Assembly: GCF_026013565.1 (NCBI RefSeq)
Contig: NZ_JAPDOB010000001.1
Location: 124,001 to 188,000, forward strand
Origin: Sphingomonas arvum
Lineage (GTDB): Bacteria; Pseudomonadota; Alphaproteobacteria; Sphingomonadales; Sphingomonadaceae
Length of the DNA stretch: 64,000 nt
Direction: 5' to 3'
Positions 1 to 64,000 of the stretch are shown piece after piece. Each line of letters opens with the position of its first letter. Within the stretch, counting starts at the first letter, position 1. Under the pieces are notes generated by a model that saw only the letters and a list, made by a program, of their open reading frames with translations, searched no databases and was not told the origin of the DNA. Position numbers and translations under genes: made by a program.

Positions 1-4
1 CCGA

Positions 5-478
5 TCATCGCTGCCAGTTGTCCGACTTGCCGCCCGACTTGCCGGTGACCTCGATCCCGCCGATCACCATGGTCCGATCAACCGCCTTGAGCATGTCGAA
101 TAGTGTCAGGCAGGCGACCGACACGGCTGTCAGCGCCTCCAACTCCACGCCCGTCACACCGACCGTTTTGACCTCGGCGCTGATCCAGAATCCCGGTAGG
201 GACTCGTCGGCCGTGATCTGCACCGCCGCCTTGCTCAGCGGGAGGGGGTGGCACAGCGGGACGAGGTCGGCAGTGCGCTTGGCGGCCATGATCCCGGCCA
301 GTTCGGCGGTCTGCACCACCGCGCCTTTGGGCGTCGTACCGGCCAGCACGGCCGCGAGCGTCTCTGGCTGGCAGGTCAGCTGTCCGACGGCCGTTGCCAC
401 CCGCTCCGTCGGCGTCTTTCCCGACACATCAATCATCCGCGCACGGCCGGCCGCATCCAGGTGCGTCAGCCTGCTCAT
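5..478 (-). CDS. moaC: Cyclic pyranopterin monophosphate synthase MoaC
   Basis: Catalyses the second step of molybdenum cofactor synthesis, converting the 3',8-cyclo-GTP product of MoaA to cyclic pyranopterin monophosphate. The 157-residue length is normal for MoaC. The family signatures LVPLCHPLPL (about residues 72-81, containing the conserved catalytic His) and the GVELEALTAVSVACLTLFDM helix are present, and the C-terminal KSGG segment is typical. The ATG overlaps the TGA of moaB by 4 nt, so it is translated from the same message as moaB, moaE and moaD. It is the last gene of the operon visible here. MoaA is not in the window. Confidence 0.97.
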   Translation of the reverse strand: MSRLTHLDAAGRARMIDVSGKTPTERVATAVGQLTCQPETLAAVLAGTTPKGAVVQTAELAGIMAAKRTADLVPLCHPLPLSKAAVQITADESLPGFWISAEVKTVGVTGVELEALTAVSVACLTLFDMLKAVDRTMVIGGIEVTGKSGGKSDNWQR

Positions 479-1014
479 GCGCAGATGTCCCGCAGGCGGG
501 GGATCTGCCCCGCCAGCGAGCAGGGCCGGTAACGGCTGTCGAGTTCCAAACCTAGCACCAGGTCCCAGGCGTCGCGGCAGGCGCCGGTGGAGCCCGGCAG
601 GCAGAAGATGAACGTGTCCTCGATCTGACCGGCGAAAGCCCTCGACTGGAGGGTGGAGACACCCACCGTGCCAAGGCTCGCTTGATGGAAGACGATCTTA
701 AAACCCTCCATCTCCCGCCGGAGCAGCGGCTTCACCGCCTCTGGCGTGACGTCGCGCGGGGCAAAGCCGGTTCCGCCGGTGGAGAGGATCAGGTCCACGC
801 CCGCGTCCGCGACCCACGCCTTCACCTGTGCGCGAATGGCGTCCACGTCGTCGGCGACGATCGCCTTGCCGGCCAATTCGTGGCCGGCGGCGGTCAGCCG
901 CTCAATCAGCGTCGCGCCCGACGTGTCCTGCGCCTCCGTGCGGGTGTCAGACACGGTCAGTACGGCGATCCGCAAGGGGTGGAGAGGCAGGCTTCCGTCG
1001 ATTCGTCCGGGCAA
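475..1014 (-). CDS. moaB: Molybdenum cofactor biosynthesis protein B (MoaB)
   Basis: MoaB/Mog-fold protein, 179 residues, presumed to act on molybdopterin (adenylylation-like step). The N-terminal strand RIAVLTVSDTR and the DLILSTGGTGFAPRDVTPEAV loop are the classic MPT-binding motif of the MoaB/MogA/MoeA fold, and FCLPGSTGA near the C terminus is the second conserved loop. The start is a TTG, chosen because a GGAG lies about 9 nt upstream and it sits just after the moaE stop. An internal start nearer RIAVLTV cannot be excluded. It overlaps moaC by 4 nt. Confidence 0.95.
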   Translation of the reverse strand: MPGRIDGSLPLHPLRIAVLTVSDTRTEAQDTSGATLIERLTAAGHELAGKAIVADDVDAIRAQVKAWVADAGVDLILSTGGTGFAPRDVTPEAVKPLLRREMEGFKIVFHQASLGTVGVSTLQSRAFAGQIEDTFIFCLPGSTGACRDAWDLVLGLELDSRYRPCSLAGQIPRLRDICA

Positions 1015-1017
1015 AGC

Positions 1018-1476
1018 TCAACTCCAACGTGCGCGCTCGCGATGGTCGTCGTCGGTCGGCTCGACCCAAGTCGAGCCGTCCGCCCCATCTTCACGCTTCC
1101 AGAACAGGGCCTCGGTCTTAAGGCGATCCATCAGGTAATCGGCCGCTTCAAACGCAGCGCGGCGATGCGCGGCGGCTGCCGCCACCCACACGATTGCCTC
1201 GCCGGGAGCAATCGCGCCGGCCCGATGAATGAGGTCAATCCCTGCGACGTTGAACCGTTCGGCGCCGGCGGCGGCGATCTCATCCAGCGAGCGCTGGGTC
1301 AGCCGCGCGTGGTGCTGCAGGAACAACGTCTCCACCGCCAGTCCATTCCGGTTTGCGCCTCGGGCCAAGCCGGTGAACGTCACGACCGCTCCGGTGCCCG
1401 CGTCGATCTGCTTGGCGAAGGCGGCGAGCGCCGCAGCCGGGTCGAACGGCTCCAGGCAGAGGCGCGCCCGCCACAT
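1018..1476 (-). CDS. moaE: Molybdopterin synthase catalytic subunit MoaE
   Basis: Large subunit of molybdopterin synthase, which inserts dithiolene sulfur from thiocarboxylated MoaD into cyclic pyranopterin monophosphate. The 152 residues contain the GAVVTFTGLAR strand, the HRAGAIAPGEA loop and the MDRLKTEALFWKRE segment, whose two lysines match the catalytic lysines of the family. It lies 3 nt after the moaD stop and 3 nt before moaB, so all four moa genes form one operon. The C terminus carries a short charged tail. Confidence 0.96.
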   Translation of the reverse strand: MWRARLCLEPFDPAAALAAFAKQIDAGTGAVVTFTGLARGANRNGLAVETLFLQHHARLTQRSLDEIAAAGAERFNVAGIDLIHRAGAIAPGEAIVWVAAAAAHRRAAFEAADYLMDRLKTEALFWKREDGADGSTWVEPTDDDHRERARWS

Positions 1477-1479
1477 GGC

Positions 1480-1719
1480 TCAGCCGCCGGACACCGGCGG
1501 GAAGAACTCGACCGTCCCGCCCGCGCCCACCAGATGGTCTTCGCCGGCGATGACGTCGTGCACGCACGCGCGCACCCGCTGGCTCAGGATCTCCGCTCGC
1601 GCAAGTGGGTGGCGGTCGGCAATTGCGGCGCGCAGCTGACCGATCGAGCAGTCGGCCATGTCCAGCTTCATCTGCTCGCCCAGCAGATCAGCCAGTCTGC
1701 CATAGAAACGCACGTTCAT
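1480..1719 (-). CDS. moaD: Molybdopterin synthase sulfur carrier subunit MoaD
   Basis: Ubiquitin-fold sulfur carrier of molybdopterin synthase. It is 79 residues from an ATG at 1719, starting MNVRFYGRLADLLGEQ. It ends exactly in Gly-Gly (PPVSGG), the diglycine that is adenylylated by MoeB and thiocarboxylated. The open frame extends further upstream to 1836, but those extra residues do not resemble MoaD, so the internal ATG is preferred. It follows the hybrid histidine kinase gene with a gap of about 110 nt and is immediately followed by moaE. Confidence 0.95.
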   Translation of the reverse strand: MNVRFYGRLADLLGEQMKLDMADCSIGQLRAAIADRHPLARAEILSQRVRACVHDVIAGEDHLVGAGGTVEFFPPVSGG

Positions 1720-1832
1720 CTGCAAGCCCTCGTATTCAAAGGCGCTGGTCACCCGTTCCACCGGCCGGTCAACAAGGGACTTAGCCGCACTGGGCTGCGA
1801 AGAGGTATGGTCCTGAAGCGTTCGCCCTGACT

Positions 1833-3869
<2,037 letters not shown>

Positions 3870-3881
3870 GCGCGGCTCACC

Positions 3882-4526
3882 TCAGAACTCTCCGTCCATG
3901 GTCTCGGCGATGAACCCGCCAAGCAACTCCTTAAGGGCAAGCAGCGACGACATGTTCATCATCATCGCGATATAGCCCCTGAGGTCGCGTTCGCGGACCG
4001 AAAAGGTGATGTACAGGAACAGGACGAGCCCGGCATCAGCGTCGTCGTCCTGCTGCTGGTTGAGCAGGTCCGTCCCGTCACCCCTGACTACCTGCGGGAT
4101 CGACATGGTGAGCGGCCGCTTGAGCATGTTCGCCATGGTCGCGAGGCAGTTATTCAGGATGACATTGCCGGTCTCGGCCAATGCCTCATGTTCCATCTCC
4201 GCGACTTCCGAATCGGGCATTTCCGGCCCGATCACCGCCCGTACCAGTTCCAGGCTGCGGGCCTGGGGAAAGATCAGCAACGCGCCCCCTGAAAACGCTC
4301 CGGTGAAGTTCTGCTTCACGGCCACCAGCTTGTCGCCACTCTGCTGCACCAGCAGGGCGGCGGCCCGCTTGCGGCTGAGCACCTCGACGCTGGGCACGGA
4401 CAGCAGCACATGTTCGCCAACCATCTTGCGTAAGGACAGGGCAGCCCTGCTCACGCCGATGTTGACGACCTCCGTCAGCGCGTCCTGCTCGAGTTCGGAT
4501 AGCTCGATCTCATCCACACTGCTCAT
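3882..4526 (-). CDS. cheC: CheC-family chemotaxis phosphatase-like protein
   Basis: CheC/CheX/FliY-type protein, 214 residues. Two copies of the family's E-x(2-3)-N phosphatase motif can be seen: LTEVVNIGVSRAALSL near the N terminus and LAETGNVILNNCL about residue 115-130. Each would place a Glu and an Asn to attack phospho-CheY. It overlaps the CheY-like gene upstream by 4 nt, which makes that receiver its likely substrate. CheC is not universal in alphaproteobacterial chemotaxis operons, so its presence next to a receiver and CheB/CheR is informative. The function as phosphatase is inferred from the motifs. Confidence 0.85.
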   Translation of the reverse strand: MSSVDEIELSELEQDALTEVVNIGVSRAALSLRKMVGEHVLLSVPSVEVLSRKRAAALLVQQSGDKLVAVKQNFTGAFSGGALLIFPQARSLELVRAVIGPEMPDSEVAEMEHEALAETGNVILNNCLATMANMLKRPLTMSIPQVVRGDGTDLLNQQQDDDADAGLVLFLYITFSVRERDLRGYIAMMMNMSSLLALKELLGGFIAETMDGEF

Positions 4527-4903
4527 TCCGCCGCCCGCAATCGCAGCGCGGCCCCCGACAGAAAGCCTTGAAGACCTTCGGCCGTCAGTGGCTTGGCGAC
4601 GAAGGAAGCGTTGATCGCGCGCGCCTGGGCGATGATCTCGTCCTGGATGTTGGCGGTGATAATCGCGATCGGCATGGCTGGGTGAGTGCCGCGAAGCTCG
4701 GTCGCAAGGGAGAGGCCGTCCCGCTCCGTCATGTTGAAGTCGATCAGCGCCACGTCGATCCGCTCGCGGCCCACGATCTCCATCGCTTCCGCGGCGCTGC
4801 CGGCTTCGACCTTGGTCCAGTCCGGCTGAAGCGCGCGCAGCGCCTTGCCCGCGTTGATCCGCGCAAGCTTGCTGTCATCCACCACAAGGACGTTTACGCT
4901 CAC
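4523..4903 (-). CDS. CheY-like single-domain response regulator
   Basis: A 126-residue receiver domain with no output domain. The acidic pair and loop VVDDSKLAR, phosphoacceptor Asp in ALIDFNM, the switch Thr in IITAN and the Lys in VAKPLT are all present. The start is taken as the GTG at 4903, because a GGGGG tract lies about 4 nt upstream and homology begins at VNVLVVDDS. The open frame reaches 4951. It is followed by cheC with a 4-nt overlap. It is the only stand-alone receiver in the cluster and so the probable soluble output of CheA. Confidence 0.92.
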   Translation of the reverse strand: MSVNVLVVDDSKLARINAGKALRALQPDWTKVEAGSAAEAMEIVGRERIDVALIDFNMTERDGLSLATELRGTHPAMPIAIITANIQDEIIAQARAINASFVAKPLTAEGLQGFLSGAALRLRAAE

Positions 4904-4987
4904 GATACCCCCACGAACAACAGGACTAACCCCAGCCGGGTAAGCACCCATACACCAGCATCAATGCGGCAACGCAACATTTCGCCT

Positions 4988-5248
4988 TTAAATGGCGGTT
5001 CTTGCAGGCGGACCTTCGCTTCTGTCGAGAAGCTGACACAACCAGTCCGGAAGCATCGGAGCACCGCCCGGCGCCAGGCTGGCACCCGAGCCCCATATGA
5101 TCTGCACCAACGCCGTATGCAAATGCTCGCAGCGGGTGAGGTCAAGCGGCCGTGCTTGCTGAAGGAGGAGCTGCAACAGCGCCTCGGCGTCCTCCGCCCC
5201 GCACTGGCCAACGAGCCGAATGACGTCCGGTTCTGCGCGGATCGTCAT
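4988..5248 (-). CDS. Small STAS-like protein of the chemosensory operon
   Basis: An 86-residue protein whose pattern of beta strands and helices (MTIRAEPDVIRLVGQ, AEALLQLL, PLDLTRCEHLHTALVQI) resembles STAS/anti-sigma-factor-antagonist domains. The region PLDLTRCEHLHTALVQ matches where the phosphorylatable Ser of STAS domains sits (vDls...), but no clear Ser is there, so it may not be phosphorylated. It overlaps cheA by 4 nt. Similar small STAS proteins occur in some chemosensory operons; the role is unknown. Confidence 0.7.
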   Translation of the reverse strand: MTIRAEPDVIRLVGQCGAEDAEALLQLLLQQARPLDLTRCEHLHTALVQIIWGSGASLAPGGAPMLPDWLCQLLDRSEGPPARTAI

Positions 5249-7185
5249 CCGATCACCTCCGACAGGTTGAGGATGAACAGCACGCTGCCGTCGTTCATCA
5301 GGGTGGTGCCGGACACCAGCGGGACCGACGAGAGCAGTCCGGTCATCGGCCGGAGGATCACCTCAGACCGGCTGGAGAAGTCGTCCACGACGAGGCCGAC
5401 GAGGCCGACCGGGCTGCCGACGACCAGCACCCGTCGGTCGCCTTCGCACCTGTCCGCCTGCAGCCCGAGCAAGTCGGCCAAGGCAAGCAACGGGATGGTG
5501 GTATCGCGCAGCACGAACGCCTGGCCGGTGCCGACCGGCCGGATCGCCGCGGCCGGAATGCGGGCAGTCTGGACCACCGCTTCGACCGGCACCGCGAAGC
5601 GTTCGCCGGCGACCGTGATGGTGAGGACCGAGGTGAGCGCCGCAGTCGCGGGCAGATGAATAGTCACGGTGGTGCCCTCACCCGGCCGGCTGGCGAGAAC
5701 CGTGCGCCCACCGAGCCGCTCGACCGCTGCCTTGACCGCGTCCATTCCGACACCGCGCCCGGACAGGTCCGTCACTTCGGCGGCCGACGAGAAGCCGGGC
5801 GCGAACACCAATTGCACGGCCTCTTCATCGCTCAGCTCCGCGGCCCTTTCGGCGCCATGCAGCCCCCGCTGGACGGCAAGCCGGCGCATAACCGCCGGGT
5901 CGATGCCCTTGCCGTCGTCCGCCAGCTCGACGACCAGCTCGCTGCCGACCGACCCGGCCGACAGCCGGATCGTGCCGCGTGGCGACTTGCCTTGCGCCGC
6001 GCGGGTTTCCGGCGGCTCGATGCCATGATCCAGCGCATTTCGCGCTAGGTGCAGCAGCGGGTCGAACAGGGCATCGGCGATGGCCTTGTCGACCGTGGTG
6101 TCCAGGCCTTGCTGCTCCAGCTCGACCTCCCGGCCAAGCCTGGACGCGGTGTCGCGCACCAACCGCGCGACACGGCGGAACACCCGGTCGACCGGGACCA
6201 GCCGCATGGCCATCACGGTCCGGTGCATGTTTCGCAGCACCCGGTCCATGGCCGCACCGGACGTCCGCAACTCGCCGTCGAGCCCGCCGTCAAGCGACGC
6301 CCCAGCCACGGCGCCGAACTGGTTGCGCGCGACCAGCAGCTCGCCGATGAGGTCGAGCAGCCGATCGACCTGCCCGGCGTCGACCCGGATGGTCGGGTCG
6401 GCCGCGACCGCAGTGGGAGCGGCTTGCCCGCGTGAAGCGGCTGCGGGCTGCACCGCGGCCAACTCAACCTGGTCCGGGATGAGTCGAAACACCGGCGAGA
6501 CGTCGCCCAGCTCAGCCGAGCTCAGCGCCTGGATCGACAACAGGCAGCGATAGGGGTCCAGCTGCTCGAGGGCGGGCCATGGCTCCCGCGCTTCGACCCG
6601 CACCGCCACCAGCTGCGGAATGGCGGCGACCAGCGCGAGCGGGTCGTCGCCTGCGAAGAAACAATCCTCGCGCGGCAGGTAGCGGATGGCGGTTAGGCGC
6701 CGGCCGGCCGCACCAGCCGTCGCGATTGCCGCGCGTTCCTCCTCGACCAACTCCGTCGCCCACCGGGAGTCGACAGGCGATGGGGCAGGCTCCTTCGCGG
6801 CATCGGATCTCGCACCCCGCAGCCGAGCGCCGATCTCCGCGCCGACCGCTGCGGCATCGCCGGGCAGCTCGCCGGCCGCGGCGACCTCGTCCATCCAGCG
6901 ATCGCACTGATCGATGCACGCCACCAGCGCTCGCGCTCGCTCCGGATCGACCGCAGCGCCGGCTGATCTGGCCGTGCCCAGCAGGTCCTCAGCGGCATGA
7001 AGCATCGCTTCCATCGGCCGCAGCCCGACAATGGCGGCCGAACCCTTGAGCGTGTGAACCGCGCGGAACGCACTGTCGATCACCGGCCCGGTGCTGCCGT
7101 TCCTGACCAGGGCCGCGCAGTCGTCGCCGGCCTGTGCCACCAGGTCGCGCCCTTCAATCAAGAATTGCTCGAGCAGCTCATCCAT
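5245..7185 (-). CDS. cheA: Chemotaxis histidine kinase CheA
   Basis: Central kinase of the chemosensory array, 646 residues. P1/HPt domain about 1-110 with phosphoacceptor His44 in AVHTLKGSA. The region about 140-250 is not a standard P2 but a distinct domain (conserved FFAGDDPLALV, EPWPALEQLDPY) seen in some alphaproteobacterial CheA proteins. P3 dimerisation about 265-340, HATPase with N-box LHLARNALDHGIEPPETR and G-boxes DDGKGIDP and GRGVGMDAV, and a C-terminal CheW-like P5 domain about 505-640. It overlaps the STAS gene by 4 nt downstream and cheR by 1 nt upstream. Confidence 0.96.
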   Translation of the reverse strand: MDELLEQFLIEGRDLVAQAGDDCAALVRNGSTGPVIDSAFRAVHTLKGSAAIVGLRPMEAMLHAAEDLLGTARSAGAAVDPERARALVACIDQCDRWMDEVAAAGELPGDAAAVGAEIGARLRGARSDAAKEPAPSPVDSRWATELVEEERAAIATAGAAGRRLTAIRYLPREDCFFAGDDPLALVAAIPQLVAVRVEAREPWPALEQLDPYRCLLSIQALSSAELGDVSPVFRLIPDQVELAAVQPAAASRGQAAPTAVAADPTIRVDAGQVDRLLDLIGELLVARNQFGAVAGASLDGGLDGELRTSGAAMDRVLRNMHRTVMAMRLVPVDRVFRRVARLVRDTASRLGREVELEQQGLDTTVDKAIADALFDPLLHLARNALDHGIEPPETRAAQGKSPRGTIRLSAGSVGSELVVELADDGKGIDPAVMRRLAVQRGLHGAERAAELSDEEAVQLVFAPGFSSAAEVTDLSGRGVGMDAVKAAVERLGGRTVLASRPGEGTTVTIHLPATAALTSVLTITVAGERFAVPVEAVVQTARIPAAAIRPVGTGQAFVLRDTTIPLLALADLLGLQADRCEGDRRVLVVGSPVGLVGLVVDDFSSRSEVILRPMTGLLSSVPLVSGTTLMNDGSVLFILNLSEVIG

Positions 7186-8018
7186 CAGCAGCGCCGGTAG
7201 GTGATGGCGTCAGGGAAGCGGCACAGTTGGAACTGATCGGAAATCCGGCTCATGCTCTCCGTATGGCCGAGGCAGAGGTAGCCGCCGGGCGCAAGCGCCC
7301 CGTGCAGATGGTTGGCGGCCACCTTGCGGGATTCCTCGTCGAAATAGATCAGCAGGTTGCGGCAGAAGATGACGTCGAACTGGCCCAGGGCCGCCATCGA
7401 CGCCCCATCCGCCAGGTTGCAGGGCACGAAGCGCACCGATTCCTTGAGGTCGGTAATGATCTCGCGCGTGCCGTCCCGCTCGGGCTCAAAATATCCGTCC
7501 AGCACCTCCGCGGGAAGCTTGGACAGCGCGCGCGGACCATACCGCCCGGCCTGGGCCGCGGCGATCGCGTCGGTGTCGATGTCGGAGCCCACGATCTCGA
7601 CATGGTAGACGTCGACCATGGCCCAATTCTCCAGCAGCCACAGCGCGATCGAATAGGGTTCCTCCCCGGTCGAACAGGGCATGGACCAGATGCGCACCAG
7701 GTCACCTGGCCGACGGCCGCGCACCACATCGGGCAACAGCGAACGGCTGAGACACCGAAGCTGGTGCTCCTCGCGATAGAAGTAGGTTTCATTGACGGTG
7801 AAGCTGTTGATCAGGCGCTGCGCCTCCGCCGCGTCCAGCCGGAGCAAGCTTTGGTATTCGGCGAAGTCGCGGACGCCGGTCGCCGCCATCCGCTCCGCCA
7901 CCCGTCGCTCGGCATAGTAGCGCTTCTTCTTTTCGAACCGCATACCCGTCCGGCGATAAACGAACTCGGTCAGCCGGCTGAGCTCGTCCTTGCTGAGGAG
8001 GTGCTCCTCCGAGATCAT
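7185..8018 (-). CDS. cheR: Chemoreceptor glutamate methyltransferase CheR
   Basis: S-adenosylmethionine-dependent methyltransferase that methylates glutamates on chemoreceptors, 277 residues. The N-terminal all-alpha CheR domain is followed by the SAM-binding SMPCSTGEEPYSIAL motif (around residue 110-125) and FDVIFCRNLLIYFD, the hallmark of the family's catalytic core. The tail LCLGHTESM is also conserved. It overlaps cheB by 4 nt. No C-terminal receptor-docking or TPR extension is present. Confidence 0.96.
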   Translation of the reverse strand: MISEEHLLSKDELSRLTEFVYRRTGMRFEKKKRYYAERRVAERMAATGVRDFAEYQSLLRLDAAEAQRLINSFTVNETYFYREEHQLRCLSRSLLPDVVRGRRPGDLVRIWSMPCSTGEEPYSIALWLLENWAMVDVYHVEIVGSDIDTDAIAAAQAGRYGPRALSKLPAEVLDGYFEPERDGTREIITDLKESVRFVPCNLADGASMAALGQFDVIFCRNLLIYFDEESRKVAANHLHGALAPGGYLCLGHTESMSRISDQFQLCRFPDAITYRRC

Positions 8019-9103
8019 GCGAGCGCCTCGACCAGCAGGCCGGCGATCTGGTCGACCGGCGCCACCGTGCTGGCTCCACCAAGCTTCACCAGCTCGCCTG
8101 GCATGCCCCAGACGACGGCGCTTTTCTCGGACTCGGCGATGGTGCGGCCGCCGCCAGCCTTGATTTCAGCCATCGCCGCGGCACCGTCATTGCCCATGCC
8201 CGTCATCAGCACACCAACCAACTGCTCTGGCGGCACCACGCCCAGCGCACTGCGCACCAGCCGGTCGGCGCTCGGGTGCCACGGGTAATTCGGGTCGGCC
8301 GGCGCGGCGCTGGCGACCAGGGTTCCGCCCCGGCGGCGCAGCACCATGTCGGCCTCACCCCGCGCGATGTAGACGGTTCCGGCCTCCACCACCGTTGGCG
8401 CGGACAGCTCCGCGATGTGCAGCGCGCACAGCTTGTCGAGCCGCGTCGCCAAGGCCGAGGTGAAGAAGGCCGGCATGTGCTGGGCCACAAGAATGGGCCA
8501 CGGAAACGAGGCGGGCAGGCCGGTCAGCAGCACCTCCAGGGCGCGGGGTCCACCGGTCGAGGTGCCGACGAGGACCAGCCCCGGCGCGTCGCTCGCCGCC
8601 ACGGGCGCAAGCTTCGCCCCCGCGACGGACTCAGCACGCCGCCGGGTCGTCCGCCCGACGCCCCGGCTCCGCGCCCGGACCCGCTCGGCCAGCCGGCTGC
8701 TCGCCTTGACCCGCGCCTGGGCCGCGGTCCGCACCTTGTCGATCAGCAGCGGTCTCAGCGCGTCGATCTCGAGCGACACTGCGCCGTCCGGCTTGGGCAT
8801 GAAGTCCACCGCGCCCAGTTCCAGCGCTGTCATCGTCTCCGCCGCGCCCTCGGCCGTGCGCCCAGACACCATGACCACCGGGCAGGGCCGCTCGATCATG
8901 ATCCGGTTGAGGCACGCGATCCCGTCGAGCGCCGGCATGTGCACATCGAGCGTGATCACGTCCGGGTGAAAGCTGTGCAGCTTGGCCAGCGCCTCCACCC
9001 CGTCTCGCGCGACCTCCACCTCGAAGTCCGCTTCAGCGGTGAAGATGCCGCTCAGCAGGCGGCGCATGAGCGGGGAATCGTCAACGATCAGGAGGCGGGT
9101 CAT
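8015..9103 (-). CDS. cheB: Chemotaxis response regulator methylesterase CheB
   Basis: Receiver-controlled glutamate methylesterase/glutamine deamidase, 362 residues. Receiver at 1-120 with acidic residues in LLIVDDSP and phosphoacceptor Asp53 in ITLDVHMP. A basic linker follows (about 120-165), then the catalytic domain with VGTSTGGPRALE (nucleophilic Ser), AQHMPAFFT (His) and MGNDGAAAM (Asp). Its counterpart CheR is next in the operon. ATG overlaps the triple-CheW gene by 4 nt. Confidence 0.97.
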   Translation of the reverse strand: MTRLLIVDDSPLMRRLLSGIFTAEADFEVEVARDGVEALAKLHSFHPDVITLDVHMPALDGIACLNRIMIERPCPVVMVSGRTAEGAAETMTALELGAVDFMPKPDGAVSLEIDALRPLLIDKVRTAAQARVKASSRLAERVRARSRGVGRTTRRRAESVAGAKLAPVAASDAPGLVLVGTSTGGPRALEVLLTGLPASFPWPILVAQHMPAFFTSALATRLDKLCALHIAELSAPTVVEAGTVYIARGEADMVLRRRGGTLVASAAPADPNYPWHPSADRLVRSALGVVPPEQLVGVLMTGMGNDGAAAMAEIKAGGGRTIAESEKSAVVWGMPGELVKLGGASTVAPVDQIAGLLVEALA

Positions 9104-10512
9104 GCCGGTGCCGACCGGTCCTCGCGCATCGCCGTCACCATGTCCCGCTCCGCCTTGTCGAGCAGCTCGTGCGGGTCGATCAGGAAGATCATGCCGCCTC
9201 CTTCCACCATGCCGATGCGGTGGATGGCGGCGCTGTCCTGCGCCACGAGTCCGGGGCTGTCCTGAAGGTCGCTGTCGGCCAGCCGGACGATGCCCGAGAC
9301 CGCGTCGACTACAAAACCAGCGCTATCTTCGCCAATGCGGACCACGACGACCCGCCGCCGCGAAGACGGTGATTCCGCCAGGTCGAAACGCCTGGCTTGG
9401 TCGATCACCGGGATCACTCGCCCGCGCAGGTCCATGACGCCGTCGATGAACGGCGGCGCCTTGGGCAGGCGCGAAAGGCGCTCAGGGACGCGCGCGACTT
9501 CCTCCACGCTGGCTAGCGGCAGGCCGTAGCTGTTCTCGCCCAGCGTGAACACCAGCAGCTGTTCCGTCCCGGCCACCTCAGCCTCCTCTTCCTGGGTACC
9601 CTGCGCCATCGCTGCCTCGCGCAGCCGCTCGGCAAGGCCGTCGCGCAGCAGGTGGTCGGTCGACAGCACGGAGATCAGCCGCTGGCCGCCCTCCAGCCGG
9701 CAGACCGATTGAACCTGCGCTTCCTGGTTGCCGCGGGTGAGAACGAGGGGCACCGGATCGATCGCGGCCGCCGGTACGCGCACGATCCCGCGGACATGCT
9801 CGACCACCAGGCCGACCTCCGTCCCGCCGAGCTCAGCGACGATCGCCCGCTGCTCGCCCGCCGCATGGCTCTCCAGCCCGAGCAGCACGGCAAGGTTGAC
9901 CAGCGGCAACAGCCGCCCGCGCAGCGCCATTACGCCGCGCATGGCACCGTCCGTCCGCGGAAGCTCGGCCACGTCCGGCGGCAGCGTCACCACCTCCGCC
10001 ACACTGGTGAGCGGAAGGCCGAACTCCTGGCCGCCCACGTCAAAGGTGAGCAGCTTCTCCTCCGCCTCCAGGATCGCCGGAAGGGCTGGCGCGGCCTTGT
10101 GCACGGTCGCTTCCGCTCTGCCGACCGACGACAACTGCCCGAACCCGGACTCGAGCAGCGCTGGCAAGTCCACCATCCTACCCGGCTGCTCGGGACTTCC
10201 GATGCGCCCCTGCGGCACCATGGCCGACACCCGATCGACCAGCAGGCCGACCGGACCGTCATGCTCGACCACGATCACCCGCTGTTCGGAACTTCGGGCA
10301 GTTCCGTCCTGCGCCAGCAGCTGCGACAAGGCGACTACGGGGATCACCCGCCCGCGAAGGCCCACCACTCCGGCCAATGCCGACGGCGCGAGGGGAGGGC
10401 GCACCAGTCGGGGCTGGCGTAGCACTTCCGTGACCCGGTCAGCCGCGATCGCCAGCCGTTCCGTCCCGACGTCAAACGTCAGGGCCGAGCCAGAGCGCTC
10501 GTCACCCTCCAC
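9100..10512 (-). CDS. Triple CheW-domain coupling protein
   Basis: A 470-residue protein made of three consecutive CheW domains (about 5-140, 150-305 and 320-460). Each shows the CheW pattern: an opening LTFDVG/LVFTLG strand, a central G-VGLRGRVIPVV, MALRGRLLPLV or MDLRGRVIPVI motif, and a closing VDAVSGIV-type strand. Single-domain CheW proteins are about 160 residues, so this is a natural fusion that could bridge several CheA/receptor units. The start is a GTG. It lies between the MCP gene (3 nt gap) and cheB (4 nt overlap) and there is no other cheW in the window. Confidence 0.93.
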   Translation of the reverse strand: MEGDERSGSALTFDVGTERLAIAADRVTEVLRQPRLVRPPLAPSALAGVVGLRGRVIPVVALSQLLAQDGTARSSEQRVIVVEHDGPVGLLVDRVSAMVPQGRIGSPEQPGRMVDLPALLESGFGQLSSVGRAEATVHKAAPALPAILEAEEKLLTFDVGGQEFGLPLTSVAEVVTLPPDVAELPRTDGAMRGVMALRGRLLPLVNLAVLLGLESHAAGEQRAIVAELGGTEVGLVVEHVRGIVRVPAAAIDPVPLVLTRGNQEAQVQSVCRLEGGQRLISVLSTDHLLRDGLAERLREAAMAQGTQEEEAEVAGTEQLLVFTLGENSYGLPLASVEEVARVPERLSRLPKAPPFIDGVMDLRGRVIPVIDQARRFDLAESPSSRRRVVVVRIGEDSAGFVVDAVSGIVRLADSDLQDSPGLVAQDSAAIHRIGMVEGGGMIFLIDPHELLDKAERDMVTAMREDRSAPA

Positions 10513-10515
10513 GGG

Positions 10516-12453
10516 TCAGGCCCCGGCCTTCTGCAGCTCGGCCGCGATGGTCGCGATTTCCTCGATCGCGGCGGCAAGGTCCTCGGCGCCCCGTGCCTGC
10601 TGGCCGGCAGCCGCCGCCGCCTGGGCTGCGGCACTCGAGGCCTGCTCGGCGACCGTAGCAATCTGCTCGGCGCCCTGCGCGACCTGGGCCGAGGCCGACA
10701 GGATGAGCTCGGTCCCGCTCACCACCCGGGCGCTGCCGCTGGCCAGTGCAGCAACCCGCCCACCGAGGCCCGCCAATTGCTCCACGATGCGGATGTTGCG
10801 TGCGCTCTCGACCTCGCTGACCCCGGCGATCTGGTCCAGGTCGCGGCGCAGGTCGGCGATCTGCTCGCGCATGCCGTCGATCACGTCACGGATCTCCTCG
10901 GTCCCGCCCGCTGACTCCCGCGCGAGCTTGCGGATGTCGTCGGAGACGAGTGCGAAACCGCGTCCCGCATCACCGGCCCGAGCCGCTTCTACCGATCCGC
11001 TGACCGCCAGCATGTTGGTCTGCACCGCGATCAGCGATACCCCGTCGACCAGCTTGCTCAGCCTGCGGCAGGCGCCTTCCAGCTCCTTGACGAGGGTTGC
11101 GACCGCGCGGGTCTCGTGCAGTGCGTCGTTCGTGCCGTCGACCAGCCCGCGCACCGTCATTTCGCTGTCGCCAAGGAGCGCGGCGATCGCCTCTGTCTGG
11201 GCCAGGGCGGCGGCCGCCCGCTCGCGGGTCTGTTCGGCGGAGCGGGAGATCTCGGTCAGTGCGCTCGTCGACTCCTGCGTGGCGGACGCCTGGATCTCCG
11301 TGCCGCGCCCGATCTGTTCGATGGCGGCCATGATCTGCGTCGCCGCGCCGGACAGTTCCTGCACGGTCGCCGACAGCTCCTCGGCCGAGGATGCAACCTC
11401 CTCGACGACGGCGCCGGCCGTGCCGCCGCCACTGTGGATTTGAGCGGCCAGTTCCGCCAGGACATGCGCTGCCTGCTGGCTCTGCTCCAGCGAAGAGGAT
11501 TGCTGGTCGATGGCCTGCAGCGCCTGGCCGGCGCCCGCCGCCTGTTCCTCTGCCGCGCCCGCAATCTGCTCGGCCGCGCGCTGTGCTTCGCGGGAGGCAG
11601 CCTCGGCCTCGACCGCCGACAACAGGATGTCCCGAGCACCGTCAGCGATGTCGCCCATGTCCTCGCGCAGTTGCAGCAGCCGTTCGGTGATCGCGCCCGC
11701 CGTCGCAACCTGCTGCGTGGCCGTCTGCGCCGCCTGACGGATCCGGGCGGCGATGCCTTGCACGCTGTTCCGGATCGCTTCCGCTGACGAATCGATCTCT
11801 CCGGCGCTCCGTTCCGAGTTTTCGGCCAGTGCGCGCACCTCGTCCGCCACGACGGAGAAGCCGCGGCCGTCGTCACCCGCCCGTGCCGCCTCGATCGCCG
11901 CGTTCAAGGCGAGGAGGTTGGTTTCCTCCGACATGTCGCCGACCGTTCGGGCAATCTGGCGGATCGCGCCGACTTGCTGCTCCAGCCGCTCGGCGTAACT
12001 CACCGACACCAGCTGGCGGGCGGAATTGGCCTCGATGGCGGCGACCGAGGCTGCGATGGCGGCCGAGCTCTCCACCACGGCCGTCTGCAGCAATATGGCG
12101 TCCTTCTGTGCCGCCTCGGCTTCGGTGCGGGCGTCGCCAAATGCGTGGCCAAGCTGCTGGATGGCCGCCAGCGACTCCTGGGCTGCTCCAGCGGCTTCCT
12201 CGCTCCCGGCGGCGATCTGCTCCATCGCCTGCCGCAACTGGTTGGCCGACGCCGACGCCTCCGTCAGGCCGCTGGCAAGCTCCTCGGTTGCGGCGCCGAT
12301 CTGCTCGACCGCGCGCTCCTCTCGGTTGGCGTCCGGCGCCAGCGGCTGGCGGGCGCGCAGAGAAGGGGAGGCGGTTGGTGCTGCGGGCACCTGCGCCACC
12401 GCCGGGGTGCGGCGCCCCTTGCGTCCAACATCCGAAGTCTTGACCAACGGCAC
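10516..12453 (-). CDS. Soluble methyl-accepting chemotaxis protein with two signalling hairpins
   Basis: A 645-residue coiled-coil receptor without a transmembrane segment or a recognisable ligand domain. It contains two copies of the MCP signalling tip. The first is the standard one, with [16 protein letters not shown] and [16 protein letters not shown]. The second, towards the C terminus, is divergent: [16 protein letters not shown] and [15 protein letters not shown]. The start is the GTG at 12453, chosen because a GGGGGAG lies about 6 nt upstream; the open frame continues to 12639 without recognisable protein. It is the first gene of the chemosensory operon. Tandem signalling tips may allow it to nucleate a cytoplasmic array. 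Confidence 0.9.
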
Positions 12454-12633
12454 ACGTCTCTCCCCCGCAACTGTTGCGCCACCGTAGCTGTCGCAGTTGA
12501 ACAATCCAATGGCAGGGACGAGCAGGGCGCCCGGGCACGGCTGCCGATCGGGCTCGAGCGGGCCACCGATCAACTGCCCTTGCCAGCTAACAGCGCAGCG
12601 GGAACAAGTCGTTGCCCCTCGAGGAGACGCTTC

Positions 12634-13797
12634 ATGCACTTCGGCGACTACCAGAACAGCATCTACATGGGGGGCCTCGCCGGCGTCATGCCCAGGTGGC
12701 CCGTCGACTTCGCCAACCTGAAGGCGCGGGCGGAAGAAGCCATGTCTCCGTCCGTGCTGAGCTACGTCCAGGGTGGCTGCGGCGACGAGTGGACCCAGGA
12801 CGTGAACGCTTCCGCCTTCCGCAACTGGGGCATGATCCCGCGCATGATGGTGGACTGCAGCGTCCGCGACCTGTCAATCGACCTGTTCGGGCTCAAGCTG
12901 CCGACGCCCGTCTTCATGGCGCCGATCGGCGTCAACGGCATCTGCACGGAGGACGGCCATGGCGATCTCGCCGCGGCGCAGGCTTCGGCCCGGACGGGCG
13001 TGCCGTTCTGTGCCTCCACCTTGTCCAACGATCCGATCGAGGAGGTCGCGGCGGCGCAGGGCGACACGCCTGGCTTTTTCCAGCTCTACACGCCCAACGA
13101 CGAGGCGCTCGCCGCCAGCCTCGTCGGTCGCGCCGAGCGGGCCGGCTACAAGGCGCTGGTGGTCACGCTCGACACCTGGGTGACCGGCTGGCGGCCGCGC
13201 GACCTCAACACGGCCAACTTCCCGCAGCTACGCGGCGCCGTGCTCCAGAACTACTTCAGCGATCCGGTCTTCCGCGCCCGCCTGGCCGTGCCGCCGGAGG
13301 AGAACCCGCAGGCCGCCATCCTCGAGTGGGTAGGCGTGTTCGGCAAGGTGCTGAGCTGGGATGACCTGCCCTGGCTGCGCAGCCTGACAGCCATGCCGCT
13401 GGTCCTGAAGGGCATCTGTCACCCCGACGACGCCCGCCGCGCCGTCGATCTCGGCGTGGACGCCATCTACTGCTCCAACCATGGCGGGCGGCAGGCGAAC
13501 GGCGGCATTGCTGCGATCGACCTCCTGGCGGAGGTGGTGGCGGCTGCGGGCAGCACACCGGTGCTGTTCGATTCCGGCGTCCGCTCGGGCAGCGACGTGA
13601 TCAAGGCACTCGCGCTGGGCGCGGCGGCGGTCGGAATCGGCCGGCCCTATGCCTACGGCCTGGCGCTGGGTGGTGCGGACGGCGCCGAGCACGTCCTTCG
13701 CTCCATCCTAGCTGAGGCCGACCTGCTGATGGCCGTCAACGGTTATCCGAGCGTCAGTACCGTGCGCGAAGCCGGCGCCCTCCGACAGTCACTTTAG
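12634..13797 (+). CDS. Lactate 2-monooxygenase (FMN-dependent alpha-hydroxy acid oxidase family)
   Basis: Oxidises L-lactate with O2 to acetate, CO2 and water in the canonical mycobacterial enzyme. The 387 residues start at an ATG with GAGGAG 7 nt upstream. The N-terminal [14 protein letters not shown] and the [19 protein letters not shown] segment are characteristic of lactate 2-monooxygenase rather than glycolate oxidase or lactate dehydrogenase. The catalytic His lies in [13 protein letters not shown] and FMN-phosphate contacts in [11 protein letters not shown] and GIGRPYAYG. It converges on an MHS transporter and shares four bases of overlapping stop codons with it. Confidence 0.9.
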
Positions 13798-15125
13798 GCT
13801 GCGCGACCAGCCCATTCCCGGTTGATGCCCAGCGCTGCAAGGGTGCAGACCACGCCCGACAGCAGGTAAAGCCCGACCGCCCATAGCCCGACCTTGCTCG
13901 CCAGGAACAGCGCGACCAGCGGGGCGAAGCCGGCACCGATGAACCAGGCGGAATTCGAGACGATCGCCGCGCCCGTATAGCGATAGTGGGTCGGAAAATT
14001 GCTGTTCACCGCCCCGGACGATTGGCCGAAGGACAGGCCGAGCAGGATGAACCCGCTCACCATGTACACCGCTTCGCCGAGCTGCCCGGCGCCCAGCAAC
14101 TGCGGGGCGAACCCGCTGTAGGCGCCGATCAGGACCGCCGACACGCCCAGCACTGCGCGCCGCCCGACCCGGTCGGCGATGAAGCCGGATGCCAGGATCG
14201 CGAGAACGCAGATGCCGGCGCCGAACGCCTCCAGGATCAGGAAGCGGACCGGGTCGGCTTCGGCATAGAGCTGGACCCAGGACAGGGGAAAGACTGCCAC
14301 GAGGTGAAACAGGGCGAAGCTGGCCAGCGGAGCAAAGGCGCCGAGCAGGATCGTCCGCCACTGGCTGAACAGGGTCTCGAACGGCGGCGATGGCTGCAGG
14401 TCGCGGGTCTCGAACAGGCGCTCGAACTCGGGGGTGGCAACCAGCCGTAGCCGCGCAAACAAGGCCACCACGTTGATCGCCAGCGCCACAAAGAAGGGAT
14501 AGCGCCAGCCCCAGCTGAGGAAGTCGGCCGGCGTCAGCAAGGCCGAGAAGTAAGCGAACAGGCCGCTGGCCACCATCAAGCCCAGCGGCGCGCCGAGCTG
14601 CGGGATCATGCCGTACCAGCCGCGATATTCCTTGGGCGCATTAAGCGCGAGCAGGGAGGGCAGGCCGTCCCACGATCCGCCGAGCGCGATACCCTGGCAC
14701 AGGCGGAAGAAACCAAGCAGCCAGATGCTGATCGCGCCGACCTGCGCGTAGCTCGGCAACAGGGCGATCGCCATGGTCGATCCGCCCAGCAGGAAAAGGG
14801 CGATGGTCAGCTTCACGCCGCGCCCATGGTGCTGGTCGATCCAAGTGAACAGCAGCGTCCCGAGCGGCCGGCCGATGAACGCCAGGCTGAACAGCGCGAA
14901 GGAATATAGCGTGCCGGTCAGCGGGTCGGCGAAGGGGAAGATATAACTTGGGAACACCAGCACTGACGCGATGGCGTAGACGAAGAAGTCGAAGAACTCG
15001 CCGGTGCGGCCGATGATCACGCCGATGGCGATCTCACCCGGACGGATCTCACCATCCTTGGCGTGCACCACTCGGGCGTCGCGTTCGAGCGGCGTGGAAC
15101 TGGAGGCGGGGGCAGAGGAGTTCAT
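13794..15125 (-). CDS. MFS transporter of the metabolite:H+ symporter (MHS) type
   Basis: A 443-residue inner-membrane carrier with about twelve hydrophobic segments. The N-terminal IIGRTGEFFDFFVYAIASVLVFP and FIGRPLGTLLFTW, plus GFFRLCQGIALGG, fit the ShiA/ProP/KgtP-like MHS family that imports organic acids, betaines or osmolytes with protons. The start is the ATG at 15125; the frame is open further upstream. Convergence with lactate 2-monooxygenase suggests, but does not prove, a monocarboxylate substrate. Confidence 0.85.
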   Translation of the reverse strand: MNSSAPASSSTPLERDARVVHAKDGEIRPGEIAIGVIIGRTGEFFDFFVYAIASVLVFPSYIFPFADPLTGTLYSFALFSLAFIGRPLGTLLFTWIDQHHGRGVKLTIALFLLGGSTMAIALLPSYAQVGAISIWLLGFFRLCQGIALGGSWDGLPSLLALNAPKEYRGWYGMIPQLGAPLGLMVASGLFAYFSALLTPADFLSWGWRYPFFVALAINVVALFARLRLVATPEFERLFETRDLQPSPPFETLFSQWRTILLGAFAPLASFALFHLVAVFPLSWVQLYAEADPVRFLILEAFGAGICVLAILASGFIADRVGRRAVLGVSAVLIGAYSGFAPQLLGAGQLGEAVYMVSGFILLGLSFGQSSGAVNSNFPTHYRYTGAAIVSNSAWFIGAGFAPLVALFLASKVGLWAVGLYLLSGVVCTLAALGINREWAGRAA

Positions 15126-15230
15126 GGCTTCAACAGATCCTGCCTGGGGCTGGGATGCTCGCGAGTCCTGACGGACGCAAGGGAATGGGCGCCACATCGC
15201 ATGTCCCGCTCAACGAGGGGATTGGACAAA

Positions 15231-16454
15231 ATGTCCAATGTTGCACCGCACGCAAGCGCCTACATGGGCCGCATGCTGCAGCCACTGACCAAGGCGGCCA
15301 CCCGGATGCGGGCGGGCCTGCTCTGCTCCCTTCCGCTGATCCTGTCGGCCTGCGACCGCGCGGTGCTGAACCCGGCCGGTCAGGTGGCGCGGCAGCAGCG
15401 CGACATCATCGCCATCTCCACCGGCCTTATGCTACTGATCATCGTTCCGGTCATGATCCTGACCGTGATCTTCGCGTGGCGCTACCGCAAGGGGAAGGGC
15501 GGCACCTACGATCCCAATTTTGACCACTCCACCGCTTTGGAGCTGGTGATCTGGTCGGCCCCGCTGCTGATCATCATCATCCTGGGTGCGCTGACCTGGT
15601 CAAGCACCCACCTGCTCGACCCGTTTCGCCCGCTCGACCGGCCGGCCGTGGCGCAGGACGCCGACGCCCCGCGTGAGAACATGCTGCGGGTGCAGGTCGT
15701 GTCGATGGACTGGAAGTGGCTGTTCATCTACCCCGACCAGGGTATCGCCACGGTCAATGAGCTGGTGCTTCCAGTCGGCCGCCAGGTGCGCTTCGACATC
15801 ACCTCCACCAACATGATGAGCACCTTCTACGCGCCGACGATGGCCGGCATGATCTACGCCATGCCAGGCATGCAGAGCACACTGCACGCGGTGCTCGACA
15901 AGCCGGTGACCGCCGAGGGGCTGTCCGGCATGTACACCGGCGCCGGTTTCGCCGACCAGCGCTTCAAGCTCTACGGCGTGCCGACCGCCCGCTTCGACCA
16001 GTGGGTAGCCGAGGCCAAGGGCTCCGGTCGGGCACTCGACCTGCCGACCTACATGGCGCTGGTGAAGCCCAGCGAGAAGGTGCCGGTAATGCACTTTGCC
16101 GCCGTTCAGCCCGACCTCTTCCGCCGCGTCATGGAGCGCTGCGTCGAGCCGGGTAAGCCTTGCATGAGCGACGTCATGCGCCACGACATGGGCCGGGGCG
16201 GTGGAAACCCGCACGACGTCCGCCCAGGTGCCGGCATGACGCCGGGCCGTGGCTCGGCTCCGCTGCACGGCGACAAGCCGGAGGGTGCGATCTTCAAGTC
16301 GCCGGAAGAGAAGGGCTCGGGCGAGCACTTCACCAAGCCGACCCACCCCAACCAGGCGCGCGGCGTGACCAAGCCGGGCGACGCCACCAACCGCAACATG
16401 ACTGAGCTCAGCCCCTGGCGCTCGCCGCTCGACGCGGCCGCGGCCCGGGCCTGA
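15231..16454 (+). CDS. cyoA: Cytochrome bo3-type ubiquinol oxidase subunit II
   Basis: Lipoprotein subunit of the quinol oxidase, 407 residues from the ATG at 15231. A lipobox LSAC (Cys41 from this start) precedes two membrane helices ([20 protein letters not shown] and [18 protein letters not shown]) and a periplasmic cupredoxin domain. The CuA ligands of cytochrome c oxidases are absent, as expected for a quinol oxidase. Later ATGs (15264, 15273, 15306) would give a shorter signal peptide, so the exact start is unsure. The last 80 or so residues form a Gly/Pro/His-rich tail not found in the short E. coli protein. First gene of cyoABCD. Confidence 0.95.
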
Positions 16455-16468
16455 TCGGAGCCGTTCCC

Positions 16469-18505
16469 GTGACCATCGAACACATTGCCAAGATCATCTT
16501 CGGCCGGCTCACCTTGGAGTCGTTCCCGATTCACGAGCCGATCCTGCTCGGCACCTTCGCTGTGGTGGCCCTGGGCGGCCTCGGCGTCGTGGGCGCCATT
16601 ACCAAGTTCAAGCTATGGGGCTGGCTGTGGCGCGAGTGGTTCACCACCGTGGACCACAAGAAAATCGGCATCATGTACATCATCCTCGGCACGATCATGT
16701 TGCTGAGGGGCTTTGCCGACGCGTTGATGATGCGGGCGCAGCAGGCGATTGCGTTCGGCAACGAGGGCTATCTGCCCGCGCACCACTTCGACCAGGTGTT
16801 CACCGCCCACGGCACCATCATGATCTTCTTCGTGGCGATCCCGTTGGTGTCCGGCATCATCAACTTCGTCATGCCGCTGCAGATCGGCGCGCGCGACGTC
16901 GCCTTTCCTTATCTTAATTCGCTGAGCTTCTGGCTGACCGCGGCCGGCGCGGCGCTGGTGATGGCGTCCCTGTTCATCGGTGAGTTCTCGACCGCCGGCT
17001 GGCTCAACTACGTGCCGGTCTCCAACCTCCAGAACTCGCCCGGCGTCGGGCCCGACTATTACCTGTGGGCGCTGCAGATAGCGGGCGTCGGGACAAGTCT
17101 GTCCGCCATCAACATGGTGACCACCATCATCAAGATGCGGGCGCCCGGCATGACCATGATGAAGATGCCGGTGTTCTGCTGGACCGCGCTGTGCAGCCAG
17201 GTGCTGGCGGTCGCGATTTTCCCGATCCTCACCGCCGCCTTCGCCATGCTGATGCTGGACCGCTATCTCGGCTTCAACTTCTTCACCAATGACCTTGGTG
17301 GCAACCCGATGATGTACTGGAACCTGGTCTGGATCTGGGGTCACCCGGAGGTCTACGTCCTGATCCTGCCGGTGTTCGGCATCTATTCGGAGGTGACGTC
17401 GACCTTCACCGGCAAGCGGCTCTTCGGCTATTCGTCGATGGTCTACGCGACCGTGGTCATCACCATCCTCAGCTACCTCGTCTGGCTGCACCACTTCTTC
17501 ACCATGGGGTCGGGCGCATCCGTCAACAGCTTCTTCGGCATCGCCACCATGGTGATCTCGATCCCGACCGGTGCGAAGATCTTCAACTGGCTGTTCACCA
17601 TGTACCGGGGCTCCATCCGGTTCGACCTGCCGATGATGTGGGTGGTGGCTTTCATGCTGACCTTCGTGGTTGGCGGCATGACGGGCGTGCTCCTGGCCGT
17701 TCCGCCGGCCGACTTCGTGCTCCACAACTCGCTGTTCCTGGTCGCGCACTTCCATAACGTGATCATCGGCGGCGTCGTGTTCGGCCTGTTCGCCGGCATC
17801 GAATACTGGTTCCCCAAGGCCTTCGGCTTCAAGCTCAACGAGTTCTGGGGCAAGGTCCACTTCTGGGGCTGGGTGATCGGCTACTGGGTCGCCTGGACGC
17901 CGATCTACATCGTCGGCCTGATGGGCACCACGCGGCGCATGCGCTACCTGGAGGACCCCACGCTGCAGCCCTACTTCGTCATCGCGGCGATCGGTGCGGT
18001 CATCATCCTGATCGGTATCATTGGCTTCCTGATCGGCTTCGTGGTCAGCATTCGTGACCGTGAGAAGCTGAAGGTCGGCAACGATCCGTGGGACGGCCGC
18101 ACGCTGGAATGGTCGACCACCTCGCCGCCCCCGGCCTACAACTTCGCGTTCACGCCCGTGGTCCATGACCTCGACGCCTGGTACGACATGAAGTGCCGCG
18201 GCTACGAGCGGCCTTCGGGCGGCTTCAAGCCGATCCACATGCCGCGCAACACCGGGGCAGGCGTGATCCTGTCCGGCCTGGCCGCGGTGCTCGGCTTTGC
18301 CATGATCTGGTACATGTGGTGGCTCGCCGCGCTGGCCTTCCTCGGCCTGCTGGTGGTCGCGATCGGCCACACCTTCAACTACGACCGCGATTACTACATC
18401 CCGGCCGAGGAGGTGGAGCGGATCGAAGCCGGGCACCGGCCGCCACCGCCGCCCGAGCCACGACCCGACCACGGCCCGGCCCTCGAGCCGGCAGGAGCGA
18501 AGTAA
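16469..18505 (+). CDS. cyoB: Cytochrome bo3-type ubiquinol oxidase subunit I
   Basis: Catalytic heme-copper subunit, 678 residues, with the usual fifteen-helix layout of CyoB. Low-spin heme ligand in [10 protein letters not shown], the His-Tyr cross-link region in [12 protein letters not shown], the CuB histidines in WLHHFFTMG, and the high-spin and low-spin heme histidines in [12 protein letters not shown] are all present. GTG start 14 nt after cyoA. Its TAA overlaps the ATG of cyoC by one base. It reduces O2 to water using ubiquinol and pumps protons. Confidence 0.98.
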
Positions 18506-19149
18506 TGGCCGACAAGCTCGACCAGCAATCGCGGAACGAGGCCGCGGCCAGCCCGACCTTCCACCTGATGGAGGACGAGCACGGCCACGGGCACGGCAGC
18601 CCGACCATGCTCGGCTTCTGGATTTACCTGATGAGCGACGCGCTCATCTTCGCCGGGCTGTTCGCGACCTTTGGCGTGCTGAGCACAAGCTACGCCGGTG
18701 GCCCGACCCCGCGGGAGATTTTCGAGCTGCCGCTGGTGGCGCTAAACACCGCCATCCTGCTGGTGTCGTCCATTACGTTCGGCTTCGCGATGCTGGCGAT
18801 GGAAGGCGGCAAGGTCCGCACCGTGCAGCTGTGGATGCTGGTCACCGGCCTGCTCGGCGCCGCCTTCGTCGGCGTGGAGCTCTACGAGTTCGCCAACCTC
18901 ATCGCGGAAGGCGCCACGCCGCAGCGCAGCGGCTTCCTGTCCGCCTTCTTCACCCTGGTGAGCACCCACGGGCTGCACGTCACGCTCGGCATCGTCTGGA
19001 TCCTGGTCATGCTCGTCCAGCTCCAGCAACGCGGCCTCCACGTCGAGAACAAGCGCCGGCTGATGTGCCTGAGCATGTTCTGGCATTTTCTGGACGTGAT
19101 CTGGATCGGCGTGTTCACCTTCGTCTACCTGCTGGGAACCATCCGATGA
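18505..19149 (+). CDS. cyoC: Cytochrome bo3-type ubiquinol oxidase subunit III
   Basis: Membrane subunit III of the quinol oxidase, 214 residues with five hydrophobic helices. A His-rich N terminus (EDEHGHGHGS) precedes GFWIYLMSDALIFAGLFATF, and the STHGLHVTLG helix and FWHFLDVIWI end are conserved in the family. It starts one base inside the cyoB stop and overlaps cyoD by 4 nt. Confidence 0.97.
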   Translation: MADKLDQQSRNEAAASPTFHLMEDEHGHGHGSPTMLGFWIYLMSDALIFAGLFATFGVLSTSYAGGPTPREIFELPLVALNTAILLVSSITFGFAMLAMEGGKVRTVQLWMLVTGLLGAAFVGVELYEFANLIAEGATPQRSGFLSAFFTLVSTHGLHVTLGIVWILVMLVQLQQRGLHVENKRRLMCLSMFWHFLDVIWIGVFTFVYLLGTIR

Positions 19150-19532
19150 GCGCTTCCGACCACCCGGTCGACCACGACGTCCACAGCCATGGCGACACCC
19201 ATGGCCACGGCACCATGCGCAGCTATGTGGTCGGCTTCCTGCTGTCGGCGGTCCTGACCGCCATCCCGTTCTGGCTGGTGATGACCGGCGCGCTGCAGCC
19301 CGGCGCCACGGCCGCGCTGGTAATCGGCCTCGCCATTGCGCAGATCCTGGTCCACACCGTCTGCTTCCTCCACGTCAACACGTCGTCGGAAGGCGGCTGG
19401 ACGCTAGTTGCCTACGTGTTCACCGGCGTGATCGTGTTCATCACCATCGCCGGCTCCGTGTGGATCATGTACCACCTCAATACCAACATGATGCCCGGCA
19501 TGCCGACCGGCCAGGTCAGCGGTACCCCGTGA
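19146..19532 (+). CDS. cyoD: Cytochrome bo3-type ubiquinol oxidase subunit IV
   Basis: Small accessory subunit of the oxidase, 128 residues, three membrane helices. The order is a His-rich N terminus (HDVHSHGDTHGHG), SYVVGFLLSAVLTAIPFWLV, LVIGLAIAQILVHTVCFLH and YVFTGVIVFITIAGSVWIMY, matching CyoD. It overlaps cyoC by 4 nt and the SURF1 gene by 4 nt. No cyoE (heme O synthase) follows, so that enzyme must be encoded elsewhere. Confidence 0.97.
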   Translation: MSASDHPVDHDVHSHGDTHGHGTMRSYVVGFLLSAVLTAIPFWLVMTGALQPGATAALVIGLAIAQILVHTVCFLHVNTSSEGGWTLVAYVFTGVIVFITIAGSVWIMYHLNTNMMPGMPTGQVSGTP

Positions 19533-20245
19533 GCGACGCGGGCACGGGGCGGGGCAAGCGCTGGCTGCTCCTTGCCCTGTGCCTGCTCGGGCTGGTGCTC
19601 TTCACCGGCCTTGGCACCTGGCAGGTTGAGCGGCGGGCGTGGAAGCTCGACCTGATCGCCCGGGTCAACCAGCGGGTGCATGCGCCGCCCGTGCCACTTG
19701 GACCGGCACCGACCTGGTCCGGCTGGAGCAATCCGCGGGAGGCGGAATACCGCCACGTCAGCGTCACCGGCACCTTCGCGCACGACCGAACGACGCTGGT
19801 CGACGCGCTGACGGAGCTCGGCGCGGGCTACTGGGTACTGACGCCGATGCGGACGGCAGACTCCACCGTCCTCATCAATCGCGGCTTCCTGCCGCGCGAC
19901 CAGAAGGGGAGGGCGGATCGCCCGACCGGCCCGGTCACCGTGACCGGCCTCCTGCGCCTGTCCGAACCGAACGGCCGCTTCCTTCGTCCGAACAAGCCGG
20001 CGCAGGATCTGTGGTACTCCCGCGACGTTGCCGCGATCGCTCGCAGGCGTGGACTTGGACCGGTCCTCCCCTTCTTTGTCGACGCGGATGCTACGCGTAA
20101 TCCGGGCGGCTGGCCGCGCGGCGGCCTCACCGTCATCCAGTTCCGCAACACGCATCTCCTCTACGCCCTGACCTGGTTCGGGCTGGCGGCACTGTCCTTG
20201 GTCGGGCTGGTCCTGCTGCTCCGTCCGGCGCACAAGCGAGGCTGA
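19529..20245 (+). CDS. SURF1 family oxidase assembly protein
   Basis: A 238-residue SURF1/Shy1 protein with the family's two terminal membrane helices (LLLALCLLGLVLFTGLGTW and LLYALTWFGLAALSLVGLVLLL) flanking a periplasmic domain. GTWQVERRAWK, the EYRHVSVTG motif and VLINRGFLP are conserved. The start is a GTG overlapping the cyoD stop. SURF1 helps insert heme into subunit I of heme-copper oxidases. Its position suggests it serves this quinol oxidase. The last base of its stop is the first base of regB. Confidence 0.93.
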   Translation: MSDAGTGRGKRWLLLALCLLGLVLFTGLGTWQVERRAWKLDLIARVNQRVHAPPVPLGPAPTWSGWSNPREAEYRHVSVTGTFAHDRTTLVDALTELGAGYWVLTPMRTADSTVLINRGFLPRDQKGRADRPTGPVTVTGLLRLSEPNGRFLRPNKPAQDLWYSRDVAAIARRRGLGPVLPFFVDADATRNPGGWPRGGLTVIQFRNTHLLYALTWFGLAALSLVGLVLLLRPAHKRG

Positions 20246-21561
20246 TGGAGCGCCCTTTACTCGCCCTTACCCGCGGTCCGGCCGACGCGCCCGCGCCGGC
20301 CCGCGATGCCGCGGCCGAGAACATGCGCCAGCTGATCCAGTTGCGCTGGCTCGCGGTCGGCGGGCAGCTTGTCGCCATCCTGCTCGCCCACTTCGGCCTC
20401 GGCGTCGACCTGCCGCTCGCCCCCATGCTGGTGGTCGTCGCGGTGTTGGCGGCCGCCAACCTGCTGTTCACCGCCACCCTTCGCCGCGACTGGGTCGCAC
20501 CCATTGAACTGCTGCTGGCGCTGCTGCTCGACATGGCCGCGCTGACCGTCCAGCTCTACTTGAGCGGCGGAGCCACCAACCCGTTTATCTCCCTCTACCT
20601 GTTGCAGGTGGTGCTCGGCGCCATCCTGCTGGCGCGAAGCTCGGCCTGGCTGCTCGCGGCCGCCGCTGCGGCCTGCTTCGTCTTCCTCAGCATTCGCCAC
20701 CTGCCGCTGCGCTACCCGCCGCGGCTGTGGGACTTCGAGGCCAACCTCCAGCTGATCGGACAGGCGATCAGCTTCGCGCTGGTCGCCGTGCTGCTGATGC
20801 TGTTCATCACCCGCATCAGCCGCAACCTGCGCTCACGCGACCACTATGTCGCGCAGCTGCGCCAGCGCGCGGTCGAAGAGGACAGCATCGTGCGCATGGG
20901 CCTGTTCGCCAGCGGCGCGGCGCACGAGCTCGGCACGCCATTGTCCACCCTGTCCGTCCTCATTTCCGACTGGCAGCGCACTCCCGCGCTGGCCGGCGAC
21001 CCCGACCTGCGCGAGGAACTGGCCGATGCGCAGGCGGAGGTGGCTCGCTGCAAGGAGATCGTGTCGAACATCCTCCACTCCGCCGGCACGGCACGGGGCG
21101 AGGCAATGGGCTCCGAGGCGGTGCATCACCTTCTCGACGGCATCGTCGAGGAATGGCGGGTGGTTCACCCGGATATTCCGCTTGGCTACTCGGCCAACGT
21201 CGGCGGCACCGCCCGGATCGCGGCTGAGCCGGCGCTCCGCCAGGCGGTGTGGAACCTGCTCGAAAACGCCGGCGAAGCCTCGCCGGGCGGCGTCGACCTC
21301 ACCGCCGACGTCGAGGACAGTTCACTCGTGATCGCCGTCGGCGACCGTGGCCCCGGCTTTGCGCCCGGCCAGCTCGCCCGCATCGGCCAGCTCTACCAGT
21401 CGAGCAAGGGCGCCGGCCACGGCCTTGGCCTGTTCCTCGTCGCCAATGTCGCCCGGCGGCTCGGTGGAACCCTGGAAGCGGAGAACCGCTCCACCGGTGG
21501 CGCGGCGGTGCGCCTGCTGCTGCCGCTGACCTCGACCGCGGAGAACAAGCATGGAGCCTGA
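20245..21561 (+). CDS. regB: Redox-sensing membrane histidine kinase, RegB/PrrB/ActS type
   Basis: A 438-residue kinase with six N-terminal hydrophobic helices and a cytoplasmic kinase core. The ubiquinone-binding motif of RegB, GGxxNPF, is present as GGATNPF (residues 108-114). The H-box is AAHELGTPL (His227). A Cys at residue 269 (VARCKEIV), 42 residues after the His, matches the redox-active cysteine of RegB by position. HATPase boxes are GDRGPGFA and GHGLGLFLV. It overlaps regA by 11 nt. By family knowledge it senses the quinone pool and would tune oxidase expression. Confidence 0.93.
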   Translation: MERPLLALTRGPADAPAPARDAAAENMRQLIQLRWLAVGGQLVAILLAHFGLGVDLPLAPMLVVVAVLAAANLLFTATLRRDWVAPIELLLALLLDMAALTVQLYLSGGATNPFISLYLLQVVLGAILLARSSAWLLAAAAAACFVFLSIRHLPLRYPPRLWDFEANLQLIGQAISFALVAVLLMLFITRISRNLRSRDHYVAQLRQRAVEEDSIVRMGLFASGAAHELGTPLSTLSVLISDWQRTPALAGDPDLREELADAQAEVARCKEIVSNILHSAGTARGEAMGSEAVHHLLDGIVEEWRVVHPDIPLGYSANVGGTARIAAEPALRQAVWNLLENAGEASPGGVDLTADVEDSSLVIAVGDRGPGFAPGQLARIGQLYQSSKGAGHGLGLFLVANVARRLGGTLEAENRSTGGAAVRLLLPLTSTAENKHGA

Positions 21562-22087
21562 GCCAAGGCGGCTCGTGATCGTGGAGGATGACGAGGCGTT
21601 CGCCCGCACGCTCAGCCGCTCGTTTGAACGGCGCGGCTACACCGTACGCGTGGCCCGCTCCGCGGCTGAGCTCGACGGCCTGCTCGCTGAGGGCGCTCCC
21701 GACTATGCCGTAGTTGATCTCAAGCTGGACGGCGATTCCGGCCTGCCTTGCGTCGCCACCCTGCACGAGCGTGATCCGGCGATGCGGATCGTAGTCCTGA
21801 CCGGCTATGCCAGCATCGCCACAGCCGTTGAGGCGATCAAGCTGGGCGCCTCCCACTACCTGCCCAAGCCGTCCAATACCGATGATATCGAGGCGGCCTT
21901 CGGCAAGGCGGCGGGCGACGCCGAGGTCCCGATCGGCGACCGCCAGAGCTCGATCAAGACCTGGGAATGGGAGCGGATTAATCAGACGCTCGCCGACACC
22001 GGCTTCAACATCTCCGAAACCGCGCGGCGGCTCGGCATGCACCGCCGCACCCTGGCACGGAAGCTCGACAAGCGTCCGCTGCGATGA
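21551..22087 (+). CDS. regA: Response regulator RegA/PrrA/ActR type
   Basis: A 178-residue global redox response regulator. Receiver at about 1-125 with VEDDEAF, phosphoacceptor Asp56 in VVDLKLD, VLTGYAS and LPKPS. It is followed by a short linker and a Fis-type helix-turn-helix at the C terminus (NISETARRLGMHRRTLARKL), the near-invariant DNA-binding helix of RegA proteins. The start lies inside regB, a translationally coupled pair. Its likely targets include the cyo operon just upstream. Confidence 0.95.
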   Translation: MEPEPRRLVIVEDDEAFARTLSRSFERRGYTVRVARSAAELDGLLAEGAPDYAVVDLKLDGDSGLPCVATLHERDPAMRIVVLTGYASIATAVEAIKLGASHYLPKPSNTDDIEAAFGKAAGDAEVPIGDRQSSIKTWEWERINQTLADTGFNISETARRLGMHRRTLARKLDKRPLR

Positions 22088-22171
22088 ACTACGGTCTTTG
22101 AGACAGGCCGTGCGTCCAACCGTCATTCCGGGCGTTGAGCGGGGTGGGAGGCGACCCCACATGGGCCAGGC

Positions 22172-22495
22172 ATGAAGAAGGGTGACGAGCTGATGCCGCC
22201 GCGGCCCGGCCGGAGGAGCTGGACTCGGGCGGAGGATTATATCCCCCAGCGCCGCTCGCGCCGCGCGCCGGGACGACAACTCACCGCACGTCCGTCGCAA
22301 CTCGATTCGGAAGATCATGGCCAGGGCCGGCCACTGCTCGGCATCGTGCCCTTCGCCCTGCTGATGCTCGGCCTCGCCGTTCTCGCCGTTGCCATCGCCA
22401 TTACCGCCTGGCCAGGCCGCAACCCGGTTCAGGCCGCCCGCGCCACCGCAGCGGAGCCCGGCACCGCCGCACCGGGCTGGCTCGACCGCCGCTAG
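22172..22495 (+). CDS. Small single-pass membrane protein of unknown function
   Basis: A 107-residue protein with a very basic N-terminal half (PRPGRRSWTRAEDY, QRRSRRAPGR), one hydrophobic helix (GIVPFALLMLGLAVLAVAIAI, about residues 57-77) and an Ala/Pro-rich tail. The topology is probably N-in. An ATG at 22193 with an AAGAAGGG upstream is an equally good start. No family is recognised. It stands alone between regA and the phospholipase D-type gene. Confidence 0.6.
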   Translation: MKKGDELMPPRPGRRSWTRAEDYIPQRRSRRAPGRQLTARPSQLDSEDHGQGRPLLGIVPFALLMLGLAVLAVAIAITAWPGRNPVQAARATAAEPGTAAPGWLDRR

Positions 22496-22561
22496 GTTTC
22501 ACCCACGGAACGAACCGGACTTCCCGGCCTTTTTCCACGAAGGACGACAGGGGACTGGTGA

Positions 22562-24040
22562 ATGGCGTTGTTTGAGCCTGGACGGAATTGCTGGGGAATG
22601 GCGCACGCGGACAATGCCGCGGTGATTATCGACGCGTGCGATTACTACCGCGTGATCCGCCAGGCCATGCTTCAGGCCAAGCACCGCATACTCATTATCG
22701 GCTGGGACTTCGACCCGCGCATCAAGCTCGACCGGACCGAGCACGCCAACGCCGACGAAAGCCTCGGCGACTTCCTGCTGCACCTCGCCGACACCAAGCC
22801 CGACGTGCCCATCCTGATCCTCAAGTGGGACGTGGGCGCGATGAAGATGCTGTTTCGCGGCCGGGCGCTGGGCTGGCTGGCGCGGTTGGCGGCGCAGAAG
22901 GCGATCCGGTTCCGGCTCGACCACGCCCATCCGACCGGCTGCAGCCACCACCAGAAGATCGTGGTGATCGACGATTGCTTCGCGATATGCGGCGGGATCG
23001 ATATGACCGGCGACCGTTGGGACCGCCCGGCGCACGCCGACGACGACCCCAACCGGACCCGCCCGAATGGCAGCCGCTACGGTCCCTGGCATGACGCGAC
23101 GATGGCGGTCGACGGCGACGCTGCCGTCGCGATCAGCGCCATTGCCCGCGACCGCTGGCGCCGTGCCACCGGCAAGCAGCTTGCGGCGATCGAGGACGCC
23201 GACTGCATCTGGCCGGAAGGGCTCAAGCCCACCTTCCAGCATGTCGACGTGGCGGTCGCCCGCAATGCCGCCGCCTACGCCGACTGGCCGGCCGTCAAGG
23301 AGGTGGAGGCGCTGTTCGTCGACATGATCGAGCGTTCCGAGCGCTTCATCTACGCCGAAAACCAGTATTTCACCTCGCCCGTCATCGCCGCCGCGATCAT
23401 CCGCCGGCTGGAGGCGCCGAACCCACCCGAGATCGCGCTGGTCGGTCCCTTGAAGGCTGACGGCTGGCTGGAGCAGATGGCGATGGATGCGACGCGCGTG
23501 CGGCTCGCCCAGCTGATCGGCCGACGCGATCCCGGCAACCGCTTTCGTATCTTCACGCCCAAGACGCGCGGCGGACAGGACATCTACGTCCATGCCAAGC
23601 TGATGATCGTCGATGACCGCATCCTGCGCGTCGGGTCGTCCAACATGAACAACCGCAGCCTCGGCCTCGACAGCGAGTGCGACCTGGCGGTGCAGGCCGA
23701 CCGCCCCGAGCAGGTCGCCGCCATCGCCGCTCTGCGCACGCGCCTGCTCGCCGAGCATCTCGGGGCCACGCAGGCGGAGGTCGCGGCCGAGTTCGAGCGC
23801 ACCGGCTCCCTGCTCGCCACCATTGAGGCGCTGCGGCGGCCAGGCCGCACCCTGGCGCTGCTGCCGGTCGCCCGGCCCTCCGACGCCGCCGCCTTCATCG
23901 CCGATCGCGAACTGCTTGACCCCAAGAGCCCGCAGGCCATGTTCGAGGGCATGACCCGCCGCAGCCTGTTCGAGCCGATCCGCCGCCGCTGGCGCGACCG
24001 GCGCGGTCGCCGCGCCCTGCGCGGGGCCGTGCCCGCCTGA
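22562..24040 (+). CDS. Phospholipase D-family protein
   Basis: A 492-residue protein with the two HKD motifs that form a phosphatidyltransferase/phosphodiesterase active site: SHHQKIVVIDD with GGIDMTGDRWD following (around residues 130-155), and YVHAKLMIVDD with GSSNMNNRSLGLDSE (around residues 342-370). There is no signal peptide or membrane helix, so it probably acts on membrane lipids from the cytosol. AGGGGA sits 8 nt before the ATG. It overlaps the downstream esterase gene by one base. The substrate cannot be read from the sequence. Confidence 0.9.
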   Translation: MALFEPGRNCWGMAHADNAAVIIDACDYYRVIRQAMLQAKHRILIIGWDFDPRIKLDRTEHANADESLGDFLLHLADTKPDVPILILKWDVGAMKMLFRGRALGWLARLAAQKAIRFRLDHAHPTGCSHHQKIVVIDDCFAICGGIDMTGDRWDRPAHADDDPNRTRPNGSRYGPWHDATMAVDGDAAVAISAIARDRWRRATGKQLAAIEDADCIWPEGLKPTFQHVDVAVARNAAAYADWPAVKEVEALFVDMIERSERFIYAENQYFTSPVIAAAIIRRLEAPNPPEIALVGPLKADGWLEQMAMDATRVRLAQLIGRRDPGNRFRIFTPKTRGGQDIYVHAKLMIVDDRILRVGSSNMNNRSLGLDSECDLAVQADRPEQVAAIAALRTRLLAEHLGATQAEVAAEFERTGSLLATIEALRRPGRTLALLPVARPSDAAAFIADRELLDPKSPQAMFEGMTRRSLFEPIRRRWRDRRGRRALRGAVPA

Positions 24041-24963
24041 TGGGCAAGCGTCCGGGCAAGTCCAAGCCCAAGAGCCTGCCGACCCGCCTGGCGGAGGTGC
24101 TGGAGACCCGCGGCTGGAGCCCGGTGACCATGCTCAACCGGGCCGACCGACTGCTCGGCGCCCGGGGCGGTGCGCGGCTTGTCGGCGGCGGCGTGCGCTA
24201 CGGCTCGCACGACCGCCACCTGCTCGACATTTGGGCGCCGCCGTCCAAGCTGGCCGAGCCCGAAGGCGGTTGGCCGGTTGTCGTGTTCTTCTACGGTGGC
24301 GGCTGGCACTCCGGCCACCGCGCCGACTACGGCTTCGCCGCCGCCGCCTTTGCCGAGGCTGGGTTCCTGTCGATCGTTCCCGACTACCGGCTTGCGCCCG
24401 CCGTCCGCTATCCCGGCTTCCTGTGGGACGCCGCGCTAGCGCTGCGCTGGGTGGTAAAGAACATCGCGGGACATGGCGGCAACCCGGACCGGATCGCGCT
24501 GTCCGGCCACAGTGCCGGCGCCTACATCGGCGCCATGCTGGCGCTCGATACCCGGTGGCTCGACGGCGTCCACCTGCCGGCCGACACGATCAAGGGCGCT
24601 GCGCTGATCAGCGGCCCCTACGACTTCGCCCCGTTCCGCGAGTATCGCGGCCGTGCCGCCTTCGCCCATTGGCCCGACCCGGTCGAGACTCAGCCGATTA
24701 CCCACGTCCGCGCCGACGCCCCGCCCATTCTGCTGCTGCACGGGCAGTCCGACCGGCTGGTCTATGCCAAGAACAGCCGCGTGCTCGCCGCCAGGCTGGA
24801 GGCGCTAGGCGCCCCAGTCGTGCTCAACATCTACCCGCAGGCCAACCACGTCGATCCGCTCATTGCCCTGTCACGCCCCTTCCGCTCGCGGCTGCCGGTG
24901 CTGGAGGATGCGGTGACTTTCTTGCGCTCGGCCACCGCGCTTCCCACCTCCGCCTCAGAATAA
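24040..24963 (+). CDS. Alpha/beta hydrolase, esterase/lipase (HSL-like)
   Basis: A 307-residue serine hydrolase. The oxyanion motif FFYGGGWHSG replaces the usual HGGG, and the nucleophile elbow is SGHSAGAYIG. An Asp in LHGQSDRLV and a His in QANHVDPL complete the triad. This is the carboxylesterase/HSL-type arrangement. A basic N-terminal segment (GKRPGKSKPKS) is unusual. It is translationally coupled to the phospholipase D-type gene, which suggests a shared lipid substrate. Confidence 0.87.
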   Translation: MGKRPGKSKPKSLPTRLAEVLETRGWSPVTMLNRADRLLGARGGARLVGGGVRYGSHDRHLLDIWAPPSKLAEPEGGWPVVVFFYGGGWHSGHRADYGFAAAAFAEAGFLSIVPDYRLAPAVRYPGFLWDAALALRWVVKNIAGHGGNPDRIALSGHSAGAYIGAMLALDTRWLDGVHLPADTIKGAALISGPYDFAPFREYRGRAAFAHWPDPVETQPITHVRADAPPILLLHGQSDRLVYAKNSRVLAARLEALGAPVVLNIYPQANHVDPLIALSRPFRSRLPVLEDAVTFLRSATALPTSASE

Positions 24964-24981
24964 AGCGGAAGGGACACCCAA

Positions 24982-25515
24982 TTGGAGCAGTGGCACGGGA
25001 CGACGATCCTGGGCGTGAAGAAGGACGGCCGCACGGTGATCGCCGGCGACGGCCAGGTCAGCATGGGCAACACGGTGATGAAACCGAACGCCCGCAAGGT
25101 CCGCCGCATCGGCAAGGACGGCAAGGTCATCGGCGGGTTCGCCGGGGCCACTGCCGATGCGTTCACCCTGTTCGAGCGGCTGGAGAAGAAGCTCGAGACG
25201 CACCACGGCCAGCTGATGCGCGCGGCGGTGGAGCTCGCCAAAGACTGGCGCACCGACAAGTACCTCCGCAATCTGGAAGCGCTGATGATCGTCGCCGACG
25301 CTGAGGTCATGCTGATCCTCACCGGCAACGGGGACGTGCTGGAGCCCGAGGCGGGCATCGCCGCCATCGGCTCGGGCGGCAACTACGCGCTCGCCGCGGC
25401 CAAGGCGCTCGCCGACTACGAGCCCGATCCCGAGAAGCTCGCCCGCCGGGCCATGGCTATCGCCGCCGAGGTCTGCGTGTTCACCAATGACCGGCTGACG
25501 GTCGAGACCATCTAG
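24982..25515 (+). CDS. hslV: ATP-dependent protease subunit HslV
   Basis: Proteasome-like peptidase of the HslUV complex, 177 residues. It starts at a TTG preceded by GGAAGGG. The first six residues MEQWHG would be a propeptide, removed to expose the catalytic N-terminal Thr (Thr7-Thr8-Ile). E. coli HslV has only the initiator Met there, and a longer propeptide is common in alphaproteobacteria. [14 protein letters not shown] and [11 protein letters not shown] are conserved. hslU follows after 7 nt. Confidence 0.97.
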
Positions 25516-25522
25516 GACTTTC

Positions 25523-26821
25523 ATGAACGACAATCTGACCCCCAAGGCCATCGTCGCGGCCCTGGACGAGCACATCATCGGCCAGGCCGACGCCAAGCGC
25601 GCGGTCGCTGTCGCCCTGCGCAACCGCTGGCGCCGGCAGCAGCTCAGCCCCGAGCTGCGCGACGAGGTCACGCCCAAGAACATCCTGATGATCGGGCCGA
25701 CCGGCTGCGGCAAGACGGAGATCAGCCGCCGGCTGGCCAAGCTCGCCGACGCGCCGTTCGTGAAGGTCGAGGCGACCAAGTTCACCGAGGTCGGCTACGT
25801 CGGCCGCGACGTCGAGCAGATCGCCCGCGACCTGGTCGAGGAAGCCGTGCGCCTGGAAAAGGAGCGCCGCCGCGAGCGAGTCCGCACCGCCGCGGAGGAG
25901 GCGGCGATGGACCGGCTGCTCGACGCCCTGACCGGCAAGGGCTCGTCGGAAGCCACCCGCGCCAGCTTTCGCCAGCGTTTCGCCGACGGCTCGCTGGATA
26001 GCGCCGAGGTCGAGATCGAAGTCGCCGAAGCGCCGAACATGCCGTTCGAGCTGCCCGGCGCCGGCGGCATGGGCATGATCAATCTCAGCGAAATGATGAG
26101 CAAGGCGATGGGCGGTGCGCCCAAGAAGCGCCGCAAGCTCAAGGTCCCGGCCGCGTTCGAGAAGTTGGTCGAAGAAGAGGCCGACAAGCGCCTCGACCAG
26201 GATGACGTGAACCGGGTGGCGTTGGCGGACGCGGAGGCGAACGGCATCGTCTTCCTAGACGAGATCGACAAGATCGCCGCCAGCGACGTGCGCGGCGGCT
26301 CCGTCAGTCGCGAGGGCGTCCAGCGCGACCTCCTGCCGCTGATCGAAGGCACCACGGTCGCCACTAAGTACGGCCCGCTCAAGACCGACCACATCCTGTT
26401 CATCGCGTCCGGCGCGTTTCACGTCGCCAAGCCGGCCGACCTGCTGCCCGAGTTGCAGGGCCGCCTGCCGATCCGCGTCGAGTTGAAGGCGCTGACCGAG
26501 GAGGATTTCGTCCGCATCCTGACGGACACCCGCGCCAGCCTGACCGAGCAATATCGCGCCCTACTCAAGACCGAGGAGGTGCAGGTCGACTTCGCCGATG
26601 ACGGCATCCGTGCCCTCGCCCGGGTGGCCGCGGAAGTGAACGAGGCCGTCGAGAACATCGGCGCCCGCCGCCTGCAGACGGTAATGGAAAAGCTGCTGGA
26701 GACGGTCAGCTTCGAGGCCGAGGATCGCCGCGGCGAGTCCCTCAGCGTCGACGCCGCCTTTGTCGACCAACAGCTCAGCAGCATCGCCCGCGACACCGAC
26801 CTGTCGCGCTACGTGCTCTAG
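25523..26821 (+). CDS. hslU: ATP-dependent protease ATPase subunit HslU
   Basis: AAA+ unfoldase of HslUV, 432 residues. N-terminal [17 protein letters not shown], Walker [11 protein letters not shown], pore motif GYVGRD, an I-domain of variable length (about 110-230), Walker [11 protein letters not shown] and a C-terminal tail DTDLSRYVL that docks in HslV are all present. It overlaps by four bases (CTAG) the stop codon of the convergent DUF2459 gene, so no separate terminator fits between them. Confidence 0.98.
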
Positions 26822-27510
26822 CGCTCCACCTTCCGATACCGCCAGGTCAGCCCCTGCGCGAACGGCGACCAGGCGCTCACCTCCACCCCGGCCAGCCGCA
26901 GCTTGTCGGCCACCCAGTTGTTGCAGGTGTTGAGCGCGCTCGCCCGGCCTCGACTCAAGTAGAAGGCATCATCCGGACCATAGCCTGGATGATCAATCCG
27001 CAGTGGCCGGCCCTCCGGCGACAGCGCCAGCTGCGCCCGCACTGCCGCCCACAGCCGCCGGTACTCCTCCGGCCGCAGGCGGATGGCGAACAGGTCGGCA
27101 CCCGGCTCCGCCGTTCGGTCGACGTGTATGATGCGCTCGCCTCCGGCCACTGCGCCCCAGGCCGCGCGTGGCGTCAGGTCGGCCCAACTCGCCGTCTCCA
27201 GGAACACCCGCCGCTCGCCCGCGCCAAAGCCGAACCACTTGGGGTTCGCCGGAGCATCGGCGAAGTCCCGGCGCGGGAAGTAGGATCGCCAGTCCAGCCC
27301 CTGCGCCACCGCCGGCATGACGATGTCGACATGCACCCCGTTGCTGCGCAGGTAGACGGTGGTACCCCGCGCCGGCTCCGTCCAAGCGCCATTCAGCGGG
27401 ACCAGCGACCCGACCAGCGCAGCCAGCAGGTACAACGCCGGCACGGCTAGCATCGCCAGCAACAGCCGGCGCGGCCAGGTGACACGAGAACGACGGCGGC
27501 GACGAGCCAT
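26818..27510 (-). CDS. DUF2459 (TIGR02117) family protein
   Basis: A 230-residue protein with a basic N terminus, one membrane helix ([20 protein letters not shown]) and an outer domain. The features [14 protein letters not shown] and [13 protein letters not shown] are the signature of the DUF2459/TIGR02117 family, whose members often occur singly and have no known function. The conserved Cys in NTCNNW and His in GVHVD suggest a catalytic site (inference). It faces hslU tail-to-tail. Confidence 0.85.
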
Positions 27511-27556
27511 GGGGCAAGGCTAGCAGAGGTGGCGCGCCCGGCAACGGCGGCGAGCG

Positions 27557-28333
27557 TCAGTCCTCGCCCAGGATCACCCGCACGACCTTGTCCGGCTCGT
27601 CCCAGATCGGGAAGTGACCGCTATGCTCGAACCACACCATTCGCGCCGATGGGAACGCCGCCTGCGCCCGCGCCGCCTGGCCGGGCAGGCACAGGCGGTC
27701 GTGCCGGCCCCAGCCGATCACCACCTCGCCGGACTGTGCGGCCGCCGGCCCGGTCTGCATCGGCCCGGTCGACAGGTCCCGCACCAGCGCGTCGAACGTC
27801 GCGGTGCTCGCGTAGCTGGTCAGTTCCTCCGCCACCGTCCCGCCGTCGAGCGCCCACGGCCGCGCCGACAATTGCGCCAGCAGGGCGGTGCGACTGACCG
27901 CATTGCCGGCCAGTGCGGGAATCTGCGCCTTCAGCAGCCGCAAGAGCTGCACGGAGGCCGAGATTGTGGTGGCGAAGAAGGTCCGCTCCCAGCCTTCCCA
28001 GAACCCGCCCGGATCCAGCGCAACACAGCGGCCGCCATGCCCCTGCCGGGCCAGTTCAAGCACCAGCCGGCCGCCCAGCGACTCGCCGGCGACATCGACC
28101 TCGCCAAGGCCCTGCTCGTCGACGAACCGCCGCACGCTCCGCGCCAGCCCGGCGAAGGTGCCGCTGTCCTCCTCGGCCGGCGAGCGCCCGTGGCCCGGAA
28201 GATCGAACAGGATAAGCGTCCGCCTCTCCCGCAGCCGCTTCAGCACCGGCGTCCAGCTGCTGATCCTGCCGCCCAGCCCGTGGATCAGCAGCAGCGGCGG
28301 CCCGTCGCCGGTTCGTTCGTGATGGATGGCCAT
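27557..28333 (-). CDS. Alpha/beta hydrolase fold protein
   Basis: A 258-residue protein starting MAIHHERTGDGPPLLLIHGLGG, with GAGGCGGGC before the ATG; an ATG at 28369 gives 12 more residues. The oxyanion LIHGLGG, nucleophile elbow VAGESLGG (Ser), an Asp in WGRHDRLCLP and a final His in FEHSGHFP fit the hydrolase triad. The substrate is unknown. It is transcribed away from tRNA-Pro. Confidence 0.87.
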   Translation of the reverse strand: MAIHHERTGDGPPLLLIHGLGGRISSWTPVLKRLRERRTLILFDLPGHGRSPAEEDSGTFAGLARSVRRFVDEQGLGEVDVAGESLGGRLVLELARQGHGGRCVALDPGGFWEGWERTFFATTISASVQLLRLLKAQIPALAGNAVSRTALLAQLSARPWALDGGTVAEELTSYASTATFDALVRDLSTGPMQTGPAAAQSGEVVIGWGRHDRLCLPGQAARAQAAFPSARMVWFEHSGHFPIWDEPDKVVRVILGED

Positions 28334-28412
28334 GCCCGCCTCAACGATCAGGCGCGGATTACGGCCCATAGCTTGCCTAAGCTCGCCGGCCCGCCTAGAT
28401 GCCCCGCCGGGT

Positions 28413-28489
28413 CGGAGCGTAGCGCAGCCTGGTAGCGCATCACACTGGGGGTGTGGGGGTCGCAGGTTCGAATCCTGTCGCTCCGACCA
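28413..28489 (+). tRNA. tRNA-Pro (anticodon GGG)
   Basis: A 77-nt cloverleaf. The acceptor stem CGGAGCG pairs with CGCTCCG, followed by discriminator A and an encoded CCA. The D-arm AGCGCAGCCTGGTAGCGC and T-arm GCAGG-TTCGAAT-CCTGT are standard. The anticodon stem TCACA/TGTGG (with one T-G pair) presents loop CTGGGGG, giving anticodon GGG. No integrase gene or duplicated 3' end is seen nearby. Confidence 0.97.
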
Positions 28490-28572
28490 TCATCTCGGCT
28501 TCGAGCAAGCGTCCGGGGGACGCTTGTCGCCGTGATGATCCTACGTCGACCCAAGGACATCAGCTCATTTCT

Positions 28573-28932
28573 ATGTCGAGCCTTCTCCTCACCACCGCCG
28601 CCGCGACGGGCGCCGACGCGGGCGCCAACAGCCCGGCCGCCTTCGCGATCGGCCTGCTGCCGTGGCTGCTCGTTTTCGTCATCTTCTACGTGCTGATGAT
28701 CCGTCCTCAGCAAAAGAAGGTGAAGGAACACCAGGCCGCGGTTTCCGCCATCAAGAAGGGCGACGAGGTGATCACCGGCGGCGGCATTCGTGGTCGCGTC
28801 ACCCGCGTCATCGACGAGCGCGAGGCCGAGGTGGAGATCGCGCAAGGGGTCAAGGTGCGGGTGGTCAAGGCGACCATCACCCAGGTGCTGACGGAGGCTG
28901 CCAAGCCCGCCAACGACCAGGGCCGCGCCTGA
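28573..28932 (+). CDS. yajC: Preprotein translocase accessory subunit YajC
   Basis: A 119-residue single-pass membrane protein: helix IGLLPWLLVFVIFYVLMI followed at once by the invariant RPQQKKVKEHQ, then a soluble domain with KGDEVITGGGIRG. It belongs to the SecDF-YajC complex that assists Sec-dependent export. The start is the ATG at 28573; the frame is open upstream into the tRNA. secD follows after one base. Confidence 0.96.
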   Translation: MSSLLLTTAAATGADAGANSPAAFAIGLLPWLLVFVIFYVLMIRPQQKKVKEHQAAVSAIKKGDEVITGGGIRGRVTRVIDEREAEVEIAQGVKVRVVKATITQVLTEAAKPANDQGRA

Positions 28933-28933
28933 C

Positions 28934-30526
28934 ATGCTCGACTTCGCGCGCTGGAAGGTGTGGGCGATTTCGCTGACGATCCTCGTCGGCATCCTGTTCG
29001 CCGTGCCCAGCTTGCTGCCGCAAAAGGCGCTGGACCGTTATCCGGCCTTCCTGCCGCACAGCCGCATCAGCCTCGGGCTCGACCTGGCCGGCGGCAGCCA
29101 GCTGCTGCTGGAGGCCGATGTGGCCGACGCCGCCAAGCAGCGCGTCACCGCCATGGAGGACAATGTCCGCACCGAGCTGCGCCGCGACCCGCGGGTGGAC
29201 ATCGGCGACATCTCGACCAGCGGTGGCCGGATCAGCTTCATGGTCCGTGATCCCGCCCAGCTCGATACCGCCGTGGAGCGCATGCGCACCCTGGCTCAGC
29301 CGGTCGGTCTGACCGGCACCCGCGCCTGGGACGTTCAGGCGTTCGACGGCAACCGGGTTGTGATGACGCCGACCGCGCAGGGTTCGGCCGCCGCATTGAA
29401 GGACGCGCTCACCGTCGCTCGCGACGTGGTCCGCCGCCGCATCGACCCGTCGGGCACCAAGGAAGTGACGGTCATCAACCAGGGCGCCCAGCGTATCCTG
29501 GTGCAGGTCCCCGGCGTCCAGGACCCCGAGGCGCTCAAGAGCCTCATCGGCCAGACCGCCCGGCTGGAGTTCAAGCTGGTGGACCAGAGCGCCGACCAGG
29601 CCGCGTTGGCGCAGGGCCGCGCGCCGGCGGGAAGCCAGGTGCTGCCATATGCCGATGGTACCGGCTTCATCGCCGTGCAGCGCCGGGTGATGGTCTCGGG
29701 CGAACAGCTGGCCGAAGCGCACCAGGGCTTCGACCCGCAGAGCGGCGCTCCCAACGTGTCGATCAAGTTCAATTCGGCCGGCGCCCGCCGCTTCGCCCGG
29801 GTGACGCAGGAGAATACCGGCAAGCCGTTCGCCATCATCCTCGACGAGAAGGTCCTGTCCGCGCCACGGATTGACGAGCCGATCCTTGGTGGTCAGGCGT
29901 CGATTAGCGGCAGCTTCACCACCGAAAGCGCCAACGCGCTGGCGATCAGCCTCGCGTCGGGCAAGCTGCCGGTTAAGCTCAACGTGGTGGAGGAGCGTAC
30001 CGTCGGTCCGGACCTCGGCCGTGACTCCATTCAGAAGGGCATTGTCGCCTCCATCCTGGCGGTTGTGGCGGTGGTGCTGTTCATGCTGATCACGTACGGC
30101 CGCTTTGGCGTATACGCGACCGCCGCGCTGATCGTGAACGCGCTGATGATCCTCGGCATCATGGCGATCTTCAACGCTTCGCTGACCTTGCCCGGGATCG
30201 CCGGTTTCGTGCTGACCATCGGTGCCGCGGTCGACGCCAACGTGCTGATCAACGAGCGCATCCGCGAGGAAATGCGGCGCGGCCGCAAGATCCTCGACGC
30301 GCTCGACACGGGCTACAAGGAGGCGTCCACCGCCATCTTCGACGCCAACATCACCAACACCATCGCCGCGGCGCTGATGTGGTACTTCGGCTCCGGCCCG
30401 ATCCGCGGCTTCGCGGTGGTGCTCTTCATCGGTATCGTCACCTCCGTCTTCACCGCGGTCAACTTCACTCGCATGCTGGTGGCCCTGTGGGTCAAGCGCC
30501 GGCGGCCGCGCGAACTGCACATCTGA
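28934..30526 (+). CDS. secD: Protein translocase subunit SecD
   Basis: A 530-residue inner-membrane protein. One N-terminal helix (WAISLTILVGILFAVPSLLP) is followed by a large periplasmic P1 domain, then five C-terminal helices. The RISLGLDLAGGSQLLLE motif and GAAVDANVLINERIREE are SecD hallmarks; the Asp in the latter is part of the proton path. It uses the proton-motive force to pull exported proteins across the membrane. secF starts 11 nt later. Confidence 0.98.
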   Translation: MLDFARWKVWAISLTILVGILFAVPSLLPQKALDRYPAFLPHSRISLGLDLAGGSQLLLEADVADAAKQRVTAMEDNVRTELRRDPRVDIGDISTSGGRISFMVRDPAQLDTAVERMRTLAQPVGLTGTRAWDVQAFDGNRVVMTPTAQGSAAALKDALTVARDVVRRRIDPSGTKEVTVINQGAQRILVQVPGVQDPEALKSLIGQTARLEFKLVDQSADQAALAQGRAPAGSQVLPYADGTGFIAVQRRVMVSGEQLAEAHQGFDPQSGAPNVSIKFNSAGARRFARVTQENTGKPFAIILDEKVLSAPRIDEPILGGQASISGSFTTESANALAISLASGKLPVKLNVVEERTVGPDLGRDSIQKGIVASILAVVAVVLFMLITYGRFGVYATAALIVNALMILGIMAIFNASLTLPGIAGFVLTIGAAVDANVLINERIREEMRRGRKILDALDTGYKEASTAIFDANITNTIAAALMWYFGSGPIRGFAVVLFIGIVTSVFTAVNFTRMLVALWVKRRRPRELHI

Positions 30527-30537
30527 GGATTGGCCCC

Positions 30538-31500
30538 ATGCGGCTGCTGAAGCTCGTTCCCGATAACACCAACATCGACTTCATGCGGTGGCGCAACCTC
30601 GCCCTCATTCTGTCGATCATCGCCACCGTGGCCAGTCTGGCGCTGGTCGGCGTGCGCGGCCTCAACCTCGGCGTGGATTTCGTCGGCGGCCAGATGGTCC
30701 GCGCCACCTTCCCGCAATCCGTTGAGGTCGACCAGCTGCGTGACCGCGTCGGCTCGCTCGGCCTGGGCGAAGCGAGCATCCAGGAATCGGGCGGCCCGAC
30801 CAGCTACCAGATCCGCCTTCCCCGGCCCGAAGGCGGGGAGGCGGCCGCCAACGCGGCTGCCAGCAAGGTCCGGCAGATGCTGGCCCAGCAGTATCCCGGC
30901 AGCCGCGTCGATTCGGTCGAGACCGTGTCCGGCAAGGTGTCGGAGGAGCTCGCCACCGATGGCGCCCTGGCGATCGGCCTCGCCATGCTCGGCATCGCCC
31001 TGTTCATCTGGTTCCGCTTCGAATGGCAGTTCGGCATCGGCGCTCTGGTGACGCTGTTCCACGACGTCTCCATGACACTGGGCTTCTTCTCGTTGTTCCA
31101 GCTGCAGGTCGACCTCAACGTGGTGGCAGCCATCCTCACCATTGTCGGCTATTCGCTCAACGACACGGTGGTGATCTACGATCGCATCCGCGAGAACCTG
31201 CGCAAATACCGCAAGATGCAGACAGTGCCGCTGCTCAACCTGTCGTTGAACGAGACGCTCAGCCGGACCATCGTCACCTCCCTGTCCATCCTGCTGGCCC
31301 TGGGCGCGCTGATGATCTTCGGTCCCGAAGTGATCTTCGGCCTGACGGTCGCCATCTTCCTCGGCATCTTCGTCGGCACCTACTCGTCGATCTACATCTC
31401 CTCACCGATCTTGGTCTGGCTCGGCGTCCGTCCGGACAGCTTCCTCAAGGGCGAGGAAGGCGAACGGATCGAGCGGCGGGGCGACGGCGCGGCTGTCTGA
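30538..31500 (+). CDS. secF: Protein translocase subunit SecF
   Basis: A 320-residue partner of SecD with the same topology. N-terminal LILSIIATVASLALVGVRG, LNLGVDFVGGQMV in the P1-like region, and TIVGYSLNDTVVIYDRIREN and the NETLSRTIVTSLS helix, all conserved. The charged tail GEEGERIERRG is cytoplasmic. It is separated from bamD by about 80 nt with no obvious terminator hairpin. Confidence 0.98.
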   Translation: MRLLKLVPDNTNIDFMRWRNLALILSIIATVASLALVGVRGLNLGVDFVGGQMVRATFPQSVEVDQLRDRVGSLGLGEASIQESGGPTSYQIRLPRPEGGEAAANAAASKVRQMLAQQYPGSRVDSVETVSGKVSEELATDGALAIGLAMLGIALFIWFRFEWQFGIGALVTLFHDVSMTLGFFSLFQLQVDLNVVAAILTIVGYSLNDTVVIYDRIRENLRKYRKMQTVPLLNLSLNETLSRTIVTSLSILLALGALMIFGPEVIFGLTVAIFLGIFVGTYSSIYISSPILVWLGVRPDSFLKGEEGERIERRGDGAAV

Positions 31501-31580
31501 ACGCAAGACAGGACGGGTTCATCTGCCGTGCCGCTTAACGGCGCTTTCCCTTGCCTTTGGCCAGCGTTAGAAGGCTCTCC

Positions 31581-32375
31581 ATGCTGAAGCTCTCCCGGGT
31601 CGCCACCGCGCTCGTCGCCTGCGCGATCATTCTCCCCGCCGCCGGCTGCTCGCGCAACCGCGCCAAGAGCGACGTCAACTATGTCGCCAGCGACGTGAAC
31701 ACGCTTTATGGCCTCGCCAAGGAACGGCTCGACACCAGCCAGTACGAGGAAGCAGCCAAGCTGTTCGACGAGGTCGAGCGGCAGCATCCCTATTCCGTAT
31801 GGGCCCGCCGGGCGCAGCTGATGAGCTCATTCAGCTACTACATGGCGCGCAAGTATCCCGAAGCGGTCAGCTCGTCGCAGCGCTTCCTGACCATCCACCC
31901 GGGCAACAAGGATGCGCCCTACGCGAGCTATCTGATCGCGATGAGCTATTACAACCAGATCGCCGACGTCAGCCGCGACCAGAAGGTGACGCAACAGGCG
32001 CTCGACAGCTTCAACGAGCTGATCCGCCGCTATCCGGAAAGCCGCTATGCGTCCGACGCGCGACTGAAGCTCGACCTCATCAACGACCATCTCGCCGGCA
32101 AGGAGATGGAGGTTGGCCGCTTCTACCAGCGCTCGGGTCAATGGCTCGCGTCCGTGACTCGCTTCCGCGTGGTTGTCGACAAGTACCAGACCACCAGCCA
32201 CACGCCCGAGGCGCTGATGCGCCTGACCGAGAGCTACCTCGCGCTCGGTGTGCCCGAAGAGGCGCAAAAGGCGGCCGCCACGCTCGGCCGCAACTACCCG
32301 GGCACGCAATGGTACCAGCACGCCTACGAGCTGATGCAGCGCAAGGCGCCGCAGCGCACCGCCTTCGCGAGCTAG
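31581..32375 (+). CDS. bamD: Outer membrane assembly lipoprotein BamD
   Basis: A 264-residue lipoprotein of the BAM complex, starting at the ATG at 31581 with AGAAGG upstream. Signal peptide ending in lipobox PAAGC. The rest is TPR-like helical repeats with conserved YEEAAKLFDEVERQHPYS, ARKYPEAVSSSQRFLTIHPGN and FNELIRRYPESRYA. BamD recruits BamA substrates on the periplasmic face of the outer membrane. recN follows 21 nt downstream, a neighbourhood common in alphaproteobacteria. Confidence 0.96.
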   Translation: MLKLSRVATALVACAIILPAAGCSRNRAKSDVNYVASDVNTLYGLAKERLDTSQYEEAAKLFDEVERQHPYSVWARRAQLMSSFSYYMARKYPEAVSSSQRFLTIHPGNKDAPYASYLIAMSYYNQIADVSRDQKVTQQALDSFNELIRRYPESRYASDARLKLDLINDHLAGKEMEVGRFYQRSGQWLASVTRFRVVVDKYQTTSHTPEALMRLTESYLALGVPEEAQKAAATLGRNYPGTQWYQHAYELMQRKAPQRTAFAS

Positions 32376-32396
32376 GCAAAGGAGCGGGGGCGGGGA

Positions 32397-34049
32397 GTGC
32401 TGCGGCAACTCGTCATCCGCGACGTGGTGCTGATCGATCGGCTGGAGCTCGACTTCGGCGACGGTCTCGGCGTCCTCACCGGCGAGACCGGCGCGGGCAA
32501 GTCGATCCTGCTGGATGCGCTAGGACTTGCGCTGGGTGCCCGCGCCGATAGCGGGCTGGTGCGCTCCGGCCAGGATGCCGCGGCGGTCACCGCTGCCTTC
32601 GACCTACCCGCCGGCCATCCGGGCCTCGCCGTGCTCGACGACGGCGGCGTCGAGGCGGAGCCCGGCGAACCCCTCCTTCTCAGGCGCCAGGTCAAGGCCG
32701 ACGGCGGCAGCCGCGCCTTTGCGGCCGGTGCCCCGGTGCCCGCCGCGCTGCTGCGCGAGGTTGGCGGAACCCTGGTCGAGATCCATGGCCAGCACGACGA
32801 TCGTGGCCTGCTGAACCCGCGCGGCCACCGCGACTTGCTCGACGCCTTCGGCAAGCTCGACCCGCGCCCGGTTAGCGCAGCCTGGAGCGCCGTGCAGCGG
32901 ATCGAAGCCGACCTCGCCGCCGCCCGCCAGACCGCTGACGAGGCCGAGCGCGACCGCGACTACCTGACCCACGCCGCCGAAGAGATTGCCCGGCTGGCGC
33001 CCGAGCCCGGCGAGGAGACCGCTCTCGCCGAGCAGCGCGCGGGCATGCAGTCCAGTGCCAAGGCCGGTGAAGCGCTGCAGGGGCTCGACGACCTGCTCGG
33101 CGGCTCCGACGGCGCACTGGCTTTGCTGCGCGCCGCCGCCCGCCGGATCGAGCGCGGCGCGGCCGACCATCCGCTGCTCGCCGAGGCGCTGGCCGGCATC
33201 GACCGCGCCGTGATCGAGACCGCCGAAGCCGAGGACCGCATCGGGCGCGCGGCCGAGGAACTCGCCTTCGATCCGCAGCGGCTGGAGCTGGTCGAGACCC
33301 GCCTGTTCGACATTCGCGCACTCGCCCGCAAGCACCGGGTCGAGCCCGACGCCTTGGCCGCGCTCGGTGCCAACATGGCGGCCAGGCTGGCGCTGATCGA
33401 GGCCGGCGGCGAACGGCTGGCGGAGCTTGGGCGCGACCTCGAGCAGGCCCGCGCCCGCTACGAGCAGCTGGCGGCCGAGTTGACGGAGCAGCGGCGCGCC
33501 GCCGCGACCCGACTCGATGCGGCCGTCAATGCCGAGCTTGCCCCGCTGAAGCTGGAAGCCGCGTCCTTCCGCACCGCCTTGTCGGACGGCGTTCCGGGAC
33601 CGGGCGGCAGCGACCGGGTCGAGTTCACCGTCTCCACCAACCCCGGCGCGCCGTTCGGCGCGCTCACGCGCATCGCATCGGGCGGCGAGCTGTCGCGCTT
33701 CATCCTCGCGCTGAAGGTCGCGCTGGCCGAAGCGGGCGGCGCTTCCACCATGATCTTCGACGAGATCGACCGCGGGGTCGGCGGCGCCGTCGCCAGCGCC
33801 ATCGGCGAGCGCCTGTCCCGCCTTGCCCAGCGCAGCCAGCTGCTGGTCGTCACCCACTCGCCCCAGGTGGCCGCCCGGGCCCGTCACCACTATCGCATCG
33901 AGAAGAGCCACGGTGCCGACGGCACCCGCACCACCGTGCGCAAGCTCGCTCCCGATGAACGGCGGGAGGAGATCGCCCGCATGCTGTCCGGTGCCGCCGT
34001 CACCGAAGAAGCGCGTGCCCAGGCCGCACGGCTGCTCGAAGCCGCCTAG
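32397..34049 (+). CDS. recN: DNA repair protein RecN
   Basis: SMC-like ATPase involved in double-strand break repair, 550 residues, GTG start. Walker A GETGAGKSIL, a central coiled coil (about 150-370), ABC signature ASGGELSRFILALKVAL and Walker B MIFDEIDRGVGG, then the switch His in VVTHSPQVA. It shares a four-base CTAG stop overlap with the small convergent membrane-protein gene. Confidence 0.97.
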   Translation: MLRQLVIRDVVLIDRLELDFGDGLGVLTGETGAGKSILLDALGLALGARADSGLVRSGQDAAAVTAAFDLPAGHPGLAVLDDGGVEAEPGEPLLLRRQVKADGGSRAFAAGAPVPAALLREVGGTLVEIHGQHDDRGLLNPRGHRDLLDAFGKLDPRPVSAAWSAVQRIEADLAAARQTADEAERDRDYLTHAAEEIARLAPEPGEETALAEQRAGMQSSAKAGEALQGLDDLLGGSDGALALLRAAARRIERGAADHPLLAEALAGIDRAVIETAEAEDRIGRAAEELAFDPQRLELVETRLFDIRALARKHRVEPDALAALGANMAARLALIEAGGERLAELGRDLEQARARYEQLAAELTEQRRAAATRLDAAVNAELAPLKLEAASFRTALSDGVPGPGGSDRVEFTVSTNPGAPFGALTRIASGGELSRFILALKVALAEAGGASTMIFDEIDRGVGGAVASAIGERLSRLAQRSQLLVVTHSPQVAARARHHYRIEKSHGADGTRTTVRKLAPDERREEIARMLSGAAVTEEARAQAARLLEAA

Positions 34050-34303
34050 CGCTCCCGCACCGCGGCGGCGAGCGCGGCGCCGCCGACCGCGGTGATCACC
34101 GACAGGAAGAACAAGTCGTCAAGGCCACCTTCGCGCCACTGCGCCATCGGCACGCCGTCGAGCGCCAGGCGAGCCGCCCATGTGCCGGTGGCAACCAGGG
34201 CGCCGACGATGGAAGCCAGCGAGAACCACAGCTTGCGGCGGCGGACCAGCAGAAATGCGACCCATGCGCTGAGACCCACTGGCAACCAGTAGGTCTCGGC
34301 CAT
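34046..34303 (-). CDS. Small membrane protein downstream of sdhA
   Basis: An 85-residue protein with three hydrophobic segments (YWLPVGLSAWVAFLLV, WFSLASIVGALVATGTWAARL and LFFLSVITAVGGAALAAAV). Its ATG overlaps the sdhA stop by one base, so it is probably co-translated with succinate dehydrogenase genes. No family is recognised. It occupies the place where sdhB usually lies. It could be a membrane accessory protein or unrelated. Confidence 0.6.
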   Translation of the reverse strand: MAETYWLPVGLSAWVAFLLVRRRKLWFSLASIVGALVATGTWAARLALDGVPMAQWREGGLDDLFFLSVITAVGGAALAAAVRER

Positions 34304-36102
34304 CAATAAACGCGCGCCTTGGGCTTGATGTAGCTGATGTCCTCGGTGAGCGTGTACTCGTGCACCGGGCGGTAATCGATTGCCACGCCGCGCCCGAAGT
34401 CACCGGCCCAGCCGTCCATCCACGCGATCGTGTGCTTCATCCAGTTCGCGTCGTCGCGGTTGGGGAAGTCCTCGTGCATGTGCGCACCGCGGCTTTCCTT
34501 GCGGTTCGCGGCGCAATGCATGGTGACCACGGCCTGCGAGAGCATGTTGTCGAGCTCAAGCGTCTCCACGAGGTCGGTGTTCCAGATCAGGCTGCGGTCG
34601 GTGACCTTCACGTCGCCCATGCCGCGGAACACCGCGTCGATCTTCTCCTTGCCTTCGTCCAGCGTGCGCTCGGTCCGGAACACGGCGCAGTCCGCCTGCA
34701 TGGTCCGCTGCATCTCGTTGCGCAGCTTCGCGGTCGGCGTGCCACCGTCGGCGTAGCGGAACTTGTCCAGACGGCCGAGCGACAGGTCGGCGCTGTCCTT
34801 GGGCAACAGCGCCTGCGCTGCCCCGCCCTTGAGCACCTCGCCCAATCGCAGGCCCGTCGCACGCCCGAACACCACCAGGTCGATCAGGCTGTTGGAGCCG
34901 AGGCGATTGGCACCGTGGACCGACACGCAGGCCGCTTCGCCGACCGCGAACAGGCCAGGCACGACCGCGTCCGGATTGCCGTCCTTCAGCGTGACGACCT
35001 CGCCATGATAGTTCGTCGGGATGCCGCCCATGTTGTAGTGGACGGTCGGCACCACCGGGATCGGTTCGCGTGTCAGGTCGACGCCGGCGAAGATCTTGGC
35101 GGTTTCCGTGATCCCCGGCAGGCGCTCGCCCAGGATCTTCGGGTCAATGTGGTCGAGGTGAAGGAAGATGTGGTCCTTCTCCTTGCCGACACCGCGCCCT
35201 TCGCGGATCTCCATCGCCATCGAGCGCGACACAACGTCGCGGCTGGCCAGGTCCTTGGCCGACGGAGCATAGCGCTCCATGAACCGCTCGCCTTCGGAGT
35301 TGGTGAGGTAGCCGCCTTCGCCGCGCGCGCCTTCGGTGATCAGCACGCCCGCGCCGTAGATGCCGGTCGGGTGAAACTGCACGAACTCCATGTCCTGCAA
35401 CGGCAGGCCGGCGCGCAGCACCATGGCGTTGCCGTCGCCGGTGCAGGTATGGGCCGACGTGGCCGAGAAGTAGCAGCGGCCGTAGCCGCCTGTCGCCAGC
35501 ACCACCGCCTGCGACCGGAAGCGGTGGATGCTGCCGTCCTCCATGCACAGCGCCACCAGGCCGCGGCACTCGCCATCGACCATGATCAGGTCGAGCGCGA
35601 AATATTCCACGAAGAAGTCGGCGTCATACTTCAGGCTCTGCTGGTAGAGCGTGTGGAGCATCGCATGGCCGGTGCGATCAGCGGCGGCGCAGGTGCGCTG
35701 CGCGGCCGGACCCTCGCCCATGTTCTGGGTCATCCCGCCGAAGGCGCGCTGGTAGATGCGGCCGTCGTCCGTGCGGCTGAACGGCAGGCCGGCATGCTCC
35801 AGCTCGTACACCGCCGCCGGCGCCTCGCGGCAGAGGTACTCGATCGCGTCCTGGTCACCGAGCCAGTCGGAGCCCTTCACCGTGTCGTACATGTGCCAGG
35901 TCCAGTGGTCCGGACCCATGTTGCCGAGGCTGGCCGCGATCCCGCCCTGCGCGGCCACCGTGTGGCTGCGGGTCGGGAACACCTTGGTGATGCAGGCGGT
36001 CTTCAGGCCCTTTTCGGCCGAGCCCATGGTGGCACGCAGGCCCGCGCCGCCGGCGCCCACAACCACGACATCGTAGACGTGATCGATGATCTGATATGAC
36101 AT
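34303..36102 (-). CDS. sdhA: Succinate dehydrogenase flavoprotein subunit
   Basis: A 599-residue catalytic subunit of complex II, oxidising succinate to fumarate. FAD-binding [17 protein letters not shown] at the N terminus, the covalent flavin His in [11 protein letters not shown], the active-site region [21 protein letters not shown], a His/Arg segment in [20 protein letters not shown] and the C-terminal KHTIAW are conserved. It follows sdhD by one base. sdhB is not in the operon. Confidence 0.98.
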
Positions 36103-36103
36103 G

Positions 36104-36535
36104 TTAAGCGGTAGCTCCGAAGGCGATCTTGGCCAGCGCGAACAGCGCCAGTGCCCCCACGCCTACATGTAGGAAGAGGCTGACGAGATGCCACATCATG
36201 CGGCCGCCTTCGTCCCCCTGATAATCGTCGACGATGACCTTGAGGCCCTCGAGGCTGTGCTCGAAGTTGAGGTAGACGAACAGCGCCATCGGCACGAAGC
36301 CCAAGGGGCTGCGCAGCCACTCGCGGATGGTGGCCTGGCTGTAGTCGGGCAGCAGCACCATGGACGCGATGAACCACAGGCCGAGCAGAACTAGCGCAAC
36401 GGAGGTTACCCGCTCGCGAATCCACAGGTTCCCGCCATGGTGGGCGCTGCCGAGCCCGCGAACGCGGCCCAGCGCCGTCTTGCCTTCGGGAACCGCATTG
36501 CGGTCGTGACGTCCGATGTCCTTGGGTCCAGTCAT
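36104..36535 (-). CDS. sdhD: Succinate dehydrogenase membrane anchor subunit
   Basis: A 143-residue membrane anchor of complex II. After a soluble N terminus come [41 protein letters not shown] (the His of this helix is the family heme/quinone-site region) and [20 protein letters not shown]. The ATG at 36535 overlaps the sdhC stop by 4 nt. A longer open frame exists upstream but is not SdhD-like. Confidence 0.94.
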
Positions 36536-36927
36536 GCGCGCACCAGGAGAATGTAGGCCCACAGGGCAATGGTGAGGACGGCCGAACCGATCCAGGTGGC
36601 GACCGCCATCGACTTGTTGCGCTTCAGCTCGAAGCCCGACCCGATGTCCATGACCAGGTGGCGCACGCCCGACAGAGTGTGCTGGAAGAAGCTCCAGCTC
36701 AGGCCCACCAGCACCAGGATGCCGAGCGGATGGCCGGCCGCCCTGCTGAACGTGGTGTAGCCGTTGCCGGCGCCGGCCAGTGCCAGCAGCCACCAGGTCA
36801 GCACCGCCAGTCCGCCGACCGACAGGGCTATCCCGGTCGCGCGGTGGAGAATGGAGGTCGCCATGTGCGGACCCCATTTCCAGATGGTCAGGTGGGGGGA
36901 CAGGGGCCGGGCCGTATTGCGCGCCAT
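36532..36927 (-). CDS. sdhC: Succinate dehydrogenase cytochrome b556 subunit
   Basis: A 131-residue membrane anchor subunit. RPLSPHLTIW at the N terminus, SILHRATGIALSVGGLAVLTWWL and HTLSGVRHLVMDIGSG (heme b ligand His) are the SdhC signatures, with a third helix WIGSAVLTIALWAYILLV. The start is taken at the ATG at 36927 with AGTGAG upstream; a GTG at 36936 would add MSF. It is the first gene of sdhCDA, transcribed divergently from the MCP gene. Confidence 0.95.
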   Translation of the reverse strand: MARNTARPLSPHLTIWKWGPHMATSILHRATGIALSVGGLAVLTWWLLALAGAGNGYTTFSRAAGHPLGILVLVGLSWSFFQHTLSGVRHLVMDIGSGFELKRNKSMAVATWIGSAVLTIALWAYILLVRA

Positions 36928-37087
36928 GAAGCTCACTTCGCTGCAGCTTGAGTAGAAGTAGCCGCCGCTTAGAAGCCGAGCGCCTCAGAGGCAAGGCAGC
37001 CGAAGGTCCGTCCGCTCTAACCGGCTCTTAACCAATGGCCTGCCACAAGGCCGCCGATCAGGCAGCACCAGATGGGTGGACGAGTAG

Positions 37088-38428
37088 ATGAGCGGACGGC
37101 GCACCAACGAACATGATTACGACCTCGCGCGCGGGCTGCGCTTCTATGACAGCACCGGCGACCTGCCGGCGCGCGCCGCCGAGCTCTGGGCCCGGATCAG
37201 CCACGCCGAGATGGACCTCGCGCGTGAGTTCTGGCGTCGCTACCGCAAGTCCGAAGAGCTCCGCCAGAGCATCCCGGACGATCAGCTGGAGCACCTTGCG
37301 ACCCGCATCGTGCCGTACCTCCAGGCCAAGTTCGCGAACCTGGCGGAAGGCAGCTGGATCGGGACCGCCCGTGGCTATGTCGAAAAGGCGCTCGCCTCCG
37401 ACCTCAGCCTGTCGACTCTGCTGGCCGGCCTGAACGCGGAAACGGAAGCCGCCTACGCCGCGATCCGCTCCAGCATCACCGATGAAGCGGAGCTTGTGGC
37501 CGCCTGCCGCACGTTGTCCGAAGTGGAAGCGCTCGAGATCGACGTCTTCGTCTACCACACCGTGTCGATCACCCGCGCGGGCCATCGCGCTCGCCGGGTC
37601 GAGGAAGCCGAGGAGTTCAAGCGCAAGGTTGTCAGCGTCGTGACGCGCTGCGTCGGTGAGAATGAGCAGCTGCGGGGTCAGGCGACCCTGACCGCCGGTG
37701 CCGCGCGCGGCATGCTCGGCAAGACCAGCGAAGTGGCCGCCGCTGCCGAGCAGTCGGCCGTCGCCATGCGCGAAGCGGCGCAGACCGCCGCCGGCCTGAT
37801 CCGCGCCATCGAGGACGCTCGGACAGAGGTAGAGACCGCCGCTGGCATCGCTACCCGCGCCAGCGATCAGGCCAGCCAGGCGGTGGAAGTCAGCCGCATG
37901 CTGTCGAGTCACGTGGAGGCGATCGAATCGATCCTCGGCCTGATCCGCGACATTGCCGGCCAGACCAACCTGCTCGCCCTCAACGCCACCATCGAGGCGG
38001 CGCGCGCGGGCGACGCCGGCCGCGGCTTCGCGGTGGTCGCGCAGGAGGTGAAGAGCCTCGCCAGCCAGACCGCGCGGGCGACCGACGACATCACCGCCAA
38101 GATTACCGCCATCCAGCAGGCGACCCGCCAGACGGTGGACGCAAACGGCAACATCCAGAGCACGGTGGAGGAGGTGCAGACCAGCGCCGACCGCATCCGT
38201 CAGGCGATGGAGCTGCAGGCGCAGACGGTCACCATGATCACTGCCGCGGTCGACGAGACCGCGCTCGCCGCCGACTCGATGAGCTCGACCATCGCCGCCA
38301 TCCGCTCCGACACGGAAAGCGTCGCCCGCGACATCGACCAGGTGGAGCAGGGCTTCGGACGCTTCGCCGACCAAGTCGTCGACGTCCGCAATGTCACCAG
38401 CGAATTCACCGCGAGATTCGCGGCTTGA
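37088..38428 (+). CDS. Soluble methyl-accepting protein with globin-like N-terminal domain
   Basis: A 446-residue cytoplasmic receptor with no membrane helix. The C-terminal half is a standard MCP signalling domain with tip [17 protein letters not shown] and [15 protein letters not shown]. The N-terminal 180 residues are all-helical; their spacing ([51 protein letters not shown]) resembles globin-coupled sensors such as HemAT. However, the segment that should carry the proximal heme His ([13 protein letters not shown]) has none. It may sense something other than heme-bound O2. It is far from the che operon and may plug into the same CheA. Confidence 0.87.
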
Positions 38429-38440
38429 GCATGAGCAACC

Positions 38441-38516
38441 ACTCGTCCTGAGCGGAGCACGAAGTGCGTAGTGGAAGGGCGCCCCCCGACTGCGCTACGC
38501 TTCGCTCAGGACGAGT
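38441..38516. repeat. Palindromic intergenic repeat (REP-like)
   Basis: A 76-nt imperfect inverted repeat between the MCP and SDR genes. The outer 14 bases ACTCGTCCTGAGCG (38441-38454) are exactly complementary to CGCTCAGGACGAGT (38503-38516), and pairing continues imperfectly inward. The motif CTCGTCCTGAGCGAAG is of a kind I associate with short dispersed repeats in sphingomonad genomes. It could also act as a terminator-like structure. No second copy was found in this window. Confidence 0.75.
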
Positions 38517-38560
38517 CACGAGGCTTTGCGCAGCCGCTCCACGGCGCTAACGCGCCCTTC

Positions 38561-39262
38561 ATGAACATCCTTCTCACCGGCGCCAGCCGCGGCATCGGCA
38601 AGGCCGCCTTTGACGCCCTCACCGCCGGCGGCCATCGCGTCGCCGGCCATTCCACTCGCGGCGGCGACGGCCTGCTCGCCGGCGACCTCGCCGATCCGGC
38701 TGCGCCCCGCGCCCTGTGGCAGTCCGCGCTCGACGCGCTCGGCGGGCGCATCGACGTGCTGGTCAACAACGCCGGCGTCTACGAAGCGATTGCGGACGAT
38801 GCGTCCGACGCCGACTGGCACGCGGCCTGGGACCGCACCATGCGGATCAACCTCCAGGCCTCGTCCGACCTCACCCGCCTGGCCATCACCCACTTTCGGC
38901 ACAATGGTGGAGGCAGGATCGTAAACGTCGCCAGCCGTGCCGGTTATCGCGGGGACTCACCCCAGCACTGGCATTACGCCGCCTCCAAGGCGGCGATGAT
39001 CGGCGTCACGAAGACCGTGGCGCGCGGCTATGCGGCGGACGGCATTCTCGCCTTCGCCGTCTGCCCGGGCTTCACCGTGACCGAGATGACCGAGGAATAT
39101 CTGGCCAGCCGCGGCGGCGAGAAGATCCTGGCCGAAATTCCCCTGGGCCGCGTGGCGAGCGCGGCGGAAATCGGGGAGATCATCCGCTGGCTCGCGACGG
39201 ACGCCCCGCCCAGCGCAACCGGCAGCGTGATCGATGCCAACGGCGCCAGCTATGTCCGCTAG
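38561..39262 (+). CDS. Short-chain dehydrogenase/reductase (SDR)
   Basis: A 233-residue Rossmann-fold oxidoreductase. Cofactor-binding TGASRGIG at the N terminus, VLVNNAGVYE, and the catalytic Ser...YxxxK in NVASRAGY and HYAASKAAM. The fold and length are classical SDR; the substrate is unknown. The ATG at 38561 is the first in a sensible position; the frame is open upstream into the palindromic repeat. Its 3' end overlaps the start of the metallo-beta-lactamase gene by 11 nt. Confidence 0.9.
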   Translation: MNILLTGASRGIGKAAFDALTAGGHRVAGHSTRGGDGLLAGDLADPAAPRALWQSALDALGGRIDVLVNNAGVYEAIADDASDADWHAAWDRTMRINLQASSDLTRLAITHFRHNGGGRIVNVASRAGYRGDSPQHWHYAASKAAMIGVTKTVARGYAADGILAFAVCPGFTVTEMTEEYLASRGGEKILAEIPLGRVASAAEIGEIIRWLATDAPPSATGSVIDANGASYVR

Positions 39263-40163
39263 CCTGGCGCTGCTGTTCGCCGCCCAGGCGATCACCATCC
39301 CGCTGGGCAAGCCGCCCGCCCGCATCGAACCGCCCAGGGCGCCGGTCGAGCGCTCCGGGCCAGCATGGTTGCGGGCATGCGGCGACTCCACTGATTGGAA
39401 CCAGCCAGCGCCACCCGTCCGCATCCACGCCAACACTTATCTCGTCGGCACCTGTGGGATCTCGTCGATCCTGATCACCGGAACCCAGGGCCACATCCTG
39501 ATCGATGGCGGAACGGAGCAGGGCGCCGACCTCATCGCCGACAACATCCGCCGGCTCGGCTTCAAGCTCACCGACATCCGCTTCCTGCTGAGCAGCCACG
39601 AGCATCTCGACCATGTCGGCGGCCTCGCCCGGCTGCAGCAGCTGACCGGCGCCACCGTGGTCAGCTCCGCCCTCGCAAAACCCGTGCTCGCCAGCGGCGT
39701 TGTTAGCTCCGACGATCCGCAGTCTGGCATGCACAAGCCGTTCGCCGGCGTGATCGTCGGCCGTACGATCGTAGACGGGCAGGCGCTGCCGCTCGGCAAC
39801 CTCTTCCTCACCGCGCGTACCACTCCGGGCCACACGCCCGGCGCGCTGACCTGGACTTGGGAAACCTGCGAGGGCGCGGTCTGCCGCTCGATGGTCTATG
39901 CCGACAGCCTGTCGCCGGTCAGCAGCGACGCCTACCGCTTTTCCGACCATCCGGCGTACCTCGCCGCCTACCGCGCCTCGCTCGCAAAGGTCGCGGCCCT
40001 GCGCTGCGAAATCCTGCTCACCCCGCACCCCTCTGCCAGCAACATGCGTGATCGGATGGCTGGCCTGAAGCCTCTCTTCGATCCGGACGGCTGCAAGAAC
40101 TACTCGGCGCGCCTGACCGAAGCCCTCGACCAGCGCCTGGCCAAGGAAGCGGCCGAAAAGTGA
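39252..40163 (+). CDS. Subclass B3 metallo-beta-lactamase
   Basis: A 303-residue secreted hydrolase. N-terminal signal peptide ending AAQA. Zinc ligands H116-x-H118 with H194 (PGHTPG), and D120-H121 with H259 (LTPHPS), make the complete B3-type HxHxDH site. The downstream DSLSPVSSDAYRF segment and the YRFSDH motif are shared with B3 enzymes such as L1 and FEZ. An upstream ATG at 39234 is possible. It sits between an SDR and prmA, overlapping both. Activity on beta-lactams is predicted from the motifs; some relatives hydrolyse other substrates. Confidence 0.88.
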   Translation: MSASLALLFAAQAITIPLGKPPARIEPPRAPVERSGPAWLRACGDSTDWNQPAPPVRIHANTYLVGTCGISSILITGTQGHILIDGGTEQGADLIADNIRRLGFKLTDIRFLLSSHEHLDHVGGLARLQQLTGATVVSSALAKPVLASGVVSSDDPQSGMHKPFAGVIVGRTIVDGQALPLGNLFLTARTTPGHTPGALTWTWETCEGAVCRSMVYADSLSPVSSDAYRFSDHPAYLAAYRASLAKVAALRCEILLTPHPSASNMRDRMAGLKPLFDPDGCKNYSARLTEALDQRLAKEAAEK

Positions 40164-41047
40164 GCTGGCGCGTCACGCTCCCCTGCACCCGTGCGCAAGG
40201 TGAGGCGATCGGCTCGGCCGACGACCTCTTCCCCGATCACGACAACCCGCCCGTGGTGGTCGCCGACGAGCCCGACGAGCATCGCCCCGACGACTGGCTG
40301 ATCCACGCCTACTTCGAGGACGAGCCGACCGCAGCCGACCTCGCCACCCTTCGCCAGCTCGCGAGCGGCGAGCCGCAGGTCGAACAGCTTGCGGACGAAA
40401 ATTGGGTGGCCCGCAGCCAGCAGGGCCTCGAACCCATCCGCGCCGGCCGCTTCTTCGTCCACACGCCGGCCCACGCGCCGGACCCGAGTGCGACGAACTT
40501 CCTGATCGACGCCGGCCTCGCCTTCGGCACCGGCCAGCACGCCACCACCAAGGGCTGCATTGAAGCGCTCGACCGCCTTGAGCGTGCGGGCAAGCGCTTC
40601 GCCAACCTGGCCGACATCGGCACCGGCACCGGACTGCTCGCCTTCGCCGCCCTGGGGCTGTGGCCCGGCGCCCGGGCGGTCGCCACCGACATCGACCCCA
40701 TCAGCATCGACGTCACGCGGGACAATGCCGCGGTCAACCGCGTGCCGCTGGGACAGGGCGGGGGCGAACTGCTGCTGGCCGTCGCGGACGGCATGAACTC
40801 GCCCGAACTAGCCGCTCGCGCGCCCTTGGACCTGCTCATCGCCAACATCCTTGCCGGCCCCCTGATCGAGCTCGCCCCCGCGTTCGTCGCCGCGCTCCAG
40901 CCGCATGCGACCGTCGTCCTCGCGGGCCTGCTCGACACCCAGGCCGAGGCAGTCACCGCTGCCTACACGGCGCTTGGCTGCCGACTCCTCGAAGGCGGCA
41001 CCGGCGAGTGGCGGGTGCTGGTGCTCGAAGGCCCTCAGCTCGCCTGA
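40160..41047 (+). CDS. prmA: Ribosomal protein L11 methyltransferase PrmA
   Basis: A 295-residue SAM-dependent methyltransferase that trimethylates ribosomal protein L11. An N-terminal substrate-recognition domain with DENWVARSQQGLEPI, then LAFGTGQHATTKGCIEAL, SAM motif DIGTGTGLLAFAAL and NILAGPLIELAP. The start is GTG overlapping the lactamase stop. Its 3' end overlaps by 13 nt the convergent small membrane-protein gene. Confidence 0.95.
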   Translation: MSWRVTLPCTRAQGEAIGSADDLFPDHDNPPVVVADEPDEHRPDDWLIHAYFEDEPTAADLATLRQLASGEPQVEQLADENWVARSQQGLEPIRAGRFFVHTPAHAPDPSATNFLIDAGLAFGTGQHATTKGCIEALDRLERAGKRFANLADIGTGTGLLAFAALGLWPGARAVATDIDPISIDVTRDNAAVNRVPLGQGGGELLLAVADGMNSPELAARAPLDLLIANILAGPLIELAPAFVAALQPHATVVLAGLLDTQAEAVTAAYTALGCRLLEGGTGEWRVLVLEGPQLA

Positions 41048-41313
41048 CGCCGCCGCCACAGCGCCACCGCGATCACGGCCACGCTCGGCGCCAGCCAGTC
41101 GAGCCACGGATCGGCCTTCGCCCACACCGCCAGGTCCAGCCCGCCCCACCAAGGCATGTTGGCGCGCAGGCCGCCGCCGAACCGTTCGATCCAGCGATAT
41201 TCGGCCTGCGTCACCTCGCGGGCGATGGCCCACGCGATCGCCGCGCATGCGCCGGCCCACCGGCTCCGCGACAGCCGGTCGACCACCGCCTGCATGCCAA
41301 GCGCCAGCAGCAC
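41035..41313 (-). CDS. Small membrane protein downstream of ligA
   Basis: A 92-residue protein from a GTG, with hydrophobic stretches MLLALGMQAVV, WAGACAAIAWAIA and WLAPSVAVIAVALW. The frame stays open upstream to the ligA stop (codons DLLLGLIGH), and a GGAGG lies there, so the true start may be a non-standard codon nearer 41337. No family is recognised. Probably co-transcribed with ligA. Confidence 0.55.
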   Translation of the reverse strand: MLLALGMQAVVDRLSRSRWAGACAAIAWAIAREVTQAEYRWIERFGGGLRANMPWWGGLDLAVWAKADPWLDWLAPSVAVIAVALWRRRQAS

Positions 41314-41338
41314 ATGACCGATCAGCCCGAGCAGCAGG

Positions 41339-44094
<2,756 letters not shown>

Positions 44095-44252
44095 CCTTGT
44101 CGCTCTCCGCTGCCTGGTTGCTTCAGCGCCGGTTAGCAGCCCCGCGTTCCCTGCCCAAGCACCTCCGGCACGGCGGAATGCTGTCCTACGGGCACCCTCG
44201 CGTGCCATACCGATCGGCATGAACAACTTCGCGAAAACGCTCGGCCCGATGC

Positions 44253-44270
44253 GGCAGCCCGCAGGCTGCC
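44253..44270. repeat. Hairpin and short tandem repeat upstream of creD
   Basis: The 279 nt between dienelactone hydrolase and creD contain no gene. They hold a perfect 7-bp hairpin, GGCAGCC-CGCA-GGCTGCC (44253-44270), followed by a tandem AGTGGACA (44277-44284 and 44286-44293). A weak TTGACG (44314-44319) with TGTAGA at 16 nt spacing could be a promoter for creD. I do not see the CreB-binding TTCAC repeat. Confidence 0.5.
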
Positions 44271-44373
44271 AGGCGAAGTGGACAAAGTGGACACCCCTGT
44301 TTCTTGTCTCTCCTTGACGACGAACCGTGCATATCTGTAGACGAGCCGAATAGAAGCAGCGCGAGTGCAGCGA

Positions 44374-45729
44374 ATGGATCAGCCGAGCCCGACCGCCAAA
44401 CTGCTGCGTGCGCTCGGCGTGGCGGCGCTCCTGTCCATTGGAATCTTCATCACCTGGCTGCTCATTTCCGACCGCCACTCGCAGTCGCTCGAGGCGCGCG
44501 GCAGCATCGCGGAAGGGTGGGGCGGGCCGCAGGTGGTCGCCGGGCCGGAGCTCAGCATTCCGTTCAAGGTCACCACACCGGGCGCCACCGACGGCAACGG
44601 GCGGACCATCACTGGCCCGGTTGTGACCGAAAAGCGGCTGGTGCTCGCGCCGACCGGCGTCGACCTGACGACCCGCATCGCCCCCGAACGCCGCGCCCGC
44701 TCCATCTACGAAGTCGTAGTCTACCGCGCCGACACCCAGGGCCGCGCGACCTTCGCCCTTCCGGCCGACCTCTCCCGCCTGGGCGTCCCGGCCGGCGCGC
44801 TGGAGCTCAATCGGGCCGAACTGCGCTTCGGCGTCGCCGACCCGCGCGGCCTCAGCGCCAACCCGCAAGTTCGCGTGAATGGCCGCACGCTGCCGCTCGG
44901 ACCCGGCGGCGGGACCAGCCTCGTCGCCACCGGCTTCTATGCGCCAATCGACCTCACCCAGGTCGATCCTGCTCGCTTCTCGGTCGATCTCCGCTTCGCC
45001 CTGCGCGGCAACGAGAGCTTCGCGCTCGCGCCCCGCGCCGGCGACACCGCATGGAAGCTGACCTCGCCCTGGGCTAACCCCAGCTTCACCGGCGGCTTCC
45101 TGCCCGAACAGCGCAGCGTCACGAAGGATGGCTTCACCGCCAGCTATCGCATCGGCAACCTCGCGCTCGGCCGCTCGCTGCTCTTCGTCGACGGCGCCGA
45201 GCCGAGCCGGCCGGAGCCGACACCTGGCGGCGCCAACGCCACCGCCGGGGTCAGCCTGATGCAGCCGGTCGACCTCTACAGCCAGGTCGATCGCGCGACC
45301 AAATACGGCTTCCTGTTCATCGGCTTCACCTTTCTCGCCTTTCTGCTGTTCGACATCATCGGCGGGGTTCGGGTCGCCGCCATCGAATATCTGCTGACCG
45401 GCGCGGCACTGGTCCTGTTCTTCGTCCTGCTGCTGGCCTTTGCCGAGGTGATCGGTTTCACCGCTGCCTACGTCGTTGCAGCCGGCGCCATCGCCGTGCT
45501 CAATACCGCTTACTCGGCGGCCGTGCTCAGGAGCTGGCGGCGCGGCCTGGTGATCGGCGGCATCCTCCTCGGCCTTTACGCCATGCTCTACATCCTCCTG
45601 AGCCTGGAAGCCTACTCGCTGCTGATCGGTTCGCTGCTCCTCTTCGTCGCGCTGGCCGGGACCATGTACGTGACCCGCCGGCTCGACTGGACCGGCGCGC
45701 GCCGCGAGGAAGCGGCGGCGACGCTTTGA
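44374..45729 (+). CDS. creD: Inner membrane protein CreD
   Basis: A 451-residue membrane protein from the ATG at 44374 (GTG at 44365 possible). N-terminal helix LLRALGVAALLSIGIFITWLLI, a periplasmic domain of about 280 residues with family motifs IYEVVVYRA and SFTGGFLPEQRSV, and the conserved QPVDLYSQVDRATKYGFLF leading to five or six C-terminal helices. CreD is linked to beta-lactam and envelope-stress responses in gammaproteobacteria under CreBC, which is not found here. It is followed by the LOG gene. Confidence 0.92.
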   Translation: MDQPSPTAKLLRALGVAALLSIGIFITWLLISDRHSQSLEARGSIAEGWGGPQVVAGPELSIPFKVTTPGATDGNGRTITGPVVTEKRLVLAPTGVDLTTRIAPERRARSIYEVVVYRADTQGRATFALPADLSRLGVPAGALELNRAELRFGVADPRGLSANPQVRVNGRTLPLGPGGGTSLVATGFYAPIDLTQVDPARFSVDLRFALRGNESFALAPRAGDTAWKLTSPWANPSFTGGFLPEQRSVTKDGFTASYRIGNLALGRSLLFVDGAEPSRPEPTPGGANATAGVSLMQPVDLYSQVDRATKYGFLFIGFTFLAFLLFDIIGGVRVAAIEYLLTGAALVLFFVLLLAFAEVIGFTAAYVVAAGAIAVLNTAYSAAVLRSWRRGLVIGGILLGLYAMLYILLSLEAYSLLIGSLLLFVALAGTMYVTRRLDWTGARREEAAATL

Positions 45730-45763
45730 CCTCGGCGCCAAACGGGAATAGGCCGCGCCGCTT

Positions 45764-46645
45764 ATGACTGATCCCGTACCCCCCAAGCGTATCTTTCCCG
45801 ACGCCAAGGTCGACGCCGAAGCCGCGCAGCACATTCCGTCCTCGCCCCAAACCGAGGATCCCGCCTACCGGCTTGCGTTCCAGGACAATGAATTCCTGCT
45901 CCGTCCCGACCTACGTCCCGTTCGCTTCCAGCTTGAGCTGCTGAAGCCCGAACTGCTGCTCGACGAGCAGAAGATTGGGTCGACCTTCGTCTTCTACGGC
46001 TCGGCCCGTGTGCCGGAGCCGGCCAAGGCCGACGCCCTGCTCGCCGCCGCCCGCACCGACCAGCAGCGGGTTATCGCCGAGCGCCTGAAGGCCAAATCCC
46101 ACTATTACGAGGTCGCCCGCCAACTCGCGCGCCTGTCCAGCCGCACCGATCCCGACGAGGACGGCAACCGCCACTTCGTCGTTTGCTCCGGCGGCGGTCC
46201 GAGCTTCATGGAAGCCGCTAATCGCGGCGCGGCCGACGAAGGCGCGGAATCGATCGGCCTCAACATCGTGCTCCCGCACGAGCAGCTGCCCAACCCTTAC
46301 GTCACCCCGTCACTGAGCTTCCAGTTCCACTATTTCGCCCTGCGCAAGATGCACTTCCTCCTGCGCGCGCGCGCCGTGGCGGTGTTCCCGGGCGGCTTTG
46401 GCACCTTCGACGAGATGTTCGAACTGCTGACCCTGATCCAAACCGGCAAGGTCCGCCCACTGCCCATCCTGCTCTACGGCCGCGACTTCTGGAACCGCGT
46501 CGTCGATTTTGACGCACTGGTGGAGGAAGGCGTGATCTCCGAACGCGACCTCGACCTTATCACCTGGTGCGAGACGGCCGAGGAAGGCTGGGGCGCAGTG
46601 TGCGACCACTATGCCGCCGAGGAGCAGAAGGCCGCCGCCGAGTAA
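45764..46645 (+). CDS. LOG-family (TIGR00730-like) Rossmann-fold protein
   Basis: A 293-residue protein with the lysine decarboxylase-like/LOG fold. The signature PGGFGTFDEMFE (PGGxGTxxE) and the upstream VVCSGGGPSFMEAANRGA mark the nucleotide-binding site of nucleoside 5'-monophosphate phosphoribohydrolases. It is longer than typical LOG proteins because of an N-terminal 70 residues. The true substrate in bacteria is usually an AMP-like nucleotide. Start ATG at 45764. Confidence 0.88.
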   Translation: MTDPVPPKRIFPDAKVDAEAAQHIPSSPQTEDPAYRLAFQDNEFLLRPDLRPVRFQLELLKPELLLDEQKIGSTFVFYGSARVPEPAKADALLAAARTDQQRVIAERLKAKSHYYEVARQLARLSSRTDPDEDGNRHFVVCSGGGPSFMEAANRGAADEGAESIGLNIVLPHEQLPNPYVTPSLSFQFHYFALRKMHFLLRARAVAVFPGGFGTFDEMFELLTLIQTGKVRPLPILLYGRDFWNRVVDFDALVEEGVISERDLDLITWCETAEEGWGAVCDHYAAEEQKAAAE

Positions 46646-47083
46646 TCAGCGCCGCGCCTGCATCGCCTCATGTTCGGCCCCGTAAGGCGGGACCGGCACC
46701 GCCGCGATCGCTTCCGCACCGCTTTGTCGTATAGGTCGGCGACGGTGCGGAAGCGGACGCTATTATTGCCCATGTCGAGTTCGAAGCCGGCGGCGGCGTA
46801 GGCTTCGCGAGAGCGGGCCGGCCGCTCCGGGTTCATCTACCGGCCGACTTGGTAGAGCGCTTGGTAGTTATTCTGCGCTGCCAAGCGGCCAGCCGCCACG
46901 GCTGCCCGTCGTAGGTCTGAAGTCTAGCGGGTCAGCGGATGGTCCAGGCGATTATCTTGCCCGGCCACAACGGCATGGCGCGCGCGACGCCCCGTTGACC
47001 AGTTCCAGGCATGGCCCAGTGCTCGGCTCGCAGCCTCGCGATAGAGGCGTCGGATGTCGGAGCGGGTGCGACCCCGCCCGCGC
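46646..47083. other. Region without a convincing gene
   Basis: These 438 nt between the LOG and cytochrome c genes hold no open frame that looks coding. Minus-strand translation shows two short peptides that may be remnants: one ending LAAQNNYQALYQVGR-stop near 46837-46920, and one beginning MNPERPARSREAYAAAGF near 46836. Both break off. Local composition is less regular than the flanking genes. I see no repeat, terminator or RNA gene. Confidence 0.4.
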
Positions 47084-47821
47084 TTACCGCTCGCCGGCGC
47101 GCTGCGGCTGGTTGGCCTCGGGGCCGGTGACCTTGCTGGCACCTTCGCCGCGGACGTTCTTCATGCCGCCCTGCGCCGCAGTCTGCTCGTTCAGGATGGG
47201 CTCGTTCTCCGCCTTCTGCGCACCGGCGTCATCAGCCTCGGCCGCGGCCTTGTCCGCCGCCGCACCCGGCGTCGAGGCCGTTGCGGTATCTCCGGCGGCC
47301 GGAGCGGCCGGCATCGGCAGCGGCGCCGGGCTCTTGCTGTTGAGATAGGCGATCACGTTCGCCCGGTCCTGCGGATTGCTGAGCCCGGCGAAGGTCATCT
47401 TGGTGCCCGGTGCGAACTTCTTGGGACTGGTCAGCCACGCGCTGAGCGTCTCCCAATCCCAATTGCCACCCTTGCCGCTGAGCGCCGGCGACCAGGCGAA
47501 GCCGCGGCCCTGGCCGACCGGCTCACCCAGCACATGGTAGAGGTTGGGCCCGAGGCCGTTGGGCTGACCCGACTCCACCGTGTGGCAAGCCTGGCACTTC
47601 TTGAACACCTCGGCGCCCTTGCCCGCGTCGGCGCTGGCCAGGTAGAATGCGATCGGCTTTTCTGCTTCGGCGCCTGCCTCGGCAGCGACGCCCTCGATCG
47701 GATAGCCCATTTTCTCCGGCCGCTCGCCGCCGAAATACTCGCCCGCCACCAGTGAGCCGCCCAGGGCGACGATACCGGCGAACAGGACCCAGCCGGCGAT
47801 GGTGTTGTTGCGGTCATTCAT
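47084..47821 (-). CDS. Membrane-anchored c-type cytochrome
   Basis: A 245-residue class I cytochrome c. The N-terminal helix IAGWVLFAGIVALGGSLVAG is an uncleaved anchor. The heme motif is CQACH (Cys76, Cys79, His80), and the axial Met is probably in GTKMTFAG. The LGPNLYHVLG and RANVIAYLN segments match CycM/cytochrome c552-type proteins that pass electrons to oxidases. The last 80 residues are a disordered Ala/Pro/Glu-rich tail. Confidence 0.92.
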   Translation of the reverse strand: MNDRNNTIAGWVLFAGIVALGGSLVAGEYFGGERPEKMGYPIEGVAAEAGAEAEKPIAFYLASADAGKGAEVFKKCQACHTVESGQPNGLGPNLYHVLGEPVGQGRGFAWSPALSGKGGNWDWETLSAWLTSPKKFAPGTKMTFAGLSNPQDRANVIAYLNSKSPAPLPMPAAPAAGDTATASTPGAAADKAAAEADDAGAQKAENEPILNEQTAAQGGMKNVRGEGASKVTGPEANQPQRAGER

Positions 47822-47860
47822 GACGGGTGCGTATCCGATAAAGAGTAGCGTGCCCGCCCT

Positions 47861-48739
47861 TTAGTCAGCGGAACCAGCCTCTTCAAGCCAGTGCGCCAGC
47901 AAGGTGTGGGCGATGGCGAAGGGCGGCGGAGGAAGGAAGGCCGCGCCTGGCGCGCCGGCGAGAGCAGCGGCAACCTCGTCCCGGGTGAACCAGCGGGCGT
48001 CGTCCAGTTCGGTCAAGTCCACGACCAGCTCGTCCGACAGCGCGGTGGCGGTGCAGCCGATCATCAGCGAGGACGGGAATGGCCACGGCTGGCTGGCGAC
48101 ATAGCGCACTTGCCTGACGGCGATGCCCGCCTCCTCGCCCAGCTCGCGGGTGACGGCCGCCTCGATCGTCTCGCCGACCTCGACAAAGCCGGCGAGCGCC
48201 GAATAGCGGCCCGGTGGATATTGCGGCTGGCGGCCGAGCAGCAGCCGGCCCTCGTACTCGGCCAGCATGATGACCACCGGATCGACCCGGGGGAAGTGCT
48301 CGGCGGCGCAGGCCGGGCAGCGCCGCGACCAGCCGCCGCGCACCAGCTCGCTTTCCTGCCCGCAGTTGGCGCAGAACCGATGGCGCCGGTGCCAGTTCGA
48401 CAGCGACAGGGCGGCGGCGAACAGCGGCGCGTCGGTAGCGTCAAGGTAAGCGAGCGCGCCGAACCGTGCCCTGAGGTCGCCGTCCTCTTCGCTGAGCGCC
48501 GAGAAGCACGGCACCTCGCCCTCCACCCCCAGGAACAGGGCGGCGCTGCCCGGCTGCCAGGAAAGCTTGCCCGCCGGATCAAGCTCCGGCAGCCCGCCAG
48601 CCCAGGCGAGTTGCCGGGCACGTGTGTCTTCGGCCAAGCGGGCCAGCTCCTCCGGCCGCCCCCGCAACAGGTCGGAGCGGTCGATCCCCGGACCGGAGAA
48701 GAAAGCGTCAGGCGGCAAGTCGCCGCTCCCGTTCGGCAT
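47861..48739 (-). CDS. nudC: NAD(+) diphosphatase NudC
   Basis: A 292-residue Nudix hydrolase. A four-Cys zinc site (CANC ... CPAC), the Nudix box GFVEVGETIEAAVTRELGEE, and the NADH-pyrophosphatase signature SQPWPFPSSLM are all intact. It hydrolyses NAD(H) and can remove NAD caps from RNA. The start is the ATG at 48739, with GAGG upstream, which overlaps the mutY end by 32 nt; a TTG at 48718 with GGGAG upstream would shorten the overlap. Confidence 0.93.
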   Translation of the reverse strand: MPNGSGDLPPDAFFSGPGIDRSDLLRGRPEELARLAEDTRARQLAWAGGLPELDPAGKLSWQPGSAALFLGVEGEVPCFSALSEEDGDLRARFGALAYLDATDAPLFAAALSLSNWHRRHRFCANCGQESELVRGGWSRRCPACAAEHFPRVDPVVIMLAEYEGRLLLGRQPQYPPGRYSALAGFVEVGETIEAAVTRELGEEAGIAVRQVRYVASQPWPFPSSLMIGCTATALSDELVVDLTELDDARWFTRDEVAAALAGAPGAAFLPPPPFAIAHTLLAHWLEEAGSAD

Positions 48740-49703
48740 GAAGGGCGGCCTCGATCGCCCGGCGATAAAGGGTCGGCAGGCCGGCATCGGCCAGGTCCGC
48801 CAGCGGCTGCCACCAGCCGTCGCCAATCGGCTCGGCCACCCGCACGACCAGGAGGTCGAGGGTGAAGTGGGTGAAGCCGTGCCGGTGCACCGCGAGCGGA
48901 TTGGCGGCGGGCCGCTCGTCGCTCCACTCCGGGCCCGGCAGCGCCGCCATGCCGCCGAGCAGTCCGGTCGCTGGGCGCCGCGTCAGCCAGACCTCGTCGT
49001 CGCGCCGTGCCCACCAGGCCAGCCCGAACCGGTGCGGCCGCACCTTCCTGGCCTTGGGCGCCGGGAACAGCTCGGGCGTACCCAGCGCCGCTGCCCGGCA
49101 ATCCGCTCGCAACGGGCAGTAGGGGCAGGCCGGTGCCTTGGGCCGGCAGACCGTCGCGCCGAGGTCCATGCAGGCCTGCGCGAAGTCGCCGGCGTCGCCC
49201 ACAGGCCACCAGGCGCCGGCCGCCGCGCGCACCTCCGTCCGGTCGGCCAGCCCGAACACCCGCGCGACCACGCGCTCCACATTCGTGTCGACCGGCACCG
49301 CATCCTCGCCGAACGCGATCGCGGCGATGGCCGCCGCCGTGTAGGCACCCAGCCCGGGCAACTTCCGCAGCTCCGCTTCGCTGCTCGGAAAGCCACCGCG
49401 CGCGACGATTGCACGAGCGCAGGCGATGAGGTTGCGGGCGCGAGCATAATAGCCGAGCCCCGCCCACTCGGCGAGAATCTGCTCGTCAGGCGCGGCGGCG
49501 AGCGTCTCGATCGTCGGCCAGCGCTCGATGAACCGGAGGAAGCGCGGGGTGACGGTCGCGACCGTCGTCTGCTGCAGCATCACTTCGCTCAGCCATACCC
49601 GGTACGGTTCCTGCCGCCCGCTACCTGGCGGTGCGCGCCACGGCAGCGCACGCGCGTGCTCTCGATAATGGTGGAGAAGTCGGCTCGCCGCCTTTGCGTG
49701 CAT
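48708..49703 (-). CDS. mutY: A/G-specific adenine glycosylase MutY
   Basis: Removes adenine mispaired with 8-oxoguanine or guanine, 331 residues. Catalytic Glu in VWLSEVMLQQTTV, helix-hairpin-helix LPGLGAYTAAAI, catalytic Asp in VDTNVERVVAR, and the 4Fe-4S cluster C-x6-C-x2-C-x5-C (CRPKAPACPYCPLRADC). A C-terminal Nudix-like domain recognises oxoG. The ATG at 49703 is 27 nt from the divergent dciA-like start. The downstream neighbour is nudC. Confidence 0.96.
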   Translation of the reverse strand: MHAKAASRLLHHYREHARALPWRAPPGSGRQEPYRVWLSEVMLQQTTVATVTPRFLRFIERWPTIETLAAAPDEQILAEWAGLGYYARARNLIACARAIVARGGFPSSEAELRKLPGLGAYTAAAIAAIAFGEDAVPVDTNVERVVARVFGLADRTEVRAAAGAWWPVGDAGDFAQACMDLGATVCRPKAPACPYCPLRADCRAAALGTPELFPAPKARKVRPHRFGLAWWARRDDEVWLTRRPATGLLGGMAALPGPEWSDERPAANPLAVHRHGFTHFTLDLLVVRVAEPIGDGWWQPLADLADAGLPTLYRRAIEAALHAERERRLAA

Positions 49704-49730
49704 CCCGGCCCTATGGCATGACCCGCCGCA

Positions 49731-50285
49731 ATGTCGAAGCGAAAGCCCAAGCCGAACGAGGAGGTCCGCCGCCAGAACCGCGCCCGCGCGGCCGGCGAGC
49801 TGGTCGGCGCCATCGGCGGGGTCGCGTTCAAGCGCTTCGGCTTCGTCCAGGGCGCCGTCGTCAGCCGCTGGCCCGAGATCGTTGGCGAGCGCTACGCCAA
49901 GGCGTCCGCGCCCGAATCCATCCGCTTCCCGGCCGGCAAGAAGGAAGGCGGTGCGCTGACCCTGGTGGTCGAGGGCGCCCATGCGCCGCTGATGCAGCAC
50001 CTTGCGCCGACCATCATCGAGCGGGTCAACCGTTTCTTCGGCTATCAGGCGGTCGCCCGCATCCAGTTCCGTCAGGGCCGCCTGCCGCGCCCCGAGCCGC
50101 GTTCCAAACCGCAGGCCGCCCCGGCGCCCCGCGAACTCGGCCCTGGCCTGCGCGAGATCGCCGATCCGGAACTCAAGGCCGTACTGGAGTCGCTGGCCGG
50201 GCGGATCGCCGCCGCCGACGGCCCGCCGACCGTGGAACGGCCCACTCCCATTCCATCTCTCGTCAACCTTCCAAAGGTACGCTGA
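49731..50285 (+). CDS. DUF721 (DciA-like) protein
   Basis: A 184-residue protein with a basic N terminus (MSKRKPKPNEEVRRQNRARA) and a KH-like DUF721 domain (about 20-115; WPEIVGERYAKASAPESIRF, HLAPTIIERVNRFFGY). DUF721 includes DciA, which loads the replicative helicase in bacteria without DnaC. The C terminus is Pro-rich. It is divergent from mutY and is followed after 5 nt by the DsbA-like gene. Confidence 0.82.
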   Translation: MSKRKPKPNEEVRRQNRARAAGELVGAIGGVAFKRFGFVQGAVVSRWPEIVGERYAKASAPESIRFPAGKKEGGALTLVVEGAHAPLMQHLAPTIIERVNRFFGYQAVARIQFRQGRLPRPEPRSKPQAAPAPRELGPGLREIADPELKAVLESLAGRIAAADGPPTVERPTPIPSLVNLPKVR

Positions 50286-50290
50286 CCACC

Positions 50291-51043
50291 ATGAAGAGAA
50301 TCGCACTCCTTGCTGCCGTGTCCCTGCTCGCCGCCTGCAACAACGGCGGCGGCAACAACAGCACCGCGGCGGACACCACGCCGATCACCCCGGTGGCGGC
50401 GCCGAACGGCGGCGACTGGACGCAGATGATCCGCCAGACGGCCGAGGGCGGCATGCTGATGGGCAATCCCGACGCCCCGGTGAAGGTGGTGGAGTTCAGC
50501 TCCATGACCTGCCCGCACTGCGCCCATTTCTCCGAGAACGGCGCGCCCAAGCTGGTCAACGACTATGTGAAGACGGGCAAGGTGTCGTTCGAGCTGCGCA
50601 ACTTCGTCCGCGATCCGTTCGACATCACCATGGCGCTGATCGCCCGCTGCGCCGGCGCGACGCCGCAATATTTCACGATGACCGACGCGCTGTTCAAGAA
50701 CCAGGGGGCGGCGTTCGAGAAGGTCCAGGCGATCCCAGCTGCGGAGCAGCAGCAGCTCGCCAACCTGCCGCCGGCGCAGCAGTTCGCGCGCTATGCGCAA
50801 GCCGCGGGATTGCAGGAGTTCGCGGCGCAGCGGGGGCTGCCGTCGGCGAAGACCAGCCAGTGCCTCGCCAACCAGCAGGAAACGGAGAAGCTGGTCCAGA
50901 TGAACAGCGACGCCTCGTCCACCTACCAGCTGCAGGGCACGCCGACCTTCCTCATCAACAACAAGGTGGTCGACATGCCGGGCATCACCGAGGACCAGGT
51001 CTGGCCGACGCTGGAACAGAGGATCCGCGACGCGCTGTCCTGA
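50291..51043 (+). CDS. DsbA-family thioredoxin-fold lipoprotein
   Basis: A 250-residue predicted lipoprotein: signal with lipobox LLAAC, a low-complexity linker, then a thioredoxin fold with active site CPHC in FSSMTCPHCAHFSENG. The cis-Pro loop is QGTPTFLINNK. It fits the DsbA/DSBA-like thioredoxin domain family of sphingomonads rather than E. coli DsbA. It precedes smc by 24 nt. Confidence 0.9.
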   Translation: MKRIALLAAVSLLAACNNGGGNNSTAADTTPITPVAAPNGGDWTQMIRQTAEGGMLMGNPDAPVKVVEFSSMTCPHCAHFSENGAPKLVNDYVKTGKVSFELRNFVRDPFDITMALIARCAGATPQYFTMTDALFKNQGAAFEKVQAIPAAEQQQLANLPPAQQFARYAQAAGLQEFAAQRGLPSAKTSQCLANQQETEKLVQMNSDASSTYQLQGTPTFLINNKVVDMPGITEDQVWPTLEQRIRDALS

Positions 51044-51067
51044 GGAGGACGGCATGGGGGGTGAAGG

Positions 51068-54000
51068 GTGCGCTTTCGCCGGCTGAAACTCAGCGGCTTT
51101 AAGAGCTTCGTCGAACCGGCCGAGCTGCGCATCGAGCCGGGGCTGACCGGCATCGTCGGCCCCAACGGCTGCGGCAAGTCCAACCTCCTGGAAGCCATGC
51201 GCTGGGTGATGGGCGAGGGCAGTCCCAAGTCCCTGCGCGGCGGCGGCATGGAGGACGTGATCTTCGCCGGGACCGCCAGCCGGCCGGCGCGTGACTTCGC
51301 CGAAGTTTCGCTGCTGATCGAAGGTGACGGCGCCGAGGCTCGCGAGCGGGAGGTGACCCGCCGGATCGAGCGCGGGGCCGGCTCCGCCTACCGGCTGGAC
51401 GGCCGCGACGTCCGCCAGAAGGACGTGGCGCTGCTGTTTGCCGACGCCGCCACCGGGGCGCACTCGCCGGCGCTGGTCAGCCAAGGGCGGATCGGCGCGA
51501 TCATTGCCGCCAAGCCGGCCGAGCGCCGCCAGATGCTGGAGGAAGCGGCCGGCATCGCGGGCCTGCACGCACGGCGCAAGGATGCCGAGCAGAAGCTGCG
51601 CGCGACTGAGGCCAACCTGCAGCGGCTCGACGAATTGCTGAGCGACCAGGAAGCGCGGGTCGCCGCCTTGAAGCGCCAGGCGCGGGTAGCCGAGCGCTAC
51701 CGCCAGCTGACCGATCGCATCCGGCTGGCCGAGGGGCGGCTGGTGTACCAGCGCTGGGCCGAGGCCGACCAGGCCGCCAAGGTGGCAGGCGAGGAGGCGC
51801 GAGCGGCGGGTGCCGACGTCGCGACGCTGCAGGCCAAGCTCACGGAGGCGCAGGAAGCGCAGGTCGCCGGCGCTGCCGAGGTCGCCCGGCGGCGCGGCGA
51901 GGCGGCCGACGCGCGCGAGCGGGCGCAGGGCTTGGCGCACCAGCTGGCAACCGCACGCGCACGGCTCGACACGGTCCGGCGCCGGCTGGCGGAGCTCGAG
52001 CGCTTGGGGATCCAGCTGGGCGCCGAGCAGGCCCGGGAGCAGGCGCTGCGCGAGGACGCAGCCAACGCCGAACGCTCACTCGGCGCCGAGCAGGACGCGA
52101 TCGCCGCGCGGCTGGCGAACGGAGAGGCGGAGGCGGTGCGAGTCGCCGCGGCCCTGACCGAGGCGCAAGCGAAGGCGCGCGAGTCGGAGGCGGCGCTGGC
52201 CGGGCTGCTTGCGCGCGAGGCGGCGATGAAAGCGGAGCGGAACGTTGCGGAGGCCGCGCTGAACGCCGCCCGTTCGCATGCCGCGCGGATCGAGGCGGAA
52301 GCGCAGCGGCTGTCCGCCCAGCTCAGCGCACTTGGCGACGGTGCGGCCGAACGGCGCGCTCGCGATGCCGCGGGCGCGCAGCGCGCTGCCGCCGCAGCGG
52401 CGCAGCGGACAGCCGAGCAGGCGCTGGCCGATGCCGAGGCGCGCCGCAGCGAGGCGGCCGACCAGCGCGACGAGGCTGAGGCAGCCGTTGCCTCCGCGAG
52501 GGCGGCGCTCGCCGCAGCGCAGGCGGAGCAGGCGGCGCTGGCCCGCGCGCTGGCGAGCGGCGCCGGGCGCGGCGTGCTGGCGCAGGTGCGGGCGGCTCAG
52601 GGCTATGAGCGGGCGCTCGCCGCGGCCCTGGGCGACGACCTCGATGCGCCGGTGGCGCAGGAGGGCGGACGCTACTGGTCCGGGGCGCAGGTTGTCACGA
52701 GTGATCCGCCGTTGCCAAAGGGCGCCGAGTGCCTGGCCGACCATGTCGAGGCGCCGCCGGCGCTTGAGCGACGGTTGCGGCAGATCGCCGTTGTGGACGA
52801 GGACGGTGGTCAGTTGCTCGCCGTTGGGCAGCGGCTGGTCACCCGTGCCGGGCGGCTCCGGCGCTGGGACGGCTTTGTCGCCACCGGCAACGGCGCCGCC
52901 GCGGCGGAGCGGCTGGTCCGGCAGAATCGGCTGGCGGAGCTCGCGGGCCAGGTGGGTCCGCTGGGCGAACAGCTGACCAGCGCCGAGACCCGGCGGCAGG
53001 CGCTGGTGACCGCCATCGCCGACGCGCGCGCCGGGGCCGACAGGGCCCGAGAGGCAATCGCTGCGGCCGAGCGGCAGGCGCGGGAGGCGAGCCGGGCGGA
53101 AGACATGGCTGTCGCAGCCTTGGAGCGGCTGGCTGGCCAGCGCGCATTGCTGGAGGAGCGGATCGCCGAGACGGAGCCGGTGCGCGAGGCCGCCGGCGCC
53201 GCGGTGGCTCAGGCGGAGACGGCGCTCGCTGCCCTTCCTGACGCCAGCATGCTGGCCGGAAATATCGTCGGAGCGCGAGAGCAGGCCTCCGCCGACGGCG
53301 CCAGTGTGGCCGAACGCCGCGCGGAGCAGGCGACCCTGGCCCGGGCCGCCGCCGCCGATCGCGAGCGCCAGGCAGCGGCAGCGAAGGAGCAGCGCGCCTG
53401 GGCGGAACGGGCACTCGCCGCCGATGGGCGGATCGCCGACGCCGAGGACCGCGCGCGCGCCCTGGAGGAGGAACGCGCCGCACTCGCGAACCAGCCCGAG
53501 CTGCTGGAGGAGCAGCTGGGTACGCTCGAACAGGCCGGCCGCGACACGGAGGCCCTGGTCTCCGCTACCCTGGCCGCCGAGCGGGAAGCGGACGGCGCAA
53601 TGGCCGCGCTGGGCCAGGCGTTCGCCCAGGCCAACGAAGCCATGGCCGCCGCGCGCGAGCGCCGGGCCGGAGCAGATGCACGGGCGGAGGCGCAGGTGGC
53701 GCGGCGGATCGAGTACGGCCGGGTCTGCGGCGAAAAGTTCGAATGCCCGCCGCCGCTGCTGCCCGGGCGGCTCGGCTTCGATCCGAGCCACCTCACGGAC
53801 GCGGCCGAGGAGTCCGCCACGTTGGAGCGCCTGACCGCCGAACGCGAGCGGCTCGGCCCGGTCAATCTCGTAGCCGAGCAGGAACTGGCCGAGCTCGACG
53901 CCGCCCGCCTGCAGGGCGCAGCCGAGCGCGACGAATTGCGGGAGGCCATCAACCGCCTGCGCGGCTCGATCGGCAGCCTCAACCGCGAAGGTCGGGTCCG

Positions 54001-54478
54001 CCTGCTCGACGCCTACGAGCAGGTCGACCGCCATTTCCGCAGCCTGTTCACCACCCTGTTCGACGGCGGCCAGGCGCACCTGCAGCTCATTGACAGCGAC
54101 GACCCGCTTGAGGCCGGCCTCGAGATCATGGCCCAGCCGCCGGGCAAACGCCTGACCGCCCTGACCCTGCTCAGCGGCGGCGAGCAGGCGCTCACCGCCG
54201 CCGCCCTGATCTTCGCGCTGTTCCTGACCAACCCGGCCCCGATCTGCGTGCTCGACGAAGTCGACGCGCCGCTCGACGACGCCAACGTGGAGCGCTTCTG
54301 CGACCTCCTCGTGCGGATGACGCAGGAAACCGACACCCGCTACTTGATCGTCACCCACAATGCGGTGACCATGAGCCGCATGCACCGCCTGTACGGCGTC
54401 ACCATGGTCGAAAAAGGCGTCAGCCGGCTGGTCTCCGTCGACCTTGGCGGCGCCGAGACGTTGTTGGCGGCGGAATGA
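51068..54478 (+). CDS. smc: Chromosome segregation protein SMC
   Basis: A 1136-residue SMC ATPase from a GTG. Walker A GPNGCGKSN in the N-terminal head, two long Ala/Glu/Arg-rich coiled coils (about 160-480 and 640-960), a hinge about 495-630 (LAQVRAAQGYERALAAALGDD), signature LLSGGEQALTAAAL and Walker B CVLDEVDAPLDD in the C-terminal head. It condenses the chromosome with ScpA/ScpB. Its TGA overlaps the P450 start by 4 nt. Confidence 0.98.
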   Translation: MRFRRLKLSGFKSFVEPAELRIEPGLTGIVGPNGCGKSNLLEAMRWVMGEGSPKSLRGGGMEDVIFAGTASRPARDFAEVSLLIEGDGAEAREREVTRRIERGAGSAYRLDGRDVRQKDVALLFADAATGAHSPALVSQGRIGAIIAAKPAERRQMLEEAAGIAGLHARRKDAEQKLRATEANLQRLDELLSDQEARVAALKRQARVAERYRQLTDRIRLAEGRLVYQRWAEADQAAKVAGEEARAAGADVATLQAKLTEAQEAQVAGAAEVARRRGEAADARERAQGLAHQLATARARLDTVRRRLAELERLGIQLGAEQAREQALREDAANAERSLGAEQDAIAARLANGEAEAVRVAAALTEAQAKARESEAALAGLLAREAAMKAERNVAEAALNAARSHAARIEAEAQRLSAQLSALGDGAAERRARDAAGAQRAAAAAAQRTAEQALADAEARRSEAADQRDEAEAAVASARAALAAAQAEQAALARALASGAGRGVLAQVRAAQGYERALAAALGDDLDAPVAQEGGRYWSGAQVVTSDPPLPKGAECLADHVEAPPALERRLRQIAVVDEDGGQLLAVGQRLVTRAGRLRRWDGFVATGNGAAAAERLVRQNRLAELAGQVGPLGEQLTSAETRRQALVTAIADARAGADRAREAIAAAERQAREASRAEDMAVAALERLAGQRALLEERIAETEPVREAAGAAVAQAETALAALPDASMLAGNIVGAREQASADGASVAERRAEQATLARAAAADRERQAAAAKEQRAWAERALAADGRIADAEDRARALEEERAALANQPELLEEQLGTLEQAGRDTEALVSATLAAEREADGAMAALGQAFAQANEAMAAARERRAGADARAEAQVARRIEYGRVCGEKFECPPPLLPGRLGFDPSHLTDAAEESATLERLTAERERLGPVNLVAEQELAELDAARLQGAAERDELREAINRLRGSIGSLNREGRVRLLDAYEQVDRHFRSLFTTLFDGGQAHLQLIDSDDPLEAGLEIMAQPPGKRLTALTLLSGGEQALTAAALIFALFLTNPAPICVLDEVDAPLDDANVERFCDLLVRMTQETDTRYLIVTHNAVTMSRMHRLYGVTMVEKGVSRLVSVDLGGAETLLAAE

Positions 54479-55833
54479 CGAAACCGTTTGTCCCGACCCA
54501 TCCACCGCGCGGCACCGGCCCGGTCGCCACCTGGCGCGGCTTCTTCGGCGAGCGTGCGCGGACCAGCGTCCACGGCTGGTCGGAGCGGATGTTCGAGCTG
54601 CCCTACTACCAGCGCGAGGTGCTCCGCTTCCGCATCCACGTGCTGCTCGACCCGCCGCTGATCGAGCATGTCGTCCTGACCAACCAGGCCAATTACCTCA
54701 AGCCGGGGTTGGCCAAGACCTTGTTGGGCCCGGTCATCGGCACCGGCCTGCTGACGGCGGACGGCACCCTGTGGCGCGAGCAGCGCAAGATCGTCGCGGC
54801 CAGTTTCTCGCCTGCTGCGGTGGAGAAGGTGCGACCCGTGTTCGGCGCGGCCTCGCGCACGGCAGTGGCCGAGTGGCGCAGTGGCGAGGTCCGCGACGTG
54901 GCGGTGGATGCGACCCGCGCCACCATGCTGATCATCGCCGAGACCTTGTTCAGCGCCGATCCCCGCCTGACCAGCGACGAAGCCCTGTGCCACATCGCGG
55001 CCGCGCTGGACGGCATTTCCGAACCGCGCCTGCAGGCGCTGCTTGGCCTCCCGATGGTGCCGCTGACTCCCAGGGCCCGGCGCGGCGCGGTTGGGCAGCG
55101 TTACCTGCGCGCCACGCTCAACCAGCTGGTCGACGAGCGGCTTGCTGCGGGCGCGGGCGGTGACGATTTCCTCGACACGCTGATCACTGCGTTGAGAGCC
55201 AAGTTCGCGCCCGAGGAGGCGCGCCGCCTGGCGATCGACAACGCCGCCACCTTCTACCTCGCCGGTCACGAGACCACGTCCAATGCGCTGGCCTGGACGC
55301 TCTACCTCCTGTCCGAGCAGCCGCACTGGCAGGACCGGCTGGCGGCGGAGGCGCAGGGCGCGCTCGGGTCGGCGGAGTGGGGCAGGGCGCCGGTGACCAC
55401 CTTGCTGCCGCAGCTTCACACCGTGCTGCAGGAATCGCTTCGCCTGTATCCGCCCGCGCCCCGGTTCGACCGGCAGGCCGCCGGCGAAGACCTACTGCCC
55501 AACGGGGAGGCGGTCAGGCCGGGCGACATCGTCTCCATTTGGCCCTGGCTGCTGCATCGCAGCCGTCGCTTGTGGGACCAGCCGGACGTCTTCGACCCCG
55601 ACCGGTTCGCCCCCGATCGCCCGAAGCCGGGCCGCTACCAATATCTTCCCTTCGGCGCCGGTCCACGCATCTGCGTCGGCGCCCAGTTCGCAACGGTGGA
55701 GGCCCTGACCATCCTCGCCCACTGGCTGGCCGAGTGGCGCTTTGTCGCGACCGGCCGCCGAGTCGAGGTCACCGGATTGGTGACCATGCGTCCCAAAGAT
55801 GGGCTGCGCTTGCGGGTTGAACGACGCAGCTGA
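54475..55833 (+). CDS. Cytochrome P450
   Basis: A 452-residue soluble P450. I-helix AGHETTSN, ExxR in ESLRLYPP, the PERF-like DPDRFAPDR and the heme-binding loop FGAGPRICVGAQFA with the axial Cys are all present. Length and the absence of a membrane anchor fit a class I bacterial P450, similar to CYP102/CYP4-like soluble forms. No ferredoxin gene is near. The substrate is unknown. It is translationally coupled to smc, an unusual partner. Confidence 0.93.
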   Translation: MTKPFVPTHPPRGTGPVATWRGFFGERARTSVHGWSERMFELPYYQREVLRFRIHVLLDPPLIEHVVLTNQANYLKPGLAKTLLGPVIGTGLLTADGTLWREQRKIVAASFSPAAVEKVRPVFGAASRTAVAEWRSGEVRDVAVDATRATMLIIAETLFSADPRLTSDEALCHIAAALDGISEPRLQALLGLPMVPLTPRARRGAVGQRYLRATLNQLVDERLAAGAGGDDFLDTLITALRAKFAPEEARRLAIDNAATFYLAGHETTSNALAWTLYLLSEQPHWQDRLAAEAQGALGSAEWGRAPVTTLLPQLHTVLQESLRLYPPAPRFDRQAAGEDLLPNGEAVRPGDIVSIWPWLLHRSRRLWDQPDVFDPDRFAPDRPKPGRYQYLPFGAGPRICVGAQFATVEALTILAHWLAEWRFVATGRRVEVTGLVTMRPKDGLRLRVERRS

Positions 55834-55849
55834 TCATTCTCACTAGATT

Positions 55850-55868
55850 GATAATGATTCTCGATTAC
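55850..55868 (+). promoter_or_regulatory. Fur-box-like site upstream of siderophore receptor
   Basis: GATAATGATTCTCGATTAC matches the 19-bp Fur consensus GATAATGATAATCATTATC at 13 positions by my hand count, including the first nine. A related ATTCTC copy lies just upstream (TGATCATTCTC from 55831). The site is about 85 nt before the receptor start, the usual place for iron repression by Fur. Confidence 0.6.
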
Positions 55869-55885
55869 AGCAGCGCGACTGTTGC

Positions 55886-55938
55886 GAACGATTTGCATTA
55901 GCGGTAGCAAGTCCGCACAAGAAACGAGCAAATCGTTC
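55886..55938 (+). promoter_or_regulatory. Structured leader of the siderophore receptor
   Basis: GAACGATTTGC (55886-55896) is exactly complementary to GCAAATCGTTC (55928-55938), an 11-bp stem. Within the 31-nt loop a smaller GCGG/CCGC stem (55901-55904 with 55913-55916) can form. The 3' arm ends just before the AGGGGAA ribosome-binding site of the receptor gene, so the structure could modulate translation. It could also be an operator for a dimeric regulator. Confidence 0.5.
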
Positions 55939-55952
55939 AAGGGGAACTTGAC

Positions 55953-58079
55953 TTGCGTACCTGCCTCCACGCGCTGCTTGGCGCCACGTCTCTCTGCACC
56001 CTGGCCGGTCCGGCCATGGCCGAGGAACTTGCCAATACGACGGCGGCGGCGGCGGCCGACACCGAGCAGCCGACGGTGACCGTCACCGGCCAGCGCGAAG
56101 AATATGGGGTTAAGTCGACCTCTACCGCGACCCGCACCAACACGCTGCTGCGAAACATCCCGCAGGCGATCTCCGTAGTGTCCGAGGCGCAGATCGAGGA
56201 CCAGTCGCTGCGCTCGGTCGCCGACCTGCTGCTGTTCGTGCCGGGCGCCACGCCGGGCACGGGTGAGGCCAACCGCGATCAGCTGACCCTGCGCGGCAAC
56301 AACACCACTGCCGACTTCTTCGTCGACGGCCTGCGCGACGACGCGCAATACTTCCGTGACTTTTACAACCTCGACCGGGTCGAGGTGCTCAAGGGCCCCA
56401 ACGCCATGATCTTCGGCCGCGGCGGCGGTGGCGGCGTCATCAACCGGGTCACCAAGCGCCCCAGCTTCGGCAACCACCAGCAACTGATCATCAGCCGCGA
56501 CAGCGAGGGCGGCACCCGCGGCACCGCCGACATCGACTTGCCCGTGGCGGGCGCGCTCGGCGTTCGGGTCAACAGCGTGTGGGAAAAGGCCGACAGCTTC
56601 CGCCAGCACAGCCAGATTAAGCGCTACGGCATCAACCCGACGGTCGGCTTCATGGCCGGTCCGGACACCCGGCTGGATCTGTCCTACGAGTACTTCCACG
56701 ATCGCCGCACGGCCGATCGCGGCATCCCGTCCCGCTCGGACGGCAGCGCGCTGACCGTGGACAGCCCGCTGCGCGGCTACGACAGCACCTTCTTCGGCGA
56801 CCCCGACCAGAGCTGGTCGGACGCCGACGTGCAGATCGCCAGCCTGGCCGCGGAGCACCGGTTCAGCGACGCGCTGACCATCCGGAACCGGACGCTGCTG
56901 GCCGACTATGACAAGTTCTACCAGAACGTGTTCCCAAGCACCGCGGTCACGCCGGCCGGCACCTTCACGCTGGGCGCGTACAATTCACGCAACGACCGCC
57001 GCAACCTGATCAGCCAGACCGACCTTGTCTGGACCGGCTCGATCGCCGGCATCGACCAAACATTGCTGGTGGGGTTCGAGGCCGCGCGCCAGAGCAGCCG
57101 CAACCAGCGGCTCACCGGCAGCATCGCGGGCGGCAACGTCGTGTCCGTCACCGATCCAACGGTGGAGCGGGTCGTCACCTACACCCGCTCTGCCAGCGAC
57201 GCCGATAACCGGACCCGGGCCACGGTTGCGGCCGGCTATGTCCAGGCGCAGCTGCGGCCGTCCGACTTCATCGAGATCGTCGCCGGCCTCCGCTACGACC
57301 GGTTCAAGCTGACGGTCGACGACCAGCGCCCGACTGTCGCCACCCGCAGCCGGTCGGACAGCCTCCTGTCGCCGCGCCTCGGCCTGGTGTTAAAGCCGCG
57401 CGACAACCTGTCCTTCTACGGCAGCTATTCGCGCTCCTACCTGCCGCAATCGGGCGACCAGTTCAGCGGCCTGACCCAGGCCACCGAGGCGCTCAAGCCC
57501 GAGCGCTTCGACAACCTCGAAGTCGGCGGCAAGTGGGAGCCGGGCCGCGGCCTTCTCGCCACGGTGGCGCTGTACCGGCTCGATCGCAGCAACACGCAGG
57601 CGGCCAATCCCAATCCGCTGCTGCCGCCGCTCCTCACTGGTGGCACCCGCACCCGCGGCCTGGAGATCGGCCTGGAACGCAGCATTGGCGCGCGCTGGCA
57701 GGTCTCGGCCGGCTACGCTCTGCAGCATTCCGAGATCCGCCGCACCACCACCGCCGCGCCGGCCGGCCGCAAGGTCGCGCTGGTTCCGAGGCATGCGCTG
57801 TCGCTGTGGAGCAAGTACCAGGTCAGCAAGCCTTTCGCGGCCGGCTTGGGGCTGCTGGCCCGCTCCAAGAGCTATGCGTCGATCAGCAACACGGTTGAAC
57901 TGCCGGGCTACACCCGCCTGGACGGTGCGCTCTACTACAAGCTGGCGCCCGGCATCGAAGCCCAGCTCAATGTCGAGAACCTGACCGGCAGGGACTATTT
58001 TCCGACGGCGCACAGCGACAACAACATCGCTCCGGGCGCACCGCGTACGGCGCGGCTGACGCTTCGGGCCGACTTCTAG
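55953..58079 (+). CDS. TonB-dependent siderophore receptor
   Basis: A 708-residue outer-membrane receptor. A TTG start gives a signal peptide ending AMAEE. The N-terminal plug domain has TVTGQREEYG (TonB-box-like region), IPQAISVV, QLTLRGNNTTADFFVDGLRDDAQYFRDFYNLDRVEVLKGPN-type motifs, then a 22-strand barrel ending RLTLRADF. The plug pattern (IPQAISVVSE, RDFYNLDRVEV) is that of catecholate or hydroxamate siderophore receptors of the Fiu/FpvA type. A Fur-like site upstream supports iron control. Confidence 0.93.
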   Translation: MRTCLHALLGATSLCTLAGPAMAEELANTTAAAAADTEQPTVTVTGQREEYGVKSTSTATRTNTLLRNIPQAISVVSEAQIEDQSLRSVADLLLFVPGATPGTGEANRDQLTLRGNNTTADFFVDGLRDDAQYFRDFYNLDRVEVLKGPNAMIFGRGGGGGVINRVTKRPSFGNHQQLIISRDSEGGTRGTADIDLPVAGALGVRVNSVWEKADSFRQHSQIKRYGINPTVGFMAGPDTRLDLSYEYFHDRRTADRGIPSRSDGSALTVDSPLRGYDSTFFGDPDQSWSDADVQIASLAAEHRFSDALTIRNRTLLADYDKFYQNVFPSTAVTPAGTFTLGAYNSRNDRRNLISQTDLVWTGSIAGIDQTLLVGFEAARQSSRNQRLTGSIAGGNVVSVTDPTVERVVTYTRSASDADNRTRATVAAGYVQAQLRPSDFIEIVAGLRYDRFKLTVDDQRPTVATRSRSDSLLSPRLGLVLKPRDNLSFYGSYSRSYLPQSGDQFSGLTQATEALKPERFDNLEVGGKWEPGRGLLATVALYRLDRSNTQAANPNPLLPPLLTGGTRTRGLEIGLERSIGARWQVSAGYALQHSEIRRTTTAAPAGRKVALVPRHALSLWSKYQVSKPFAAGLGLLARSKSYASISNTVELPGYTRLDGALYYKLAPGIEAQLNVENLTGRDYFPTAHSDNNIAPGAPRTARLTLRADF

Positions 58080-59569
58080 CCGCCAAGTTCTTCCGAGCGG
58101 GCGCGGATGCGGCGGAGGTCCTCGACGAACCGCGCCCGCTCCTCGGCCCGGCGGTCCTCCTCGGGGATACGCAGCAGGAAGCTCGGGTGCACCGTTATCC
58201 AGCACTCGCTCCCGTCGGCCAACGTAAGCGGCGCCTCGCGCGCCCGGCTGATGGTCACCGTCTTGCCGGTCAGCGAGCGGGCGGCGGTGGCGCCCAGCGC
58301 CACGGTCAGCGGCGGGCGGATAAGCGCGCGTTCCTGCTCCTGCCACCAGCGGCAGGCCTCGATCTCGCCGGCGTCCGGTTTTGAGTGGATGCGCTTTTTG
58401 CCGCGCGCCACGAACTTGAAGTGCTTAACGGCATTCGTCACGTAGGTCTGGGTGCGGTCGATCCCGGCCTTCTCCAGCGCCGCGTCGAAGAGCTGGCCCG
58501 CCGGGCCGATGAACGGCCGTCCCGCCAGATCCTCCTGGTCGCCCGGCTGCTCGCCGACAAAAAAGATTCGCGGGTTCAGCGGGCCTTCGCCGAACACCGT
58601 CTGCGTGCCGCACTTGTACAGGTCGCAGCGGGTGCACTGCCGCGCCTCGGCCAGCAGCCCTTCCCAACTCGCGCGCAGGTTGCCACCCGGCTCCAGCTGC
58701 CGCTCGGCCGCGACCGCCGCCTCTCGCCCCTGGCTTGCCGCCGACCGTTCGATCATTTCCAGCTCCCGTGCCCGCGCGCCCGCGATCAGCGGCGCAACCA
58801 GCGCCGTTTCCGGCATGTTGCGCCAGTACTTCTTGGGCATCTCCTTGAGCATCGCCCCGATCTTGAGCCGCGCGGGGTTGAAGATGCTCGCGTAATAGGT
58901 CCGCCAGGTCTCCTCCAACGGGTCGCCGTCGGGCGCATCGGCGCGGGTGGCGCCCGGCCCCTCCGTCAGCGTCTCGCCGTCCCAGTGGATCGACAGCTCC
59001 GGGGTCAGGATCGACCAGCGCATGTTGGCGAAGCGCCGCACGAAGAAGCCGGCTTCGCGCCGCACGATATGATGCTCGGGTTCGAAGAAGGCGACGAAGC
59101 GCGTCAATTCGCCTTCTGGCACTTCGCGAAAGCGGACGAACGCATGCATCTTGTGAGCGTCGCGCCGCACCTCCTTGGCCAGCCGCTCCAGCCGGTCGAC
59201 CAGCGAGTCGGCGCGATCCTCCAGCGCGTGGCGATCGCCCTTCAGTTTCCACAGCATCGCATAGAGCAGCGCGAACCGCTGCGGCTCCCTGTGGCAGACC
59301 ACCGCCTTGGCGACATCGATGAACGGCTTGGGTACCGAGAACAGCGGCGAGCCGGGCGCACCGGCGGGCGGCGGCGTGCCGTGCGCCCCGAACAGCTCGC
59401 CGTCGTCGCCAGCGACCTGCCACACCACGCTCGTCGGCGAGACGCCGGCACCGATCAGGTCTCGCGCCGCATCACGCCACCCGTCAAGATCGTCCGGTTG
59501 ATCAAGCACGATCTTGAGCGAATCCGGCAATACGGCGGCTCCGCCGTGACGCCCATTTGCATCGCTCAT
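58076..59569 (-). CDS. UdgX-type uracil-DNA glycosylase fused to a DUF4130 domain
   Basis: A 497-residue fusion. The N-terminal half (about 15-270) is the DUF4130/TIGR03915 domain (conserved HKMHAFVRFRE, FFVRRFANMRWSILTP, YYASIFNPARLK). The C-terminal half (about 295-490) is a family 4/UdgX glycosylase: Fe-S cysteines CTRCDLYKC, motif 1 GEQPGDQED, and the UdgX-specific loop KKRIHSKP (His395), whose His forms a covalent bond to the uracil site in UdgX proteins; motif 3 is HPSFLLR. Start ATG at 59569. It shares a four-base CTAG overlap with the siderophore receptor stop. Confidence 0.92.
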   Translation of the reverse strand: MSDANGRHGGAAVLPDSLKIVLDQPDDLDGWRDAARDLIGAGVSPTSVVWQVAGDDGELFGAHGTPPPAGAPGSPLFSVPKPFIDVAKAVVCHREPQRFALLYAMLWKLKGDRHALEDRADSLVDRLERLAKEVRRDAHKMHAFVRFREVPEGELTRFVAFFEPEHHIVRREAGFFVRRFANMRWSILTPELSIHWDGETLTEGPGATRADAPDGDPLEETWRTYYASIFNPARLKIGAMLKEMPKKYWRNMPETALVAPLIAGARARELEMIERSAASQGREAAVAAERQLEPGGNLRASWEGLLAEARQCTRCDLYKCGTQTVFGEGPLNPRIFFVGEQPGDQEDLAGRPFIGPAGQLFDAALEKAGIDRTQTYVTNAVKHFKFVARGKKRIHSKPDAGEIEACRWWQEQERALIRPPLTVALGATAARSLTGKTVTISRAREAPLTLADGSECWITVHPSFLLRIPEEDRRAEERARFVEDLRRIRARSEELGG

Positions 59570-59637
59570 GCAAATAATTCGCGTTTGGTTTGAAGGGACT
59601 GGCACCGTTCATCTGCCACCCTTAAGTGCGCGCCGCC

Positions 59638-61095
59638 ATGTACCTTCCTTCCGGCGCGTTCTCGCCTTTTCCGCTCTCCGCTGACACCCTGCCGCTGCCT
59701 TGGATCAAGGTCGCGCCGGGTGCCCCCTACTTCGTCGACGAGCATGGCGAGGCATGGACCCCGATCGGCCAGAATGACGCGATCAGCTGGCCGGAACTGG
59801 AAGGCCTGTTCCGCCGCCGCGACCTCGCAGGCGTCGAGCGCCACCTGCGCTGGCTCAAGGCGCATGGCGTCAACTGCCTCCGCCTGATGCTGGAATATGC
59901 GCAGGTCCGTCATCGCTACTTCGAACGGCCGGCGGGTCGTTTCGTGCCCGCCATGGTGCAGCTGTGGGATGACCTGTTCGCGATGTGCGAGCGGCTCGAC
60001 ATGCGCATCCTGCTGACCCCCGTCGACACCTTCTGGATGTGGCGGCACTGGAAGCACCTGCCTTGGAACCAGGCCAACGGCGGACCGCTTCGCCACATGA
60101 GCGAGGTGCTGACCTGCCCGGCGACCCGCCAGGCGATCAAGGACCGCTTCGAGTTCGTCATTCGCCGCTGGGGCGGCTCGGGCGTGCTGTTCGCCTGGGA
60201 CCTGTGGAACGAGATCCACCCGGCGCAGGGTGGCGAGCAGGTCGATTGCTGGGAAGAGTTCGTCCATGACATCTCGACCCACGTTCGGGGTCTCGAGACC
60301 CAGCTCTACGGCCGCTCGCACCCGCAGACGATCTCGATCTTCGGGCCCGAATTGCTGCTGCAACCGCACCATGCGCCGGCCATGAAGGAAACGCTGTTCC
60401 GCCACCCGGACCTGGATTTCGCGTCCATCCACATCTACGCCACCGGCCCGATCGACAATCCCAAGGACACGGTGCTGCCGGCGCTCAAGATGGGCGAGAT
60501 CGTCGCCGAGAGCCTGGCGGAGATCCGCGATCGCCGGCCGTTCCTCGATAGCGAGCACGGGCCGATCTACAACTTCATCAACAAGAAGAAGACCCTGCCG
60601 GAGCCGTTCGACGACGAGTATTTCCGGCACATGTCCTGGGCCCACCTGGCGTCCGGCGGCGCCGGCGGCGGCATGCGCTGGCCCAATCGCCACCCGCACA
60701 CGCTGACCTCCGGCATGCGCCGAGCGCAGCGCGCGATGGCCGACTTCCTGCACGCGATCGACTGGACCAGCTTCGGGCGGCGCAACCTGTCAGGCCAGGT
60801 CAAGGCGCGCCACGTCCATGCCCTTGCCTGCGGCGATGAGCGCCAGGCGCTGGTCTGGCTGGTCCGGCGGGACTCCATCGGCAGCGACGGCCGCCTGCGC
60901 CGCGACGCCGTGCCGGTCGAGACCAGCTTCACCGTCCCCGGCCTGGCCGAAGGCCGCTACCGCGTGCGCGGCTGGGACACGGAGCGGGGCGAGGCGGTCG
61001 AGGACTTCACCGCGACGACGGACGGCAGCGGCAACTTGTTTGTCGCCACCGCCGCCTTCGTCACCGATCGGGCTTTCGCCATCACCCCAGCTTAA
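59638..61095 (+). CDS. GH5-like glycoside hydrolase (clan A)
   Basis: A 485-residue protein of the clan GH-A TIM-barrel fold. The acid/base Glu is in FAWDLWNEIHP, the nucleophile Glu in FLDSEHGP, and the N-terminal HLRWLKAHGVNCLRLML strand is typical. No signal peptide is visible, so it may act in the cytosol. A C-terminal beta domain (about 385-485) follows. The start is the ATG at 59638; a GTG at 59626 adds four residues. The substrate (mannan or another beta-glycan) cannot be decided. It lies between two DNA-repair genes on the opposite strand. Confidence 0.8.
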   Translation: MYLPSGAFSPFPLSADTLPLPWIKVAPGAPYFVDEHGEAWTPIGQNDAISWPELEGLFRRRDLAGVERHLRWLKAHGVNCLRLMLEYAQVRHRYFERPAGRFVPAMVQLWDDLFAMCERLDMRILLTPVDTFWMWRHWKHLPWNQANGGPLRHMSEVLTCPATRQAIKDRFEFVIRRWGGSGVLFAWDLWNEIHPAQGGEQVDCWEEFVHDISTHVRGLETQLYGRSHPQTISIFGPELLLQPHHAPAMKETLFRHPDLDFASIHIYATGPIDNPKDTVLPALKMGEIVAESLAEIRDRRPFLDSEHGPIYNFINKKKTLPEPFDDEYFRHMSWAHLASGGAGGGMRWPNRHPHTLTSGMRRAQRAMADFLHAIDWTSFGRRNLSGQVKARHVHALACGDERQALVWLVRRDSIGSDGRLRRDAVPVETSFTVPGLAEGRYRVRGWDTERGEAVEDFTATTDGSGNLFVATAAFVTDRAFAITPA

Positions 61096-61107
61096 CTGCG
61101 ACCCGCG

Positions 61108-61758
61108 TCAGAAGCGGGTGCCGATCCCGACTCCCAGCACCAGCGGGTCGAGGTGCACCCGCACCCGCTGCACGCCGGCGGCCGTGGTCGACAGCCGGGC
61201 GGTCGTGTCCATGTCGATCCACTTGGCGTCGACGTTGAGGAACAGGTTGCGGCCGAGATCGAAATCCGCGCCGGCCTGCACCGACGGACCAAAGCTGTTC
61301 TTCAGGCGAACCCTTGTCTTGCCCACGGCGGCCTCGAGTCCGCCGCTCGCATCCTCGTTGTAAAAGATGGTGTAGTTGACGCCCACGCCGACATACGGCC
61401 GCACCTTGGCCGACGGCGCAAAATGATACTGCGCGGTGAGCGTCGGCGGCAGGACCCAGCTGGACGCCAGCTTGCCGATGCTGCCCGTGGTGCCGCTCTT
61501 GCCCGACACCTTGTGCTTGGTGGTCGCGGCGATCAGCTCCAAGCCGATGTTGTTCGTGACCATGTAGGTCGCGTCCACCTCCGGCGCCCAGTAATTGCTG
61601 ACCTTCACTTCCTCGTTCGGGAAGGCGGGCGTGATGCCGCTGGACTTTTCCTGCGGCGCGACGACGATCGCGCGGGCCCGCAGGATCACGTCGCCCGCTT
61701 CGGCATGGGCAGGCTGGGCTGCCAGCGCCGCCACCGACAACAACAGATATTTGTTCAT
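61108..61758 (-). CDS. ompW: OmpW family outer membrane protein
   Basis: A 216-residue eight-stranded outer-membrane barrel. Signal peptide MNKYLLLSVAALAAQPAHA, then the OmpW pattern (ILRARAIVVAP, NNIGLELIAATTKHKV, PPTLTAQYHFAP, VRPYVGVGVNYTIFY) ending in Phe. The ATG at 61758 is chosen (a second ATG immediately precedes it at 61761) with a GGGGGA ribosome-binding site that lies in a hairpin. It carries small hydrophobic compounds in other species. Confidence 0.93.
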   Translation of the reverse strand: MNKYLLLSVAALAAQPAHAEAGDVILRARAIVVAPQEKSSGITPAFPNEEVKVSNYWAPEVDATYMVTNNIGLELIAATTKHKVSGKSGTTGSIGKLASSWVLPPTLTAQYHFAPSAKVRPYVGVGVNYTIFYNEDASGGLEAAVGKTRVRLKNSFGPSVQAGADFDLGRNLFLNVDAKWIDMDTTARLSTTAAGVQRVRVHLDPLVLGVGIGTRF

Positions 61759-61763
61759 CATTT

Positions 61764-61792
61764 CCCCCGATCCGTTTGGTCGTGATCGGGGG
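61764..61792 (-). promoter_or_regulatory. Hairpin covering the ompW ribosome-binding site
   Basis: On the minus strand the leader reads CCCCCGATC, an 11-nt loop, then GATCGGGGG, followed by AA and ATGATG. The nine bases on each side are perfectly complementary. The 3' arm contains the whole Shine-Dalgarno sequence, so in the folded state ribosome binding should be blocked. This could be an RNA thermometer, a protein-binding site or a target for an sRNA. It is a sequence observation; regulation is inferred. Confidence 0.6.
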
Positions 61793-61838
61793 CCGGATAT
61801 TGGCACGGCTGCGCAACGGCTTTGATCCAGCGCAAAGC

Positions 61839-63083
61839 TCAGCCGGTGAACAATTCCAGTTGCTTCTGCTTGGGCGCCAGCATGGTCCGCAGATCCGCGC
61901 GGTCGGTCAGCATGGTCGGGCGCCAATCCGCGGTTACGATGAACGGCCGCACCTTGGCGATGCTCACCGTCAGCCGCGCCACGTCGTCGAGCGTAAAGCG
62001 GCGGAACCGGCGCGACCGGATGATCCGATCGACGGCCTTGGTGCCGAGACCAGGAATGCGCAGCAATTGCTCCTTGCCCGCGCGGTTGACGTCGACCGGA
62101 AAGTGCTCGCGAAACTTCAGCGCCCAGGCGAGCTTCGGGTCGATGTCGAGCGGCAGCATGCCGGTCGGATCGGCGGCCTGCTGCACCTCCGCCGGCTTGA
62201 ATCCATAGAAGCGCATCAGCCAGTCCGACTGGTACAAACGGTGCTCGCGCATCAAAGGGGGGCGCTGCAGCGGCAGGACGGCGCTGGCGTCGGGAATGGG
62301 CGAGAAAGCCGAGTAATAGACGCGGCGCAGGCCGAAGCGGTCGTACAGGGTCGAAGCCTTGCCGACGATGTCGCTGTCCGTCGCCGCATCCGCTCCCACG
62401 ATCATCTGCGTCGACTGACCGGCCGGAGCGAAGCTGGGCGCGGACTTGTACTTCCGCTTGGCATCACGCCCGTCCTCGATCGCGCCCTTCATGTCGCGCA
62501 TCGCGCCCTCGATCTGCGGCGCGCTCTTTTCCGGCGCGAGCTGCTTCAGCCCTGGCTCGGTCGGCAGTTCCACATTGATCGACACGCGGTCGGCATGGAG
62601 GCCCGCCTGGCGCACCAGCTCCGGGTCGGCGTCGGGGATGGTCTTGAGGTGGATGTAGCCGCGAAAATCATGGTCCTCGCGCAGGCTCCGCGCCACCTCG
62701 ACCAGCTGCTCCATCGTATAATTGGACGAGCGAATGATGCCCGAGGAGAGGAACAGTCCCTCGATGTAGTTACGCTTGTAGAAAGCGAGGGTGAGCTTCA
62801 CCACCTCCTCGGCCGTGAACCGGGCCCGGCGCACGTTGGAGCTCTTGCGGTTGATGCAGTAGTGGCAATCGAAGATGCAGCTGTTGGTCAGCAGGATCTT
62901 CAGCAGCGAAATGCAGCGTCCATCCGGAGCATAGGCGTGGCAGATGCCCATGCCCTCGCTGGAGCCCATCCCCTTGCCGTCGCGGCTGTCGCGCTTGGTC
63001 GTGCCCGACGATGCGCAGCTCGCATCATATTTTGCCGCGTCCGCGAGGATCGCCAGCTTTTCGCGGGTGTCGAGCTGCGCCAT
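61839..63083 (-). CDS. Putative DNA modification/repair radical SAM protein
   Basis: A 414-residue protein of the TIGR03916 type. The 4Fe-4S motif is C69-x3-C73-x2-C76 (CIFDCHYC), preceded by a conserved N-terminal GMGICHAYAPDGRCI region. The radical SAM barrel is about 60-300 and a C-terminal helix-hairpin-helix (LLRIPGLGTKAVDRII) suggests DNA binding. Members of this family usually neighbour the DUF4130/UdgX fusion protein, which is about 2.3 kb away here, on the same strand. The reaction is not known. Confidence 0.9.
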   Translation of the reverse strand: MAQLDTREKLAILADAAKYDASCASSGTTKRDSRDGKGMGSSEGMGICHAYAPDGRCISLLKILLTNSCIFDCHYCINRKSSNVRRARFTAEEVVKLTLAFYKRNYIEGLFLSSGIIRSSNYTMEQLVEVARSLREDHDFRGYIHLKTIPDADPELVRQAGLHADRVSINVELPTEPGLKQLAPEKSAPQIEGAMRDMKGAIEDGRDAKRKYKSAPSFAPAGQSTQMIVGADAATDSDIVGKASTLYDRFGLRRVYYSAFSPIPDASAVLPLQRPPLMREHRLYQSDWLMRFYGFKPAEVQQAADPTGMLPLDIDPKLAWALKFREHFPVDVNRAGKEQLLRIPGLGTKAVDRIIRSRRFRRFTLDDVARLTVSIAKVRPFIVTADWRPTMLTDRADLRTMLAPKQKQLELFTG

Positions 63084-63147
63084 TCGTTCGATATATGTTC
63101 ACGTGGCGCTGCGGGCAAGCTTTTACCGGTGATTTCCGGCGCTTAGG

Positions 63148-63951
63148 TCACACCGGCAGCTTGGCTCGGGCCTGCCGCGCCATGCCTTCGACCGGTACGT
63201 CATGGATCACGCGATACCGGGCCTCGACCAGGCTGAAGATACCGAACAGGGCCAGGCCCAGCGCCACGATCGTGTCCCACGGCGACGTCAGCCAGGCCAG
63301 CGCCTCCTGCATGCCGCCAGCCCGCGATGCCTGTTCGGCAAAGCCTGCGCGAAGCAGGAAATAGCCCGTGATCAGGAACACCAGCCCGCGCGCCGCATAG
63401 CCGCCGCGACCGGTCCACTTCACCCACTCCTTGCGCGCGACCCGCCCGTCCAGCGACTGGCAGAACTTCAGGGTGTAGGTCTGCACGAGTTGCGCAATGC
63501 CGACTCCCAGCAGCACCAGTCCGCCGACAATCAGCAGCAGCTGGCCGCCCGGCAGGTGCAGCGCCGTTTCCGCGCCCTGCTCGGCTCCATTGCCGTTGCT
63601 CTGGGCGGCGCCGCGGAGCAGGCGGACGGCCTGCCACGCCAGGAACAGGTGGACGATCCCGCTCGCGCCCGCGCCGATGCGCTCGCCCAGTCCCTTCCGG
63701 CCCGCCTCGTGCCGCTCGATGTTGAACGCCGCGTCGCTCAGCCGCCAGACGCCGTAGGCGACGAAGCCGGCCGTGATCAGCACCAGCAGCCACCAGCCGG
63801 CGCCGCTCGCGAGATAGCCAAGCGCACCCGCGGGATCTTCCGTCCGGCCAGCGGTGAGCACCAGATAAGCGATGACCAGGTACAGCAACCCACGCGCGGC
63901 AAAGCCCAGGCGCGCCAGGGTCGTCAGTGTCGCGCTGGGATCGGTGGCCAT
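63148..63951 (-). CDS. DUF1206 membrane protein
   Basis: A 267-residue integral membrane protein with six hydrophobic helices in three pairs. Each pair begins with a similar motif: LARLGFAARGLLYLVIAYLV, GERIGAGASGIVHLFLAWQA and TGRGGYAARGLVFLITGYFL, the DUF1206 repeat. No known function. It is upstream of the radical SAM gene with a 64-nt gap. Confidence 0.85.
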   Translation of the reverse strand: MATDPSATLTTLARLGFAARGLLYLVIAYLVLTAGRTEDPAGALGYLASGAGWWLLVLITAGFVAYGVWRLSDAAFNIERHEAGRKGLGERIGAGASGIVHLFLAWQAVRLLRGAAQSNGNGAEQGAETALHLPGGQLLLIVGGLVLLGVGIAQLVQTYTLKFCQSLDGRVARKEWVKWTGRGGYAARGLVFLITGYFLLRAGFAEQASRAGGMQEALAWLTSPWDTIVALGLALFGIFSLVEARYRVIHDVPVEGMARQARAKLPV

Positions 63952-64000
63952 CGAGTAATTCCTCCTGCTCGCTCGATAACCACGGCCAGCTTCTATTCGT

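Follow-up and report, generated by a model that had tools for sequence, protein, structure and literature searches.

The gene at 39252-40163 on the forward strand of the window, by which we mean the whole 64,000-nucleotide stretch of Sphingomonas arvum DNA analysed here, probably encodes a di-zinc metallo-beta-lactamase (MBL) of subclass B3, native to the chromosome and belonging to the SAM-1/MIM-1/AIM-1 lineage. It lies in the middle of an old block of three genes, SDR-MBL-prmA, and its product is predicted to be exported and to hydrolyse beta-lactams. The enzyme class is known; its chromosomal address is unusually stable.

Subclass B3 assignment and zinc site

An earlier note on this DNA had read the gene as an intact subclass B3 MBL to be compared with curated families, and had named closer kinship with MBL-fold lactonases as the result that would speak against it. 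The frame is intact (303 codons and a stop, encoding 303 aa) and the protein scores 299.7 bits (E 1.5e-89) with the curated NCBIfam equivalog bla_subclass_B3 (NF033105), which has a cut-off of 240. By sequence, the PDB chains that match best are 6mfi (E 7.8e-95), 6auf and AIM-1; with the two E values chance similarity is excluded. In the PDB search the best B3 chain gives 321 bits against at most 30 bits for glyoxalase- or RNase-type MBLs, an identity which was rejected, and none of the 45 sequence matches is a chain named lactonase, so that a closer kinship with lactonases does not appear in this search. Chains with the HARLDQ motif score in between, at about 119-144 bits; they are B3-RQK in print, yet "not B3" according to NCBIfam. 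The variants B3-Q, B3-E and B3-RQK are defined, in the accessible part of PMC10318434, by an altered residue 116, 118, 121 or 263. The window protein belongs to none of these variants, all its ligands being canonical and its score with the NCBIfam HARLDQ model being 170 bits against a cut-off of 350. Among the matches listed (25 of 40 models) no named NCBIfam allele family reaches its own cut-off: the SAM, MIM, AIM, EAM, EFM and ECM models give 267-324 bits and have cut-offs of 550-675.

The six zinc-site residues listed by the note are found where it had placed them. The motif H116-E-H118-L-D120-H121 (39597-39614, forward strand) is invariant in 30/30 genus copies, and H194 (39831-39833) and H259 (40026-40028), on the same strand, were read at their positions and are likewise invariant in the genus alignment; the full ligand set (HHH/DHH) is also unchanged in 39/39 rows of a chosen wider set. 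A pair of zinc ions would be held by H116/H118/H194 and D120/H121/H259, and by homology to proven B3 enzymes the protein would use the two ions to hydrolyse beta-lactams. All 30 genus copies share Q157 and six cysteines (C43, C68, C206, C211, C252 and C281), and the cysteines are also unchanged in the 39 wider rows. The disulfides of SAM-1 are given in the consulted portion of PMC7392888 as C43-C68, C206-C211 and C252-C281, with a numbering identical to that of the window protein, which from these positions would be expected to fold in the periplasm with the same three pairs.

An AF2 model built on a 39-row alignment has a mean pLDDT of 91.6. As modelled, the MBL fold is nearest to the solved B3 enzymes SAM-1, MIM-1, AIM-1 and SMB-1; the fold search lists B3 entries first and B1 entries only from Z 20.4 down. 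SAM-1 (MIM-2; PDB 6MFI) from Simiduia agarivorans, which is gammaproteobacterial, is 53-54% identical to the window protein and has the same ligands, Q157 and cysteine numbering, the model matching it with Z 42.6 and an rmsd of 1.3 Å over 264 residues. The window protein is however not a SAM allele, since it reaches 324.3 bits with the blaSAM model against a cut-off of 550. MIM-1 from Novosphingobium pentaromativorans (PDB 6AUF) is 49-51% identical with an rmsd of 1.1 Å, but branches off outside the main body of the tree. The Erythrobacter enzymes EAM, ECM, EFM, ELM and EVM, reportedly described by Girlich in 2012, are B3 enzymes from the same order as the window protein, which scores 284-299 bits with the EAM, EFM and ECM models, below their cut-offs of 610-660. 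The five names are those of a table in the part of PMC10740994 that was available. AIM-1 from Pseudomonas aeruginosa (PDB 4AWY) is 48% identical with the same ligands, and according to the excerpted text of PMC7392888 its Q157 and its three disulfides have equivalent positions. Taken with the curated equivalog and the invariant ligands, these sequence and fold matches bear out the B3 identity.

The overlapping block and its age

The block was described in the earlier note as an SDR-lactamase-prmA run with overlapping ends, and this is what we find, all three genes lying on the forward strand. The first gene (38561-39262) encodes an SDR-family (FabG-like) oxidoreductase (Pfam adh_short, 123.3 bits), which is the neighbour in 30/30 genus loci. 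The MBL gene starts inside the last SDR codons with an overlap of 11 nt (ATGTCCGCTAG, 39252-39262), and its stop overlaps the start of prmA by the 4 nt GTGA (40160-40163). The prmA gene (40160-41047) codes for a ribosomal protein L11 methyltransferase with 172.3 bits for Pfam PrmA, the product being below the prmA cut-offs of NCBIfam (179.1 vs 244). As each start overlaps the preceding stop, translation of SDR, MBL and prmA is probably coupled. The other flanking proteins are, according to Pfam, succinate dehydrogenase subunits, an MCP-type protein, a DNA ligase, a dienelactone-hydrolase-type protein, CreD, a lysine-decarboxylase-type protein and one protein without a match. In the literature searched, which covers few subscription journals, we found no paper joining metallo-beta-lactamase, prmA and Sphingomonas; in a related search with the same coverage the phrase "ribosomal protein L11 methyltransferase" is absent among the matches listed.

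Two other features of the surroundings should be mentioned. The gene for the CreD family protein (44365-45729, Pfam 390.5 bits) lies about 4 kb downstream of the MBL gene, and among 23 genomes searched 13 bear creD, in 10 of them no more than 10 kb away from the lactamase gene, on varying side and strand; Cre-type systems affect beta-lactamases in other organisms. Between the MCP-type gene and the SDR gene lies an inverted repeat, CGTCCTGAGC...GCTCAGGACG (38444-38513), of which a 10-mer has 2 matches in the window against 0.38 expected (5/100 shuffles reach 2). It may be a REP-like element.

The genus was sampled as the genome of the window and 36 congeners. An intact MBL gene is found in 30 of these 37 genomes, always between the same SDR and PrmA and always with the 11-nt SDR overlap; at one locus (L017) the contig ends within the SDR, and at another (L018) MBL and PrmA are about 420 nt apart. 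Strains named Sphingomicrobium lutaoense, Sphingomicrobium astaxanthinifaciens, Sphingomonas cremea and Sphingomonas arenae are included, as judged by exact protein matches. The seven remaining congeners comprise four without the gene, one with a frame lacking most zinc ligands, one with a broken gene and one (G027) with no SDR match and with PrmA at a contig end. In three of the four (G003, G013 and G026) the SDR stop overlaps the prmA start directly, and in the fourth (G033) a spacer of about 150 nt has taken the place of the MBL gene; by eye, this spacer holds an inverted, repeat-like sequence. In the broken case (G010) prmA is fragmented together with the MBL gene, so the assembly is possibly noisy. 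The deviating frame (G012, locus L112) is open over 264 residues with both overlaps in register, but internal segments are missing, as are five of its six zinc ligands, and as read from its letters it is a pseudo-enzyme or a decaying gene. Retention of the frame may reflect coupling to prmA. This relic shows what the gene looks like without constraint, which makes the invariant ligands of the other copies more telling. Being absent from 4/37 genomes and degenerate in one, the MBL gene is dispensable.

Outside the genus a pattern-based genome scan gave 365 confirmed relatives, and the best 80 of these were judged for linkage with flanks of 3 kb at most. The gene lies between SDR and PrmA at 53 loci, is linked to one of the two at 2 (L100, with PrmA in two pieces, and L105) and to neither at 25. 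The linked loci include Sphingomonas, Sphingomicrobium, Sphingopyxis, Sphingorhabdus, Novosphingobium and several Erythrobacteraceae genera, and the unlinked are Gammaproteobacteria (Rheinheimera, Alteromonadaceae, Marinicella and others) and two Parvularculaceae. With the genus included and 9 duplicates removed there are 77 distinct linked loci. Of the 76 which have the SDR, 75 show the assigned MBL start in the same register to the SDR stop, under a rule of assignment that favours a start near this stop; the 4-nt overlap with prmA (offset -3) recurs in 56 distinct loci out of 76 with a placed PrmA start. In a sample of the family, matches at E <= 1e-40 occur in 86/199 genomes and in 45/96 genera, distant matches included.

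Relatives without the MBL gene show how the register should be read. PrmA was found in 18 of 20 such family genomes tried, with an SDR nearby in 9 of the 18. All 9 of these SDR-linked loci have an ATG at the MBL register, and the fixed register is therefore partly a by-product of the conserved SDR C-terminus. In 7 of the 9 (L128, L130, L131, L132, L134, L135 and L140) PrmA is in an open frame with this ATG inside the SDR end. Thus the ATG belongs to the conserved end of the SDR, and one overlapping start serves either of two unrelated genes.

The note had called the gene ancestral rather than recently acquired, which agrees with the conserved SDR-MBL-PrmA order and the fixed overlap register. 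A recent horizontal acquisition into the SDR-prmA junction could appeal to these seven loci, which make the junction a possible insertion point, and to the distances between loci: these correlate with r 0.87 for SDR-PrmA, 0.62 for MBL-PrmA and 0.50 for SDR-MBL (0/999 permutations as high), the MBL correlating less well than its neighbours. The test used 71 of the 77 linked loci, leaving out L045, L062, L100, L112 and any locus at which one or more of the three genes lacked a long piece. As distances correlate across all three genes the history is partly shared, and the weaker MBL correlation, together with nearest relatives of the window that are not the same for SDR, MBL and PrmA, makes some exchange likely. 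Such an acquisition is nevertheless very improbable, because place and register are the same over many genera at about 50-72% identity and because Pfam finds no transposase or integrase among the nine flanking proteins, eight of which belong to housekeeping families, the ninth having no match. A recent mobile insertion was rejected on the conserved order and overlap and on the housekeeping-type flanks. The breadth and divergence of the MBL favour an old presence with losses. Its dN/dS is 0.05-0.26 in 15/15 hand-chosen close pairs, none of which contains the window copy, and is comparable with that of the neighbours in 13 pairs (SDR 0.05-0.38, PrmA 0.05-0.22).

Leader and export

The claim of a signal peptide stands in part. 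The protein begins with a hydrophobic leader, MSASLALLFAAQA (39252-39290, forward strand), which ends A-Q-A and lies, in the alignment, where relatives have their lipobox region. It has only about 13 residues, or 19 if translation starts at the second possible in-frame ATG, at 39234, and contains no basic residue with either start. Judged by sequence it does not resemble a normal Sec signal, and the AF2 model has no helix in it (pLDDT 53-66 at residues 1-20, where there are few alignment rows). No cysteine precedes C43, so the window protein has no lipobox cysteine, which would mark a lipidated MBL.

The ordinary leaders of relatives are either of the lipobox type or longer and charged, whereas the window lineage mostly has a third type, short and uncharged. 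Lipobox leaders occur at 29/77 linked loci when assigned by hand on a reading looser than the published consensus, and at 23/77 with the strict consensus, a few of the 23 being a mature cysteine or lying after a long alternative start. The AAQ of the window lineage aligns with GAC, AGC, SAC or TAC of some congeners. With the hand-assigned states, and leaving out the ambiguous L062, L065 and L096 and the PDB rows, the tree requires at least 15 lipobox state changes; lipid anchoring has thus changed many times, by gain or by loss, which counts of this kind do not distinguish. In the window lineage an anchor may, from the alignment, have been lost. Lipoboxes have previously been reported in MBLs of all three subclasses (PMC12326980, as far as its text was available).

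It could be argued that export has been lost in the window lineage, leaving a dead leader and a cytoplasmic protein with another role beside SDR and PrmA. The leader is indeed very short, and residues 2-8 lack K and R in 30 of 36 lipobox-free leaders of the genus type, a group set by locus id from which L029, L030 and L080 fall elsewhere in the tree, as compared to 1/29 lipobox-type and 1/10 other leaders. The hydrophobicity of the leader is however kept while its letters vary, and all 35 lipobox-free genus-type proteins counted (the degenerate L112 being excluded) have exactly six cysteines, all conserved, which argues for continued export and oxidation. We regard a cytoplasmic protein as quite unlikely; the conserved paired cysteines favour export to the periplasm, although the leader is atypical.

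A more far-reaching reading, which we put forward as doubtful, is that the MBL start is pinned inside the SDR gene and the first residues of the leader are dictated by the SDR C-terminus; that the ancestor was a lipoprotein; that the window lineage lost the lipobox cysteine and the charge and exports on the short leader; and that the gammaproteobacterial lipoprotein branch, including LMB-1, came from the sphingomonad locus. Free trees, made with the 9 duplicate loci removed and three characterised proteins entered as aligned segments only, nest Gammaproteobacteria among Erythrobacteraceae-type rows, as a transfer from sphingomonads would, but in an AU test with 48 selected rows p is 0.057.

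Native function, mobility and meaning

Beta-lactam hydrolysis by the window protein is proposed from its homology to proven B3 enzymes. MIM-1 and SAM-1 cleave homoserine lactones too, and the window enzyme may do so in addition. Hydrolysis of homoserine lactones or of another cyclic amide or lactone might then even be the native job, with beta-lactams as a side activity. We consider this unlikely: AIM-1, which is very similar at the active site and differs in being mobile, is reported as a non-lactonase without homoserine lactone hydrolysis in the section seen of PMC7392888, and an autoinducer synthase (PF00765) is found in only 5/41 genus genomes and not in that of the window. Clearing the cell's own acyl-homoserine lactones is therefore not a common role in the genus; the signals of others are still possible targets. 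Serine beta-lactamase-like proteins (PF13354) are found in 41/41 genus genomes, the same model also matching 8/14 control genomes. The genome of the window has two class A-like proteins, L145 and L146, with 169.8 and 199.3 bits against the NCBIfam class A cut-off of 200; from these matches they could be the main beta-lactamases of the genome.

The earlier note saw intrinsic sphingomonad B3 genes as potential sources of resistance enzymes, and this is possible. A search of 72,556 plasmid records gave 31 matches, none of them at least 60% identical to the window protein. The best two carry LMB-1, which is plasmid-borne in Enterobacter cloacae and Citrobacter freundii and belongs to the same lineage (59% identity over 264 residues). 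It differs in coming from the Rheinheimera branch and in its lipobox-type leader. LMB-1 is 99.3% identical to the Rheinheimera pacifica protein L051, which has no SDR or prmA beside it; the near-identity is already in print (available text of PMC7855592 and PMC7782503). The one mobilisation seen thus came from the gammaproteobacterial branch and not from sphingomonads. With a longer start (L147:3881-4795 in MH056209.1, where the CDS of the record starts 54 nt later) LMB-1 has a lipoprotein-type leader ending LAGC, which predicts a membrane-anchored B3 enzyme. The NDM enzymes were in 2025 called the only clinically important membrane-anchored MBLs (PMC12326980, in the part at hand), and LMB-1 is described as unpurified owing to difficult expression in the passages available from a review (PMC7855592).

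The leaders raise the question of soluble versus lipid-anchored B3 enzymes, the clinical LMB-1 among them. For the sphingomonads, the clean losses of the gene and the one copy without most zinc ligands are natural controls. Many of their naturally occurring B3 genes share one old chromosomal address beside prmA, by which intrinsic copies are easily told from acquired ones.
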